Notes under the pieces: model-generated | What the model saw: the letters and a program-made list of their open reading frames with translations, nothing else | Databases searched by the model: none | What the model was told of the DNA's origin: nothing | Shown: positions 1-64,000 of the stretch, piece by piece | Layout: each line of letters begins with the position of its first letter | Position numbering within the stretch: position 1 is the first letter of the stretch | Position numbers and translations under genes: made by a program | Assembly (NCBI RefSeq): GCF_030542965.1 | Contig: NZ_JAUAOA010000008.1 | Coordinates: 1-64,000, forward strand | Source of the DNA: Azotosporobacter soli | GTDB taxonomy: Bacteria; Bacillota; Negativicutes; SG130 | Direction of reading: 5' to 3' | DNA: 64,000 nucleotides

Positions 1-1
1 A

Positions 2-1204
2 ATGGCAAAGAAAAAGTTTGAAAGAAACAAACCCCACGTAAATATCGGCACCATCGGTCACGTTGACCATGGCAAAACTTCGTTGACTGCGGCTATCACC
101 ATGGTGTTGGCCAAAGCCGGCGGCGCTGAGTTCATGGCATATGACATGATCGACAAGGCTCCGGAAGAAAGAGAACGCGGCATCACGATCAACACCGCAC
201 ACGTTGAGTACGAGACTGAAAAACGTCACTACGCTCACGTTGACTGCCCGGGCCATGCTGACTATGTTAAAAACATGATCACCGGCGCGGCTCAAATGGA
301 CGGCGCAATCCTGGTTGTAAGTGCTGCTGACGGCCCGATGCCGCAAACGCGCGAGCATATCCTGCTCTCCCGCCAAGTTGGCGTTCCGGCAATGGTTGTC
401 TTCCTGAATAAGGCTGACCTCGTTGACGACGCTGAACTGATGGAATTGGTTGAGATGGAAGTTCGCGAACTTCTCTCCAGCTACGATTTCCCTGGCGACG
501 ACATTCCTGTAGTTTGCGGTTCCGCCGTAAAAGCTCTGGAATGCGCATGCGGCAAGCGCGAATGCGCTTGGTGCAGCAAAATCCTCGAACTGATGGACAA
601 TGTCGACGAATACATCCCGACGCCGGCTCGTGCAACGGACAAGCCGTTCCTGATGCCTGTCGAGGACGTGTTCACGATCACTGGTCGCGGCACTGTTGCT
701 ACCGGTCGTGTAGAACGTGGCGAAGTTAAAGTCGGCGAAACGATTGAAATCGTTGGTCTGAGCGAAAAACCTCGTTCGACGGTTGTAACCGGCGTAGAAA
801 TGTTCCGCAAGCTGCTCGATTCGGCAACTGCTGGCGACAACATCGGCGCACTGCTGCGCGGCGTTGAGCGTAAAGACATCGAACGCGGCCAAGTACTGGC
901 AAAACCGGGTTCGATCAAACCGCACACGAAATTCAAAGCAGAAGTATATGTCCTGAGCAAAGAAGAAGGCGGCCGTCATACTCCGTTCTTCACCAACTAT
1001 CGCCCGCAGTTCTACTTCCGTACAACGGACGTAACCGGCGTGGTAAACCTGCCGGAAGGCGTGGAAATGGTTATGCCTGGCGACAACATTCAAATGCACA
1101 TCGAACTGATCACGACGATCGCTATCGAAGAAGGCTTGCGCTTCGCGATTCGCGAAGGCGGCCGTACTGTCGGCGCCGGCGTTGTAACTTCGATCGACGC
1201 ATAA
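2..1204 (+). CDS. tuf: Elongation factor Tu, copy 1
   Basis: EF-Tu, the GTPase that carries aminoacyl-tRNA to the ribosomal A site; 400 residues, full length. The G domain has GHVDHGKT (residues 19-26), RGITIN (59-64), DCPGH (81-85), NKAD (136-139) and GSAVKAL (173-179), followed by domains II and III. Right after the G5 motif is a short insert with four cysteines (C181, C183, C188, C191; CxCx4CxxC) that most EF-Tu proteins lack. The coding sequence is identical base for base to the second copy at 16972-18174. The promoter and ribosome-binding site lie outside the window; only one base precedes the ATG. It stands upstream of rpmG-trnW-secE-nusG, a common tuf position in bacteria with two copies. 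Confidence 0.98.
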
Positions 1205-1217
1205 TGCCAATAAACAG

Positions 1218-1243
1218 GACCCCCTGGCTAGCGCTAGGGGGTC
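1218..1243 (+). terminator. Hairpin terminator after tuf copy 1
   Basis: Perfect 8-bp GC-rich stem (GACCCCCT with AGGGGGTC) and a 10-base loop, 13 bases after the tuf stop. The T-run after it is poor, so termination strength is uncertain. Confidence 0.7.
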
Positions 1244-1284
1244 TCATTGCGTCTTACAAACATCCATAGAAAGCGATTGGGATT

Positions 1285-1380
1285 TTCAACACGAAGGTGG
1301 GAAGAAAAAAGAAAGGGAGGGAACGTTTTAATAGTTAAACCCCTTCCATATCTTCAATATCTTCCGATCTTCGTGTTGAA
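1285..1380. repeat. ACACGAAG-type palindromic repeat, copy A
   Basis: Perfect 12-bp terminal inverted repeat, TTCAACACGAAG at 1285-1296 and its complement at 1369-1380. Next inside on each side are GGAAG and CTTCC. The left arm is purine-rich and the right arm pyrimidine-rich, so the element can fold into one long imperfect hairpin. It fills most of the non-coding gap between tuf and rpmG. Related copies lie at 13277-13366 and 44619-44714. Confidence 0.7.
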
Positions 1381-1438
1381 GTCCTAACGGAAAAGCGAAA
1401 AGTTAGCATAACTATTAAAAGGCTTTGCATCACAGCTA

Positions 1439-1467
1439 TTGACAGCAGAAACGAAGTGTGCTAAATT
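1439..1467 (+). promoter_or_regulatory. Sigma-70-type promoter for rpmG-secE-nusG
   Basis: TTGACA at 1439-1444, a 17-bp spacer, then TAAATT at 1462-1467, about 55 bases before the rpmG start. It probably drives rpmG, tRNA-Trp, secE and nusG, and perhaps the L11 operon. Confidence 0.75.
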
Positions 1468-1522
1468 GTATTAGTGGCATTTTGGATTAATGCCCTATCT
1501 ACAGGTAAGTGAGGTGTACAGG

Positions 1523-1672
1523 ATGCGCAACGCGGTAACGCTGGCTTGCACCGAATGCAAGCAACGCAATTATCAAACGAATAAAAACAAGAAAAATGAT
1601 CCGGATCGTCTGGAATTCAACAAGTATTGCAAGTTCTGCAAGAAGCATACGCTGCATAAAGAAACGAAGTAG
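1523..1672 (+). CDS. rpmG: Ribosomal protein bL33
   Basis: Large-subunit protein bL33, 49 residues, the usual length. It carries two CxxC pairs (C9-T-E-C12 and C-K-F-C near residue 36) that form the zinc-binding ribbon of the C+ form. A longer reading from 1490 is possible, but the ATG at 1523 follows GAGGTG at a good distance and gives the family N-terminus MRNAVTLAC. It is followed 10 bases later by tRNA-Trp, the common rpmG-trnW-secE-nusG order. Confidence 0.96.
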
Positions 1673-1682
1673 TACAGCTTGT

Positions 1683-1758
1683 AGGGGTATAGCTCAATTG
1701 GTAGAGTAGCGGTCTCCAAAACCGTTGGTTGAGGGTTCAAGTCCTTCTGCCCCTGCCA
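1683..1758 (+). tRNA. trnW: tRNA-Trp (anticodon CCA)
   Basis: 76-nt cloverleaf. The acceptor stem AGGGGTA pairs with TGCCCCT, the D-arm contains AGCTCAATTGGTAGAG, the anticodon loop CTCCAAA carries CCA, and the T-arm contains GGTTCAAGTCC. The 3' CCA is encoded. Confidence 0.97.
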
Positions 1759-1806
1759 TAATGCTATCTACCTGACGTGGGCAGTATGTGACGGGGATGT
1801 GAAAAA

Positions 1807-2025
1807 ATGGCTGTGCAAGAGACTGCAATTCAGCAGTCGTTCATGAGCCGGACGAAGAGATTCGTTCGTGACGTGAAGGCTGAAATGAAGAAGGTAAACT
1901 GGCCGACCAGAAAAGAAATCATAGCCCACACTGGCGTTGTTTTTGTCACGGTGGTACTGATTGCTGCTCTGATTTGGGCCATTGATGCTGTGTTTGCCAA
2001 AGCATTACAGTTTTTAATTAAGTAG
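1807..2025 (+). CDS. secE: Preprotein translocase subunit SecE
   Basis: Small essential subunit of the SecYEG channel; 72 residues. It shows the short single-span form: a basic amphipathic segment with the conserved core KKVNWPTRKEI (about residues 29-39), then one hydrophobic span at about 41-62. The ribosome-binding site is a modest GGGG upstream of the ATG. nusG follows 41 bases later, the near-universal arrangement. Confidence 0.96.
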   Translation: MAVQETAIQQSFMSRTKRFVRDVKAEMKKVNWPTRKEIIAHTGVVFVTVVLIAALIWAIDAVFAKALQFLIK

Positions 2026-2066
2026 GCTAAGGGGGTGGGGGGCGTACCTGGCATGCCCCTTGTAGC

Positions 2067-2606
2067 ATGGAAACCGAAAAGAGCGAGAAACATTGGTATG
2101 TAATCCATACCTACTCCGGTTATGAAAATAAGGTTAAAGCCAATCTGGAAAAAAAGGTTCACTCCATGGCCATGGAAGATGAAATCTTCCGCGTAGTGGT
2201 TCCCATGGAAGATGAAGTGGAAATCAAGGATGGCAAGCGCAAAGTGATTAAGCGCAAGGTTTTCCCGGGCTATGTACTGGTGGAGATGATCGTTAACGAC
2301 AGATCCTGGTATGTGGTGCGCAATACGCCGGGAGTAACCGGATTTGTCGGTTCTGGCACAAAGCCTATCCCGCTTACCGATGCTGAAGTGAAAAATATCC
2401 TGAAAGCAATGGGAATCGAAGAGCTTCGGCCTAAAGTCGATATTTTCGTTTCTCAACCAGTCCGGATTACCGCTGGCGCATTTGAAAATTGGAATGCGAC
2501 CGTGCTTGAAGTGTATCCGGAACGGAGCAAGCTGAAGGTGCTCGTCAACATGTTCGGGCGTGAAACGCCGGTGGAATTAGATTTTTCTCAAGTAGAGAAA
2601 ATTTAA
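2067..2606 (+). CDS. nusG: Transcription termination/antitermination protein NusG
   Basis: NusG binds RNA polymerase and couples it to Rho or the ribosome. It has 179 residues: an NGN domain beginning KHWYVIHTYSGYENKVK, and a C-terminal KOW domain (about 125-179). The start has no clear Shine-Dalgarno site; a G-rich stretch lies about 25 bases upstream, and no better in-frame start exists. The start is therefore set by homology to the usual NusG N-terminus. Confidence 0.96.
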   Translation: METEKSEKHWYVIHTYSGYENKVKANLEKKVHSMAMEDEIFRVVVPMEDEVEIKDGKRKVIKRKVFPGYVLVEMIVNDRSWYVVRNTPGVTGFVGSGTKPIPLTDAEVKNILKAMGIEELRPKVDIFVSQPVRITAGAFENWNATVLEVYPERSKLKVLVNMFGRETPVELDFSQVEKI

Positions 2607-2680
2607 ATACAAACCTGGTTTCGAGTGGGAGGGTATAAACCCGTATTTACCACATTATTGACATAAGGAGGTGTAACGAA

Positions 2681-3106
2681 ATGGCCAAAAAAGTAATTAA
2701 GTTAGTAAAACTGCAGGTTCCTGCTGCGAAAGCGACTCCGGCGCCTCCCGTTGGTCCGGCGCTTGGTCAAGCTGGTGTGAACATCATGGCGTTCGTTAAG
2801 GAATTTAACGAAAGAACTGCACAACAGGTTGGACTCATCATTCCGGTAGAAATTACCGTATTTGAAGATAGATCTTTTACTTTTGTAACAAAGACTCCAC
2901 CTGCTCCGGTTCTGCTTAAAAAAGCCGCTGGGATTGAAACTGCATCCGGCGAACCTAATAAGAAAAAAGTCGGTAAAGTATCTCGTGATAAAGTGCGCGA
3001 AATTGCTGAAAGCAAAATGAAAGACCTGAACGCCGCTAGCGTAGAAGCTGCTATGCGGATGATCGAAGGAACGGCGCGCAGCATGGGTATCGAAGTCGTC
3101 GATTAA
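2681..3106 (+). CDS. rplK: Ribosomal protein uL11
   Basis: uL11 forms the GTPase-associated centre with 23S rRNA helices 43/44. It has 141 residues, the standard length. The N-terminal domain contains the proline-rich [17 protein letters not shown] loop, and the C-terminal domain binds rRNA. The start follows AAGGAGGTG. First gene of the rplK-rplA pair. Confidence 0.98.
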
Positions 3107-3179
3107 TTCGACGCAAAGGCCAAGAGGCCTGTGTGGGAGGAATTTCCGCAAATACCACATAATGAAGGAGTTTTGAGCA

Positions 3180-3887
3180 ATGCCGAAATTTGGTAAGAAA
3201 TATCAAGAAGCGGCCAAGCTGGTAGACAAAGACACTCTCCATGAAGTCGATGCGGCTGTGGAATTGGTGAAAAAGACTGCTAGCGCCAAATTCGACGAAA
3301 CTGTCGAAGTGGCCATTAAGTTGGGCGTAGATCCTAAACATGCCGATCAGCAATTGCGTGGTGCAGTTGTGCTGCCGCATGGCACTGGTCGGACCAAACG
3401 CGTCCTGGTTTTCGCAAAAGGCGAAAAAGTTAAGGAAGCAGAAGCTGCCGGCGCTGACTTTGTCGGTGCTGAAGAGCTGGTAACTAAAATCCAAGGCGGC
3501 TGGGCAGAGTTTGACGTTGCCGTTGCTACGCCTGATATGATGGGCCTAGTAGGCCGTCTCGGTAAAATCCTTGGACCGAAAGGCTTAATGCCGAACCCTA
3601 AAGTGGGCACGGTAACCTTGGATGTAACCCGGGCTGTTAATGAGATTAAAGCCGGTAAGATCGAATACCGTACCGACAAAGCTGGTAACATCCATGCTCC
3701 GGTCGGCAAGGCTTCGTTCGATGCCGAAAAATTGTTGGAAAACTATCAGACTCTGGTAGAAACCCTGATCAAGGCGAAACCGTCTGCTGCTAAGGGCCAG
3801 TATATCCGCAGCATCACATTCAGCACAACCATGGGACCTGGCGTTAAAGTCAACCCGCTGAAGCCGATTCCTGCTAAAAAAGAGTAG
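3180..3887 (+). CDS. rplA: Ribosomal protein uL1
   Basis: uL1 of the L1 stalk, which helps release deacylated tRNA; 235 residues. Typical uL1 motifs include [14 protein letters not shown] and [21 protein letters not shown]. The start follows GAAGGAG. It lies 73 bases after rplK and is separated from rplJ by the L10 leader. Confidence 0.98.
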
Positions 3888-3894
3888 TCGATGC

Positions 3895-4060
3895 GAAACC
3901 ACTTCGGTTCTAACTACATATCGGGTTTCCCAGGCTGTAGACTGCAGATGCTTAAAGCATAACGGAGCAATCCATCTGCTGAGGCCGGAGTTGGACGCAT
4001 GTTGCTTTGTGCACAGAGCGGTCTCCGGTGTTACACCGTGAGGCCGTTTTTCTTTCTGAC
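3895..4060 (+). promoter_or_regulatory. L10 leader with attenuator hairpin
   Basis: The 232-base gap between rplA and rplJ is highly structured. It ends in a hairpin at 4019-4046 (CGGTCTC with GAGGCCG plus an inner CGGTGT/ACACCG stem) followed by a T-rich run, TTTTTCTTTCT. The position and architecture fit the L10 ribosomal leader, where the L10-L12 complex binds mRNA and favours termination. The family assignment rests on position and fold, not on a covariance search. Confidence 0.8.
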
Positions 4061-4119
4061 AAAGCTTGTCTTTGTCTGTATAGTGCAAATGTTGAATCTT
4101 GTAAAGGAGGTGGATGTAA

Positions 4120-4650
4120 GTGGCTGTAACATCTGAAAAAAAAGCGATTGTTGCTGGGTTAAAAGAACAACTGACTACCGCTAAAGGTGCAGTTCTCACT
4201 AACTATCGTGGTCTGACTGTTGCCCAGGACACCAAGCTGCGCCGTAAATTGCGCGAGGCAGGTGTTGAATATCGGGTTGTAAAAAACACTATGACCCGCA
4301 TCGCGGCTCAAGAAGCTGGCGTTGAAGATCTGGTGGCTTACTTGGAAGGTCCTACTGCTATGGCGGTATCCTTCACCGATCCTGTAGCTCCGGCGCGCGT
4401 TATCTCCGATTTCGTCAAAGAGCATAAGCTTAAGACGTTGGAAGTAAAAGCGGGCCTGGTCGAAGGGAAAGTCATCACTGCTGATGGTGTAAAAGCACTG
4501 GCAAACCTGCCGTCGAGGGAAGTTTTGCTTTCCCAAGTACTGGCTGGAATGCAAGCGCCTATCGCCGGTCTGGTCAACGTACTCCAGGGCTCGATCCGGA
4601 ACGTTGTCTATGTGCTTGACGCTGTGCGTCAACAAAAAGAATCCGCGTAG
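4120..4650 (+). CDS. rplJ: Ribosomal protein uL10
   Basis: uL10 anchors the bL12 dimers in the ribosomal stalk; 176 residues. The N-terminal part binds rRNA (LTNYRGLTVAQDTKLRRKLR), and the C-terminal helix (about 135-176) is the bL12 docking region. The start is GTG after an excellent AAAGGAGGTGG site. It is the first gene after the L10 leader and so the likely target of stalk-complex feedback. Confidence 0.97.
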   Translation: MAVTSEKKAIVAGLKEQLTTAKGAVLTNYRGLTVAQDTKLRRKLREAGVEYRVVKNTMTRIAAQEAGVEDLVAYLEGPTAMAVSFTDPVAPARVISDFVKEHKLKTLEVKAGLVEGKVITADGVKALANLPSREVLLSQVLAGMQAPIAGLVNVLQGSIRNVVYVLDAVRQQKESA

Positions 4651-4696
4651 TATCCCCAAAAAAATAATTTATGTGTAAAATATGGAGGTATTTAAA

Positions 4697-5068
4697 ATGA
4701 CTAAAGAAGAAATTATGCAAGCTATCGAGAACATGACTGTTCTTGAACTGTCCGAAATGGTAAAAGCTATGGAAGAAAAATTCGGCGTTAGCGCAGCTGC
4801 TCCTGTAGCTGTAGCTGCTGCTGCTCCGGCTGCTGCTGGCGGCGCTGCTGAAGAACAAAGCGAATTCGACGTAATCCTGACCAGCGCTGGCGCTGGCAAG
4901 ATCAACGTTATCAAAGTTGTTCGCGAACTGACTGGTCTTGGCCTGAAAGAAGCAAAAGAAATGGTTGACGGCGCTCCTAAAGCTGTTAAAGAAAAAGTTG
5001 CTAAAGCTGACGCTGAAGCAATCAAAGCTAAGCTTGAAGAAGCTGGCGCATCTGTTGAAATCAAGTAA
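4697..5068 (+). CDS. rplL: Ribosomal protein bL12 (L7/L12)
   Basis: Stalk protein that recruits translational GTPases; 123 residues. The N-terminal dimerisation helix is followed by an alanine-rich hinge (about residues 33-50) and the globular C-terminal domain that contacts EF-Tu and EF-G. An upstream in-frame ATG at 4682 sits within the ribosome-binding site; the ATG at 4697, 8 bases after GGAGG, is correct. Closed by a strong terminator. Confidence 0.97.
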
Positions 5069-5086
5069 GATTTCCTACAGAAAAAA

Positions 5087-5119
5087 GACACCTGCGAGAT
5101 TTTCGCAGGTGTCTTTTTT
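5087..5119 (+). terminator. Strong intrinsic terminator after rplL
   Basis: 11-bp stem GACACCTGCGA with TCGCAGGTGTC, a 5-base loop, then six T residues; preceded by six A residues, so it could also work on the other strand. Confidence 0.93.
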
Positions 5120-5184
5120 GTATTCGTTCGTAGGTGACAATGAAATTTTTTGTCATAGATAAGGCAGCTATTTCAAAGAAGCTC

Positions 5185-5213
5185 TTGACGAATGGAAGCA
5201 CATGTAGTAAAAT
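5185..5213 (+). promoter_or_regulatory. Promoter for rpoBC
   Basis: TTGACG at 5185-5190, a 17-bp spacer, TAAAAT at 5208-5213. It lies between the rplL terminator and rpoB, giving rpoBC its own start and a leader of about 185 bases. Confidence 0.8.
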
Positions 5214-5299
5214 TCTTTAATGCGACACTAATTTTTGTGTGGCTGACATTATGTCAAAAATATACTGGAGGATGAAATCATATTTCATCAGAAAAAAAT

Positions 5300-5341
5300 G
5301 CAAGGTTTACGTTTTCGACAGGGAGAACCTTGCCTTTTTTT
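5300..5341 (+). promoter_or_regulatory. Candidate attenuator in the rpoB leader
   Basis: An 8-bp stem, GCAAGGTT at 5300-5307 with AACCTTGC at 5326-5333, is followed by a run of seven T residues. This looks like an intrinsic terminator, but it sits between the rpoB promoter and the rpoB start, about 60 bases before the gene. A second small palindrome (GATGAAAT with ATTTCATC, around 5272-5290) precedes it. Confidence 0.65.
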
Positions 5342-5403
5342 GTATTTCTGCTGCAGTGCGGCAGATCACAAGATAGAATTTGGGCTAAGGGGTGAAGAAC
5401 TTA

Positions 5404-8400
5404 ATGTTTAATCCTGTTCAGGTCGGTCAAAGAGTCCGGTACAGCTACGGCAAAATCAGTGAAGTGCTGGACATGCCCAACCTTATCGAGATTCAGAAGA
5501 ATTCTTACAACTGGTTCCTCAAGGAAGGGTTGCAGGAGATCTTCCGGGATATTTCGCCGATTCAAGACTTTACCGGAAACTTGGTATTGTCTTTTGAAGC
5601 GTTCACGCTGGGTGAACCGAAATATCACGTGGAGGAGTGCAAGGAACGCGACGTTACGTATGCGGCGCCTTTGCGCGTAAACGTTCGTCTGATCAATCGT
5701 GAGACGGGCGAAATCAAGGAACAGGAAGTGTTCATGGGCGATTTCCCCTTGATGACAGATAACGGCACCTTCATTATCAATGGCGCCGAACGGGTTATTG
5801 TCAGTCAGTTGGTACGTTCGCCCGGAGCTTACTATGGCGAGACTATTGATGCCAGCGGCAAAAAACTCTACAACGCAACGATGATCCCTAACCGGGGAGC
5901 CTGGTTGGAGTTGGAGACCGATGCTAATGACGTGATATCTGTCAGAGTGGATCGTACGCGCAAACTTCCGATGACGGTTCTTGTACGTGCGTTGGGTTTT
6001 TCATCCAATGCCAGCATTTCGGAATTGTTTAATGATGATTCCAGAGTGAGAGCGACGTTAGAACGTGACAATACCACTAACCGTGAAGAAGCATTAGTAG
6101 AGATTTACAAACGCCTGCGTCCCGGCGAACCGCCTACGGTGGAGAACGCGACGCAACTTTTGGAATCCCTGTTCTTCGATGCCAAGCGTTATGATTTGGC
6201 GACGGTTGGCCGTTACAAGTTGACGAAAAAATTGGGCTGGCGTCGTCGTTTGATGGGCAAGACATTGCACCAACCGGTAGTTGATCCGGAAACGGGTGAA
6301 ATTTTATTGGCGCAGGATACGGTTCTTGATGAGCAAAACCTGGCCATGTTAGAAGAAAAAGGAGCGTTTTCCGCCGATGGCGTCATCGACGTGAAAATCA
6401 AGCTCAAAGACGGCACGCCGATGAAAGTCCTGGCGACGCCTTCCTTGCCGTATACGCACCGTACGATTACCCGGGAAGATATGATTGCAGCTATTAGCTA
6501 TCTTTTAAACTTGATGGATGGCGTCGGCAATGTAGATGATATTGACCATTTGGGAAATCGTCGTTTGCGTTCGGTCGGGGAATTGCTGCAGAATCAGTTC
6601 CGCATTGGCTTGTCTCGTATGGAGCGCGTCGTAAAAGAACGGATGACGATTCAGGACATGGAAGTCATTACGCCGCAAGCGTTGATCAACATTCGTCCGG
6701 TTGTCGCAGCGATCAAGGAATTTTTTGGTTCCAGTCAGCTGTCCCAGTTTATGGACCAAACGAATCCGCTGGCAGAACTGACGCATAAGCGTCGTTTGAG
6801 TGCACTTGGCCCTGGTGGTTTGAGTCGGGAACGTGCAGGCTTTGAAGTCCGCGACGTCCATCACTCTCACTATGGACGCATGTGTCCGATCGAGACGCCG
6901 GAAGGTCCGAATATCGGTCTGATCGGGTCCTTATCAACATATGGTCGCGTCAATGAATTCGGCTTTATTGAAACGCCTTATCGCCGTATTGACAAGGCAA
7001 ATCGTAAGGTGACCGATGACGTCGTCTATCTGACGGCAGACGAAGAGGATGAAGTGGTTTGTGCACAGGCAAACGAAGAATTGACAGCCGAGAGCTGGTT
7101 CAAGTCGCCGCGCGTTATCGTGCGTTACAAACATGAGACACTCGTCGTACCGGCGGAAAAAGTTGACTTCATGGACGTATCACCGAAACAAGTCGTATCG
7201 ATCGCGACCGCGATGATTCCGTTCCTGGAAAATGACGATGCTAACCGCGCACTGATGGGCGCGAACATGCAACGTCAGGCGGTTCCTTTGCTGCGTACCC
7301 AGGCTCCGCTCGTCGGAACCGGTATGGAGTACAAGGCGGCGCGTGACTCAGGTGTAGTTGCATTGGCGAAAGACGCGGGCGTCGTTGAAAAAGTCACCGC
7401 CAACGAAATCCATATTCGCACGGAAAAAGGTCAGTTGGAAAAGCATAAACTGCTGAAGTATCTGCGTTCCAACCAAGGGACGTGCATTAACCAAAGACCG
7501 ATTGTTTATAAGAACCAAAGCATCGAAGCCGGACAAGTGCTGGCGGATGGCCCGGCCACCGACCGTGGCGAACTGGCGCTCGGCTACAATGTCGTCGTTG
7601 CGTTCATGCCATGGGAAGGTTACAACTATGAGGATGCGATCTTGCTTAGTGAAAAGATCGTTAAAGATGATATCTTTACCTCGATTCACGTCGAAGAATA
7701 CGAGTGCGATGCCCGGGATACCAAATTGGGACCGGAAGAAATCACACGAGACATTCCGAACGTGGCCGAAGATGTCCTGAAAGATCTGGATGATCGAGGC
7801 ATCATCCGCATCGGCGCCGAAGTACGACCGGGGGATATTCTGGTCGGCAAGGTAACGCCGAAAGGCGAGACCGAACTGACGGCAGAAGAACGCTTGCTGC
7901 GGGCTATCTTTGGAGAGAAGGCGCGCGAAGTGCGCGACACGTCGCTCAGGGTGCCGCATGGCGAAGCCGGTAAGATCGTCGACGTCAAGGTGTTCAGCCG
8001 CGAAAATGGTGATGAATTGTCGCCGGGCGTGAATTTCCTGGTTCGCGTTTATATCGCACAAAAGAGAAAGATTTCCGTGGGTGATAAGATGGCCGGCCGT
8101 CATGGCAATAAGGGTGTCGTTTCCCGCATCATGCGCGAAGAAGACATGCCGTTCCTGCCGGATGGCACGCCGGTACAGGTTGTCTTGAATCCGCTTGGCG
8201 TACCGTCTCGTATGAACATCGGTCAGGTATTGGAAACGCATTTAGGCATGGCAGCGGCAATGCTGGGCATGCAAATTAAGCGAAAAGATCCCAATGTGGA
8301 AGCGCGGTTGCGCGAACTTGGCTATGATGTCGATAAATACGGTTTGCCGCAGCCGGATAAAGCCGGTATTCATATGTCGACGCCGGTCTTCGACGGTGCG

Positions 8401-9243
8401 AGCGAGGAAGAAGTCTTCAGCACGCTTTCTGCAGCGGGGCTCTCGCCGGACGGCAAAACGCTCCTCTATGATGGTCGTACGGGTGAAGCGTTTGACAACC
8501 CGGTCACGGTCGGTTGCGTGTACATGCTGAAACTGGCTCACTTGGTCGATGACAAGATTCATGCCCGCTCTACGGGTCCGTACTCACTTGTCACTCAACA
8601 ACCGCTTGGCGGCAAAGCACAGTTCGGCGGACAGCGTTTCGGCGAGATGGAAGTATGGGCGCTTGAAGCATATGGCGCTGCGTACACCTTGCAGGAATTG
8701 CTCACCGTCAAGTCTGACGATGTGGTTGGCCGTGTGAAGACATATGAAGCAATCGTCAAGGGTGAAAACGTTCCGGAACCTGGAGTGCCGGAATCCTTCA
8801 AGGTTCTGATCAAAGAACTGCAGAGCATCGGTCTGGATGTAAAAGTACTGACCGAAGATCAGCAGGAAATCATGATCGGTGATACGGATGAAGACATTCA
8901 TGAAGCGGCCAAAGAATTGGAGCTGAGCCTAGGCGGGGAAGAGCCGGTTCTGCCGGTTTCGAAAGAAAGCAACCGGCATGCGTATACAGCAGAAGCAACT
9001 GGCGAAGAGTATACGCCGGATGAAGAGTTGGAACCGTTGGAAGACGATCTGGATATCATCGCTGAAATCGGCGGCTCTAGCGAAGAAGAAGAAGCATTCG
9101 ATGAAACGGTTCTGGAAGTCCAGGATGACCTTGATCAGGATGAACGAGGCAAAAGCCCCAAAAAGATCAAGGAGAAGAATAAAAAGTTGACCCAAAAGGA
9201 TCTGATGGGGGAACTGCTGAATGATGAGGAAATCGATGAATAA
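5404..9243 (+). CDS. rpoB: RNA polymerase subunit beta
   Basis: Beta subunit of core RNA polymerase; 1279 residues. The rifampicin region (about 437-520) contains [20 protein letters not shown] and [15 protein letters not shown]. Active-centre motifs include [14 protein letters not shown] (about 893). The last 80 or so residues form an acidic then lysine-rich tail of low complexity, as in many Firmicutes. A GTG at 5392 is in frame, but AAGGGGTG is then the ribosome-binding site for ATG 5404, which gives the expected N-terminus MFNPVQVG. Confidence 0.98.
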
Positions 9244-9297
9244 CGCAGACCGCCAGACAGGCGGCCTCTGGGAGTATAAGAAGGGAGTGACAACCCT

Positions 9298-12200
9298 TTG
9301 TTAGATGTTAACAATTTTGATTCGATGCGTATTGGACTGGCTTCGCCGGAACAAATTCGCAAATGGTCCTTTGGTGAGGTAAAGAAGCCGGAAACCATTA
9401 ACTATCGTACCCTGAAGCCGGAACGCGACGGCCTCTTCTGCGAAAAGATCTTCGGACCGACGCGGGACTGGGAATGTCATTGCGGCAAATACAAACGCAT
9501 TCGTTACAAAGGTATCGTCTGCGACCGTTGCGGCGTTGAAGTGACGCGCTCTAAAGTGCGTCGCGACCGCATGGGGCATATTGAACTGGCAGCTCCGGTA
9601 TCGCACATCTGGTATTTCAAGGGAATTCCGAGCCGCATGGGCTTGATTTTGGACATTTCACCGCGTTCGCTGGAAAAAGTCCTGTACTTTGCTTCATACA
9701 TTGTACTCGATCCAGGCGACACGCCGTTGATGAAGAAACAGCTGTTGAGCGAAAACGAGTACCGCGACTATCGCGACAAATATGGTTATTCGTTCAAAGT
9801 CGGCATGGGCGCGGAATCCGTGCAGAAGTTGCTGGCTGAGCTGGATCTGGAAAAGATGAGCCGTGAACTACGCCAGGAATTGAAAGAAGTCAGCGGTCAG
9901 CGTAGAATCCGGGCGATTCGTCGCTTGGAAGTCGTAGAAGCATTCCGTAAATCTGGCAATTTGCCGGAATGGATGATCTTTAACGTGGTTCCGGTCATTC
10001 CGCCGGAACTGCGCCCAATGGTTCAGCTCGACGGCGGACGTTTTGCTACCTCCGACCTGAACGACCTGTATCGTCGCGTCATCAACCGGAATAACCGCCT
10101 GAAGCGCCTTTTGGATCTCGGTGCGCCGGATATCATTGTTCGCAATGAAAAACGGATGCTGCAGGAAGCAGTTGACGCTTTGATCGACAATGGTCGTCGC
10201 GGTCGGCCGGTTACCGGTCCTGGCAACCGGCCGCTCAAATCGCTTAGCGATATGCTGAAAGGCAAACAAGGCCGTTTCCGTCAGAACTTGCTTGGCAAAC
10301 GCGTCGATTATTCCGGCCGTTCCGTTATCGTTGTCGGTCCGGAACTCAAGCTGCACCAGTGCGGTCTGCCGAAAGAAATGGCGCTCGAACTGTTTAAGCC
10401 GTTTGTCATGAAAAAGCTGGTCAATGCCGGTCATGCGCATAATATCAAAAGCGCAAAACGCATGGTAGAACGCGTGCGTCCGGAAGTCTGGGATGTACTG
10501 GAAGAAGTCATCAAAGAACATCCGGTCATGCTGAACCGTGCACCGACGCTGCACAGACTGGGCATTCAGGCATTTGAACCGGTATTGACCGAAGGACGCG
10601 CGATCAAGCTGCATCCGCTCGTTTGTACCGCGTATAATGCCGACTTTGACGGTGACCAGATGGCGGTCCATGTACCGCTCTCCGCGGAAGCGCAGGCGGA
10701 AGCCCGTACGCTGATGCTTGCTGCACACAACATATTGGCACCGAAGGACGGCCGGCCAATCGTAACTCCGACACAGGACATGGTTCTCGGTACCTATTAC
10801 CTGACCATGGAACGTCCGGGCGCGAAAGGCGAAGGTAAGATTATCAGCGGCATCAATGAAGCGCTGTTGGCTTATCAGCAAGAGGAATTGTCTCTGCAAG
10901 CCAAGATCAAAGTCCGGTTCCCGGAATATGGTCTGGTTAATACGACGCTTGGCCGCATGATTTTCAATGAAATTCTGCCGGAGGGCATTCGTTATTTCCA
11001 CCAAAAGGATGGCGAATGGCATCTGGGCATCATGATGGACAAGAAGCAATTGGGCAAACTGGTTGCTGAAACCTATCGAATGTACGGAAATTCCAAAACC
11101 GCTCTGGTTCTGGACCAAGTGAAGAAGTTGGGTTATTCGTTTGCTTGCCGGGCCGGCGTTACTGTCGCTATCGCGGACATCATGGTTCCGCCTGCTAAGA
11201 AAGAGATTTTGGCAGAAACGGAAATCAAGGTAGAAACGATTGACAAGCAGTATCGTCGCGGTCTGATCACAGAAGACGAACGCTACAAGAAAACGATCGA
11301 GATGTGGACGAATGCGACCGATGACATCACCAAAGCGATGATGGCGAACCTCGATCCGTTCAATCCGATCTTCATGATGGCCAATTCCGGCGCGCGCGGT
11401 AACATTCAGCAGATTCGTCAGCTGGCTGGTATGCGTGGTCTGATGGCCGATCCATCCGGTCGAATCATCGACTTGCCGATCAAGGCAAACTTCCGTGAGG
11501 GCCTGACAGTACTTGAGTACTTTATCTCGACGCATGGCGCGCGGAAAGGTCTGGCCGACACCGCACTTCGTACGGCGGATTCCGGTTACCTGACCCGTCG
11601 TCTGGTCGATGTAGCGCAAGACGTCATCGTTCGTGAGGACGATTGCGACATCATCGGCATTAATCTGGTAAAAGAACGCGCCAAGATGGTTCGTTCTACG
11701 GTCGCAGGCATTGCCGCACAGAAGGATCGTTTGCTTGAGCAAGTGCTCGCCCAAGATGTCTTGGATCCGAAGACACTCAGCGTCCTGATTCCTTGTGCTA
11801 CAGTGCTTGATGCAGATCATCTGCGTCTCTTGGGCGAACGCGGTGTTGCCGACATCGTCGTTCAAGGCATGGATGGCGAAGAACCCATTCTTCTGGCTAC
11901 GCCGGAAGACGAAATTCGCGCCATTTTGCGTGACTCGATGGTTCGCGAAATGTTGGGACATAAAACAGTTTATCCGGTTAAAGACGGGGCAGGCGTCGAA
12001 TTAATTCCGCCAGGCGTTGAAATGACCGAAAAACTGATTGATCTGGTTCTCGACAATGACGGTCGTGAAGTCAAAATCCGTAATAACAATATCAAAGGCA
12101 TTGAAGTGGAAGCGATCATGGAAAGCGGCAGCGTCATCGAACATTTGCGCGACCGTATCGTCGGACGCTATTCTGCGGAAGATATTGTAAATCCTGAGAC

Positions 12201-13218
12201 GGGCGAGATGATCGTCAAGATCAATGATATGATTTCCGAAGATTTGGCAGAAAAAGTCGTAGCCGTCAGAGACCGCGTTACGATTCGCTCCGTGCTCACC
12301 TGCCGTTCGCAATACGGCGTCTGCATCAAATGCTATGGTCGCAATTTGGCAACCAATCAGCAAGTCGATGTGGGTGAGGCTGTCGGCATTATTGCCGCGC
12401 AGTCGATCGGCGAGCCAGGAACGCAGCTCACCATGCGTACGTTCCATACCGGCGGTGTTGCCGGTGATGACATTACGCAAGGTCTGCCGCGTGTCGAGGA
12501 ATTGTTTGAAGCGCGCAAGCCGAAACGCCCGTCAATTATTGCCGAGGTGGAAGGCGTCGTAACCGTTCATGATACAAAAGGCCAGCGTCGCGTCGTCGTG
12601 CTGCCGCCAGCTGGAGAAGAACGCGTCTACCCGATTCCTTACGGAGCGCGAATCATCGTCAAGGATAACCAGCAGGTTAAACCAGGCGATCGTTTGATCG
12701 AAGGCTCTGTGAACCCGCATGACATTCTGCGCGTTTGCGGTCTGAGAGATACGCATCGTTACCTGGTTTACGAAGTACAAAAAGTTTATAAGTCTCAAGG
12801 CGTTGAGATCAATGATAAGCACATCGAGGTCATGGTGCGGCAAATGCTGCACAAGGTTAAGGTGGAAGAGTCAGGCGACACTGAATTGCTGCCTGGCGAG
12901 TACATTGACATCAATACCTTCGAAGAGGAAAATGCGCGAGCGATTGAAGCTGGCGAGGAACCTGCAGTGGCACGTCCGATTTTGCTCGGCATCACGAAGG
13001 CATCCTTGGCTACCGACTCTTTCTTGTCGGCTGCTTCTTTCCAGGAAACGACAAGGGTTCTTACCGAAGCCGCCATCAAAGGCAAAGTGGATCCGTTGCT
13101 TGGCCTGAAAGAAAATGTCATCATTGGCAAGTTGGTGCCGGCTGGTACCGGCATGAGCCGCTATCGCAACATTCGCATCACTTTCCCGCAGTCAACTCCG
13201 GTTGGAGATGCAGAATAA
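9298..13218 (+). CDS. rpoC: RNA polymerase subunit beta'
   Basis: Catalytic subunit of RNA polymerase; 1306 residues. It has the N-terminal zinc site [20 protein letters not shown] (about 61-80), the metal-binding [12 protein letters not shown] motif (about 447-458) that holds the active-site magnesium, and a second zinc cluster with [11 protein letters not shown] near residue 1002. The start is TTG, about 10 bases after AAGGGAG. A small GC hairpin (about 9246-9270) lies in the gap after rpoB. Closed by a strong terminator. Confidence 0.98.
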
Positions 13219-13226
13219 CACAAACA

Positions 13227-13260
13227 AAAAGGACACCTGGCTTTTGCCAGGTGTCCTTTT
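13227..13260 (+). terminator. Intrinsic terminator after rpoC
   Basis: Stem GGACACCTGGC with GCCAGGTGTCC and a 4-base TTTT loop, flanked by A and T runs, so it is potentially bidirectional. The stem resembles that of the rplL terminator. Confidence 0.92.
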
Positions 13261-13276
13261 GCATAACGAAAAGATT

Positions 13277-13366
13277 AACACGAAGGGGGGGAGGAAAAAA
13301 GACAAGGGGGGAGGCTTAGAGAAAAATAGTAAAAATCTCTTCCAATCTTTCCCTCTATGTGTTGAA
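13277..13366. repeat. ACACGAAG-type palindromic repeat, copy B
   Basis: Starts AACACGAAG at 13277 and ends TATGTGTTGAA at 13366, with a purine-rich left arm (G-runs and AAAAAAGA) and a pyrimidine-rich right arm (TCTTTCCCTC). Same design as copy A, but the ends are less perfect. The rest of the 390-base gap up to 13611 holds the str promoter and AT-rich sequence with no gene seen. Confidence 0.55.
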
Positions 13367-13525
13367 AAATTTTTCATTGTCCTTTTTTATACCACAAAGA
13401 GGCTAAAAGTGCTTAATTTCTAGTACTTTTAGGGTTGAAAAAGAGAAAAAGAAACACCCGGTAGCGTGGACAGAAAAAACTTTGATAAATCAAGAAAAAA
13501 CAGGCATTTTAAAGCCGAAAAATTA

Positions 13526-13554
13526 TTGACACTGTGAAATCGGAGTGTTAATAT
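13526..13554 (+). promoter_or_regulatory. Promoter of the str operon
   Basis: Consensus TTGACA at 13526-13531, a 17-bp spacer, TAATAT at 13549-13554, about 55 bases before the L7Ae-like gene. Likely drives that gene, rpsL, rpsG, fusA and tuf. Confidence 0.85.
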
Positions 13555-13610
13555 AGTGTAGTGCCTAAATATATGGACCTGATTGGTATGTTTGTAAGGG
13601 AGTGAACCGA

Positions 13611-13862
13611 ATGACGCTCGAAGAATTAAAGAACGTCAAACGCGCTGTTGGCATTAAGCAGGTAACGAAGTCGTTAGAAAAAGATCGGGCTAGCCTGGTG
13701 TTTCTCGCGGCGGATGCGGATGAGCGTGTGGTGATGCCTTTGCGGGAAATGTGCCGGATGAAAGGGATCGTCGTGGAAGCGGCGGCCAGTATGAAGGAAT
13801 TAGGCAAGGCTTGCCAGATAGAAGTAGGCGCGGCTGCGGTGGCGGTGCTTCGGCAAGAGTAA
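13611..13862 (+). CDS. L7Ae-family ribosomal protein-like (YbxF type)
   Basis: 83 residues. Small L7Ae/L30e/S12e-type fold protein, expected to bind RNA kink-turns; the Bacillus homologues YbxF and YlxQ are ribosome-associated K-turn binders. Visible features are a mid-protein SLVFLAADADERV strand-turn segment and a C-terminal VGAAAVAVLRQE. The GTG at 13602 lies within the AAGGGAGTG site, so ATG 13611 is preferred. Its place directly before rpsL matches YbxF in Bacillus. Its exact RNA target cannot be read from the sequence. Confidence 0.85.
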   Translation: MTLEELKNVKRAVGIKQVTKSLEKDRASLVFLAADADERVVMPLREMCRMKGIVVEAAASMKELGKACQIEVGAAAVAVLRQE

Positions 13863-13938
13863 ATCGTAGACGACTCGACCGCTTGTCGGAAGAGTTGTTA
13901 TAAATCATTCAAGTGGATGTTTGGAAGGAGGTGTGCAT

Positions 13939-14313
13939 ATGCCGACAATTAGTCAGTTGGTACGCAAAAGTAGAGAAGTGATGGTTAAGAAATCGACTGC
14001 TCCGGCTCTGAAAGAATGCCCGCAAAAACGTGGGGTTTGCACCAGGGTTTACACCACGACCCCTAAGAAGCCGAACTCCGCGCTTCGTAAGGTTGCTCGT
14101 GTGCGGTTGACGAACGGTATCGAGGTCACTGCTTACATTCCTGGTATTGGTCACAATTTGCAGGAGCATTCCGTGGTTCTGATCCGCGGTGGTCGTGTAA
14201 AAGACTTACCGGGTGTTCGTTACCACATTGTTCGCGGCGCGTTGGATACCGCAGGTGTTCAAGGCCGGAACCAAAGTCGCTCCAAGTATGGTGCGAAGAG
14301 ACCTAAGAAATAG
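13939..14313 (+). CDS. rpsL: Ribosomal protein uS12
   Basis: Decoding-centre protein, 124 residues. The [19 protein letters not shown] segment carries the lysines where streptomycin-resistance changes usually occur, and here they look wild type. [13 protein letters not shown] contains the conserved aspartate region. The upstream in-frame ATG at 13921 is too far 5'; ATG 13939 follows AAGGAGGTG. Confidence 0.98.
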
Positions 14314-14335
14314 GTTGAAGCTTAAGAATTTTTAG

Positions 14336-14821
<486 letters not shown>

Positions 14822-14859
14822 TATTGTTGGGTAGTATGCAACAGTAAGGAGTGATTAGA

Positions 14860-16935
14860 GTGGCTAGAAAATTCCCGCTCGCGAAAACGCGTAATATCGG
14901 CATCATGGCTCACATCGATGCAGGTAAAACGACGACTACTGAACGCATACTGTTTTATACCGGTCGCGTACACAAAATCGGTGAGGTGCACGAAGGCGCC
15001 GCTACCATGGACTGGATGGTGCAAGAGCAGGAGCGTGGTATTACCATCACCTCCGCTGCCACCACCGCTGAATGGGACGGACATCGTATTAACATCATTG
15101 ACACGCCTGGACACGTGGACTTTACCGTTGAGGTAGAGCGCTCCTTGCGGGTGTTGGATGGCTCGGTAGCTGTGTTTTGCGCTAAAGGTGGCGTAGAACC
15201 GCAGTCAGAAACAGTTTGGCGTCAGGCTGATAAATATCATGTGCCGCGTATGGCGTATGTAAACAAGATGGATATTCTGGGTGCCGACTTCTATCGTGTT
15301 GTCGACATGATGAAAAGTCGCTTGGGTGCGAACGCTGTGCCGATCCAGTTGCCTATCGGCTTTGAAGATACCTTCAAAGGCATGGTCGACTTGGTGGAGA
15401 TGACGGCGATTGTTTATACGGATGACTTGGGCAAGACGAGCGAAGCGGCTGCAATTCCGGAAGACATGGCTGAAGTGGTTGAGACCTATCGCCAAGGTCT
15501 GTTGGATGCGGTAGCTGAGAGTGATGACGAGCTCATGATGAAGTATCTGGAAGGCGAAGAGCTGACTGTTGAGGAAATTAAAGCTGGTATCCGTAAGGCT
15601 ACCATTGCTTGCAAAATGACTCCGGTTACTTGCGGATCGTCTTACAAGAATAAAGGCGTACAGCCGCTGCTTGACGCAGTTGTCGCTTATATGCCTGCTC
15701 CGATCGATATTCCGGCAATCAAGGGTACCAATCCTGATAGCGGTGAAGAAGATGAGCGGGCGGCAAGCGATGAACTTCCGTTCTCGGCGTTGGCGTTCAA
15801 AATCATGGCCGATCCGTATGTCGGCAAACTGGCTTTCTTCCGGGTGTATTCGGGCAAGCTGGAGTCGGGCTCTTACGTTTATAACTCTACTAAGGGTAAG
15901 AAAGAACGTATCGGTCGTATTCTCCAGATGCATGCGAACCATCGCGAAGAGATCAGCATTGTCTACACCGGTGATATTGCGGCTGCAGTTGGTTTGAAAG
16001 ATACTACCACTGGTGATACCTTGTGCGACGATAAAGCGCAAATCGTGCTTGAGTCCATGGTCTTCCCGGAACCGGTTATCTCGGTTGCGGTAGAGCCTAA
16101 AACGAAAGCCGACCAGGAAAAAATGGGTATTGCCTTGCAGCGTTTGGCTGAAGAAGATCCGACGTTTAGAGTTCGTACTGACGAGGAAACTGGTCAGACG
16201 ATCATCGGCGGTGTTGGCGAGCTCCATTTGGAGATCATCGTTGACCGGATGTTGCGCGAGTTCAAGGTAGAATGCAACGTAGGTGCGCCTCAGGTTGCTT
16301 ACCGTGAAACGATTCGCAAATCAGTCAAGAGCGAAGGCAAGTTTGTTCGTCAGTCCGGCGGTCGTGGCCAATATGGTCATTGCTGGTTGGAATTGACGCC
16401 GCAAGAGCCGGGTCAAGGTTTTGTCTTTGAAAACAAAGTCGTCGGTGGTGCGATTCCTCGTGAATACATCAACCCGATCGAAGCGGGTATCAAGGAAGCA
16501 ATGGAAATCGGCGTTCTTGCCGGGTATCCAATGGTTGACATTAAAGTAACCGTGTTTGACGGTTCTTACCATGATGTTGACTCCTCGGAAATGGCGTTTA
16601 AGATTGCCGGCTCCATGGGCTTTAAGTCGGGTTGCCAAAAGGCCAGCCCGGTCATCCTTGAACCGTATATGAAGGTAGAAGTCATCGTGCCGGAAGAGTA
16701 CATGGGCGACGTTATCGGCGACCTGAACTCCCGTCGCGGTCGCATTGAAGGCATGGAAGCCCGTAGCGGTTCCCAGTCAATCAAGTCCTTCGTACCTTTG
16801 GCGGAAATGTTTGGCTATGTAACGGACTTGCGGTCTAAGACCCAAGGTCGCGGCAACTACTCGATGGAATTCGATCATTATGAAGAAGTTCCGAAGAGCA
16901 TTGCTGAAGCCATCGCTGCTAAAGTAAAAGGCTAA
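14860..16935 (+). CDS. fusA: Elongation factor G
   Basis: Translocation GTPase, 691 residues. The G domain has AHIDAGKTT (17-25), an RGITI switch, DTPGH (about 81-85) and NKMD (about 135-138), followed by domains II-V. The GTG at 14851 belongs to the AAGGAGTG ribosome-binding site; GTG 14860 gives the usual N-terminus [20 protein letters not shown]. Followed 36 bases later by tuf. Confidence 0.98.
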
Positions 16936-16971
16936 TTAAAAACCATTCGATAATAAGGAGGCATTTCTGCA

Positions 16972-18174
16972 ATGGCAAAGAAAAAGTTTGAAAGAAACAA
17001 ACCCCACGTAAATATCGGCACCATCGGTCACGTTGACCATGGCAAAACTTCGTTGACTGCGGCTATCACCATGGTGTTGGCCAAAGCCGGCGGCGCTGAG
17101 TTCATGGCATATGACATGATCGACAAGGCTCCGGAAGAAAGAGAACGCGGCATCACGATCAACACCGCACACGTTGAGTACGAGACTGAAAAACGTCACT
17201 ACGCTCACGTTGACTGCCCGGGCCATGCTGACTATGTTAAAAACATGATCACCGGCGCGGCTCAAATGGACGGCGCAATCCTGGTTGTAAGTGCTGCTGA
17301 CGGCCCGATGCCGCAAACGCGCGAGCATATCCTGCTCTCCCGCCAAGTTGGCGTTCCGGCAATGGTTGTCTTCCTGAATAAGGCTGACCTCGTTGACGAC
17401 GCTGAACTGATGGAATTGGTTGAGATGGAAGTTCGCGAACTTCTCTCCAGCTACGATTTCCCTGGCGACGACATTCCTGTAGTTTGCGGTTCCGCCGTAA
17501 AAGCTCTGGAATGCGCATGCGGCAAGCGCGAATGCGCTTGGTGCAGCAAAATCCTCGAACTGATGGACAATGTCGACGAATACATCCCGACGCCGGCTCG
17601 TGCAACGGACAAGCCGTTCCTGATGCCTGTCGAGGACGTGTTCACGATCACTGGTCGCGGCACTGTTGCTACCGGTCGTGTAGAACGTGGCGAAGTTAAA
17701 GTCGGCGAAACGATTGAAATCGTTGGTCTGAGCGAAAAACCTCGTTCGACGGTTGTAACCGGCGTAGAAATGTTCCGCAAGCTGCTCGATTCGGCAACTG
17801 CTGGCGACAACATCGGCGCACTGCTGCGCGGCGTTGAGCGTAAAGACATCGAACGCGGCCAAGTACTGGCAAAACCGGGTTCGATCAAACCGCACACGAA
17901 ATTCAAAGCAGAAGTATATGTCCTGAGCAAAGAAGAAGGCGGCCGTCATACTCCGTTCTTCACCAACTATCGCCCGCAGTTCTACTTCCGTACAACGGAC
18001 GTAACCGGCGTGGTAAACCTGCCGGAAGGCGTGGAAATGGTTATGCCTGGCGACAACATTCAAATGCACATCGAACTGATCACGACGATCGCTATCGAAG
18101 AAGGCTTGCGCTTCGCGATTCGCGAAGGCGGCCGTACTGTCGGCGCCGGCGTTGTAACTTCGATCGACGCATAA
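16972..18174 (+). CDS. tuf: Elongation factor Tu, copy 2
   Basis: Second EF-Tu gene, in the str operon right after fusA; 400 residues. It is identical at every base to the copy at 2-1204, including the four-cysteine insert at residues 181-191, while the sequence after the stop codon differs at once. The start follows ATAAGGAGG. Expected to be co-transcribed with fusA. Perfect identity with unlike flanks indicates homogenisation by gene conversion. Confidence 0.98.
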
Positions 18175-18194
18175 GTTGACACTCACGGATATGT

Positions 18195-18218
18195 GGGGCG
18201 ACTCTAACCAGTCGCCCC
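18195..18218 (+). terminator. Hairpin after tuf copy 2
   Basis: 9-bp stem GGGGCGACT with AGTCGCCCC and a 6-base loop. The tail TATATAG is a weak T-run, so partial read-through into the S10 operon is possible. No good promoter is visible between here and rpsJ. Confidence 0.65.
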
Positions 18219-18245
18219 TATATAGAGAAACGATCCCAATGCGAT

Positions 18246-18290
18246 GAGGTGGAAGGTTGCCCGCACGCTGCGGGGGGAATTTCCACTGAG
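18246..18290 (+). promoter_or_regulatory. Structured leader before rpsJ
   Basis: A stem of GTGGAA with TTCCAC encloses GCCCGC pairing with GCGGGG. A smaller GTCC/GGAC hairpin follows before the rpsJ ribosome-binding site. This may be a ribosomal-protein leader for the S10 operon. The evidence is only the fold and the place. Confidence 0.4.
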
Positions 18291-18333
18291 AAATGTCCGT
18301 TCAAAGAAACTGGACGATAAGGAGGAAACTTAA

Positions 18334-18645
18334 ATGGCTAAACAACAAAAAATTCGTATACGCCTCAAAGCGTATGATCATAAAGCGTTAGACCAAAGCG
18401 CTGCTCGCATCGTAGAAACTGCAAAACGTACCGGTGCAATGGTTTCCGGGCCGATTCCGCTTCCTACGGAGAAAAATATCTTTACGATTCTGCGTTCACC
18501 CCATGTTAATAAAGATTCGCGTGAGCAATTCGAAATGAGAACTCACAAACGTCTGATTGACATTCTGGAGCCGACTTCTAAGACCGTCGATGCACTGATG
18601 CGTCTCGATCTGCCGGCCGGTGTGGACATCGAAATCAAGCTGTAG
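18334..18645 (+). CDS. rpsJ: Ribosomal protein uS10
   Basis: 30S head protein and NusB partner in antitermination; 103 residues. It has the family signature [20 protein letters not shown] (about 50-69). First gene of the S10 operon; the start follows AAGGAGG. Confidence 0.98.
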
Positions 18646-18660
18646 GAGGAGGTGGCATAA

Positions 18661-19302
18661 ATGGCTAAAGGAATTCTGGGTAGAAAACTTGGTATGACTC
18701 AAATCTTCACTGCAGAGGGCGCATTGATCCCTGTCACCGTAGTGGAGGCGGGCAATAGCATAGTACTGCAGAATAGAACTGTTGAAAACGACGGCTACAA
18801 TGCAGTGCAGCTGGGCTTTGGCACTGTTAAAGATAAAAAGGTTACCAGACCGATGAAGGGACATTTCGATAAAGCTGGCGTGAAACCGGTAAAGTTTATC
18901 CGTGAAATCCGCCTGGCCGCTCCTTCGGAGTATGAAGTGGGCCAAAGCATCGGAGTGGACGTTTTTACTGAAGGCGAAATGATCGACGTATCGGGTGTGG
19001 CCAAAGGCAAAGGCTTTGCTGGCTGCATCAAGCGGCACAACTTCGCACGCGGACCGATGGCCCATGGCTCGAAGTCTCATCGTGAGCCTGGTTCAATGGG
19101 TCCCCGGATGAGCGGTGGCGGCGGTAAAGTATTCAAAGGCAAAAAACTGCCGGGTCGTATGGGCGGACAAAAAGTAACCGTACAACGTCTGACAGTCGTC
19201 CGTGTGGATGCTGAGCGTAACCTGCTCCTGATTAAAGGTGCGGTTCCTGGTCCTAAGGGCGGTTTTGTTATTGTAAAAAATACCGTTAAGCCTCAGAAGT
19301 AA
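18661..19302 (+). CDS. rplC: Ribosomal protein uL3
   Basis: Early-assembly 50S protein whose loop reaches the peptidyl transferase centre; 213 residues. It begins AKGILGRKLGMTQIF and contains the glycine-rich GPMAHGSKSHREPGSMG loop. It starts 15 bases after rpsJ, with GGAGGAGG overlapping the rpsJ stop region. Confidence 0.98.
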   Translation: MAKGILGRKLGMTQIFTAEGALIPVTVVEAGNSIVLQNRTVENDGYNAVQLGFGTVKDKKVTRPMKGHFDKAGVKPVKFIREIRLAAPSEYEVGQSIGVDVFTEGEMIDVSGVAKGKGFAGCIKRHNFARGPMAHGSKSHREPGSMGPRMSGGGGKVFKGKKLPGRMGGQKVTVQRLTVVRVDAERNLLLIKGAVPGPKGGFVIVKNTVKPQK

Positions 19303-19374
19303 AAATCCGGGATGTTCGGTATGCTATCTGATTAGCCGCTGCCGGACGTCGATATCGAAAGGAGGAAGTGCTAT

Positions 19375-20001
19375 ATGCCGAAAGTAGCAGTATATGATAT
19401 TACCGGTGCAAAAACCGGTGATATGGAATTAAATGATAACGTCTTTGGCGTAGAAGTTAACGAAGCTGTGTTGCATCAAGCTTTGATCATGCAACAGGCT
19501 AACCAACGTCAGGGCAATGCCTCAACCAAAACAAGAGGTTTGGTTCGCGGCGGCGGTAAGAAACCTTGGAAACAAAAAGGCACTGGCCGTGCTCGCGCGG
19601 GCAGCATCCGTTCTCCGTTGTGGGTAGGCGGCGGTACTACGTTCGGACCTCAACCCCGTTCGTATGCTTTCACAATGCCTCGCAAACAACGTCGTCTGGC
19701 TTTGAAATCCGCTTTGGCGGCTAAAGTTCTGGGTGGCGAACTGTTGATCCTGGAGGACATCAATTTTGATGCTCCTAAAACCAAAAATGTGGTCAAAATG
19801 ATGCAGGATTTCAATTTTGCGGATCAAAAAGCACTCATCATCACTGCTGAGTCGATTGAAAACGTAGAAAAGTCTTCCCGCAACATTCCAGGCATCAAAA
19901 CGATTAATACGATGGGTCTGAATGTCTATGACTTGCTGCATCACAACAAAGTGTTTGTGACCAAGGCAGCTGTCAGCCGCATCGAGGAGGTGCTCGCATA
20001 A
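19375..20001 (+). CDS. rplD: Ribosomal protein uL4
   Basis: 50S exit-tunnel protein, 208 residues. The extended tunnel loop includes [18 protein letters not shown] (about 60-77). In several bacteria uL4 represses its own S10 operon; whether that holds here is not shown by the sequence. A 72-base gap with a CCGGA inverted pair separates it from rplC. Its stop shares one base with the rplW start. Confidence 0.98.
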
Positions 20002-20288
20002 TGGAAAATTTGCGCGATGTACTCATCCGTCCGGTAATCACTGAAAAGTCTTCGGCTTTGATGCAAGAGAACAAATACACTTTCATCGTACCGCTGAAGT
20101 CCAATAAGGTAGAAGTTCGGCAAGCGGTTGAGCGTATTTTCAAAGTAAAAGTCTTAGATGTGCACACGCTGCGCGTTCTGGGTAAAACCAAACGCATGGG
20201 TCGCCATCAAGGCAAACGTTCCGATTACAAGAAAGCCATCGTTAAGTTGGCTCCTGGTCAGAACATTGAATTCTTCGAAGGGGTCTAA
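20001..20288 (+). CDS. rplW: Ribosomal protein uL23
   Basis: Exit-tunnel rim protein and docking site for trigger factor and SRP; 95 residues. It begins with [16 protein letters not shown], the family signature. The TAATG overlap with rplD implies translational coupling; GAGGAGG inside rplD supplies the ribosome-binding site. Confidence 0.98.
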
Positions 20289-20319
20289 CCCCTGATTTTA
20301 CCGAAAAGGAGGGACTATC

Positions 20320-21147
20320 ATGGCCGTAAAATCATTTAAACCTTATTCCGCCGGCCGCCGTTTCATGACCGTGGCTAGTTTCGATGAAATTACCACAAAC
20401 AAACCGGAACGATCCTTAGTTGAGCGCGTGCTGCAACATGGCGGACGTAACAACCAAGGTCGCATGACCGTAAGACACCAAGGCGGCGGTCACAAACGCC
20501 TGTATCGCATCATCGATTTCAAGCGTAACAAGGATGGCGTACCTGCAAAGGTTGCTACCATTGAATATGACCCTAACCGTTCTGCACGTATCGCTCTGCT
20601 GCATTATGCAGATGGCGAAAAGCGCTACATTTTGGCTCCTAACGGACTGAAAGTCGGCGACGCGATTATGAATGGCGCAGAAGCTGACATTAAAGTCGGT
20701 AATGCACTGCCGATCGTCAATATTCCGGTCGGTACCCAAATCCATAATATCGAACTCAAAATCGGCAAAGGCGGTCAAATTGTTCGTTCCGCCGGTACCA
20801 GCGCTCAGCTGATGGCAAAAGACGGAGATTATGCTCTGCTGCGTATGCCTTCCAGCGAACTGCGTAAAGTACACATCAATTGCCGGGCTACAATCGGTCA
20901 AGTAGGCAACCTGGAACATGAGAACATCAGCATCGGTAAAGCCGGCCGTTCTCGTTGGAAAGGCATTCGTCCTGCTAACCGTGGTGTAACGATGAATCCT
21001 TGCGATCATCCGCATGGTGGTGGTGAAGGCCATTCGCCGGTCGGCCGCAAGCATCCGGTTACTCCTTGGGGCAAAAATGCGATGGGCGTAAGAACCCGCC
21101 GCAACAAAACTTCGGACAAGATGATCGTCAAGAGACGGGTCAAGTAA
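20320..21147 (+). CDS. rplB: Ribosomal protein uL2
   Basis: Needed for subunit joining and peptidyl transferase activity; 275 residues. It has an N-terminal OB-like domain, an SH3-like domain, and the conserved C-terminal [19 protein letters not shown] containing the universally conserved histidine region. The start follows AAAAGGAGGG. Confidence 0.98.
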
Positions 21148-21200
21148 TCATAGAGCTTGATCCTCTGATCGCTTAACCAAAGAGAAGGGAGGCTAACCTA

Positions 21201-21482
21201 ATGTCCAGATCGATTAAAAAGGGCCCATATGTACATGAGAGCCTGATGAAGAAGATTGATGCAATGAACGAAAAGGGCGAAAAGAAAGTGGTGAAGTGCT
21301 GGTCGCGCAGCTCCACGATTCTGCCGAATTTCGTTGGACATACCATCGCCGTTCATGACGGCCGCAAGCATGTGCCTGTATATGTGACCGAAGATATGGT
21401 CGGCCACAAACTGGGTGAGTTCGCACCTACCCGTACGTACAAAGGTCATGCTGGTAACGAAAAATCCACGTCCCTGCGCTAA
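21201..21482 (+). CDS. rpsS: Ribosomal protein uS19
   Basis: 30S head protein near the A-site finger; 93 residues. It begins [19 protein letters not shown] and carries the family core [20 protein letters not shown]. The start follows AAGGGAGG. Confidence 0.98.
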
Positions 21483-21512
21483 GCGGACGACTTGCCGGAA
21501 GGAGGTTAGTAT

Positions 21513-21845
21513 ATGGAAGCTAAGGCAATTGCCAAGCATATTCGCATTTCGCCGCGGAAAGTTCGCATCGTTATCGACCTGATCCGTGGCAAGAATGTTG
21601 GAGAAGCATACGCTATCTTGAAACACACACCGAAAGTTGGCTCGGAAGTAGTCATTAAGGTGTTGAAATCTGCTATCGCTAATGCGGAGCATAACTGCGA
21701 ACTGAATGTTGATAAGCTGTTCGTGTCGGCTGCTTTTGTCGATCAAGGACCTACCATGAAGCGGATTCATCCGCGCTCTCGTGGACAAGCGTTCAAGATT
21801 CTGAAGCGCACTAGCCACGTAACACTCGTAGTTAAAGAAAGATAA
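21513..21845 (+). CDS. rplV: Ribosomal protein uL22
   Basis: Lines the exit tunnel next to uL4; 110 residues. The beta-hairpin tip region [20 protein letters not shown] is where macrolide-resistance changes arise in other bacteria; it looks standard here. The start follows GGAAGGAGG. Confidence 0.98.
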
Positions 21846-21866
21846 ACTGGTGAAGGAGGGAATTAA

Positions 21867-22541
21867 ATGGGTCAAAAAGTAAATCCCCATGGCCTACGCC
21901 TCGGGATCATCAAGACTTGGGATGCCAAATGGTATGCAGACAAGGATTATGCCAAAAATCTTCATGAAGATTTGAAGATTCGCGACCTGATCAAAGAAAA
22001 GGCATACGCTGCTGGCGTATCCCGTATCGAAATTGAACGTGCAGCCAACCGCCTTCGCCTCACCATTCATACCGCTAAGCCGGGTATGGTTATCGGTCGC
22101 GGCGGCGCAGGCATTGAAGACCTGAAATCCAAGTTGCGCAAACTGACGGACAAGCAATTGGATATCAATATCGCAGAAGTGAAACAACCGGATATGGATG
22201 CCGTACTGGTAGCCGAAAACATTGCAGCACAGCTCGAAAAGCGTATCGCTTTCCGTCGTGCGATGAAGCAATCGGTTGGTCGCACGATGCGTATGGGCGC
22301 TAAAGGTATTAAAGTTATGGTCGGTGGCCGTTTGGGTGGCGCTGAAATCGCTAGAACCGAAGCCTACCGTGAGGGCAGCATCCCGCTGCACACTCTGCGC
22401 GCTGACATCCATTACGGCACTGCAGAAGCCGCTACCACCTATGGTCGGATCGGCGTAAAAGTCTGGATCTACAAAGGTGAAGTGCTTCCTGAGGCCAAGA
22501 AGGAGAAAGCCGCTGCCGCTGTCGAAGGGGGCGAAAAATAA
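21867..22541 (+). CDS. rpsC: Ribosomal protein uS3
   Basis: mRNA-entry protein of the 30S with a KH domain; 224 residues. It contains the KH motif [13 protein letters not shown] (about 75-87) and the C-terminal [14 protein letters not shown]. The stop overlaps the rplP start by one base (TAATG), so the two are probably translationally coupled. Confidence 0.98.
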
Positions 22542-22993
22542 TGTTGTTGCCGAAAAGAGTGAAACACCGCAAACAGTTTCGCGGTCGTATGAAGGGTAAT
22601 GCCAATAAAGGCAATACTATAAGTCATGGCGAATTCGGCTTGGTGGCGATGGAACCGTCCTGGATCACGAACCGCCAAATCGAAGCCGCTCGTATTGCAA
22701 TGACTCGTTATATCAAACGTGGCGGTAAAGTCTGGATCAAAATTTTCCCGGACAAGCCGATCACTGCGAAACCGGCCGAGACCCGCATGGGTAGCGGTAA
22801 AGGATCGCCTGAATATTGGGTTGCTGTGGTAAAGCCTGGTCGTGTAATGTTTGAAATGGACGGCGTATCCGAAGAAGTGGCTAAAGAAGCAATGCGTCTG
22901 GCAGCTCACAAACTTCCGATTCGCACTAAGTTCGTGAAACGCGAAATGGCAGAGGCTCAGCAAGAAGTGGGTGGTGAAGCACATGAAGGTTAA
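22541..22993 (+). CDS. rplP: Ribosomal protein uL16
   Basis: 50S protein near the A site; 150 residues, slightly longer than the usual 136-145 because of an acidic-polar tail after REMAEAQQE. It begins [19 protein letters not shown]. It overlaps rpsC by 1 base and rpmC by 11 bases. Confidence 0.98.
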
Positions 22994-23183
22994 GGACATT
23001 CGCGATATGAGCGCGACTGAATTGAATCAGAAGCTGGCTGGCTTGAAGGAAGAGCTGTTCAACCTGCGGTTCCAACTGGCTACCGGGCAACTGGAAAACC
23101 CCATGCGCATCAAAGAGGTCAAAAAGACCATTGCCCGCATTAAAACCATTCAGCGTGAACAGGAAATCAAGGCTGAGGCCTAA
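22983..23183 (+). CDS. rpmC: Ribosomal protein uL29
   Basis: Small two-helix protein at the tunnel exit; 66 residues. It has the core [20 protein letters not shown]. The start chosen is ATG 22983 ([14 protein letters not shown]), inside the 3' end of rplP. An in-frame GTG at 22971 would add four unsupported residues. Confidence 0.96.
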
Positions 23184-23222
23184 CGTTCCATACAACATGA
23201 ATTGGAAGGAGGCTAATTTTAC

Positions 23223-23492
23223 GTGAGCGAAAACACGATGGATAGAAATGAGCGCAAGACCCGCATTGGCAAGGTCGTTAGCGATAAAATGGACAAGACT
23301 GTAGTGGTTGCTGTAGAACGTTTGGTTCAACATCCGCTCTACAAGAAAGCCATGAAGCAAACGATCAAGTTCAAGGCTCATGATGAAAACAACGAATGCC
23401 ATACTGGCGACACCGTTGAAATCATGGAGACTCGCCCGCTTTCGAAAGAAAAACGCTGGAGAGTCGTTACGGTAATTCAAAAGGCTCAATAA
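23223..23492 (+). CDS. rpsQ: Ribosomal protein uS17
   Basis: OB-fold primary 16S-binding protein; 89 residues. It has [20 protein letters not shown] and the C-terminal [14 protein letters not shown]. The start is GTG after GGAAGGAGG. Confidence 0.98.
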
Positions 23493-23525
23493 CAGGGGTT
23501 CGACCTCGAAAAGGAGGGAATAGGA

Positions 23526-23894
23526 ATGATTCAGCAACAGTCTATGCTCGTTGTTGGTGATAACAGTGGTGCCAAGCAAATCATGTGCATCCGTGTTCTC
23601 GGCGGTTCTTACCGTAGATATGCCAATATCGGCGATATTATTGTAGCAGCTGTAAAAGTTGCTTCTCCTGGCGGTGCTGTAAAAAAAGGCGATGTAGTTA
23701 AAGCCGTAGTGGTACGCACTAAAAAAGGCGCGCGCCGTCCAGACGGTTCTTACATTCGTTTTGATGAAAACGCTGCCGTCATTATCAAAGAAGACAAAAG
23801 CCCGAGAGGTACTCGTATTTTCGGACCGGTGGCGAGAGAACTGCGCGATAAAGATTTCATGAAAATCATCTCGCTGGCACCGGAAGTAATCTAA
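23526..23894 (+). CDS. rplN: Ribosomal protein uL14
   Basis: 50S interface protein and binding site for the silencing factor RsfS; 122 residues, standard length. It begins [17 protein letters not shown] and ends with [12 protein letters not shown]. The start follows AAGGAGGG. Confidence 0.98.
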
Positions 23895-23912
23895 GCTAGG
23901 AGGTGTCCGGAA

Positions 23913-24245
23913 TTGTCAGAAACAAATAAGCTGCACGTTAAAAAAGGTGACACAGTTCTTGTTTTGTCAGGTAAAGATAAAGGCAAAAAAGGCAAAGTCA
24001 TCGAGGCACTGCCGAAAAAAGGCAAATTGGTAGTAGAGGGCGTCAACAAAGTGAAGCGTCACACGAAACCAAGCCAAAGCATGCCTCAAGGCGGCATCAT
24101 TGTCAAGGAAGCTGCTATGCACTCCGCAAAGGTTCAGCTAGTATGCCCTTCCTGCGACAAAGCAACCCGCATTAAGAAAACCGCACTGGCCAGCGGCGCC
24201 ATGGCTCGGACCTGCAAGAAGTGCGGCGAAATCATTGACAAGTAA
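23913..24245 (+). CDS. rplX: Ribosomal protein uL24 with zinc ribbon
   Basis: 50S assembly initiator, 110 residues. It has the KOW segment [20 protein letters not shown] (10-29), and in the C-terminal half two CxxC pairs (C78-C81 and C101-C104) that can bind zinc, as in many Gram-positive uL24 proteins. The start is TTG, well placed after GGAGGTG. Confidence 0.98.
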
Positions 24246-24275
24246 AGCCGACACGCAGAAAGGAGGTAGCTTCAC

Positions 24276-24815
24276 TTGGTTAGACTGAAAGAAATGTACA
24301 ATACAGAAGTGGCCAAAGCCATGATGGAAAAGTTTGGCTACAAGAACGTAATGGAAATCCCGAGAGTCGATAAAGTCGTTTTAAACATGGGCGTAGGCGA
24401 AGCCGTAGGCAACCCTAAGGCCATGGACGCTGCTCTCGCTGATATGACTCTGATCGCCGGCCAAAAGCCGATCGTGACCAGAGCAAAAAAATCCTTGGCA
24501 GCATTTAAGATTCGTGAAGGCATGCCGATTGGTGCAAAAGTGACCCTGCGCGGGGAACGCATGTACCATTTCGTAGACAAGCTGATCAACATCGCTCTGC
24601 CTCGGGTGCGCGACTTCCGTGGTGTAAACCCTAACTCCTTTGACGGCCGTGGCAACTATTCCATGGGCGTAAAAGAGCAGTTAATGTTCCCGGAAATCGA
24701 TTATGACAAAGTCGACAAAATGCGTGGTATGGATATTATTATCGTTACCACTGCTAAAACCGACGAAGAAGCTCGCGAGCTGTTAAGACTCATGGGCATG
24801 CCGTTTAGCGCATAG
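24276..24815 (+). CDS. rplE: Ribosomal protein uL5
   Basis: 5S rRNA-binding protein in the central protuberance; 179 residues, standard length. It has the core [19 protein letters not shown] and the C-terminal [20 protein letters not shown]. The start is TTG, 9 bases after AAAGGAGG. Confidence 0.98.
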
Positions 24816-24830
24816 AGAGGAGGGACATTT

Positions 24831-25016
24831 GTGGCCAAGAAGTCAATGATTGAAAAATGGAGCCGTGAACCTAAATTCAAGGTTCGTCATCACAACAGAT
24901 GTAAAGTTTGTGGACGCCCGCACGGTTATCTGCGTAAATTCGAAATGTGCCGTATCTGCTTCCGCGAATTGAGCTACAAAGGCGTCATTCCGGGAGTAAC
25001 GAAGGCAAGCTGGTAA
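24831..25016 (+). CDS. rpsN: Ribosomal protein uS14, zinc (type Z) form
   Basis: 30S head protein, 61 residues, the short zinc-binding form: C24-x2-C27 and C40-x2-C43. The start is GTG after GAGGAGGG. No second zinc-free copy is visible in this window. Confidence 0.98.
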
Positions 25017-25049
25017 AACTCGACTTGAACTGGAAGGAGGTTGTATTCT

Positions 25050-25448
25050 ATGGTAATGACCGATCCGATTGCCGATATGCTGACTCGTATCCGCAACGCC
25101 AACTCGGTATATCATGACAAAGTAGAAATCCCGGCTTCGAAAATTAAAGAAGCTGTGGCCGTCATCCTCAAAGAGGAAGGCTTTGTCAAAGGTTACGAGA
25201 TGATTCAAGATAGCAAGCAAGGTGTACTGAAGGTTAGCCTTAAGTACGGTCCTAACCGCGAAAAGGTAATTACCGGCCTGAAGCGGATTTCTAAGCCCGG
25301 TTTGCGGGTTTATGCCAAAAAAGACCAACTGCCCCGTGTACTGGGCGGCTTGGGTATCGCCATCATCTCCACCTCGAAGGGGATCATGACCGATAAAACG
25401 GCGCGCCGCGAAGGCTTGGGCGGCGAAGTCCTCGCTTACGTTTGGTAA
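25050..25448 (+). CDS. rpsH: Ribosomal protein uS8
   Basis: 16S central-domain binder and, in enterics, the spc operon repressor; 132 residues. It has [15 protein letters not shown] at the start and [20 protein letters not shown] at the end. A TTG at 25041 lies inside the AAGGAGGTTG site; ATG 25050 is 10 bases downstream and gives the standard length. Confidence 0.97.
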
Positions 25449-25472
25449 TTTTGCTAGTTAGGAGGTGCGAAT

Positions 25473-26024
25473 ATGTCAAGAATTGGTAGAATGCCGATTG
25501 CGATTCCTGCGGGCGTAACCGTCACAATCGATGAAAGCAATCTGGTAGCTGTTAAAGGTCCGAAAGGCGAACTGAGCAGAACGATCCATAAGGATATGAT
25601 TCTGAAACTGGAAGACAATGTGCTGACAGTAGATCGTCCTAGCGACCAAAAAGAACATAGATCCCTGCACGGCTTGAGCCGTACTTTGATTTCCAACATG
25701 GTTGTCGGCGTAACGCAAGGGTTTACTAAAACTCTTGAAATCGTTGGCGTTGGTTACAGAGCGGCTAAATCCGGCAACAAGCTGGCTTTGACCCTGGGCT
25801 TTTCCCATCCCGTGGAAGTAGAGCCGCCTCAAGGTCTCAGCATCGACGTACCGGCTCCCAACAAGATTGTTGTATCCGGTACCGATAAAGAAGCCGTGGG
25901 TGCACTGGCTGCTAATATCCGCAAATACCGCGAACCCGAACCTTATAAAGGCAAAGGCGTTCGTTACGAGGGCGAAGTTGTCCGTCGTAAAGTCGGTAAA
26001 GCTGGCGGTAAAGGCAAGAAATAA
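25473..26024 (+). CDS. rplF: Ribosomal protein uL6
   Basis: 50S protein near the sarcin-ricin loop; 183 residues. It begins [14 protein letters not shown] and carries the signature [16 protein letters not shown] near the C-terminus. The basic glycine-lysine tail makes it a few residues longer than usual. The start follows AGGAGGTG. Confidence 0.98.
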
Positions 26025-26063
26025 AACGGGTTAAGAAAACCTTGAGTGAAAGGAGTGACCACG

Positions 26064-26426
26064 TTGATTCACAAGCAATCTAAAAATGTAGCACGGAAAA
26101 AACGTCATCTGCGCGTACGCAAAACCGTCAAAGGTACTGCGGAAAGACCGCGTTTGAACGTATACCGTAGCTTAAAGAACATTTATGTGCAACTGATTGA
26201 TGACGTTGCAGGCACTACGTTGCTTGCTGCTAGCAGCCAAGACAAAGAACTTGGTTTGGCGCAAGGCGGCAATATCGAAGCTGCAAAGGCAGTTGGCACA
26301 CTCATCGCCAAACGTGCGGTGGCAAAAGGCTTGAAAGCAGTCGTGTTTGACCGCGGCGGTTTCATTTATCACGGACGGGTCGCAGCATTGGCTGCAGCAG
26401 CTCGCGAAGCTGGACTCGAATTCTAA
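26064..26426 (+). CDS. rplR: Ribosomal protein uL18
   Basis: 5S rRNA-binding protein, 120 residues. It has [20 protein letters not shown] and the C-terminal [20 protein letters not shown]. The start is TTG 26064, 8-9 bases after AAAGGAGTG. The GTG at 26046 lies upstream of that site and would add unsupported residues. Confidence 0.96.
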
Positions 26427-26444
26427 TACAAAGGAGGTAACGCA

Positions 26445-26945
26445 ATGGCCAGAATTGACTACACTACTCTTGAATTAAAAGAGAAGGTTGTCTTCATAAA
26501 CCGGGTTGCCAAGGTTGTTAAGGGCGGTCGTCGTTTCTCCTTCAGTGCTCTGGTAGTTGTCGGCGACGAGAACGGCCACGTAGGCGCTGGACTGGGGAAA
26601 GCCGGTGAAGTTCCGGAAGCAATCCGCAAAGGCGTTGAAGACGCAAAGAAAAATCTGATTAAGGTGCCTCTGGTTGGTACCACCATCCCTCACCAGGTAA
26701 TGGGTGTTTTCGGCGCTGGTAAAGTGTTGATGAAGCCTGCGTCTGAAGGTACTGGTGTTATTGCCGGCGGTCCGGCCCGTGCCGTATTGGAACTGGCTGG
26801 TGTCCATGACATCCTTACCAAATCCCTCGGTTCTTCCAATGCCAACAACATGGTGCGTGCAACTCTGACGGGTCTGTCGCAACTGAAGCGGGCGGAAGAA
26901 GTAGCTGCACTGCGCGGCAAAACCGTTCAGGAACTTTTGGGTTAA
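26445..26945 (+). CDS. rpsE: Ribosomal protein uS5
   Basis: 30S fidelity and mRNA-entry protein, 166 residues. The N-terminal double-stranded RNA-binding fold has [20 protein letters not shown]-like sequence (about 20-39), and [17 protein letters not shown] lies in the C-terminal half. The start follows AAAGGAGG. Confidence 0.98.
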
Positions 26946-26957
26946 GGAGGAAGTATC

Positions 26958-27143
26958 ATGGCTAAGCTGAACATCACTCTGACCAGAAGCCTTATCGGCC
27001 GCCCAGAAGATCAACGGGCTACCGTAAAAGCTTTGGGCCTGAATAAAATGAATAGCTCAGTAACAAAAGAAGGTACTCCAGCCATTCGCGGCATGGTTCG
27101 CAAGGTGGAGCATCTGGTTACTGTAGAAGAAGTACAAGACTAA
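26958..27143 (+). CDS. rpmD: Ribosomal protein uL30
   Basis: Small 50S protein, 61 residues. It has the family core [20 protein letters not shown] and GLNKMNSSV. It starts 12 bases after rpsE; the rpsE stop codon abuts the ribosome-binding site (TTAAGGAGG). Confidence 0.98.
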
Positions 27144-27163
27144 GTTGAGAGGAGGCGCTAATG

Positions 27164-27604
27164 ATGAAATTACACGAATTAGCTCCCGCGCCTGGTTCTA
27201 AGAAAGTGCGCACTCGTGTAGGCCGTGGCCTCGGTTCCGGTCTGGGTAAAACCTCCGGCAAAGGTCACAAAGGTCAGAACTCTCGTTCCGGCGGCGGTGT
27301 TCGCTCTGGATTCGAGGGTGGTCAAATGCCGCTGTACCGTCGTTTGCCGAAGCGTGGTTTCTACAATAAATTTGGCAAAGAGTTTGCTGAAGTTAACGTA
27401 GAAACACTGAATCGGTTTGAAGACGGCGCGACAGTTGATCCTGTGGCTCTGATCGAAGCCGGTATTTTGAAAAACGTATGCGATGGCGTGCGTATTCTTG
27501 GCAATGGTGAATTGACCAAGTCCCTGACCGTAATTGCCAATGGCTTTACTAAGTCGGCAGAAGAAAAAATCAAAGCTGCTGGCGGAAAAGTCGAGGTGGT
27601 CTAG
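27164..27604 (+). CDS. rplO: Ribosomal protein uL15
   Basis: 50S late-assembly protein, 146 residues. The glycine-rich arm [20 protein letters not shown] (about 21-40) is typical. Two adjacent ATG codons (27161 and 27164) follow GAGGAGG; the second fits the family N-terminus [14 protein letters not shown]. The secY start follows the stop directly. Confidence 0.97.
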
Positions 27605-28861
27605 GTGCTTGCTGCCCTTGCCAACATTGTCAAAATTGCAGAACTCAGACAGAAGGTAGTATTTACTCTGGCCATGTTCATGGTATTCCGCCTTGGTACC
27701 CATATTCCCGTACCAGGCGTGAATGCGGCCGTTATCGAGCAAATGTTTACACAAGGTAACCTGTTTGGCCTGCTCGACTTGTTCGCCGGCGGCGCCTTGA
27801 GTAAATTTTCGGTGTTTGCAATGAGCATCACTCCTTACATCAACGCTTCCATTATCATGCAGCTTCTTACCGTCGTTGTTCCCACTTTTGAAAGTTGGTC
27901 CAAAGAAGGCGATGAAGGCCGCAAGAAGATTACCCAGGTTACGCGTTACGGCACGGTCCTGTTGGGCTTTGTCCAAGCGATTGGTATGGCATTTGGCTTA
28001 AAGGCCGCCATCATTAACCCAGGTATCGGTTCGATTTTGTTAGTTGCGATTACGCTGACTGCGGGAACCACGTTCCTGATGTGGCTAGGAGAGCAGATCA
28101 CTGAAAAAGGCATCGGTAATGGCATTTCGCTCATTATCTTTGCCGGTATCGTTTCTCGTTTACCGGAAGGTCTGTACACGATCTATCAATATTTGATGGC
28201 TGGAACGATCAACATTTTCAATGTTGTTTTATTCTTGGTTATCTCAGTGGCCATGATACTGTTGGTTATTGCAATTCAGCAGGGTCAGCGCCGCATTCCC
28301 GTCCAGTATGCCAAACGGATGGTTGGACGGAAAATGCATGGCGGCCATTCTACTCACATTCCGCTCCGGGTCAACCAAGCGGGTGTGATTCCGATCATCT
28401 TTGCGTCATCCGTGCTGATGTTCCCGGTGACTATTGCCCAGTTTATTGACATCCCATGGGTAAAAACAGCGGCAGGGTATTTTGCGTGGGGCACGCCGCT
28501 ACAGTCTTGTCTGTACGCGCTGCTGATCATCTTTTTCACGTATTTTTACACTGCGGTCACTATGAACATATCGGATATGGCAGAGAACATGAAAAAACAC
28601 GGCGGTTTTATTCCAGGACTACGCCCGGGTAAACCGACTGCTGAATATCTGGATCGCGTAATGACCAGAATTACCCTGGCCGGCGCTATTTTCCTTGCAT
28701 TCATTGCATTGCTGCCTAACGTGGTAGCTAGCGCGACCAATATTCAAGGGGTATATTTTGGCGGAACCGCACTGTTGATCGTTGTCGGGGTTGCTCTCGA
28801 CACCATGAAACAGATCGAAGCCCTTGTCCTGATGCGTCATTACCAAGGGTTCATGAAGTAA
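27605..28861 (+). CDS. secY: Preprotein translocase subunit SecY
   Basis: Channel subunit of the Sec translocon, 418 residues with about ten hydrophobic spans. The N-terminus [21 protein letters not shown] leads into span 1. The loop around [18 protein letters not shown] and the cytoplasmic [15 protein letters not shown] segment (SecA and ribosome contact) are visible. The start is GTG abutting the rplO stop; GAGGTGG in rplO serves as ribosome-binding site. It partners with SecE from 1807. Confidence 0.97.
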
Positions 28862-28874
28862 GGGGGAGCGTACC

Positions 28875-29522
28875 ATGTATATCCTGTTAATGGGCCCGCC
28901 TGGCGCCGGTAAAGGCACACAGGCGGCCGAGCTGGTAAGCAAGTTTGCTATTCCGCACATTTCCACCGGTGACATGTTTCGCGCCGCCGTCAAAGAACAG
29001 ACTGAGCTCGGCAAACAGGCGAAAGCCTGTATGGATGCCGGCCAGCTGGTACCCGACAGTGTGACCATCGGTATTGTCAAGGAACGGTTGGCACAGGATG
29101 ACTGCTCAAAAGGCTTTATCCTGGACGGCTTCCCGCGGACCCTTGAGCAGGCGAACGCTTTGGATCAAACCTTGGCTGAGCTTCGCATCAATGGCAGCAA
29201 AGTTGTCAATATCACCGTTCCGACGGAAGAATTGGTAGCTCGTTTGACGGGGCGCCGAATTTGCAAAGGTTGCGGCGCTACATTCCATGTAATGTTCAAT
29301 CCTTCGCAAAAAGGCGAAACTTGCGACAAATGCGGCGGTGAGCTGTATCAGCGCGCCGACGATAACGAGGAAACGGTAACCAAGCGGTTAACCGTTTATC
29401 TGGACCAGACAAAACCACTGATCCAGTATTACCAAGACAAGGGAATCTATACTGAAATCGATGGACTTCAATCTATTGATAAGGTGTTGGCGGATATCGT
29501 CACAAGCCTGAGGGGCGAATAG
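28875..29522 (+). CDS. adk: Adenylate kinase, zinc-lid form
   Basis: Converts AMP + ATP to 2 ADP in the cytoplasm; 215 residues, long-lid form. The P-loop GPPGAGKGT is at residues 7-15. The lid has a four-cysteine zinc site (C130, C133, C150, C153) as in Gram-positive adenylate kinases. It starts 13 bases after secY, in the usual secY-adk-map order. Confidence 0.98.
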
Positions 29523-29524
29523 TT

Positions 29525-30271
29525 ATGATCATCCTAAAATCAGAGCGGGAGATTAGTTACCTGCGTGATGCCGGACAGATCGTAGCGGAAACCCTGGCTG
29601 AGGTAAAAAAAGCTGTCAAACCCGGAGTCACTACGCTGGAACTGGATCATATTGCCGAAAAATATATCCGAGGTCGCGGTGCGATTCCTGCCTTCAAAGG
29701 ATATCACGGTTTTCCGGGAACGATATGCGCTTCCGTCAACGAAGAGGTGGTGCATGGAATTCCCGGACCACGGAAACTGAAAAGCGGTGACAATATCAGT
29801 ATTGATGTTGGCGCAGTCATCAACGGTTATAACGGCGATGCTGCAATCACTGTCCCGATCGGTGAAGTGGATGCTGAAGTGCAAAAGCTTTTGCAAGTAA
29901 CGGAAGAGTCTTTGTTCAAAGGCATCGAAAAGGCTGTGGCCGGCAATCGGTTAAGCGACATTTCTCACGCTGTCGAATCCCACTGTAATCAGTTTGGTTT
30001 CGGCGTTGTGCGAGACTATGTTGGACATGGTATTGGACGCAACATGCATGAAGATCCCCAGGTTCCCAATTATGGGCCACCTGGCCGCGGCCCGCGCTTG
30101 AAATCAGGCATGACTTTGGCCATAGAGCCGATGGTTAACCTGGGCACTCATGAAGTGAAGACCTTAGCGGATGATTGGACGGTGGTGACTCGGGACGGCA
30201 AGCGTTCCGCTCATTTTGAGCACACCATCGCCATCACCGATGGTCAGCCGGAGATTTTGACCAAGCTATAG
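29525..30271 (+). CDS. map: Methionine aminopeptidase, type I
   Basis: Removes the N-terminal methionine from new proteins; 248 residues, short type Ia. Metal ligands are visible in the usual order: Asp in [16 protein letters not shown] (two aspartates), His in [18 protein letters not shown], Glu in AIEPM and Glu in FEHTIAIT. It starts 2 bases after the adk stop; the AGGGGCG near the end of adk probably serves as ribosome-binding site. Confidence 0.97.
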
Positions 30272-30283
30272 GAGGCAACTCGG

Positions 30284-30566
30284 GTGCCAGGTAAGACATT
30301 GACAGTTGGCCAACTGGTGGAAAGTATTGCCGGAAGAGATATCGGAAGGTGGTATCTCGTCGTCGGAGCAAAGGATAAGTGGATGCTGCTGGCCGACGGT
30401 CGGCGGCGGAAGCTGAGCGAGCCTAAGACGAAACAGCGCCGGCATGTAAAAACTCTAGGGTATAGTGATGAGGAGTGGCTGGACAAGATCAACGCTGATA
30501 CGCTCAGCGACGAAGACGTCCGCCAGATCCTAAATGATTTTAAGAAGCGGTCGAGGGGGGATTCTC

Positions 30567-30595
<29 letters not shown>
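30284..30595 (+). CDS. KOW-domain RNA-binding protein between map and infA
   Basis: 103 residues. The N-terminal half (about 6-45) resembles the KOW/L14e-like fold: [20 protein letters not shown], then a strand with [12 protein letters not shown]. The rest is basic and then helical ([20 protein letters not shown]). Similar small proteins sit between map and infA in many Clostridia and Negativicutes; the role is unproven, probably ribosome-linked RNA binding. The start is GTG after AGGAGG. Its last 29 bases overlap the start of infA in another frame. Confidence 0.8.
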
Positions 30596-30954
<359 letters not shown>

Positions 30955-30974
30955 AGATAGGAGGTGCAAGCTGC

Positions 30975-31346
30975 ATGGCACGTATTGCCGGGGTAGACTT
31001 ACCGCGTGATAAGAGAATCGAAATTGCATTAACATACATTTTCGGTATCGGAAACACCTTTGCTAAGGAAATCTTAGTGACGACCGGAATCAGTCCGGAT
31101 ACCCGTACCCGTGACCTCACGGAAGAAGAAGTTGCCAAACTGCGTGAAGTAATTGACAAAAATTACAAAGTAGAAGGCGACCTGCGTCGGGAAGAACAAC
31201 TCAACATTAAACGTCTCATCGAGATCGGCTGCTATCGCGGCAGACGGCATCGTATGGGTCTGCCGGTTCGCGGTCAACGCACCAAGACCAATGCACGTAC
31301 GCGCAAAGGTCCGAAGCGGGCTGTCGGTATGAAACGCAAAAAGTAG
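30975..31346 (+). CDS. rpsM: Ribosomal protein uS13
   Basis: 30S head protein that contacts the P-site tRNA and the 50S bridge; 123 residues. It begins [26 protein letters not shown], and the basic C-terminal tail [18 protein letters not shown] reaches the tRNA. The start follows AGGAGGTG. Confidence 0.98.
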
Positions 31347-31363
31347 TAAAGGAGGGATAACGC

Positions 31364-31756
31364 GTGGTTGCTAAAAAAGCAGTTAGACCTAAACGTAAAG
31401 AACGTAAAAATATTGAAACCGGTATTGCTCACATTCGTTCGACTTTCAACAACACGATTGTGACAATCACCGATACCAAAGGCAACGCCCTGTCGTGGGC
31501 AAGCGCCGGCGGTCTGGGTTTCAGAGGCTCCCGCAAAAGCACTCCTTTTGCTGCCCAAATGGCTGCCGAAGTAGCTGCTAAAGCTGCAATGGAGCATGGT
31601 CTGAAATTAGTCGAAGTATTCGTAAAGGGTCCTGGATCAGGCCGTGAGGCTGCAATCCGTTCCCTGCAAGCCACTGGTCTGGAAGTTGCGCTGATTAAAG
31701 ACGTAACTCCGGTACCGCACAATGGCTGCCGTCCGCCGAAGCGGAGAAGAGTATAA
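31364..31756 (+). CDS. rpsK: Ribosomal protein uS11
   Basis: 30S platform protein, 130 residues. It has [17 protein letters not shown] (about 24-40) and the basic C-terminus [12 protein letters not shown]. The start is GTG after AAGGAGGG. Confidence 0.98.
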
Positions 31757-31781
31757 GGAAACCGGGAGGTGTTTAACAGAC

Positions 31782-32414
31782 ATGGCTAGATATATTGGAC
31801 CTGTATGCAGACTGTGTCGTCGCGAAGGCGTCAAGCTGTACCTCAAAGGCGACCGCTGCTACAGTGATAAATGCGCTTTCGCTAAGCGCGCCTATGCTCC
31901 TGGTCAACATGGCCAAGGCCAAGCGCGTAAAAAAGTATCCGAGTACGGCGTGCAAATGCGTGAAAAACAAAAAGTTCGTCGTATCTACGGCGTACTTGAA
32001 GGTCAATTCCGCAAGTATTTTGAAAAAGCGGATCGCCAAAAAGGCGTTACCGGCGTAAACTTGTTGGTACTGCTGGAAAGAAGACTCGACAATGTCGTCT
32101 TCCGTCTGGGCTTTGCCAACAGCCGCACGCAAGCAAGACAATTGATCCGTCATGGTCACTTCCTCGTGAATGGCCATCGCGTTGATATCCCGTCTTACTT
32201 GGTACGCAGCGATGAAACCATCGTAGTGGCGGAAGGCAGTAAAGAATCTCCGTTGATTAAGGAAATCGCTGAGAACCTGGCTGGCAAGAATGTTCCGGCT
32301 TGGCTCGAAATGAACGCTGCCGATATGACCGGCAAAGTTCTGCGTCTCCCTGCTCGCGAAGAAATCGACGCACCGGTTGCTGAGCATCTGATCGTCGAAC
32401 TGTACTCCAGATAA
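31782..32414 (+). CDS. rpsD: Ribosomal protein uS4, zinc form
   Basis: Primary 16S binder; 210 residues. The N-terminal zinc knuckle has C9, C12, C26 and C31 (C+ form). An S4 domain follows ([20 protein letters not shown], about 104-123). An upstream in-frame start at 31722 lies inside rpsK and is rejected; ATG 31782 follows CGGGAGGTG. Confidence 0.97.
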
Positions 32415-32494
32415 TTGCTGGACCGTCATCATTGTGCCCTCAGTCGTGGGTATAGCGTAACTTGAGAGTACGCAAAGAGGAGGGTTTTATCCAC

Positions 32495-33454
32495 ATGATG
32501 GAAATCGAAAAACCGAAGATTGAAATCGTGGAAATCAGTGAAGACAACCGGTACGGCAAGTTTGTCTGCGAGCCTCTGGAAAGAGGATACGGCACCACCC
32601 TGGGCAACAGCCTTCGCCGTATTCTCCTGTCTTCGCTACCTGGTGCCGCTGTCACATCTGTTAAGATTGACGGCGTTCTCCATGAGTTCTCCACGATCCC
32701 GGGTGTGCGGGAAGATGTCACCGACATCATCCTCAACTTGAAAACCTTGTGCCTTAAAATGCACACAGATGAACTGAAGGTTATTCGGATCGATGTGCAA
32801 GGCGAGAAAGAAGTGACTGCAGCCGACATCCTTTGTGATGCGGATGTGGAAGTTCTGAATCCCGAATTGCATATCGCCACCGTAGACTCCAGCGGTTCGC
32901 TGCGCATGGAACTCACTGTTGAGCGTGGTCGCGGTTATGTACCTGCTGATAAGAACAAACGCCCTGATCAAGTCATCGGAATTATTCCGATCGACTCCAT
33001 TTTCTCACCGATTCAACGTGTGAACTATCAGGTAACGGCTACCCGCGTCGGCAATGTCACAGACTATGACAAACTGACGATGGAAGTCTGGACGGATGGA
33101 AGCTTGCGCCCGGAAGAGGCTGTCAGCAAATCCGCCAATATCATGATTGCGCATTTGAAACTGTTCCAAGGCTTGTCCGGCGTGACAGTGGAAGAAGATG
33201 GCCTCGACAGCACCTTTACCGAGGTTGTCGAAGAGGGCAATTCGAAAGTCATGGAAATGACGATCGAAGACCTGGATTTGTCGGTTCGTTCCTACAATTG
33301 CCTGAAACGGGCTGGCATCAATTCTGTTGCCGACTTGGTTCAACGCAGTGAGGACGATATGATGAAGGTGCGCAACCTTGGTCGCAAATCCATGGAAGAA
33401 GTTAAGAAAAAGTTAGTTGAACTGGGCCTCGGTCTCAGGGATACTGAAGAATAA
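32495..33454 (+). CDS. rpoA: RNA polymerase subunit alpha
   Basis: Assembly scaffold of RNA polymerase, 319 residues. The N-terminal dimerisation domain has [20 protein letters not shown] (about 32-51). The C-terminal domain (about 250-319) with [16 protein letters not shown] binds DNA and activators. Adjacent ATG codons at 32495 and 32498 both follow GAGGAGGG; the TTG at 32462 is rejected. Confidence 0.98.
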
Positions 33455-33468
33455 AGGGAGGGAAGAAA

Positions 33469-33807
33469 ATGGCCTACAGAAAGTTGGGACGTGATAGCAG
33501 CGCCCGTAAAGCGTTGTTTCGCAGCATCTTAACTTCCTTCTTTGCATACGAGCGCATTGAAACAACCGAAGCGAAAGCTAAGGAAATCAATGGTCTCGCT
33601 GAGAAATTGATTACTCTGGCTAAGCGCGGCGACTTGCATGCCCGCCGTCAGGTGTTGTCTTACCTCTTAGACGAAGAAGTAGTTACAAAACTGTTTGAAA
33701 CCATTGCACCCAAATACGCAACCCGTCAGGGCGGCTACACCCGTGTGTTAAAACTCGGACCCCGTCGCGGCGATGCAGCACCCATGGCAATTTTGGAATT
33801 GGTGTAA
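33469..33807 (+). CDS. rplQ: Ribosomal protein bL17
   Basis: 50S tunnel-exit protein, 112 residues. It begins [20 protein letters not shown], with the family core [12 protein letters not shown]. Last ribosomal gene of the alpha operon; three hairpins separate it from the ECF transporter genes. Confidence 0.98.
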
Positions 33808-33820
33808 TAACCAAGAACTG

Positions 33821-33865
33821 AACCAGGTGGTCAATGTCCGGTAACGGTGCGTTGACTGCCTGGTT
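33821..33865 (+). terminator. Long imperfect hairpin after rplQ
   Basis: AACCAGG pairs with CCTGGTT at the base and TCAATG with CGTTGA higher up. The tail ATTGTTGGT is a poor T-run, so it could be a weak terminator or an RNA-processing and stability structure. Confidence 0.5.
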
Positions 33866-33901
33866 ATTGTTGGTCTATCCACCGGTTAGCGGCGGATAAC
33901 C

Positions 33902-33927
33902 GCAATTTCGCCGTAGAGCGAAATTGC
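33902..33927. repeat. Perfect 10-bp palindrome between rplQ and ecfA1
   Basis: GCAATTTCGC with GCGAAATTGC around a 6-base CGTAGA loop. The style resembles the hairpins of the repeats at 39344 and 50171 (CGC-TA-GCG cores), but the linkers differ, so membership is uncertain. Confidence 0.45.
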
Positions 33928-33942
33928 TGCGGTGCATTGAAG

Positions 33943-33968
33943 AAGGCGGTCTGCAAAGGCCGCCTTTT
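33943..33968 (+). terminator. Hairpin before ecfA1
   Basis: AAGGCGG pairs with CCGCCTT, followed by TTTTGCT. It could end the alpha operon transcript. No clear promoter is visible between it and ecfA1 at 34019. Confidence 0.6.
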
Positions 33969-34018
33969 GCTGCATCCCCAAAAAGATCAGATTCACTCCA
34001 TTTGAGGGGGAAGCTAGA

Positions 34019-34852
34019 ATGAACGACTTTATAAGCGTGAAAAATCTGTGCCATTCTTACGTCTCACACGGCGGCGTAGAGATAAAGGCACTTGAAAATA
34101 TAAATTTGACAATCGGTAAGGGCGAATTTGTCGCAGTCATTGGCAGCAATGGCTCCGGGAAATCGACGCTGGCCAAGCATTTAAATGCGCTGCTTTTACC
34201 TACGAGCGGCGAGTGCGTAATAAACAAGATGGCAACGCAGGCGATGGAGCACTTGTGGCAAATCCGTCAGCAGGTGGGAATGGTCTTTCAAAATCCGGAC
34301 AACCAGATCGTTGCGACGACCGTAGAAGAAGATATCGCCTTCGGCCCGGAAAATCTGGGCATGGAACCGGCGCGAATCCGGCAGAACGTGAGTGAGGCGT
34401 TGGAAGCGGTCGGCATGACGGATTTTCGCCGTCACAGCCCGCATCTTTTGTCAGGCGGACAGAAGCAACGAGTCGCGATTGCCGGCGTACTGGCGATGCA
34501 TTCGACCTGCCTGGTCCTGGATGAACCGACCGCGATGCTCGATCCCAAAGGACGGCAAGAAGTGCTGCGAACCGTAAAAAAATTGCACAGTGAAGAAAAT
34601 ATCACGGTGATTTATATTACTCATTTCATGGAAGAGGCGGTACAGGCGGATCGAGTCGTCGTGATGGACAGCGGCCGCATTGCTTTCGAAGGAACGCCGC
34701 GCGCCGTCTTCAGCCAAGTGCAGCGCCTTAAAGCGCTGGGCCTTGATGTTCCGGTCGCCGCGGATATGGCGGAACAGCTGCGGTGTGAGAAAATGGCGTT
34801 GCCGCCTGACATCATAACGGACGAGGAACTGGTGGTGGCGTTATGTCGATAA
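34019..34852 (+). CDS. ecfA1: ECF transporter ATPase EcfA1
   Basis: ATP-binding subunit of the energy-coupling factor vitamin/metal uptake module; 277 residues. Walker A GSNGSGKST (42-50), signature LSGGQ (144-148), Walker B LVLDEPT (165-171). The start follows GAGGGGGAAG. It overlaps ecfA2 by 10 bases. With EcfA2 and EcfT it forms a shared module that serves substrate-binding S components encoded elsewhere; no S component is in this window, so the substrate cannot be inferred. Confidence 0.95.
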   Translation: MNDFISVKNLCHSYVSHGGVEIKALENINLTIGKGEFVAVIGSNGSGKSTLAKHLNALLLPTSGECVINKMATQAMEHLWQIRQQVGMVFQNPDNQIVATTVEEDIAFGPENLGMEPARIRQNVSEALEAVGMTDFRRHSPHLLSGGQKQRVAIAGVLAMHSTCLVLDEPTAMLDPKGRQEVLRTVKKLHSEENITVIYITHFMEEAVQADRVVVMDSGRIAFEGTPRAVFSQVQRLKALGLDVPVAADMAEQLRCEKMALPPDIITDEELVVALCR

Positions 34853-35706
34853 ACGTAGAGAAAGTAAGTTACACTTATATGGCGCATACGCCAATGGCGC
34901 AAACGGCGCTAAAGGAAATCGATCTGACGATTGCACCGGGAGAATTCGTTGGGGTGATCGGACATACCGGTTCAGGAAAGTCAACGTTGATGCAACACTT
35001 GAATGGTTTGCTAAAACCAAGCGAAGGCAGTGTTTGCGTTGGCGGACAGGATTTGCACGCCAAGACGGAAGAGGCGAAAAAGGCGCGCCACTCGGTCGGC
35101 ATGGTATTCCAGTATCCGGAGCATCAGCTGTTTGAAGAAACGATTTATGATGATATTGCCTTTGGCCCGCGCAACCAAGGGCTACTGACGGAAGAAATCG
35201 AACAGCGCGTCCGGCGGGCGATGGACTTTGTCCGTCTGGATTTTGACAAGTTCGCCAAACGTTCGCCGTTTCAGCTTTCCGGCGGGCAAATGCGCCGCGT
35301 TGCAATTGCCGGCGTTATAGCGCTTGAACCGCGTTACTTGATTCTGGATGAACCATCAGCGGGCCTTGATCCGAAGGGACGTGATGATATCTTCCGACAA
35401 ATCGTGCAACTGCATCAGGACACAGGCATGGGTGTTGTTTTGGTGACGCATAACATGGAAGATGTCGCACGCATGGCCAAGCGGCTGATTGTAATGAACA
35501 AAGGAAGAATCGTATTAGATGACAGCCCGCGGCAGATCTTCCAGCATCAGCAGGCTGAGCTGCGCCTAAGCGGCCTTGATGTTCCACCGCTTACGCTGTT
35601 AATGGAAAAAATATGCGCCGCCGGAATTGCCGCCGATGTTGGAGCACTGACTGTGGTGGAAGGCGCGCGCAGCATCCTGGCAGCCGGGGGGAGGAAGCCG
35701 CAATGA
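34843..35706 (+). CDS. ecfA2: ECF transporter ATPase EcfA2
   Basis: Second, non-identical ATPase of the ECF module; 287 residues. Walker A GHTGSGKST (40-48), signature LSGGQMRR, Walker B LILDEPS. The C-terminal extension after the H-loop region is longer than in EcfA1. Overlaps ecfA1 by 10 bases and ecfT by 4 (ATGA), consistent with tight co-translation of the complex. Confidence 0.95.
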   Translation: MSINVEKVSYTYMAHTPMAQTALKEIDLTIAPGEFVGVIGHTGSGKSTLMQHLNGLLKPSEGSVCVGGQDLHAKTEEAKKARHSVGMVFQYPEHQLFEETIYDDIAFGPRNQGLLTEEIEQRVRRAMDFVRLDFDKFAKRSPFQLSGGQMRRVAIAGVIALEPRYLILDEPSAGLDPKGRDDIFRQIVQLHQDTGMGVVLVTHNMEDVARMAKRLIVMNKGRIVLDDSPRQIFQHQQAELRLSGLDVPPLTLLMEKICAAGIAADVGALTVVEGARSILAAGGRKPQ

Positions 35707-36518
35707 TAAGCGACATTATGTTAGGACAATATCTGCCGGGTGACTCGGTGATCCATCGTCTCGATCCGCGCAGCAAAATCGTAGCGACTTTCGTTTTCAT
35801 CAGCAGTATCTTTATGGCGGAAAATTATGCCGCTTATGGAATATTGATGTTTTTTGCTGTTGGGGCGATTGCCTTAGGCCGGATTTCTGCCCGTTTGATG
35901 ATCCGTTCGGTGCGCCCGCTTTGGGTCATCCTTGCGTTCACGCTGGCGATTCATATCCTGACGACAAACGGTACAGTACTTTATAGTGCTAAATTCATCA
36001 CGATCACGCAGGAAGGAATCCGCCAGGGCATCTTGATGTCGCTGCGCTTGATTTTACTGATCTTGATGTCGTCGCTACTGACCTTTACCACTTCGCCAAT
36101 CGCTCTTACGGACGGCATCGAGACGCTGCTGAACCCGTTCCGTCGCATGGGCCTGCCTGCACATGAGCTGGCAATGATGATGACGATTGCGCTGCGCTTC
36201 ATACCTACGCTACTCGAAGAGACGGATCGCATCATGAAAGCCCAGATGGCAAGAGGCGCCGATTTTTCTACCGGTAATCCGATTAAACGCGCCAAAAGCA
36301 TGGTACCGCTTTTGGTTCCGCTTTTTATCAGCGCATTCCGACGCGCCGACGAATTGGCGATCGCAATGGAAGCGCGCTGTTATCGCGGCGGCGAATCACG
36401 CACGCGCATGAAGGAATTGAAGCATGGATCGCTTGACGTCGTTGCCTATGCGGCCAGTTTTTTGCTCGTCCTTCTTCTGGCGATCCTGAAATGGAAACCG
36501 GAGACTTTGCCATGGTGA
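35703..36518 (+). CDS. ecfT: ECF transporter transmembrane subunit EcfT
   Basis: Membrane scaffold of the ECF module, 271 residues with several hydrophobic spans. It has the two coupling-helix motifs with Ala-Arg-Gly-type sequence, MKAQMARGADF and AMEARCYRGG, that dock in the ATPase grooves. The start ATG 35703 overlaps the ecfA2 stop as ATGA; longer readings from 35613 lie inside ecfA2. It overlaps truA by 7 bases. Confidence 0.95.
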   Translation: MISDIMLGQYLPGDSVIHRLDPRSKIVATFVFISSIFMAENYAAYGILMFFAVGAIALGRISARLMIRSVRPLWVILAFTLAIHILTTNGTVLYSAKFITITQEGIRQGILMSLRLILLILMSSLLTFTTSPIALTDGIETLLNPFRRMGLPAHELAMMMTIALRFIPTLLEETDRIMKAQMARGADFSTGNPIKRAKSMVPLLVPLFISAFRRADELAIAMEARCYRGGESRTRMKELKHGSLDVVAYAASFLLVLLLAILKWKPETLPW

Positions 36519-37258
36519 AAGAGCGGAACTTAAAAATTGTGGTGGCCTACCAGGGAACGGCCTATCACGGTTTTCAATGGCAGGAAAATGCGCTGAGCGT
36601 CCAACAGGTACTGGAAGACCGCTTGATGCCGCTCTTTGGACATCCGATCAAAATCGCCGGTTCGGGCCGTACCGATACGGGGGTTCATGCCTATGGTCAG
36701 GCCATAAGCCTGCGTACGACGGGAACAATACCGGCTGAACGGATTCCGCTTGCCTCGCGCGGACATCTGCCGAATGATATCTCGATTGTCAGCGCCGAAG
36801 AGGTTGCAGATGATTTTCATGCCCGGCACAGTGCGACCAGCAAAGTCTATGAATATCGATTGTACCATGGCAAACAGCCGGACCCTTTTCGTCGTGACCT
36901 GACCTGGCACTACAGCCGTAAACTGGATTTTGCCGCGATGCAAGAAGCGCTTCGTTATGTGGAAGGCACGCATGACTTCACTGCGTTCCAAGGCGCCGGC
37001 GGTCACCAGATTAATACGGTGAAGACGATTTACGAAGCAAGCCTTCAGGCTGTCGGCGATGAATATCTTTTCCGTTTTTGGGGCAACGGCTTTCTCTATC
37101 ATATGGTTCGCTGCCTGGTCGGTACGGTCGTCGCGATCGGCATCGGTCGGAAAAAAGCGGCGGATATGCCGCTGATTCTCGAGTCGCGCAATCGGAAAAT
37201 GGCCGGTATGACAGCACCGGCGCAAGGGCTCTATCTAAAGGAAGTGTTTTATACATGA
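36512..37258 (+). CDS. truA: tRNA pseudouridine(38-40) synthase TruA
   Basis: Converts uridines 38-40 of the tRNA anticodon arm to pseudouridine; 248 residues. The catalytic aspartate is D55 in GSGRTDTGVHA. ATG 36512 lies inside the end of ecfT; the family N-terminus NLKIVVAYQGTAYHGFQWQ follows soon after. The ecfA1-ecfA2-ecfT-truA order is common in Firmicutes. The stop overlaps the next gene as ATGA. Confidence 0.96.
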   Translation: MVKERNLKIVVAYQGTAYHGFQWQENALSVQQVLEDRLMPLFGHPIKIAGSGRTDTGVHAYGQAISLRTTGTIPAERIPLASRGHLPNDISIVSAEEVADDFHARHSATSKVYEYRLYHGKQPDPFRRDLTWHYSRKLDFAAMQEALRYVEGTHDFTAFQGAGGHQINTVKTIYEASLQAVGDEYLFRFWGNGFLYHMVRCLVGTVVAIGIGRKKAADMPLILESRNRKMAGMTAPAQGLYLKEVFYT

Positions 37259-38307
37259 GGCTTGTCATACTTGAAACGGGCGTACTGGCTCTTTTGGGCG
37301 GCAGTTTATTTGCCTGCAGTGCCATGCCGCTGCCTTGGATGCTGGGAGCCGTCACCGCTTTGCTGCTCTGGAATACGACAACCCGGCGCAAGGTGCGCTG
37401 GCCGGTCAGCTTTTGCTATGCGGGGATGCTTGTCATCGGTTATAGTGTCGGGCGTACCTTTACGCCTTCGACGCTGGCGAATGTCGCTGCCAATTTGGGC
37501 GCGATGTTGGCGGCGACGGTTGGCGTCATTCTCTTTAGTCTGCTGTTGGGCTGGTTTACGCATCGCCATACGGGCATCTCGCTGGCGACAGGTTTGATCG
37601 GCACGCTGCCCGGCGGTTTGTCACAGGTTACGATCTTGTGCCGTGAGATCAAAGAGACGGATTTGACGGTGGTCTTATTCATGCAAACCTTTCGCTTATT
37701 GGCGGTAATCTTTGTTGTACCGTTCGTTGCGATAAAAGGTCTGGGCGGCACTGCGGCAGCGGTGGCGATACTGCCGGGCTCACAAATCACGCTTTCTCTG
37801 CCGCAGGTGGTTCTACTGGCGGCATTGATCGCGCTGGGCGGTTTTATTGCCCGCTTTCTTCGTTTGCCGACGCCTTTCTTATTAGGCCCGATTTTGATGG
37901 CAGCCGGTATCGTGCTGAGCGGTTTTCCCGTGCCTCCGGCGCCCAAGCCCTGGCTAAATGCGGCGCAGCTTTCCGTCGGCGCATATACTGGAGCAAGGGT
38001 ACAGCTGGCGGATTTGAAGAATTGGCGAAAATTGCTGCCGCATACGATTTTGAATGTGGTCGCGCTGATGCTTCTTTGCCTGGGATTCGGCTGGTTCCTG
38101 GAGCGCTGGGGCGGTCTTGATATTGCGACTGCGTTTCTCAGTATGGCGCCCGGCGGAATGGCGGAAATGAGCCTGACCGCGATGACGATCGGCGCGGATC
38201 TTTCCGCGATCGTGGCCTTTCAATTATTTCGCTTGCTCTTTTTATTACTAATCGCGACGCCGCTCTTAAAAATGTGGCTGCTGCGCGTGCAGCAAAAAAG
38301 ACTGTGA
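37255..38307 (+). CDS. AbrB-family integral membrane protein
   Basis: 350 residues, strongly hydrophobic, about ten predicted spans in two similar halves. Both halves show GxPWMLG- or PTPFLLGPI-type loops and a TGLIGTLPGGLSQV / ATAFLSMAPGGMAEM pair, a duplicated motif. This is the family annotated AbrB or putative ammonia monooxygenase (PF05145-like). Despite the names it is neither the AbrB DNA-binding regulator nor an oxygenase, and its function is unknown. The start overlaps the truA stop as ATGA, so it is co-translated with truA, an unusual neighbour in the truA-rplM stretch. Confidence 0.8.
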   Translation: MRLVILETGVLALLGGSLFACSAMPLPWMLGAVTALLLWNTTTRRKVRWPVSFCYAGMLVIGYSVGRTFTPSTLANVAANLGAMLAATVGVILFSLLLGWFTHRHTGISLATGLIGTLPGGLSQVTILCREIKETDLTVVLFMQTFRLLAVIFVVPFVAIKGLGGTAAAVAILPGSQITLSLPQVVLLAALIALGGFIARFLRLPTPFLLGPILMAAGIVLSGFPVPPAPKPWLNAAQLSVGAYTGARVQLADLKNWRKLLPHTILNVVALMLLCLGFGWFLERWGGLDIATAFLSMAPGGMAEMSLTAMTIGADLSAIVAFQLFRLLFLLLIATPLLKMWLLRVQQKRL

Positions 38308-38323
38308 TAAAAAGTAAAAGTTA

Positions 38324-38352
38324 TTGACAATAGCTGCTATTTTTATTACAAT
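38324..38352 (+). promoter_or_regulatory. Promoter of rplM-rpsI
   Basis: TTGACA at 38324-38329, a 17-bp spacer, TACAAT at 38347-38352. Confidence 0.85.
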
Positions 38353-38355
38353 AGC

Positions 38356-38404
38356 TCTATGAGATTTTTGCCATGAATTCCGTTAGCCCCGGAAGACTCA
38401 TAGA
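38356..38404 (+). promoter_or_regulatory. Candidate L13 leader
   Basis: Stem TCTATGAG with CTCATAGA encloses a second TTCCG/CGGAA hairpin, immediately downstream of the -10 box and about 45 bases before rplM. The place matches the L13 leader known from Firmicutes. I have not matched the consensus loop by search. Confidence 0.6.
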
Positions 38405-38450
38405 AAAAAATCACTATATTTAGAAATGTTGTGACAAGGAGGGAGATCGC

Positions 38451-38888
38451 ATGAAAACTTTTATGGCGAATGCCTCTAACATCGAGCGCAAGTGGTATGT
38501 TGTAGATGCAGAAGGCAAAACATTAGGTAGATTAGCCGCAGAAGTTGCAAAAGTACTTCGCGGCAAACATAAACCTACTTTTACTCCTCATGTGGACACC
38601 GGTGATCATATCATCGTTGTGAACGCTGACAAAATCGTGTTGACTGGCAAGAAATTGATCCAAAAGACCTATTTCCGCCATTCCGGTTATGTTGGTGGCA
38701 CTACGTTCACTACTGCCGGTCAAATGTTGGCCGACAAGCCGGAGCGTATGGTAGAACTGGCGATCAGAGGCATGCTGCCGAAGAATCGTCTGGGACGTCA
38801 AATGTTCCGCAAGTTGAATGTATATCGCGGTGCTGAGCATCCGCATGCAGCTCAACAACCAGAAGTACTTGAAATTAACGTAAGATAA
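38451..38888 (+). CDS. rplM: Ribosomal protein uL13
   Basis: Early 50S assembly protein, 145 residues. It has the N-terminal [20 protein letters not shown] and core [20 protein letters not shown]. The start follows CAAGGAGGG. Operon with rpsI, driven by its own promoter. Confidence 0.98.
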
Positions 38889-38909
38889 TCCGGAAGGAGG
38901 AACACACAA

Positions 38910-39302
38910 ATGGCATTGGTTACATACTACGGCACTGGTCGGAGAAAAACCTCGGTTGCCAGAGTTCGTCTGGTTCCGGGTGAAGGCAAGATTGTCATTA
39001 ACGGACGCGAACTTGGCGCTTACTTCGGTCGCAAGACGTTGGAACTCATCGTTAAGCAACCTTTGGAAGTAAGTGAAACTCTTGGTAAATATGATGTAAT
39101 TGCAAAAGTTGAGGGCGGCGGCCCGTCCGGTCAAGCCGGCGCTGTTCGTCATGGTATTTCTCGCGCGCTGCTTCTGGTAGACGCTGAATACCGTCCTGTT
39201 CTGAAGCAAGCTGGCTTCCTGACGCGCGATCCGCGCGAAAAAGAGCGTCGTAAATACGGCCTCAAGAAAGCTCGTAAAGCTTCGCAGTTCTCGAAACGTT
39301 AA
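38910..39302 (+). CDS. rpsI: Ribosomal protein uS9
   Basis: 30S head protein whose C-terminal arginine reaches the P-site tRNA; 130 residues. It begins [16 protein letters not shown] and ends [11 protein letters not shown]. The start follows GGAAGGAGG. Closed by a strong terminator. Confidence 0.98.
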
Positions 39303-39310
39303 TTGTTTCA

Positions 39311-39341
39311 AAGCCTCCATCGAAAGATGGAGGCTTTTTTT
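39311..39341 (+). terminator. Intrinsic terminator after rpsI
   Basis: 11-bp stem AAGCCTCCATC with GATGGAGGCTT, a GAAA tetraloop and seven T residues. Very strong. Confidence 0.96.
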
Positions 39342-39343
39342 AC

Positions 39344-39497
39344 ATCTGTGGTTAACAAACGATTTGAACCACAGGCGGCATAGCCGCCACAGAAATCGCT
39401 ACGCGATTTGACTGTTTTAACCGTTAAGCCGCGTAACGGCTTCTGTGGTACCGTTAGGTAGCTGTGGTTTAAAATGAACTTCTTCGTGTTCTGTGGT
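39344..39497. repeat. Modular hairpin repeat (CAGAAATCG/CTGTGGT type), copy 1
   Basis: A chain of three small hairpins, GGCGGC-ATA-GCCGCC, AAATCGC-TAC-GCGATTT and AAGCCG-CGTAA-CGGCTT. They are joined by linkers TTTGAACC, ACAGAAA, TTTTAACC and CTGTGGT that also occur in the copy at 50171-50280. CTGTGGT recurs four times within the element. A half-site CTTCGTGTT of the ACACGAAG family lies at its right end. The gap 39342-39600 holds this element and no other feature. Confidence 0.65.
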
Positions 39498-39600
39498 GAA
39501 ACGTCATCCGCTCTTAGTGACTTTTGTTGGCGCTGCTGCAGGAATTGGATTAAAAACAGCTAAATAAATAGCAGGAGTAACGGTGCGGGGAGGGGCTGAA

Positions 39601-40239
39601 ATGCGGCGGGGGGATGGAAAGCTGCAGTTGTGGACGATTCAGTCATTGGCGGCGTGGCAAGAATTGGAGCGGGACGGGGTACTGTGGTGCCGACCTGTAG
39701 TGGCCGAAATCGCATTTTTAGCGGCTTATCAGTGGATGCGCGACGAAATGATAGCGCGGATCGGTCCACCACCGCATGAAGACGCTTATCCGCTCTGGGC
39801 GTGGTACCATTGGCACGGCGATCACCAGCCGAAACCGGACATGCGCTATAGCGGCCAGCTGCCGCCAGGAACGCCGGGAATGCGGATCGAATTTTCGATT
39901 CCGGCCGAGCAAGTCGTGCTGTCTGATTTCATCCTTTGGCACCATGTGCTGAACGGCTGGTATTTGGGAGAATCATTGGCGGATGATGCCGCTTTTGAGT
40001 TGGAACGGCAGCGACGTGGTTTACGCTATCCGATGGGACATACCAAAAAGGACGGCGATCTGGAGGGACGGGTGAGAGACAGTTGGCAGCGAATTTTTGC
40101 GTTGAATTGGGTCGATCCTGATCAATATCTTAGCCTGCCGCTGCAGGAAAAGAGCGTTCAGGCGACGCTTTGGGAAGTTCGACGTGAGCAGGTGTTGAAG
40201 GCGGAGTTGTTTTACGGCAAAGGAAAATGGGATGCATAA
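39601..40239 (+). CDS. DUF3841-like protein
   Basis: 212 residues, soluble, rich in tryptophan and histidine. It begins with KLQLWTIQSLAAWQELERDG, which I recognise as the start of DUF3841 proteins; other conserved-looking segments are PLWAWYHWHGDH and DFILWHHVLNGWYL. Function unknown. ATG 39601 follows GGGGAGGGG; the GTG at 39583 precedes that site. It stands alone between a repeat and the tRNA-Leu gene, with no visible promoter. Confidence 0.65.
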   Translation: MRRGDGKLQLWTIQSLAAWQELERDGVLWCRPVVAEIAFLAAYQWMRDEMIARIGPPPHEDAYPLWAWYHWHGDHQPKPDMRYSGQLPPGTPGMRIEFSIPAEQVVLSDFILWHHVLNGWYLGESLADDAAFELERQRRGLRYPMGHTKKDGDLEGRVRDSWQRIFALNWVDPDQYLSLPLQEKSVQATLWEVRREQVLKAELFYGKGKWDA

Positions 40240-40268
40240 AATTTTTCTGGCTTTTTATAAAAATATAT

Positions 40269-40297
40269 TTGACAGTGTGTTTTTGTTATGGTAACAT
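40269..40297 (+). promoter_or_regulatory. Promoter of tRNA-Leu
   Basis: TTGACA at 40269-40274, a 17-bp spacer, TAACAT at 40292-40297; the tRNA begins 30 bases downstream. Confidence 0.8.
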
Positions 40298-40326
40298 AAT
40301 AAATGTCGCTGAAATACGTGATATTT

Positions 40327-40412
40327 GCGGTCGTGGCGGAACGGCAGACGCGCTAGCCTCAGGAGCTAGTGGGGGCAACCTCGTGGTGGTTCAAATCCAC
40401 TCGACCGCACCA
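40327..40412 (+). tRNA. trnL: tRNA-Leu (anticodon CAG)
   Basis: 86-nt class II tRNA with a long variable arm. The acceptor GCGGTCG pairs with CGACCGC, the anticodon loop CTCAGGA carries CAG, the T-arm contains GGTTCAAATCC, and the 3' CCA is encoded. Single-gene unit with its own promoter and terminator. Confidence 0.97.
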
Positions 40413-40422
40413 TTTATAAGCA

Positions 40423-40451
40423 AACCCTCGAGGAATCGAGGGTTATTTTTA
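40423..40451 (+). terminator. Terminator after tRNA-Leu
   Basis: 9-bp stem AACCCTCGA with TCGAGGGTT, GGAA tetraloop, then ATTTTTAT. Confidence 0.9.
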
Positions 40452-40580
40452 TGAAACATTCAAAAGCGAATGCTAAAATCGCGCAAAAATGAAGCTGAAG
40501 CAATTTTCAAGCAGGAAAATATTGATTCAGGTCTAATATATACTAGAGTAGTTTTACGAGAGCCGGAAGGGAGATTTTTA

Positions 40581-41234
40581 ATGAAGCGAATCATCAGTGC
40601 ATTAATTTTTACCATGTTCTTTACGGTAGGAGGGGTTGCTTCCGCTAATCTTGGCGATACACGCGGTGCAATGGCCCAACAATATGGCGAACACCGTCTG
40701 GTTATCGATCAGGACGGACAACTTTGGACAAAGGCGAACTGGGAAGAAAAAGGACATCAAAAAGCAAAAGCTGCTTTTTATACCTATTCGTTTACCCGTC
40801 AAGGTCTGCATTTTTCGATGGAAGTAGGCTATGAAAGCGAAAAACCGGACGCGTTGGTGCGTTTTCAGCGTATTTCTCCAGACATGCCGATTAAAGTAAA
40901 AGAAGTGCGTCAGTACTTCCCGGAATTGGCACCGCTTTTAGACCATCCGAAAGCAATCACGTTTGCTTCGTATAAGACGCTGAGCCGTTATTTCCAAGAA
41001 CTCGAATCGCCGACGCGTATGGGAGTGCTGGTTCGCGAATTGCAGCGCGATTCATATTTTCCGCTCTTGGCCTTCAACATTCAAAATGAAGGCATCTTGA
41101 TTAAACAAGATGAAGAAATCAGCCGCGAAACGTACATTAGAGAATTCACGCTTGAAAAAGCTTCACGTACGCTTGTCCATGACAAACTGGATGTCGGGTC
41201 GCCTGAATGGCGTCCGATGAAGAGCTACTTCTAA
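40581..41234 (+). CDS. Exported protein of unknown function
   Basis: 217 residues. The N-terminal signal peptide is MKRIISALIFTMFFTVGG followed by VASA, with likely cleavage after about residue 22. The mature part is mixed alpha/beta, polar, without cysteines or recognisable catalytic motifs. I do not recognise the family. The in-frame reading from 40470 adds residues before the signal sequence and is rejected: ATG 40581 follows AAGGGAG. Its terminator is shared with the opposing minus-strand glycosyltransferase gene. Likely periplasmic or cell-surface. Confidence 0.75.
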   Translation: MKRIISALIFTMFFTVGGVASANLGDTRGAMAQQYGEHRLVIDQDGQLWTKANWEEKGHQKAKAAFYTYSFTRQGLHFSMEVGYESEKPDALVRFQRISPDMPIKVKEVRQYFPELAPLLDHPKAITFASYKTLSRYFQELESPTRMGVLVRELQRDSYFPLLAFNIQNEGILIKQDEEISRETYIREFTLEKASRTLVHDKLDVGSPEWRPMKSYF

Positions 41235-41238
41235 AAGC

Positions 41239-41281
41239 AAAGACCCGCAAGGTTCCGTTTGGAATCTTGCGGGTCTTTTTT
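41239..41281. terminator. Bidirectional terminator between convergent genes
   Basis: Stem AAAGACCCGCAAG with CTTGCGGGTCTTT plus an inner TTCC/GGAA pair, flanked by T residues on the right. It serves the exported-protein gene (+) and lies at the 3' end of the glycosyltransferase gene (-). Confidence 0.92.
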
Positions 41282-42071
41282 AATTTGCCAGCCAGACTGG
41301 CGTTAAACGTGCTTCTTCGGCGGCCTGGGGGCCGAGATAGTTGTACTTGACCATTGCACCTAGGACGATGGCTTGTCGCTGCTTAGCGGCCTGGAAATTA
41401 ACGTAGGGAGAATTGAGCGATGGTGCGTTGGGGATGCCGGCAAGCAGCGCCGCCTCCGGCAGATTAAGATTGGCAGGCGGTTTGCCGAAATAGATCTTCG
41501 CGGCCGGTCCGATGCCGTAGGCGCCGGAACCGAAATAAATGCTGTTCAGATACATTTCGAGGATTTCCTCTTTAGAATAACGTAGCTCCATATCGACCGC
41601 AAGAACGAACTCTTCCGCTTTACGGGTGATGGTCTTATCCTGCGAGAGAAATAAGTTCTTGATCAGCTGCTGCGTGATCGTGCTCGCACCTTCGGCGTAG
41701 CCGCCGGCTTGCACGTTGACTAAGGTGGCGCGAAGAATTCCCTCGAAATCAAAACCGACATGATTGTAAAAGCGATGATCCTCTGTCGCGATGACGGCTT
41801 GTTGCAGTGTGAGCGGAATGTCTTTTATTTTCACATAGTTTCGGCGATCCAATTTGCCTTCTACCGCGCTCTTTAGGGCGATAATTCTCCAGATCCGATC
41901 CCAGGCTCCGGCGGCTTCGTTAACGCTGGCCGCTGTATCGGCGGGCAGAACGGCCGAAGTCGAAGCGGGGAGGGTGGAAGACCATTTTTGCCACAAGGTG
42001 GCTCCGCCGCTGATGCCAAACGAAATCAGAAATAAAACGCATAATACCGATAAAAAACGGAAAATCCGCAA
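41280..42071 (-). CDS. Monofunctional peptidoglycan glycosyltransferase (GT51)
   Basis: Polymerises lipid II into glycan strands at the outer face of the membrane; 263 residues. It has an N-terminal membrane anchor (about 5-25), then the GT51 motifs ATEDHRFYNHVGFD (95-108, catalytic E97), GASTITQQLIKNLF (128-141), and ELRYSKEEILEMYLN. No transpeptidase domain follows, so it is not a full class A penicillin-binding protein but an MtgA-like enzyme. The start is TTG on the minus strand, 8 bases after AAGGGGG. The only minus-strand gene supported here. Confidence 0.9.
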   Translation of the reverse strand: MRIFRFLSVLCVLFLISFGISGGATLWQKWSSTLPASTSAVLPADTAASVNEAAGAWDRIWRIIALKSAVEGKLDRRNYVKIKDIPLTLQQAVIATEDHRFYNHVGFDFEGILRATLVNVQAGGYAEGASTITQQLIKNLFLSQDKTITRKAEEFVLAVDMELRYSKEEILEMYLNSIYFGSGAYGIGPAAKIYFGKPPANLNLPEAALLAGIPNAPSLNSPYVNFQAAKQRQAIVLGAMVKYNYLGPQAAEEARLTPVWLAN

Positions 42072-42217
42072 CGTGAAACCCCCTTCTTGAATAGCAGATA
42101 AAACAATTGTACCTTATCGGGGTTGGCTTTGGCTAGTCGGCAGGAGTTTTTCGTTTGTTTATGGAAATTATTGTTATGGAACTGAGGCGAGAGCTGGAGA
42201 AAAAGGATGTGACCGAT

Positions 42218-43066
42218 ATGGGCGTGATTATTGCTGGAGCATTACTGCCGCACCCGCCGATTATGGTACCGGAAATTGGGCAGGAGGATGTTGAAAAAGT
42301 TCGCAAAACAGTCAATGCCGCACGCCAGGTGGCAACGTACATCAACAAGTATAAACCGGATACGATCATCATTATCTCGCCGCATGGGCCGATGTTTCGC
42401 AATGCCGTAGGAATTTCACGCATACCGGCGCTGTGCGGAAACTTTAGCCGCTTTGGCGCGCCTGAAACGGCGTTGGAATTTGCCAATGATTGCAAACTTG
42501 CGCTGCGCATCGGCGGACAATGCGAGAAAAAAGGGATTCCGGTGGTCAATATCGATGAAGAGTCGGCACAGCGTTATCGTCTTTCGGTTGAGCTTGATCA
42601 TGGCGCGTTGGTGCCGCTCTACTATTTGCGTGATGCCGGCTTTAAAGGCGAAATCGTCTATTTATCAGTAGGCATGCTCGAGTATCGGCAAATGGAAATG
42701 TTTGGGGTAGCGGTTCAGGAAGCGGTACGTCTTAGCGTCAAGCGGGTTGTCGTTGTTGCCTCCGGTGATTTGTCGCATCGCCTCGACGCGGGTGCGCCAA
42801 ATGGTTACAGCCCGCGCGGCAAAGAATTTGACGAGCTTGTTTTGACGGCTGTGCGTGATAACAGTCTTCATTTGCTGCATCGCCTGTCGCCGGAATTAGT
42901 TGAAGAGGCGGGGCAATGCGGGTTGCGGCCGATCTTCTTTTTGCTGGGCGCGCTGGCGGGGATTAAAACAAAAGTCGAGTTGCTCTCTTACGAAGCGCCT
43001 TTTGGCGTCGGCTACGCGGTGGCGATTTACAAACCGTTTCTTGACGCGAAGGGAGGCGCCGTATGA
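42218..43066 (+). CDS. amrB: AmmeMemoRadiSam system protein B (Memo-like)
   Basis: 282 residues, Memo family, related in fold to class III (LigB-type) extradiol dioxygenases. Candidate metal ligands sit where expected: H12 in LLPHPPIMVPEIG, H56 in IIISPHGPMF, and D184/H187 in ASGDLSHRL. Human MEMO1 is a redox or metal-linked homologue; the bacterial reaction is not established as far as I know. ATG 42218 follows AAAGGA at 10 bases; earlier in-frame starts from 42155 lie upstream of it. The stop overlaps the next gene as ATGA. Confidence 0.85.
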   Translation: MGVIIAGALLPHPPIMVPEIGQEDVEKVRKTVNAARQVATYINKYKPDTIIIISPHGPMFRNAVGISRIPALCGNFSRFGAPETALEFANDCKLALRIGGQCEKKGIPVVNIDEESAQRYRLSVELDHGALVPLYYLRDAGFKGEIVYLSVGMLEYRQMEMFGVAVQEAVRLSVKRVVVVASGDLSHRLDAGAPNGYSPRGKEFDELVLTAVRDNSLHLLHRLSPELVEEAGQCGLRPIFFLLGALAGIKTKVELLSYEAPFGVGYAVAIYKPFLDAKGGAV

Positions 43067-43581
43067 ATAAAACGCATAGTACAGCAGTAGAATTAGCCTG
43101 GGCGGCGCTGCGCAGCCATTTGCACGTTGCTGAAATGCCGGAGCTTCCGGAACGGTTGCCGGAGGAGTTGGCCGGGCGCGCGGGCGTATTTGTTTCTTTG
43201 AAAAAGCAGGGACGTCTGCGCGGTTGCATCGGAACGTTTGAACCGACGCAAACGGACGTTGCGCATGAGATCATCCGCAATGCGGTAATGGCGGCGACGC
43301 AGGATCCGCGCTTTCCCAAGGTGGAGGAAGCGGAATTGCCGGAACTCGAGATTTCGGTCGATGTGCTGACGCCGCCGGAAGAGATTGCGGCTGAGAATCA
43401 GCTTGATCCGGCGCGCTATGGCTTGATTTTAAAAAGCGGCTGGCGCAAGGGGTTGCTCTTGCCGCAGCTTGAGGGCGTCAATACGGTGGAAGAACAAATT
43501 GCGATTGTCCGGCAAAAAGCGGGCATTGTGCCTGGTGAAGCGGTCACGATGTACCGCTTTACCGTCGTTCGCTATACCTGA
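43063..43581 (+). CDS. amrA: AmmeMemoRadiSam system protein A (AMMECR1)
   Basis: 172 residues, AMMECR1 domain. The invariant motif LRGCIGT is at residues 52-58 with C55. Further conserved blocks are DPRFPKVEEAELPELEISVDVL (split by the family between sheet and helix) and GLILKSGWRKGLLLPQ. The molecular function is unknown in all organisms I know of; the human gene is linked to a developmental syndrome. Co-translated with protein B through a 4-base ATGA overlap, which suggests that the two products work together. Confidence 0.88.
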   Translation: MNKTHSTAVELAWAALRSHLHVAEMPELPERLPEELAGRAGVFVSLKKQGRLRGCIGTFEPTQTDVAHEIIRNAVMAATQDPRFPKVEEAELPELEISVDVLTPPEEIAAENQLDPARYGLILKSGWRKGLLLPQLEGVNTVEEQIAIVRQKAGIVPGEAVTMYRFTVVRYT

Positions 43582-43600
43582 GTTGGGGAGGGGGAAAGAC

Positions 43601-44593
43601 ATGCGGGAAGCGCTATATTATGAAGCAGGTCATGACGGGGCTGTAGGCTGTCGGCTATGCCCGAAAGGCTGTGAAATAAAAGCGGCGCAGAGCGGCGCTT
43701 GCCGGGTTCGACGCAATGACGGCGGCCGATTGTACAGCTTGAATTATGGACAATGTTCGGCCTGTGCGCTTGACCCGCTGGAAAAGAAGCCCCTGTATCA
43801 CTTTTCTCCAGGACAAAAGGTATTGTCGCTTGGCACGTTCGGTTGCAATATGAGTTGTCGCTATTGCCAGAATTGGACGTTATCGCAGCAGGAACCGGCA
43901 ACGAAGTATCTATCGCCGCAGGACGCCGTTGCGTTGGCGTTGCGCTACCGTGAGAGGGGCAACATTGGCTTGGCTTACACCTATTCGGAGCCGACCGTTT
44001 GGTATGAGTATGTATGGGATACGGCGCAGGCAGCCAGAGAAGAGGGCTTGAAGAATGTTGTCGTGACCAATGGCTTCATCAACCAAGAACCTTTGAAAAG
44101 GTGGCTTGAAGTCATTGATGCGATAAACATTGACGTCAAAGCGTTTAACAAAGAGTTTTATCGGAAAATATGCGGCGCGGAATTAACGCCGGTGCTAAAG
44201 TGCGTGGAGATGGCCGCTCGGCGTTGCCATGTTGAAATAACGACACTGCTGGTACCGGGGCATAACGATGATCTGGCGGAAGTCGAAAGTCTGGCGCGCT
44301 GGCTGGCGGGCATTAATCCGGATATTCCGCTGCATCTGACGCGCTACCATCCGGACTATCAGTTCACTGCGCCAGAGACGCCGCTGAGCATGCTAAGCGC
44401 AGCGCAGGAGGCGGCGCGAACGCATTTGCACTATGTTTATATCGGCAACGTGGCGGGCGAGGAAAAAAACAGCTGTTGTCCGCATTGCGGGGCGGTATTG
44501 TTGGAGCGTTTTGCCGGAGATATGTCTGCTGAAGTGGGGCAGGAATGTCTGCAGTGCGGCGCGAAGATTCAGTTTACAGGACCATACTTGTAG
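43601..44593 (+). CDS. amrS: AmmeMemoRadiSam system radical SAM enzyme
   Basis: 330 residues. The radical SAM cluster motif is CxxxCxxC (C82, C86, C89) in FGCNMSCRYCQNW. An N-terminal cysteine-rich segment has C17, C20, C24 and C34, and a C-terminal zinc-ribbon-like part has C292, C293, C296, C316 and C319, so more metal sites are likely. The body resembles pyruvate formate-lyase activating enzymes, but no glycyl-radical enzyme is nearby. It starts 19 bases after protein A, after GGGGAGGGGG; a reading from 43469 is out of place. Substrate unknown. Confidence 0.9.
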   Translation: MREALYYEAGHDGAVGCRLCPKGCEIKAAQSGACRVRRNDGGRLYSLNYGQCSACALDPLEKKPLYHFSPGQKVLSLGTFGCNMSCRYCQNWTLSQQEPATKYLSPQDAVALALRYRERGNIGLAYTYSEPTVWYEYVWDTAQAAREEGLKNVVVTNGFINQEPLKRWLEVIDAINIDVKAFNKEFYRKICGAELTPVLKCVEMAARRCHVEITTLLVPGHNDDLAEVESLARWLAGINPDIPLHLTRYHPDYQFTAPETPLSMLSAAQEAARTHLHYVYIGNVAGEEKNSCCPHCGAVLLERFAGDMSAEVGQECLQCGAKIQFTGPYL

Positions 44594-44618
44594 AAAGGGG
44601 AAGAAACTTATGAGATTT

Positions 44619-44714
44619 GACACGAAGAAATGAAGACACGAAGCTGTGAAGAAGGGAAGAGTGAATTTTTTTTAGTCTCTTTTTCTTTCTTTTGTAGCTT
44701 CGTGTCTTCGTGTT
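44619..44714. repeat. ACACGAAG-type palindromic repeat, copy C
   Basis: Two nested ACACGAAG arms. The outer CACGAAG at 44621-44627 pairs with CTTCGTG at 44706-44712, and the inner ACACGAAGCT at 44636-44645 with AGCTTCGTGT at 44696-44705. The left arm is purine-rich, the right arm a T- and C-rich run. It fills the gap between the radical SAM gene and the arginine promoter. Confidence 0.7.
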
Positions 44715-44752
44715 GCGATGTTCAAAAGTAAGTTTATGAAAAAAGTTGCAAT

Positions 44753-44778
44753 CATCATTGCATTATTATGCAATGATG
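44753..44778. promoter_or_regulatory. ArgR-box-like operator upstream of argC
   Basis: Perfect 11-bp inverted repeat CATCATTGCAT with ATGCAATGATG around TATT. The core TGCAT-TATT-ATGCA resembles the ArgR/AhrC box (TGAAT-N4-ATTCA) with one change per half. It overlaps the -35 box and spacer of the argC promoter, where binding would repress. No argR gene is in the window. Confidence 0.65.
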
Positions 44779-44787
44779 ATGTATAAT
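44758..44787 (+). promoter_or_regulatory. Promoter of the arginine operon
   Basis: TATAAT at 44782-44787; the best -35 is TTGCAT at 44758-44763 with an 18-bp spacer. Transcription would start about 20 bases before the argC start. Confidence 0.7.
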
Positions 44788-44813
44788 TAAAACAGTGCAA
44801 GGGAGGTATGGAC

Positions 44814-45845
44814 ATGAAGGTCAGTATTATAGGCGCTACCGGTTATGCCGGAGCTGAACTTATCCGTTTGGTTGCCGCCCATCCAGAGGCGGAACTTCTC
44901 CATATTACATCGGAAAGCAGTACCGGGCAGGCTATCGATCAGTTGTATCCGCATTTGCGCGGTCTTGAAACTAAGGTGCTCGGCAGTATGAACCAATTGG
45001 AAGAACTTGCGCAAAGCGATCTGGTCTTCATCGCGCTGCCGCACGGACATGCAATGACCAGCGGCAAAGCGCTGGCTGAAGCAGGCGTCAAGGTCGTCGA
45101 CCTGGGAGCGGATTATCGTTTCAGCGACGAAGCGGTATATGAAGAGTGGTATAAGGTAAAGCATACGCATCCCGCTTCCGGTGCGGTATACGGGCTGACC
45201 GAACTGAATCGCGCCAAGGTTAAGGATGCCAAAATCGTCGGCAATCCGGGCTGTTATACAACGGCTTCGATTCTGGCGCTTGCGCCGCTTGTGAAGGCGG
45301 GACTCGTAGAAACGGACAGTCTGGTCATCGATGCGAAGTCCGGCGTATCCGGCGCGGGACGCGGTTTTAGCATGAACAGTCATTTCACCGAAACCTGGGA
45401 AAATTTTAAGGCGTACAATATTGCCGGACACCGGCATACGCCGGAAATCGAACAGGCGCTGTCGCTGCTGGCGGGGGAAGCATTGACGCTTACGTTCACG
45501 CCGCATCTGGTGCCGATGAGCCGCGGCATACTCAGCACCTGCTATGGAAAATTGAAAAACGGCGTTACGCCGCAGCAAATCACGAACGCATTCGAAGAGA
45601 TGTACGCAGGGGAATATTTTATCCGACTGCTTGGGCTCGGCGGCTATCCGGCGACGAAGAATGTCCGAGGCAGTAATTTCTGCGATATCGGCTGGCATCT
45701 CGACCAGCGTACCGGGCGGGTCGTCGTCGTATCGGCGATCGATAACCTGGTCAAAGGCGCAGCCGGACAAGCGGTGCAAAATATGAACGTTATGTCCGGA
45801 TTCGACGAAAAGGCCGGACTGGAACTCGTACCCTTATATCCTTGA
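44814..45845 (+). CDS. argC: N-acetyl-gamma-glutamyl-phosphate reductase
   Basis: Third step of arginine synthesis: NADPH reduction of N-acetylglutamyl phosphate to the semialdehyde; 343 residues. The nucleotide-binding GATGYAGAEL (8-17) and catalytic C147 in GNPGCYTTA are visible. Two starts exist; ATG 44808 abuts the GGGAGG site, so ATG 44814, 7 bases downstream, is chosen. First gene of argCJBDFGH. Confidence 0.96.
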   Translation: MKVSIIGATGYAGAELIRLVAAHPEAELLHITSESSTGQAIDQLYPHLRGLETKVLGSMNQLEELAQSDLVFIALPHGHAMTSGKALAEAGVKVVDLGADYRFSDEAVYEEWYKVKHTHPASGAVYGLTELNRAKVKDAKIVGNPGCYTTASILALAPLVKAGLVETDSLVIDAKSGVSGAGRGFSMNSHFTETWENFKAYNIAGHRHTPEIEQALSLLAGEALTLTFTPHLVPMSRGILSTCYGKLKNGVTPQQITNAFEEMYAGEYFIRLLGLGGYPATKNVRGSNFCDIGWHLDQRTGRVVVVSAIDNLVKGAAGQAVQNMNVMSGFDEKAGLELVPLYP

Positions 45846-45875
45846 TGAAATCGAGTGAATGATGGAGGAATGAAG

Positions 45876-47075
45876 ATGCAAATTGAAGATATGAAAATCC
45901 CGCAAGGGTTTTACGGCGGCGGTGTGAAAGCGGGCATTAAGAAAAGCGGCAAGGAAGATGTTGCTGTACTCTACAGTAAAGTTCCGGCGAACGGTGCGGC
46001 TGTGTTCACGACGAATACGATGGCGGCGGCTCCGGTCGTTGTTTCCCGCAGAGTCGTACAAAACGGTAAAGTACAGGCCATCGTGGTGAATTCGGGTTGT
46101 GCCAATGCCTGCACCGGCGTGCAGGGGCAAGTGGATGCGCAGGCAATGGCGCATCAGACGGCAGGGCTCCTTAATGTAGCGCAGGATGAAGTTATTGTGG
46201 CATCGACCGGTGTGATCGGAGTGCCGCTCCCGATGGGCAAAATTAGCGCCGGCATCAAAAGCGCGGTCGAGAAAAGTAGCGCTGACGGGTTTGAAGACGT
46301 CAAGCTGGCGATGATGACGACCGATACGTTCCCCAAGACCTGCAGCGTCGACTTCACGCTGGGCGGCAAACCGGTACGGATTGCCGGGTTGGCAAAAGGA
46401 TCGGGCATGATTCATCCCAATATGGCGACGATGCTCTGCTTTATCATGACGGATGCCGACATTGAGGCAGACGTTTTGCAAACGGCGCTCAAACATGCGG
46501 TTGATCAGTCGTTTCACCGCATTACGGTAGACGGCGACAGCAGTACGAACGATATGGTCGCGGTTCTGGCCAATGCTCTGGCAGGAAACGCTGCGATTAC
46601 GAAAGCTGCGGGCGAAGATTACGGCGCCTTTTTAAAAGCGCTGACTGCCGTATGCATCCACTTGGCAAAACTGGTGGCGCGCGACGGCGAAGGAGCGACC
46701 AAGTTTCTTGAAATCACCGTTCAGGGTGCAACGAGTGAAGCGGATGCACACAAGGCGGCGATGGCAATTGCCAAATCACCGCTCGTCAAGACCGCGTTCT
46801 TCGGACAGGATCCCAACTGGGGGCGCATTCTCTGCGCAGTCGGTTATTCCGAAGCGGCGGCCGATCCGGAAAAAGTGTCGCTGACGATCGGCGGACTGCC
46901 GGTTGTCAAAGAAGGACAGGGCGTCGCCGATCAAACGGGCGCACTGAAAGACGTGATGGCTGAACATGACATCAATGTGGTGGTTGACTTAGGAGTGGGC
47001 AGTGAGGCGGCTACCGTCTGGACCTGCGATTTCTCTTATGAATATGTGAAAATCAACGGTGAATATCATACCTAA
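45876..47075 (+). CDS. argJ: Ornithine acetyltransferase / glutamate N-acetyltransferase
   Basis: Transfers the acetyl group from N-acetylornithine to glutamate, closing the acetyl cycle; 399 residues. A precursor that cleaves itself before the catalytic threonine, T185, in GMIHPNMATMLC. Whether it is also able to use acetyl-CoA (bifunctional) cannot be told, but no argA or argE is in the cluster. ATG 45876, 8 bases after GGAGG, is preferred over ATG 45870. Confidence 0.96.
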   Translation: MQIEDMKIPQGFYGGGVKAGIKKSGKEDVAVLYSKVPANGAAVFTTNTMAAAPVVVSRRVVQNGKVQAIVVNSGCANACTGVQGQVDAQAMAHQTAGLLNVAQDEVIVASTGVIGVPLPMGKISAGIKSAVEKSSADGFEDVKLAMMTTDTFPKTCSVDFTLGGKPVRIAGLAKGSGMIHPNMATMLCFIMTDADIEADVLQTALKHAVDQSFHRITVDGDSSTNDMVAVLANALAGNAAITKAAGEDYGAFLKALTAVCIHLAKLVARDGEGATKFLEITVQGATSEADAHKAAMAIAKSPLVKTAFFGQDPNWGRILCAVGYSEAAADPEKVSLTIGGLPVVKEGQGVADQTGALKDVMAEHDINVVVDLGVGSEAATVWTCDFSYEYVKINGEYHT

Positions 47076-47091
47076 AGGAGAGGATGCGGAT

Positions 47092-47979
47092 ATGATGACG
47101 AATCCAGTCAACAAAGCGCAAGTGTTAATTGAGACGTTGCCGTACATTCAAAAATTTGCCGGTAAGACCGTAGTGATAAAATATGGCGGCAATGCGATGG
47201 TCAGCGAAGAATTGAAACACAGCGTGATTCAGGATATCATCCTGATGCAGTGCCTGGGCATGAAACCGGTTGTCGTGCATGGCGGCGGGCCGGAAATCAC
47301 CGGCTATTTGAAAAAGCTGGGCAAAGAAACCGAGTTTGTCAGCGGTTTGCGTGTCACCGACGCCGAAACGATGAATGTCGCAGAAATGGTGCTGGTCGGC
47401 AAGCTGAACAGCGAAATCGTCCGTCTTTTCAACCAAAACGGCGCCAAGGCGGTGGGATTGAGCGGCAAGGACGGCAGCCTGATTCAGGCGCGCAAACATT
47501 TGGCCGAGGTGCATGAAAACGGCAAGGTCAGCAAAGTAGATATCGGCTTTGTCGGTGACGTGGCCAATGTGCAAACCGAACTGATCGGTCATCTGCTTGA
47601 CAAAGGATATATCCCGGTCATTGCGCCGGTTGGAGAGGGCGACGACTACGCCAGCTACAACATCAACGCCGATTACGTCGCAGGCGAGATCGCCGGTGCG
47701 TTGAAGGCGGAGAAATTGCTGCTCTTGACCGACGTCGAAGGCATCTATACCGATTATCAGGACAAGTCGAGCTTTATCTCGACGCTGACGGTCGGACAGG
47801 CGAAAAAAATGATCGCAGGCGGTTCGATCGCCGGCGGCATGATTCCGAAAGTCGAAGCCTGCCTGCGGGCGCTCTCCGGCGGCGCGAAAAAGACGCACAT
47901 CATTGACGGCCGCCAATCCCACTCTCTGCTGCTCGAAGTCTTCACGACAGAGGGCATCGGCACCGAAGTGGTCGGGTAA
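47092..47979 (+). CDS. argB: N-acetylglutamate kinase
   Basis: Second step of the pathway: phosphorylates N-acetylglutamate; 295 residues, amino-acid kinase fold. It has VVIKYGGNAM (about 28-37), HGGGPEITGYLKKLG (substrate loop) and GMIPKVEACLRAL. In species with an acetyl cycle it is often the arginine-inhibited step, in forms with an N-terminal helix; residues 1-20 here could be such a helix. The start ATG 47092 follows AAAGGAGAGG. Confidence 0.96.
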   Translation: MMTNPVNKAQVLIETLPYIQKFAGKTVVIKYGGNAMVSEELKHSVIQDIILMQCLGMKPVVVHGGGPEITGYLKKLGKETEFVSGLRVTDAETMNVAEMVLVGKLNSEIVRLFNQNGAKAVGLSGKDGSLIQARKHLAEVHENGKVSKVDIGFVGDVANVQTELIGHLLDKGYIPVIAPVGEGDDYASYNINADYVAGEIAGALKAEKLLLLTDVEGIYTDYQDKSSFISTLTVGQAKKMIAGGSIAGGMIPKVEACLRALSGGAKKTHIIDGRQSHSLLLEVFTTEGIGTEVVG

Positions 47980-47994
47980 GAAGGAGGCTGCAAG

Positions 47995-49191
47995 ATGGAT
48001 AAAGCGCAAGTGAAAGAACTCGACAGCCGGCATTATATGCAGGTGTTCGGGCGTTACGATATTGTCCTCAGTCACGGGGAAGGCCCCTATGTGTTTGACA
48101 ACGAGGGCAAACGCTATCTCGATTTTCTGGCCGGCATCGCGGTCAATCTGCTGGGACATGGTCACAGCGGCCTGGTCAAGGCAATCGCCGACCAGGCCGG
48201 AAAAATGATCCATTGTTCCAATCTCTACTACACCGAAGCGCAAGCGCTTTTGGCCAAGCGACTGGCTGCGGCCAGCGGCCTGGAAAGAGTGTTTCTCGCC
48301 AACAGCGGCGCAGAAGCGAACGAGGGTGCGATGAAACTGGCACGCAAGTATGCGGCCAAACAAGGCGGCGAGCGGCGGGAAATCATCACCGCGCAGCATG
48401 GCTTTCACGGCCGGACGTTGGCGACGCTGACCGCGACCGCGCAGCCGAAATACCAGGAAGGCTTTGGGCCTTTGCCCGGCGCATTCAGCTATGTTGCTTA
48501 CGGAGATCTGGCCGCGCTGGAAGCGATGATTTCCGACAAGACCTGTGCGGTCATGCTTGAACCGATTCAAGGCGAAGGCGGCGTCTACGTTCCGGCTGCC
48601 GATTATCTGGAAAAGGTTCGCGCGCTTTGCGACAAACACGGTGCGCTCTTAATCCTTGACGAAATCCAGACTGGCGTAGGACGGACCGGAAAAATGTTCG
48701 CTTATCAGCACAGCGCAATCAAGCCGGACATCGTAACGCTTGCCAAGGGACTGGGCGGCGGCGTGCCGATCGGCGCGGTACTGGCATCGGAAAAAGTCGC
48801 GGCGGCGTTTTCGCCCGGCGACCATGGTTCTACTTTCGGCGGCAATCCGCTGGCCTGCGCGGCAGGCAATGCGGTGCTCGATGCCATGGAACAGGAACAA
48901 CTGCTGGAAAATACGATTGCCGTCGGCGCTTATCTTAGGGAAGCGCTCAAACGCCTGCAAGCAAAATACCCCGCTCTGATCAAAGAAGTACGGGGACAGG
49001 GTTTGATTATCGGGGCGGAACTGACGCAACCGGGACGGGAAATCGTCGAAGCATGCCTCGAGCGGGGCATCATCATCAACTGTACCGCAGGCAACGTATT
49101 GCGGTTCGTACCACCGCTCATCATTAAAGAAAATCATGTGGATGAAGTCATTGCCGTACTGGACGAAGTGCTGGGCACGGTGAAACAATGA
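47995..49191 (+). CDS. argD: Acetylornithine aminotransferase
   Basis: PLP enzyme that makes N-acetylornithine from the semialdehyde and glutamate; 398 residues, class III aminotransferase. The PLP lysine is K251 in LAKGLGGGVPIGA. Other motifs are NSGAEANEGAMKLAR and ILDEIQTGVGRTG. It begins 15 bases after argB with AGAAGGAGG. Confidence 0.96.
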   Translation: MDKAQVKELDSRHYMQVFGRYDIVLSHGEGPYVFDNEGKRYLDFLAGIAVNLLGHGHSGLVKAIADQAGKMIHCSNLYYTEAQALLAKRLAAASGLERVFLANSGAEANEGAMKLARKYAAKQGGERREIITAQHGFHGRTLATLTATAQPKYQEGFGPLPGAFSYVAYGDLAALEAMISDKTCAVMLEPIQGEGGVYVPAADYLEKVRALCDKHGALLILDEIQTGVGRTGKMFAYQHSAIKPDIVTLAKGLGGGVPIGAVLASEKVAAAFSPGDHGSTFGGNPLACAAGNAVLDAMEQEQLLENTIAVGAYLREALKRLQAKYPALIKEVRGQGLIIGAELTQPGREIVEACLERGIIINCTAGNVLRFVPPLIIKENHVDEVIAVLDEVLGTVKQ

Positions 49192-49219
49192 CCGAATCCT
49201 GAAATAGGAGGAACCAGGC

Positions 49220-50155
49220 ATGTGCTTACAAGGACACGATCTGCTATCCATACACCAACTGACGGCTGAACAGGTGGACGCCATCTTTCGCTTGGCGGCT
49301 CGTCTGAAAGACGAACAGAAAAGGGGCATTGCGCATCCGATCCTTAAGGGAAAAACTTTGGGGATGATTTTTCAAAAGGCATCCACGCGGACACGGGTGT
49401 CGTTCGAAGTAGGGATGTGGCAGTTGGGCGGCAGCGCGCTCTTTCTAAGCGCAAACGATCTGCAGATCGGGCGCGGCGAACCGGTGAAAGACACGGCAAG
49501 GGTTTTGGCCCGCTATGTCGACGGCATCATGATCCGGACTTTTTCCCACTCTGAGGTGGAAGAAATGGCCGAATGGTCGTCGGTGCCGGTCATCAATGCC
49601 TTAACCGATCTGTTGCATCCCTGCCAGGCACTGACCGATATTTTCACGGTGTGGGAACAGAAAAAAACGCTCAAAGGGCTGAAGATGGCCTATGTCGGCG
49701 ACGGCAACAACATGGCAAACGCACTTTTGCATGCCTGCGCCAAAGTCGGCATGGACATCGCGATCGCCAGTCCGGCCGCTTATGCGCCGAATGCGGCGAT
49801 TGTTGCCGAAGCGAAGGCCGACGCCGCCGCTTTCGGCAGCAAAGTCGAAATCTTGCAGGATCCGGTCGCAGCCGTAACGGACGCTGACGTATTGTACACC
49901 GACGTCTGGGCCAGCATGGGACAGGAAAGCCAGCAAGCCGCGCGCAAAGCCGTGTTTGCGCCATACCAGCTTAACGGCAAACTGCTTGCCAAAGCGAAGA
50001 AGGACGCGATCGTGCTGCATTGTCTGCCCGCGCATCGCGGCGAAGAGATCACCGATGAGGTGATGGAATGTCCGCAATCGGTCGTCTTCGATCAGGCGGA
50101 AAACCGTCTGCATGTGCAAAAAGCGATCATGGCGCTGACGATGTGCGATAAGTAA
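49220..50155 (+). CDS. argF: Ornithine carbamoyltransferase
   Basis: Makes citrulline from ornithine and carbamoyl phosphate; 311 residues. It has the carbamoyl phosphate motif STRTRVSFE, the HPCQALTD segment and the ornithine-site motif HCLPAHRGEE. Anabolic by context, in the arginine operon. A hairpin-rich repeat follows before argG. Confidence 0.96.
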   Translation: MCLQGHDLLSIHQLTAEQVDAIFRLAARLKDEQKRGIAHPILKGKTLGMIFQKASTRTRVSFEVGMWQLGGSALFLSANDLQIGRGEPVKDTARVLARYVDGIMIRTFSHSEVEEMAEWSSVPVINALTDLLHPCQALTDIFTVWEQKKTLKGLKMAYVGDGNNMANALLHACAKVGMDIAIASPAAYAPNAAIVAEAKADAAAFGSKVEILQDPVAAVTDADVLYTDVWASMGQESQQAARKAVFAPYQLNGKLLAKAKKDAIVLHCLPAHRGEEITDEVMECPQSVVFDQAENRLHVQKAIMALTMCDK

Positions 50156-50170
50156 TCATTTTATGAGAAA

Positions 50171-50280
50171 AATTTGAACCGCGGATTGCTGACGCAATCA
50201 CAGAAATCGTTGCACGATGTAACAGTTTAACCATATATTCGCGTAGCGAATCTGTGGTGCGCAGTACCTGTGTTTCAATG
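50171..50280. repeat. Modular hairpin repeat (CAGAAATCG/CTGTGGT type), copy 2
   Basis: Three hairpins, GATTGC-TGAC-GCAATC, ATCG-TTGCA-CGAT and ATTCGC-GTA-GCGAAT, with linkers TTTGAACC, ACAGAAATCG, GTTTAACC and CTGTGGT shared with the copy at 39344-39497. The stems differ in sequence but keep pairing. Inserted between argF and argG. Confidence 0.65.
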
Positions 50281-50324
50281 AAAATGTAAAAAACAATAAA
50301 TAGTTGTTGAGGGGGATTTTTAAT

Positions 50325-51545
50325 ATGAGTCAGATTAAAAAAGTGGTATTGGCGTATTCCGGTGGTCTGGATACTTCGGTCATTATTCCCTGGTTAAAAG
50401 AAAACTATGACGGCTGTGAAGTCATTGCGATGTGCGCCGATGTCGGACAGGGCGATGAACTCGATATCGTACAAGAAAAAGCGATCAAATCCGGCGCGAG
50501 CAAAGTATATATCGAAGATCTGAAAAAGACCTTCGTCGAAGATTATGTCTGGCCGACGCTGAAAGCCGGTGCGGTCTATGAAGGCAAATATCTGCTCGGC
50601 ACCTCGTTCGCGCGCCCGATCATTGCCAAGGCGCTGGTCGAAATCGCCGAAAAAGAAGGCGCTGACGCCATCGCGCATGGCGCAACCGGCAAAGGCAACG
50701 ATCAGGTCCGTTTCGAGCTGACCGTCAAGGCGCTTGCGCCGCAACTCAAAATCATTGCACCGTGGCGCGAATGGAACATCCGCTCGCGGGAAGACGCGAT
50801 CGACTATGCGGAAAAACACGGCATTCCGGTGCCGGTTACAAAAAAACGCCCGTACAGCATGGATCGCAATATCTGGCATCTCAGCCATGAAGGCGCCGAT
50901 CTGGAAAATCCGGCCAATGAGCCGCTGCCTGACTTGTATATGATCTGCAACAGCCCGGAAAAAGCGCCCGATGCGCCCGAATATCTCGAAGTATCGTTCG
51001 ATAAAGGCGTTCCGGTGGCCCTGAACGGCGAAAAAATGGACGGCGTTACGCTGCTTACCAAACTAAATGAACTGGGCGCGGAGCATGGCATCGGCATTAC
51101 CGATATCGTCGAAAACCGTCTGGTCGGCATGAAGTCCCGCGGCGTTTATGAGACTCCGGGCGGCAGTATCCTGTACTATGCGCACCGTGAACTGGAATAC
51201 CTCACGCTTGATCGCGCGACAATGCATTACAAAGAACAAATCGCCGTACGCTATGCGGAACTCGTTTATGACGGCATGTGGTTCTCGCCGCTTCGCGAAG
51301 CGCTCGACGCTTTCGTCGACAACACGCAACAAACCGTGACCGGCAATGTAAAACTCAAGCTGTACAAAGGAAACATCATGAGCGCAGGCGCGACATCGCC
51401 GTACTCGCTCTTCCACGAAGGTTTCGTTACGTTCAGCTATGATGATGTCTACAACCAAAAAGACGCCGAAGGTTTCATCAACCTCTTCGGTCTGCCGCTT
51501 AAAGTCCGCGCGCTGATGCAACAAGAGGCGAAGAAAAATGGCTAA
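50325..51545 (+). CDS. argG: Argininosuccinate synthase
   Basis: Condenses citrulline and aspartate using ATP; 406 residues. The N-terminal ATP pyrophosphatase motif is AYSGGLDTS (about 11-19); [14 protein letters not shown] binds citrulline and aspartate. ATG 50325 follows GAGGGGG. It overlaps argH by 8 bases. Confidence 0.97.
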
Positions 51546-52953
51546 GCTCTGGGGCGGCCGTTTCGCCAAAGGAACCGACGTGCTGGTGGAGGAGTTTACC
51601 TCCTCCGTCGGCTTTGACCAGCGGATGTATCGGGAAGACATCACCGGCAGCATCGCGCATGCACGAATGCTCGGACAGTGCGGCATCATCGACAAAGCCG
51701 AAGCGGATACGATCATCAAAGGACTCGAAAGCATTCTGGCCGACATCGAAGCGGGAAAGTTTTCCTTCGAAGTCGCGCTCGAAGACGTGCATATGAACGT
51801 GGAAAAACGTCTCACCGACCGCATCGGCGCCGTCGGCGGCAAACTGCACACCGGGCGCAGTCGCAACGATCAGGTCGCGCTCGACACGCATATGTATCTG
51901 AAAGGCGCAATCCGTGACATTGCTGAACTTTTGCATGATCTGCAATTGGCGCTCGTCGAAACGGCCGAAAAATACGGCGACGTGATGATGCCGGGCTATA
52001 CGCACCTGCAGCGTGCGCAGCCGATCTTGTTTGCGCATCACATGCTGGCTTATTTTTCAATGCTGGCGCGCGACTTCAGACGTCTCGAAGGCGTCTGGCA
52101 GGGAACGGATATGATGCCTCTCGGTGCAGGGGCACTGGCCGGTACGACCTATCCGATCGACCGGCATCAGGTCGCACGCGAACTGAAATTCGATGCGCTG
52201 TACGAAAACAGTCTTGACGCGGTCAGCGACCGCGACTATATCCTTGAATTCCTCTCGTTTGCCTCGATTCTGATGATGCATCTCAGCCGGATCAGCGAAG
52301 AGATCATCCTCTGGTCTTCGGCCGAATTTGCTTTCATCGAACTTGACGACGGACACTGCACCGGATCGAGCATCATGCCGCAAAAGAAAAATCCTGACGT
52401 GGCCGAGCTGGTGCGCGGCAAAACCGGGCGGGTCTATGGGCATCTGATGTCGCTGCTGACCGTCACGAAAGGTTTGCCGCTCGCCTACAACAAAGACATG
52501 CAGGAAGACAAGGAAGGCATGTTCGACACGATCGACACGCTGAAATTCAGTCTTAAAGTATATGCCTCGATGCTGCGCGGCATGAAGGTTAACAAACAGG
52601 TGATGGAACGCGCTGTAAGCCAGGACTTTTCCAACGCTACCGACATGGCCGATTATCTGGTTAAAAAAGGCCTGCCGTTCCGCCAGGCGCACGAAGTGGC
52701 CGGCAAGGCGGTTGCGCATTGCATCATCGAAAAAAAATGGCTGATGGATTTGTCTCTTGCCGAATTCCAGTCGTTTCATCCGCTCTTCGAGGCCGACATC
52801 ATGAATGCGATTCAGCCTGAAACCTGCGTGAACGCCCGTAAGTCATATGGTGGAACTTCTTCCGCGAGCCGGGAACGACAATTGACAGTGGCTCGCGAAA
52901 CGTTGGAAGAACAAGAGGCGCTTCTTGACGTGTATACAGAAAGCGCTATATAA
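51538..52953 (+). CDS. argH: Argininosuccinate lyase
   Basis: Last step: argininosuccinate to arginine and fumarate; 471 residues, fumarase/aspartase superfamily. The signature [12 protein letters not shown] (about 278-289) holds the catalytic serine loop. The start overlaps the end of argG. The final 30 bases also carry the ilvE promoter. Confidence 0.97.
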
Positions 52954-52954
52954 T
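52925..52954 (+). promoter_or_regulatory. Promoter of ilvE inside the argH 3' end
   Basis: TTGACG at 52925-52930, an 18-bp spacer, TATAAT at 52949-52954; the argH stop codon overlaps the -10 box. It would free ilvE from arginine control. Confidence 0.7.
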
Positions 52955-52995
52955 AGTGCCGATATGTATGTTTCGACTATGAAGGAGGCACGGAT

Positions 52996-54042
52996 ATGAC
53001 TGTAGAGAAAAAAGGGACTTCCAACGCGGACAAAATGGACTGGGACAAACTCGGATTCGCCTACATCAAAACAGATTTGCGCTATGTCTCTGTCTGGAAG
53101 AACGGAAAATGGGACGAGGGTAAGTTGACGGAAGACAATATGCTGACGATAAGCGAGGGCTCCACATCGCTGCATTATGGCCAGCAATGTTTCGAAGGTC
53201 TGAAGGCTTATCGGACGAAAGACGGCAAGATCCAGCTTTTCCGTCCGGACCAGAACGCCAAACGTATGGCAGCCAGCTGCAAGCGTCTTTTGATGCCGGA
53301 AATCTCCGAAGAAAAATTCATTGATGCATGCGTCCAGGTTGTAAAGGCCAATGCAGACTATGTACCGCCTTATGGCACCGGAGCGACGCTTTATTTGCGT
53401 CCTTATGTGATCGGCGTCGGCGACAACCTCGGCGTACGTACCGCGCCGGAATTCATCTTTTCCGTCTTCTGCAGTCCGGTAGGGGCTTACTTCAAAGGCG
53501 GACTGGCACCGGTCAACTTCTGTATTACCGACTATGACAGAGCGGCGCCGCAAGGCACCGGCGCTGCCAAGGTCGGCGGCAACTACGCGGCCAGCCTCCA
53601 TCCGCATGAAGAGGCTGTCAAGAGAGGGTTTGCCGACTGTATCTATCTCGATCCGGCTACGCACACCAAGATCGAAGAGGTCGGTGCGGCCAACTTCTTC
53701 GGCATCACCAAAGACGGAAAATTCGTCACGCCGAAATCGGACTCGATCCTGCCGAGCATCACGAAATACTCGCTGATGGCGGTAGCAAAAGAGTATCTTG
53801 GTTTGCAGGTCGAAGAAAGAGACGTCTTCATCAAACAGCTTGACGAATTCAGCGAAGCCGGCGCTTGCGGCACGGCGGCCGTTATCACGCCGATCGGCGG
53901 CATCGAGTACAACGGCAAACTGCATGTCTTCCACAGTGAAACGGAAGTGGGGCCTGTTACGAGGAAATTGTATGAAACCTTGTGCGGCATTCAGTTCGGC
54001 GAAGTCAAAGCGCCTGCAGGCTGGATCGTCGAAGCGAAATAA
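52996..54042 (+). CDS. ilvE: Branched-chain amino acid aminotransferase
   Basis: PLP fold-type IV aminotransferase for the last step of Leu, Ile and Val synthesis; 348 residues, the longer class resembling eukaryotic BCAT and Bacillus IlvK. The PLP lysine is K192 in [13 protein letters not shown]. The conserved [13 protein letters not shown] lies near residue 295. The start follows GAAGGAGG. Monocistronic, with its own promoter and terminator. Confidence 0.94.
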
Positions 54043-54070
54043 ACCGTAAAATTGTAAACTAATAAGCAAG

Positions 54071-54114
54071 AATCATGCCTTTCGCAAAAAAAATGCGCAG
54101 GCATGATTTTTTTT
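54071..54114 (+). terminator. Terminator after ilvE
   Basis: 10-bp stem AATCATGCCT with AGGCATGATT plus an inner CGCA/TGCG pair, then six T residues. Confidence 0.94.
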
Positions 54115-54198
54115 AGTTAAAAATGGAGGTTTTAACTGCTTACGGAGCGAATAAAGTTCTTTTAATGGTCATTTTAGGACATAAGGAGCACAGAATTC

Positions 54199-55026
54199 AT
54201 GCTATCGCAAATTCAGGCTATCATTACCACCATCAGTCTGCTGGATGTCCTCGACATTCTGCTTGTGGCTGCCGTACTATATCGCCTTTACGTCATGATC
54301 AAGGACACGCGGGCTTTGGCTCTCTTAAAAGGACTGATCATGCTGCTGATTGCGACGCTGGTCAGCAAATGGCTGGGGCTTAACGTCATTTTCTGGATCT
54401 TGCAAAAGACGCTCACCGTCGTGATGGTCGCGCTGCCGGTCGTGTTTCAGCCCGAACTGCGCCGCGCGCTCGAACAACTCGGTCGCGGCAAGATGTTTAA
54501 GAAATATATGCTGCTCAATGAAGAAGAAACCGAAAGCCTGCTCGATCATATGGTTAAAGCGGTCGCCATTCTGGCGCGCAACAAGATCGGTGCGCTGATC
54601 GTCGTGGAACGCGATACCGGTCTGAACGACTATATCGAGACCGGCATCAAGGTAGACGGCCTGGTCAGCAGCGAATTCCTCGTCAATCTCTTCATTCCCA
54701 ACACGCCGCTGCACGATGGAGCGGCGGTGCTCAGAGGGAACCGGATCATTGCAGCAGGCTGCCTGCTGCCGCTGACCGAAGACCGCAGCTTGAACAAGGA
54801 ACTCGGCACGCGGCATCGCGCGGCGATCGGCGTCAGCGAACAGACGGATGCCGCCGTAATCGTCGTCAGTGAGGAAACCGGCATCGTATCGGTCGCGCAG
54901 GGCGGCAAACTGACCCGCTTTAGCGACGCTACCGAGCTAAAAGACAACCTGCGTCCGCTCTTTGCGGCAAAAAACGGAGCGCCCGCGGCCTTAACCAACC
55001 TGTTTAACTTTAACTGGAGGCAGTAG
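54199..55026 (+). CDS. cdaA: Diadenylate cyclase CdaA
   Basis: Membrane enzyme that makes c-di-AMP from two ATP; 275 residues. Three hydrophobic spans in the first 80 residues precede the DAC domain, which has the catalytic motifs DGA (D173) and RHR (205-207). The start ATG 54199 follows ATAAGGAG. First gene of the cdaA-cdaR-glmM-glmS region; in Firmicutes CdaR and GlmM modulate CdaA. c-di-AMP controls potassium and osmotic balance and cell-wall state. Confidence 0.96.
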   Translation: MLSQIQAIITTISLLDVLDILLVAAVLYRLYVMIKDTRALALLKGLIMLLIATLVSKWLGLNVIFWILQKTLTVVMVALPVVFQPELRRALEQLGRGKMFKKYMLLNEEETESLLDHMVKAVAILARNKIGALIVVERDTGLNDYIETGIKVDGLVSSEFLVNLFIPNTPLHDGAAVLRGNRIIAAGCLLPLTEDRSLNKELGTRHRAAIGVSEQTDAAVIVVSEETGIVSVAQGGKLTRFSDATELKDNLRPLFAAKNGAPAALTNLFNFNWRQ

Positions 55027-55028
55027 TC

Positions 55029-55946
55029 ATGGAATTTTCGGCACAAAAGAACATGCCCGCTAAAATACTTGCATTGATCCTGGCCGTCGTTTTGTGGGTC
55101 TATGTCATGAACGACCAGAATCCGATGATTGAATCGAGCGTCGAAGTCCCGTTGGAGGTTAGGAACCAGGCGGCTGCGACGTCACTTTTGGATGTGCCGG
55201 AAAAGGTCAAGATCAAGGTGCGCGCGCCGCGCAACCTGCTGATCAATTTGCAGAACCAGGAAATCAAGGCGTTTATCGATCTCAAGGGCATCGGCGAAGG
55301 CCGCTCCACGGTCAAGGTCTATACAGCCGTGCCGACCAATCTGGAAGTCGCAGAAGTCTTTCCTGAAAAGATCAACCTGCGTCTGGAGCCGATCATTGCC
55401 CGGCAGGTTCCCGTTGAAGTGAGACTGGGCGGTACGCCGAGCGTCGGCACCATGGTCAGCAAAGTCAGCGCTTCGCAGCAGACCGTCAGCATTGAAGGAC
55501 CGCAAAATCTCTTGGAAACCGTCAATAAGGTGGTCGCCGTAGTCGATATCAGCGGCCGCAACGCTGATTTCACCGCAGAAGCGCCGGTTCAAATCCTAAA
55601 CAGTAACGACAAAGTCGTCGAAGGCGTCAAAATCGCGCCGGATCATATTCAGGTGGCGGTACAGATCCTGCAAGGGATCGGCAAGAAACAATTGGATATC
55701 AAAGCGTTGACTTTTGGCGATTTGCCGAAAGGCATGCGTATGGAAGCCATTATGACGATGCCGAACAAGGTGGAAGCCAGCGGCAGCGAAAAAATATTGG
55801 AAAAAATGGAGTTTGTTTATACCGAGCCGGTCAATCTGACTGGTTTGGATAAAGACACGGAAATCGACGTGCCGCTGCAGGCGAAAGACGGCATCGCCGT
55901 TGCTCCGTCCGCAGTGAAGGTTCGGATTCTGATCCGCAAACAGTAA
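55029..55946 (+). CDS. cdaR: CdaA regulator CdaR (YbbR-domain protein)
   Basis: 305 residues. One N-terminal membrane span (about 13-28), then extracytoplasmic YbbR repeats (about 40-300), each with a beta-rich VPVEVRLGG or VPLEVRN-type strand. Regulates the adjacent cyclase CdaA. It starts 2 bases after the cdaA stop with ACTGGAGG inside cdaA, so coupling is tight. Confidence 0.92.
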   Translation: MEFSAQKNMPAKILALILAVVLWVYVMNDQNPMIESSVEVPLEVRNQAAATSLLDVPEKVKIKVRAPRNLLINLQNQEIKAFIDLKGIGEGRSTVKVYTAVPTNLEVAEVFPEKINLRLEPIIARQVPVEVRLGGTPSVGTMVSKVSASQQTVSIEGPQNLLETVNKVVAVVDISGRNADFTAEAPVQILNSNDKVVEGVKIAPDHIQVAVQILQGIGKKQLDIKALTFGDLPKGMRMEAIMTMPNKVEASGSEKILEKMEFVYTEPVNLTGLDKDTEIDVPLQAKDGIAVAPSAVKVRILIRKQ

Positions 55947-55959
55947 AGGAGAAAGAACG

Positions 55960-57552
55960 TTGTTAAAAATTACAAATGTACGAGTCAATTTAGGGGAAAC
56001 GGCAACCCTGTCGGCGATTGCCGCAAAACGCCTGCGGATACCACCTCAAGAAATCATTGAGGTGGTTATCCTGCGTAAAGCGGTCGATGCACGACGCAAG
56101 GGAAATATCTGCTTCGTATATAGTCTTGGCGCTGTTGTGAAAAACCCCAAGCAGGTCATTGCACAGCTCGGCGAGGACAAAGACGTCAGCCTGATGGAAA
56201 CAGCCTCCGCCGAAGCGCTGGTCAAAGGCGATCAGAAACTGACCAGCCGTCCGATTGTCGTCGGACTGGGCCCGGCCGGGTTGCTGGCCGCTTTGACGCT
56301 AGCGCGAAACGGCTATCGTCCCTTGGTCTTAGAACGCGGCCGCGACGTGGAACGGCGCAGCAAGGATGTTGCGAAATTTTGGGACAAAGGCGAACTCGAT
56401 CCGGTATCGAACGTCCAGTTCGGCGAAGGCGGCGCAGGCACGTTTTCCGACGGCAAGCTGACCACCCGCGTCAACGACCCTTTGATGCGCGAAATTCTCG
56501 ACACCTTTGTCGCTGCTGGCGCGCCGCCGGAAATCGCTTATCTGCATAAACCGCATGTCGGCACTGATCGTCTGCGCATCGTCGTTAAGACGCTGCGCGA
56601 AGAAATCATTGCGCTCGGCGGCGAAGTCCGCTTTGAGACACAGGTCGTCAAGCTGCTGAGTGAAGACGGCAAAGTCACTGGCGTCGTCACCGCTGCGGGC
56701 GAAACGTTGCAAAGCGAGATCGTCATCATGGCGATCGGCCACAGTGCGCGTGATACCTATGCGATGCTGCACGAAAGCGGCGTTGCAATGGAACCGAAAG
56801 CGTTTGCGATCGGCGTTCGCATCGAACATCCGCAGGAAAAGATCGACCGCGCGCAATACGGCCCGACAGCCGGTCATCCCGAGCTGCCTGCCGCCGAATA
56901 CGCGTTGGTGCATCACAATAAGGCCACCGGCCGCACTGCCTATTCGTTTTGCATGTGCCCGGGCGGACTCGTCGTGGCCGCCGCATCGGAAGAAGGCGGC
57001 GTCGCCACGAACGGCATGAGCATGTACAGCCGCTCGTCCGGCATTGCCAACAGTGCGATCTTAGTCAATGTAGAGCCAAAAGACTGGGGCGGCAGCGTTC
57101 TCGGCGGCATCGAATACCAGCGCAAATGGGAACGTGCGGCCTTTAAAGTCGGCGGCGGGGATTACAAAGCGCCGATCCAGACGATTGGAGACTTCATGGC
57201 TAACACCGTCGGCAAGCAATTGTCGGCGACGAAGCCGACCTATAAACCGGGCGTCATTGCCGGCGATTTGCGTCGCTGTTTACCGGATTTTGTCGCCGAC
57301 ACAATCAAAGAAGCGCTGCCGGTATTCGGCCGCAAAATCCATGGCTTCGCCCATCCGGCGACGCGCATGACCGGCGTCGAAACGCGCAGCAGCGCACCGC
57401 TTCGAATCCTGCGCAGCGAAAACCGCGAGTCCACGAACGTAAAAGGATTATACCCGGCGGGCGAAGGCGCGGGCTATGCCGGCGGCATCATGAGCGCCGC
57501 GCTCGACGGACTCAATATTGCCCGGGAAATTATACGCAACTATCATATGTAA
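55960..57552 (+). CDS. FAD-dependent dehydrogenase (COG2509-type)
   Basis: 530 residues. An N-terminal domain of about 95 residues with no clear motif precedes an FAD-binding Rossmann fold: VVGLGPAGLLAAL (about 100-112) and a GGAGTFSDGKLTTR segment. The C-terminal GLYPAGEGAGYAGGIMSAALDG matches the second FAD motif of these oxidoreductases. Substrate unknown. The start is TTG, 10 bases after AAAGGAG. Its place between cdaR and glmM suggests co-transcription with the c-di-AMP/cell-wall genes, but no functional link is known to me. Confidence 0.85.
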   Translation: MLKITNVRVNLGETATLSAIAAKRLRIPPQEIIEVVILRKAVDARRKGNICFVYSLGAVVKNPKQVIAQLGEDKDVSLMETASAEALVKGDQKLTSRPIVVGLGPAGLLAALTLARNGYRPLVLERGRDVERRSKDVAKFWDKGELDPVSNVQFGEGGAGTFSDGKLTTRVNDPLMREILDTFVAAGAPPEIAYLHKPHVGTDRLRIVVKTLREEIIALGGEVRFETQVVKLLSEDGKVTGVVTAAGETLQSEIVIMAIGHSARDTYAMLHESGVAMEPKAFAIGVRIEHPQEKIDRAQYGPTAGHPELPAAEYALVHHNKATGRTAYSFCMCPGGLVVAAASEEGGVATNGMSMYSRSSGIANSAILVNVEPKDWGGSVLGGIEYQRKWERAAFKVGGGDYKAPIQTIGDFMANTVGKQLSATKPTYKPGVIAGDLRRCLPDFVADTIKEALPVFGRKIHGFAHPATRMTGVETRSSAPLRILRSENRESTNVKGLYPAGEGAGYAGGIMSAALDGLNIAREIIRNYHM

Positions 57553-57583
57553 ACTACATGTCTGAAAGGAGCTCATATTACAG

Positions 57584-58936
57584 ATGGGAAGATTGTTTGG
57601 AACAGATGGAGTGCGCGGTTTAGCGAACCGTGAATTGACGCCGGAAATGGCATTTCGCCTTGGCTGGGCGGCTACGACTTATTTTGGTAGGGCCTGCGAC
57701 TGCAAGCCGGTCATCACGATCGGACGCGACACGCGGATTTCCGGTCAAATGCTGGAAAACGCGCTGGCGGCGGGCATCTGCTCGGCAGGCGGCAAGGCCG
57801 TATTGCTCGGCGTCGTGCCGACTCCGGCTGTCGCATACCTGACGGGACATATGAACGCACAGGCGGGCGCGGTGATTTCGGCCTCGCACAATCCGTTTTA
57901 TGACAATGGTATTAAATTTTTCGCCGGCGACGGTTACAAATTGCCTGACGAAGTCGAAGCAGAACTCGAAGAACTGGTCATGGTCGGCATCGAGGAAATG
58001 CCGCGCAAAGAAGGCGCGGACATCGGCACGCTCGAAGTGCATCGCGATCTGGTCAAACACTACATCGACTATCTGGAATCCACGGTGGCCGGTGATTTAA
58101 AAGGTTTGAAAATTGTCGTCGACTGCGCGAACGGCGCAGCGTACGAAGTCGCGCCGACGATTTACAAGCGCCTCGGCGCGGAGGTTGTCGTGCTGCACAA
58201 CAAGCCGGACGGCATCAACATTAACGATCACTGCGGCTCGACGCATCTCGAAAGTTTGCAGGCTGCGGTCAAAGAACACGGCGCGGATATCGGCATCGGG
58301 CATGACGGCGACGCAGATCGCTGCCTGGCCGTCGATGAAAACGGCGAGATTGTCGACGGCGACCAGATCATGGTCAGCTGTGCGCTCGACATGCTGAACA
58401 AAGGCACGCTCAAAGACAACACGCTGGTCACGACCGTGATGAGCAACATCGGTCTGCATCAGGCGATCAAGAAAGCAGGCGGACGGATTGAAGTCACTGC
58501 GGTCGGCGACCGCTACGTTTTGGAACTGATGCGCAAGGAAGGTTACGTGCTCGGCGGCGAACAATCCGGCCACGTCATCTTTAGCCAGTACAGCACCACC
58601 GGCGACGGCGTGTTGACCGCGCTGCAGCTTCTGGTCGCGCTGAAAGCCAGCGGTCAAAAGATGTCGCAGCTTGCGGCCTGCATGACGAAATATCCGCAGC
58701 TTTTGGTCAATGTGCGCGTGCTCGGCAAAGAAGGCTGGGAAACCAACGCCAAGATTGCCGCCGCGATTGCAGCAGGCAACCAAGAACTGGGCGAAGAGGG
58801 CCGCATCCTGGTGCGCCCGTCCGGCACCGAGCCACTGATTCGCGTGATGGCCGAAGGCCCGGATCAAAAACAGCTTGACCGCATTGTCGGCGAAATTGCC
58901 GCGGTCGTCCGCCAGGAGCAGGGCGAAGCGAAGTAG
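57584..58936 (+). CDS. glmM: Phosphoglucosamine mutase
   Basis: Interconverts glucosamine-6-P and glucosamine-1-P for UDP-GlcNAc synthesis; 450 residues. It has GRLFGTDGVRG at the start, the phosphoserine loop SASHNPF (S101), metal loop DGDADR and sugar loop GEQSGH (about 325). C-terminal phosphate-binding RPSGTEPLIRVM. GlmM also binds and inhibits CdaA in some Firmicutes, which fits the neighbourhood. Confidence 0.97.
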   Translation: MGRLFGTDGVRGLANRELTPEMAFRLGWAATTYFGRACDCKPVITIGRDTRISGQMLENALAAGICSAGGKAVLLGVVPTPAVAYLTGHMNAQAGAVISASHNPFYDNGIKFFAGDGYKLPDEVEAELEELVMVGIEEMPRKEGADIGTLEVHRDLVKHYIDYLESTVAGDLKGLKIVVDCANGAAYEVAPTIYKRLGAEVVVLHNKPDGININDHCGSTHLESLQAAVKEHGADIGIGHDGDADRCLAVDENGEIVDGDQIMVSCALDMLNKGTLKDNTLVTTVMSNIGLHQAIKKAGGRIEVTAVGDRYVLELMRKEGYVLGGEQSGHVIFSQYSTTGDGVLTALQLLVALKASGQKMSQLAACMTKYPQLLVNVRVLGKEGWETNAKIAAAIAAGNQELGEEGRILVRPSGTEPLIRVMAEGPDQKQLDRIVGEIAAVVRQEQGEAK

Positions 58937-59014
58937 TTGACCGGAAGAGTCGTTTCGAGTAAAATAGATACAGTGCAAGGGGGCGCGAAGGCGCTCCTTT
59001 GCGTCTCTTATGAG

Positions 59015-59140
59015 GGAGACTGCTGAAAAAATGGCATCTGCGTTGTTGCTCCTGCGGGGGGCTTGCTTGCGTACCGGCGTGTACGCGGCGCTGCACCCTC
59101 CTCGGTGCGCCTAGCACCTGCCCTTTTTTGAGCAGTCTCC
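59015..59140. repeat. GACTGCTGAAAAA-type inverted-repeat element
   Basis: Near-perfect 21-bp terminal inverted repeat (GGAGACTGCTGAAAAAATGG at 59015 and GCCCTTTTTTGAGCAGTCTC near 59120-59140, two mismatches). Inner hairpins include GCGTAC/GTACGC and GGTGC/GCACC. I recall similar non-coding elements in many bacterial genomes, probably small non-autonomous mobile repeats. It lies between glmM and the glmS ribozyme. Confidence 0.65.
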
Positions 59141-59194
59141 GGGAAACCGTGAAAGGTGGTGGTTGATGAACGAAGAAAAAGCCGAAGATACGGA

Positions 59195-59340
59195 TTTACA
59201 GCGCTGGCTCTCATGCAAGTGGAGAGGACGAGGCGGAGGTTTATCGAACCGGTCAGCGGATACCTCCCGGCCATTCTGAGGCCGTTAAACAGCGACAAAA
59301 CCGGCGGGCGACCGTCGGGACAAAGCGACTGCGTCAGGAG
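59195..59340 (+). promoter_or_regulatory. glmS ribozyme (glucosamine-6-phosphate responsive)
   Basis: Self-cleaving riboswitch in the glmS leader. Recognised by the cleavage-site motif ACAGCGCTGG (expected cut between A59200 and G59201), the core GACGAGG then AGGTTTATCGAA, the complement TACCTCCCGG, and a downstream AGCGACAAAACCGG with CGACCGTCGGGACAAAG forming the 3' pseudoknot helices. Glucosamine-6-phosphate triggers cleavage and loss of glmS mRNA. The glmM-glmS gap (58937-59409) holds this and the inverted-repeat element at 59015. Confidence 0.92.
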
Positions 59341-59409
59341 CGGAGCGCGGATGCGCTCTACGATGAAACACGGATCTTTAAAAAGAGAATTATTGGAGGA
59401 ATAACAACT

Positions 59410-61239
59410 ATGTGTGGTATCGTTGGCTATATCGGGCCGGAGCAGGCCTCCCCATTTTTGATCGAAGGACTTTCCAAGCTGGAATATCGCGGCTATGATT
59501 CCGCAGGCATCGCGGTATTTGACGGCAATGAAGTGCACAACAAAAAGAGCGTAGGACGTCTCGGCATCCTGAAGAAGAAATTGGAACAAAGCCCGCTCGA
59601 AGGTCACATCGGCATCGGTCATACCCGCTGGGCGACGCATGGCCGTCCTTCCGACGTCAATTCGCACCCGCATACCGACTGCACCGGCAACTTCGTAGTC
59701 GTGCACAACGGGATCATCGAGAACTACATGCACCTCAAAGAAAGACTGATCAGCAAAGGCCATGTCTTTACCTCCGAAACCGACTCCGAAGTCGTGGCGC
59801 ATCTGGTCGAAGAATACTACGAAGGCGACTTTGAAGCCGCGGTCAAAAAAGTACTCTCCGAAATCACCGGCTCGTATGCGCTGGTATTCATGACCAAGCA
59901 CGAACCGGAAAAACTGATCTGCACGAAACAGGACAATCCGCTGGTCATCGGTCTCGGCCAAGGCGAAAACTTCATCGCGTCGGATATCCCGGCGATCATT
60001 CAACGCACCCGCAAGACCTACATCTTAAGCGACGGCGAAATGGCCGTCGTAACGAAGGATTCGGTCTGGGTCACGAACCGTCAGGGCGTGCCGGTCAACA
60101 AGAAAGTCTTTGAAGTGAACTGGGATGCCGAAGCTGCCGAAAAAGGCGGTTACGAGCATTTCATGAGCAAAGAGATTTACGAACAGCCGAAGGCGATCCG
60201 CGAAACGATGAGCAGCCGTCTGGCGACCAACAACAGCAAAATCATTTTCGACGAACTGAAATGGAACCGCGAAGAAGTGGCCGCGATCCGCAAAGTGGTT
60301 ATCGTAGCTTGCGGCACCGCTTACCATGCAGGCATCGTCGGCAAATACTACATCGAAAGCATGGCCCGCATCCCGGTCGAAGTGGATGTGGCGTCCGAGT
60401 TCCGCTATCGTCAGCCGCTCGTTGACGAACACACGCTGGCGATCTTCGTCAGCCAGTCCGGCGAAACGCTCGACACGCTGGCTGCAATGAAAGAAGCGAA
60501 ACGCCTCGGCGCGAAGACGCTGGCCGTGACCAACGTCGTCGGCTCGTCGATCTCGCGTGAAGCGGACAACACGATTCTGACCTGGGCAGGCCCGGAAATC
60601 GCGGTCGCTTCGACCAAAGCCTACACGACGCAGCTCGTCAGCATGGCGATGCTCTCGATCTACATCGCCGGTCTCAAAGGCACGCTGAGCGAAGAACGCA
60701 CGCACGAACTGATCGCCGGTTTGCGCAATCTGCCGGGCCAAGTGCATGAAATGCTCGAAGACGTCGAAGAGATCAAGACGTTTGCACAGCAATACGGTTT
60801 CAACGAAGACGTGTTCTTCATCGGCCGCTCGCTCGACTACGCGGTGGCGCTGGAAGGCTCGCTGAAACTGAAAGAAATCTCCTACATCCATGCCGAAGCG
60901 TATGCCGCAGGCGAACTGAAGCACGGCACGCTGGCGCTGATCATCGAAGGCGTACCGGTCATCGCACTGGCGACGCAGCATGATGTATACGAAAAAACGC
61001 TGAGCAACATCAAGGAAGTGAAGGCGCGCGACGCGGTGGTTATCGGCGTTGCGATGCAAGGGGACGATGAAATCAAGAAGTATGTGGATCACACGATCTT
61101 CATTCCGAAGGTGGACAAGTTCCTTGCGCCGATCCTCGCAGTGATTCCGCTGCAACTGCTGGCTTATTATGCAGCAGTTACGCGTGGTTGCGATGTGGAT
61201 AAGCCGAGAAATCTGGCGAAGAGTGTTACTGTAGAATAA
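59410..61239 (+). CDS. glmS: Glutamine-fructose-6-phosphate aminotransferase
   Basis: First committed step to UDP-GlcNAc: makes glucosamine-6-P from fructose-6-P and glutamine; 609 residues. N-terminal nucleophile C2 in MCGIVGYIG, glutaminase motifs THGRPSDVNSHPH, then two SIS sugar-isomerase domains (about 290-420 and 460-590) and C-terminal KSVTVE. The start follows TTGGAGG. Controlled by the upstream ribozyme. Confidence 0.97.
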   Translation: MCGIVGYIGPEQASPFLIEGLSKLEYRGYDSAGIAVFDGNEVHNKKSVGRLGILKKKLEQSPLEGHIGIGHTRWATHGRPSDVNSHPHTDCTGNFVVVHNGIIENYMHLKERLISKGHVFTSETDSEVVAHLVEEYYEGDFEAAVKKVLSEITGSYALVFMTKHEPEKLICTKQDNPLVIGLGQGENFIASDIPAIIQRTRKTYILSDGEMAVVTKDSVWVTNRQGVPVNKKVFEVNWDAEAAEKGGYEHFMSKEIYEQPKAIRETMSSRLATNNSKIIFDELKWNREEVAAIRKVVIVACGTAYHAGIVGKYYIESMARIPVEVDVASEFRYRQPLVDEHTLAIFVSQSGETLDTLAAMKEAKRLGAKTLAVTNVVGSSISREADNTILTWAGPEIAVASTKAYTTQLVSMAMLSIYIAGLKGTLSEERTHELIAGLRNLPGQVHEMLEDVEEIKTFAQQYGFNEDVFFIGRSLDYAVALEGSLKLKEISYIHAEAYAAGELKHGTLALIIEGVPVIALATQHDVYEKTLSNIKEVKARDAVVIGVAMQGDDEIKKYVDHTIFIPKVDKFLAPILAVIPLQLLAYYAAVTRGCDVDKPRNLAKSVTVE

Positions 61240-61245
61240 TGAATG

Positions 61246-61287
61246 AAATCCCCCGTAAGGTGCTTTTGTACCTTGCGGGGGATTTTT
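61246..61287 (+). terminator. Terminator after glmS
   Basis: Stem AAATCCCCCG(T)AAGGT with ACCTT(G)CGGGGGATTT, then TTTTT. A widespread-looking short motif, GTCATTGCGAGCGCAGCG, follows at 61323-61340. Confidence 0.93.
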
Positions 61288-61364
61288 GCGTTTAAATGCG
61301 TTTTAATGTGTTATGTCGCATTTGTCATTGCGAGCGCAGCGCGGCAATCTTCTTTTTAAGTTTG

Positions 61365-61640
61365 CTTTGGCAAATTTAATTTGATAATGGTGTGGTATTT
61401 GTTTTGCTGAGCCCCTTTCGCCGTCGCGGTTTTTTCAGAGCTGACCGGCGCTGCGGGCAGACATGGGCGCGGCAGGCTGCGGTGAACGGAATTCCTGGCG
61501 GGAAGCGTCGTCCATGACGCTCCGCCAGCGTGTGACGTCCTGTCACACGTTCCATCCTCCTTGCCTGCCGCTTCCTGTCTGCTCGTCCTCGCGCCTAAAA
61601 TGTTCTGAAAAAACCGCGACGGCGGGGATAAGGGAGAACG
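61365..61640. repeat. Large structured direct repeat, copy 1 (21-bp terminal inverted repeat)
   Basis: The core at 61419-61624 has a perfect 21-bp terminal inverted repeat (61419-61439 with 61604-61624). Internal stems pair GCAGACA with TGTCTGC and GCGGCAGGC with GCCTGCCGC. Two apical hairpins are visible: CTGGCGG...CCGCCAG enclosing AGCGTC/GACGCT, and CGTGTGAC/GTCACACG at 61529-61549. Homology to copy 2 extends about 50 bases to the left of the core. No coding sequence seen; it occupies most of the glmS-HIT gap. Confidence 0.8.
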
Positions 61641-61737
61641 GGTACGAAATTCGAGAAACGTAACGTTTTACAGAAGGTTCTAGTGACGCGGACGCGAAGT
61701 AAGCTATATTGAATAGCGTCATAGGCTGGTGAAAAGT

Positions 61738-62217
61738 ATGTGTCTTACGTGTCAGTTGTTGCGGGGCGAAAAAGAGATTCCGTTTGGCGTGGTTTATGAG
61801 AACGAGTTTGTTTTTGTGCATCACTGCATCGACGTTGCGGTGCCGGGGTATTTGATTCTTTCACCGAAGCGGCATGTTGGCGGGTATGAGGAATTGACGT
61901 TGGAGGAATCGGCGGCAGTGGGGGCGGCTTTGCAGGAGATGATTTTTCGATTAAAGCGGATTGCTGGAGTGGAGAAAGTCTACATCGCAAATTTTGCTGA
62001 AGAAACGGCGCACTTTCATTTTCATTTGTTTCCGCGCTACGGTTGGATGAAAGAGATACAAGCGGCGTACGTGGGCGATAAACTGGATGGAGCGAAGCTG
62101 TTTAGCCTAGTTCGGCAGACGCATAAACGGAGCGGGATTGCAGAAGAGGCAAATGTACGTAATGTGGTTGCGGCGATCCGAAAAATGCAAATGTATGAAG
62201 AAAAAGAATCCCTTTAA
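61738..62217 (+). CDS. HIT-family protein
   Basis: 159 residues. The histidine triad is HFHFHLFP (H92, H94, H96), in the nucleotide hydrolase/transferase superfamily. An N-terminal CLTCQLL pair (C2, C5) could be half a metal site. Likely hydrolyses a nucleoside phosphoramidate or dinucleotide; the exact substrate is unknown. The GTG at 61729 is in frame; ATG 61738 is preferred but the ribosome-binding site is weak (GGCTGGTG). The gene sits alone between two copies of a long repeat. Confidence 0.85.
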   Translation: MCLTCQLLRGEKEIPFGVVYENEFVFVHHCIDVAVPGYLILSPKRHVGGYEELTLEESAAVGAALQEMIFRLKRIAGVEKVYIANFAEETAHFHFHLFPRYGWMKEIQAAYVGDKLDGAKLFSLVRQTHKRSGIAEEANVRNVVAAIRKMQMYEEKESL

Positions 62218-62249
62218 GCATCATCATAGTGCTTGCGGGGATTTTTTTT
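62207..62249 (+). terminator. Terminator after the HIT gene
   Basis: AATCCC(TTT)AAGCA pairs with TGCTT(GC)GGGGATT; the left arm is inside the last codons. Eight T residues follow. Confidence 0.85.
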
Positions 62250-62309
62250 ATTCATTATTTTGCTGAGTGACGTTTTTAGTCAGGGTTTGAAATTGTTTTT
62301 GTGAGATGT

Positions 62310-62641
62310 CTTTAGCAAGTCAAATTTGATAGTGGTGTGGTATTCTGTTTTGCTGATCTCCTTTCGCGTCGCGGTTTTTCAGAGCTGAACGGAGCTGCGG
62401 GCAGACATGGGCGCGGCAGGCTGCGGTGAATGGAATTCCTGGCGGCAAGCGTCGTCCATGGTCAAACGCTATGCCATCCATGGCGCGTTTTGACACTAGA
62501 AACGTCCTGTTACGTCGACGCGCCGCCAGCGTGTGACGTCCTGTCACACGTTCCATCCATCTTGACTATCGCTTCCAGTCTGCTCGTCCTCGCGCCTAAA
62601 ATGTTCTGAAAAAATCGCGACGGCGGGGATAAGGGAGAACG
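62310..62641. repeat. Large structured direct repeat, copy 2
   Basis: Same orientation and design as copy 1, with the core at 62365-62625 and terminal arms of about 19-21 bp carrying small differences. Copy 2 is about 55 bases longer in the CTGGCGGC...GCCGCCAG arm. The insertion forms its own imperfect hairpin (GTCAAACGC with GCGTTTTGAC) and a further ACGTCCTGT loop. Between the copy end and 62944 I see only AT-rich sequence and a possible promoter. Confidence 0.8.
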
Positions 62642-62714
62642 AGGAATGGGAGGACGAGGATTGGAGATGGGCATGTGAGGCGTAGGACAGACAGCGTAAA
62701 TATGGGCGGAGTTA

Positions 62715-62743
62715 TTGACGAGTATAGGAAAATTGATTAGATA
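62715..62743 (+). promoter_or_regulatory. Possible promoter for the rhodanese gene
   Basis: TTGACG at 62715-62720, a 17-bp spacer, TAGATA at 62738-62743 (followed by AT). It lies about 200 bases before the coding start, so the link is tentative. Confidence 0.35.
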
Positions 62744-62944
62744 ATGAAAATTTGTAATAATTATGTAATAAATTAGACGTTGTTGGCAGGAATTTTTTTG
62801 GGGATGACGGAATATATTTTAAAAGGTAGTGAATCTTTGAACTTCAAAAGACTGAATTGGGGGAGAAAGAAGAAGCAATTCCGTATGTCGAGACTTGTTT
62901 TATGAGGAACAGTAGTTACCTATTTTAACTCAAAGGAGCAGCAG

Positions 62945-63358
62945 ATGAGAAAAGCATTTTTGATCGCAATCGTTGCAATTTTTGCCGCCGTTTTCACACC
63001 CCAAACGAGCCATGCACAGCCGGTGGAGGCTTCTTTTTTGTCCATTGCTGACTATTTGGTCGCACGGAGTAATGTCACGTTGCTGGATGTGAGATCAAAG
63101 AATAGTCGCGCCAATAGCCAACAAGGCATAGAGGGTGAAGTTTGGATTGATCCGCACAGTGGCGATGCTCTCAATCAATTCGTTGGCTCGGCTGACAAAA
63201 GCAAACCGTATGTCATCTTTTGCTCTTGCGTCGATGACAATTACAGCGTCCGCGCAGCTCAAATCCTTACAAAGAATGGATTTGAGCTTGTTTTCGTTCT
63301 AAGGGGAGGCTGGGATTCACTCAAAAGCGTCGGTATAGAAATGATTCCACTACAATAA
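62945..63358 (+). CDS. Exported rhodanese-like protein
   Basis: 137 residues. A signal peptide (about 1-24, ending TSHA) precedes a rhodanese-like fold: LLDVRSKNSRANSQQGIEG (substrate-side region) and an active-site loop IFCSCVDDNYSVRAA with C93 and C95. The catalytic cysteine is probably C93; the CxC arrangement is unlike the usual CxxGxR loop. A sulfur-transfer or redox role outside the membrane is inferred. The start follows AAAGGAG. The next gene begins 12 bases after its stop. Confidence 0.8.
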   Translation: MRKAFLIAIVAIFAAVFTPQTSHAQPVEASFLSIADYLVARSNVTLLDVRSKNSRANSQQGIEGEVWIDPHSGDALNQFVGSADKSKPYVIFCSCVDDNYSVRAAQILTKNGFELVFVLRGGWDSLKSVGIEMIPLQ

Positions 63359-63370
63359 TGGAGGAACTTT

Positions 63371-63673
63371 ATGAAAAAGTTATTTGGTCTATTCGTATTC
63401 TGCTTCCTGCTCATTCCTTCAGTCGCATTTGGCTCACCTCTAGAGGATAAAGCGGCGCTCAAATCATTGCCAACCCAATCGCAAACGATCGCCGGAACGG
63501 AAGAACAGATAATGCCCGTGATTGTTGATGAAAACTCCATCGCAGGGATGAAAGATATGGATATAATCCCGCAGCAGCGAGGCTGCTGCAGCCATCATGG
63601 CGGCGTTTGCGGCTGCGAGGGGGGGAGGGCGGTCTGTTGTGATGGCCGGTATAGTCCGACTTGTGGTTGTTAG
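63371..63673 (+). CDS. Exported eight-cysteine small protein
   Basis: 100 residues. A signal peptide (about 1-21) precedes a polar linker, then a compact C-terminal module from residue 70 with eight cysteines: C72, C73, C80, C82, C89, C90, C98, C100, plus H75 and H76. The pattern CCSHHGGVxGC...CDGxxSPTCxC recurs, as far as I remember, at the C-terminus of other bacterial secreted proteins. It could be disulphide-bonded or metal-binding. The start follows ATGGAGG. Likely co-transcribed with the rhodanese-like gene. Confidence 0.75.
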   Translation: MKKLFGLFVFCFLLIPSVAFGSPLEDKAALKSLPTQSQTIAGTEEQIMPVIVDENSIAGMKDMDIIPQQRGCCSHHGGVCGCEGGRAVCCDGRYSPTCGC

Positions 63674-63760
63674 GTAAATAGAAGTGAGAGGAAAAATTCT
63701 TTCATCTTCCTAAAAAGAAGGGGGATCGAGTTTAGAGAAAAGGTAATTTTTAAGGAGTAG

Positions 63761-63792
63761 AGGAAGCGAATAGAACCGTCCCTACGCTTCCT
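63761..63792. repeat. Hairpin with AGAACCGTCCC loop
   Basis: AGGAAGCG pairs with CGCTTCCT around a 16-base loop containing AGAACCGTCCC. That loop motif recalls small repeats associated with IS200-like or REP-associated transposases. No transposase is nearby. No gene seen in 63674-63890. Confidence 0.4.
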
Positions 63793-63890
63793 GTATGCAC
63801 TTCTTAAAGCAGATTGAATTTAGATAAGTTGACTTAATTTGAATGATAAAATAGTTTTAATTATAGATAGAATTGAAAGGAGCATTTAGT

Positions 63891-64000
63891 GTGAATAGAG
63901 ATGAAGAACAAATTCCTTTGTGTATACATTTAGATGGTCCTGCATTTATGCATAAAAAAGAAAGTTTCCAGATAGATTTATTTTCCTTATCGCAGACTAT
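63891..64000 (+). CDS. Start of an unrecognised gene (cut by window end)
   Basis: GTG start 8 bases after GAAAGGAG; 36 codons are open to the window edge, beginning MNRDEEQIPLCIHLDGPAF. The base composition is more AT-rich than in most neighbours. No family can be named from this fragment. Confidence 0.6.
   Translation, partial: MNRDEEQIPLCIHLDGPAFMHKKESFQIDLFSLSQT

Follow-up and report, generated by a model that had tools for sequence, protein, structure and literature searches.

The segment between positions 42218 and 44593 of the window, the 64,000-nucleotide stretch of Azotosporobacter soli DNA analysed here, encodes a complete AmmeMemoRadiSam operon of three adjacent genes on the same strand, namely those for protein B, protein A and a radical SAM enzyme. 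The locus is a genuine, conserved and previously catalogued system, to which the present additions are refinements. The reading that we favour, with some reserve, is that it represents the standard AmmeMemoRadiSam system in a subtype with a LigB-like B, and that its three proteins act jointly as a radical SAM/Fe(II) modification enzyme. Memo-AMMECR1 systems have been described by Burroughs et al. 2019 (J Biol Chem, doi 10.1074/jbc.RA119.007595), as that work is cited in PMC7159879, and related radical SAM domains occur in peptide-processing conflict systems (PMC7159879).

Protein B (282 amino acids, LigB/Memo fold) is encoded at 42218..43066 (+) and begins at the ATG at 42218, the methionine from which its relatives also align; the gene starts in general were backed by alignments with relatives beginning at the same residues. 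The TGA stop of this gene (43064-43066) and the ATG of the gene for protein A (43063) form an exact ATGA overlap, as had been claimed in an earlier, sequence-only reading of this DNA. Protein A, a 172-residue AMMECR1-domain protein, spans 43063..43581 (+), whilst the 330-residue radical SAM enzyme spans 43601..44593 (+), its ATG at 43601 being preceded by GGGGAGGGGGAAAG. All three components pass the curated NCBIfam cut-offs for the AmmeMemoRadiSam system: protein A scored 146 bits against TIGR04335 (cut-off 99; 160 bits to PF01871), the radical SAM enzyme 312 bits against TIGR04337 (cut-off 220) and protein B, marginally, 29.3 bits against TIGR04336 (cut-off 26). The complete three-gene operon announced in that reading was thus confirmed at these positions. 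Relative to other members of the system, protein B only just passes because it is LigB-like and not a canonical Memo, and the radical SAM enzyme scores well below the maximum of 664 bits found among canonical members.

The trio is a real set and not a chance co-occurrence. In a class sample of 200 genomes, where radical SAM genes above or just at the cut-off were counted (one at 215 bits included), the radical SAM gene was present in 115, A in 118 and both in 114 (hypergeometric P ~1e-49, relatedness not corrected for). The two genes were adjacent on the same strand in 98 of these 114 genomes and apart in 16, so that the genes are not usually scattered in relatives, an outcome that the sequence-only reading had named as fatal to a joint system. 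The sampled genus g6 includes relatives that carry the trio and others that lack it. In the phylum sample (199 genomes, used whole for presence tallies), 147 and 151 genomes carried the radical SAM gene and A, respectively, above cut-off; roughly three in four related anaerobes have the AmmeMemoRadiSam system. Among sixty phylum loci, selected by their radical SAM gene, 58 had a B-A sequence in the same locus, as one fused polypeptide in 52; the fusion was also found, as judged by frame length, in 76 class genomes. Furthermore, the divergence of BA correlated with that of the radical SAM enzyme after removal of argC, argJ or rpsI distance (partial r 0.61-0.65; 39-45 loci, 0/2000 permutations, a permutation that leaves some shared ancestry in place). 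Linkage, fusion and correlated divergence together bear out the joint system proposed earlier; its description as conserved yet biochemically unsolved also stands. The accompanying statement that the system runs from bacteria to humans as separate proteins holds for Memo and AMMECR1 only, as to our knowledge there is no human TIGR04337 orthologue.

Eight distant loci were reached by a single-sequence search with the radical SAM protein against genome contigs. All eight of these genomes with a TIGR04337 gene encoded A, which lay near such a gene in four (G200, G204, G205 and G207), and several harboured extra, unlinked radical SAM paralogues. An apparent scatter of the genes outside the phylum (loci L032-L036) was dismissed, whole-genome searches having found A in every genome along with the additional paralogues.

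In terms of Pfam families, protein B scored 139 bits against LigB (PF02900) and 26.2 bits against Memo (PF01875), the latter below the 27-bit cut-off. Canonical Memo proteins were rare in the class: a score above cut-off was reached in 7 of 200 genomes, and a strong one in G057 and G176 only. The iron ligands of human MEMO1 are H49, H81 and C244, the last position being Glu in LigB, DesB and aminophenol dioxygenase (PMC11081632). Alignments placed these three MEMO1 ligands opposite His12 (42251..42253, +; also LigB H12), His56 (42383..42385, +; also LigB H61) and Cys234 (42917..42919, +) of protein B, which form its predicted Fe(II) site. The three residues were invariant in 20 separate B proteins and in the aligned B-A fusions, and the ECG-type motif of B recurred in nearly all of 95 loci. 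A phmmer alignment set the ligand Glu251 of aminophenol dioxygenase beside Cys234, within one position, and an internal contrast is offered by the host's own LigB paralogue on contig C21, which has Glu at exactly the Cys234 column. This second LigB-like host protein (L083:8441-9286, genome G000) is followed by a sigma-factor-like gene.

Since the 2-His-1-Cys set is kept whilst the host paralogue and the dioxygenases have Glu, protein B is LigB-like by sequence and Memo-like by its predicted metal site. The likeness to human MEMO1 and archaeal Memo extends to the nearby D184 and H187, read as counterparts of D189 and H192, but identity is only about 13% over the structural match to the model of a relative. 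That B-A model also matched TK2203, 2-aminophenol dioxygenase and AMMECR1 structures; for a natural B-A fusion, structure prediction returned confident domains but no confident placement of one against the other (pTM 0.63). The best matches to B, in sequence as in fold, were LigB extradiol dioxygenases and TK2203 (5hee), yet where the solved enzymes have their catalytic Glu, B and nearly all of its relatives have Cys. The 2-His-1-Glu iron ligand set of LigB dioxygenases was accordingly not found in B, where Cys234 replaces Glu, and the candidacy of B as a true dioxygenase was rejected on this ground. No dioxygenase activity has been found for MEMO1 (PMC11081632). An O2-using, ring-cleaving dioxygenase is also unlikely in this host because the organism is presumably anaerobic, as its class membership and the presence of glycyl-radical enzymes suggest.

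The radical SAM enzyme carries the CX3CX2C motif of its superfamily, which binds SAM through a [4Fe-4S] cluster, as C82/C86/C89 (43844..43867, +), present in 106/106 relatives. An N-terminal cysteine site, C17-X2-C20-X3-C24-X9-C34 (43649..43702, +), was conserved in 40/40 aligned proteins and in 105/106 by pattern. The C-terminal four-cysteine ribbon C293/C296/C316/C319 (44477..44557, +) was absent from 26 of the 106 relatives, as scored by a missing C-terminal CX2C pair, and its distribution on a tree built by a quick method implied 11 changes, at least 4 of them forced by well-supported branches. The ribbon is thus dispensable and not essential to the shared reaction. The neighbouring C292 was conserved in 3/40, with the other four cysteines kept wherever the C-terminal part was present. 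Whilst the cysteines had been numbered correctly in the sequence-only reading (C17/20/24/34 and C292/293/296/316/319), its suggestion of auxiliary metal sites at both ends needs correction in that the two putative sites are not equal, the N-terminal four cysteines being essentially invariant and the C-terminal ribbon dispensable.

An AlphaFold model of this enzyme (pLDDT 94) had as its nearest solved fold a pyruvate formate-lyase (PFL) activase with peptide substrate (3cb8; E 8e-16, TMq 0.61), and the nearest PDB sequence was also a PFL activase, the two sharing the core radical SAM fold and CX3CX2C. These matches would suit a glycyl-radical-enzyme activase that is linked to A and B by coincidence, a reading that we regard as very improbable given the remaining evidence. 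The protein scored 67 bits against the PFL-activase model TIGR02493 (cut-off 232), far below this and every other activase cut-off and far above that of TIGR04337; hence it does not group with the PFL activases, as the earlier reading had allowed that it might. It differs from PFL activating enzyme in about 75 extra N-terminal residues bearing the four invariant cysteines and in the optional C-terminal ribbon of its family, and its link to A is maintained across class and phylum. Three glycyl-radical enzymes were found in the host genome, on contigs C1, C3 and C20, whereas the window lies on C8, and none neighbours the radical SAM gene, as had been noted previously. That absence had been held to argue against a plain activase; the conclusion stands, the argument being weak alone. 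A better one is that each of the three enzymes adjoins its own activase-like gene, as read from the sequence, and the plain activase reading was rejected on the family scores together with these dedicated activases.

The AMMECR1 domain of protein A contains the LRGCIG motif at residues 52-57 (43216..43233, +), present in 94 of 95 relatives, and its solved structural relatives are all without an assigned function. In humans an AMMECR1 protein persists, apparently without the radical SAM enzyme. The human substitution G177D, which lies within this motif, has been linked to developmental disease (PMC5502304). It is conceivable, if very improbable, that the radical SAM enzyme acts on A itself, such that the LRGCIG loop would acquire a modified cysteine or a glycyl radical and A would serve as a small radical- or cofactor-bearing protein that cooperates with the Fe(II)-thiolate centre of B. 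That a few bacteria keep A but not the enzyme, as humans apparently do, argues against such a modification as a general role.

Those bacteria are G046, G172 and G190, near-complete genomes (99%) in which A was present, its frames being long enough to hold a fused B-A, and no TIGR04337 protein above cut-off was found; hence BA may work alone. A contrasting variant was seen in G197 and G007, where a short radical SAM gene adjoined a 206-residue B; no AMMECR1 was found in the G197 genome (97% complete). The shortened B proteins (about 206 residues; loci L064:8549-10057, L094:8569-10079 and L176:1465-2115) lack residues 58-126, a segment lying after H56 and before the DHG motif, but retain all ligands. 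Two of the three lie beside a short radical SAM gene, whilst for the third (G577) none was found within 1.5 kb. The pairing of a radical SAM enzyme and a shortened B, AMMECR1 being absent, is possibly a rare, reduced two-gene variant. These few genomes suggest that a system can, in some settings, do without AMMECR1 or without the radical SAM enzyme, while the iron site of B is kept throughout.

The persistence of BA in G046, G172 and G190, along with the iron binding of human MEMO1 and its effect on iron homeostasis (PMC11081632), would also fit a system in which BA is itself the Fe(II) enzyme or a metal-handling protein and is matured or repaired by the radical SAM enzyme as an accessory. We consider this unlikely, in view of the near one-to-one co-occurrence elsewhere and of G197, where the radical SAM enzyme accompanies a shortened B without A. 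Under the favoured reading of a joint modification enzyme, the PFL-activase-like radical SAM enzyme would cleave SAM at C82/C86/C89 and abstract a hydrogen from a substrate, be it protein, RNA or a small molecule. The Fe(II)-Cys site of B would then complete or present this radical chemistry, and A would have a binding role. The identities of the genes, their linkage, the fusion of B to A in relatives, the correlated divergence and the conserved ligands are observed; the identity of the metal as iron, the physical complex of the three proteins and this order of reactions are proposed. Nucleotide-base or isoprenoid modification was reportedly suggested for these systems by Burroughs and colleagues in 2019.

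The system is an ancient module, widespread in anaerobes, and its two non-radical parts persist in humans, where they are MEMO1 and AMMECR1, each tied to disease and neither with a known chemistry. The operon offers a tractable bacterial setting for finding that chemistry. The 2-His-1-Cys set in a LigB-like B and the B-A fusion as the common form point to the parts worth testing first, as do the natural variants without A, without the radical SAM enzyme or without the ribbon.

A radical SAM paralogue was observed at L084:6151-7188 (G053), scoring 152 bits against TIGR04337, below cut-off. Its cluster encodes a TonB-type receptor, a metal-type ABC binding protein, FmdE and a FecCD-type permease and, as read, contains no A or B. 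Paralogues with similar scores were present in several class genomes.

A comparison of gene neighbourhoods for a fourth conserved partner, as proposed in the sequence-only reading, returned a CwlD-like amidase and argC alone. The amidase (Amidase_3; 195-197 bits, below the CwlD cut-off of 222) was upstream in 20 loci of the first neighbour set (40 class loci and 8 distant loci) and in 31/60 phylum loci, and argC was downstream in 22 and 24/60, respectively. On these frequencies the trio could be functionally tied to its neighbours, either to arginine biosynthesis, from argC onward, or to the CwlD-like spore-cortex amidase, but such a tie has very little probability. The ribosomal genes rplM and rpsI are part of the same conserved block as the trio, the amidase and argC, so that the arrangement is probably inherited gene order (synteny), and the trio is also found elsewhere. 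In the window, the upstream place is occupied not by the amidase but by an opposite-strand transglycosylase gene, whilst argC lies 214 bases from the operon behind a perfect 13-base palindrome of its own. A fourth functional partner was rejected, the sole conserved neighbours travelling with ribosomal genes.

The palindrome, ATCATCATTGCAT TATT ATGCAATGATGAT, is located at 44751-44780, before a TATAAT-like box ahead of argC, and is reminiscent of an ArgR operator. The interval between the operon and argC also has, at 44632-44709, a perfect inverted repeat with arms of 14 bases (GAAGACACGAAGCT) around a 50-base loop. In the stretch from rpsI to the operon (39583-41234), the window encodes a DUF3841 protein and a conserved, exported-looking protein without a family match, with relatives near 15 of the loci.
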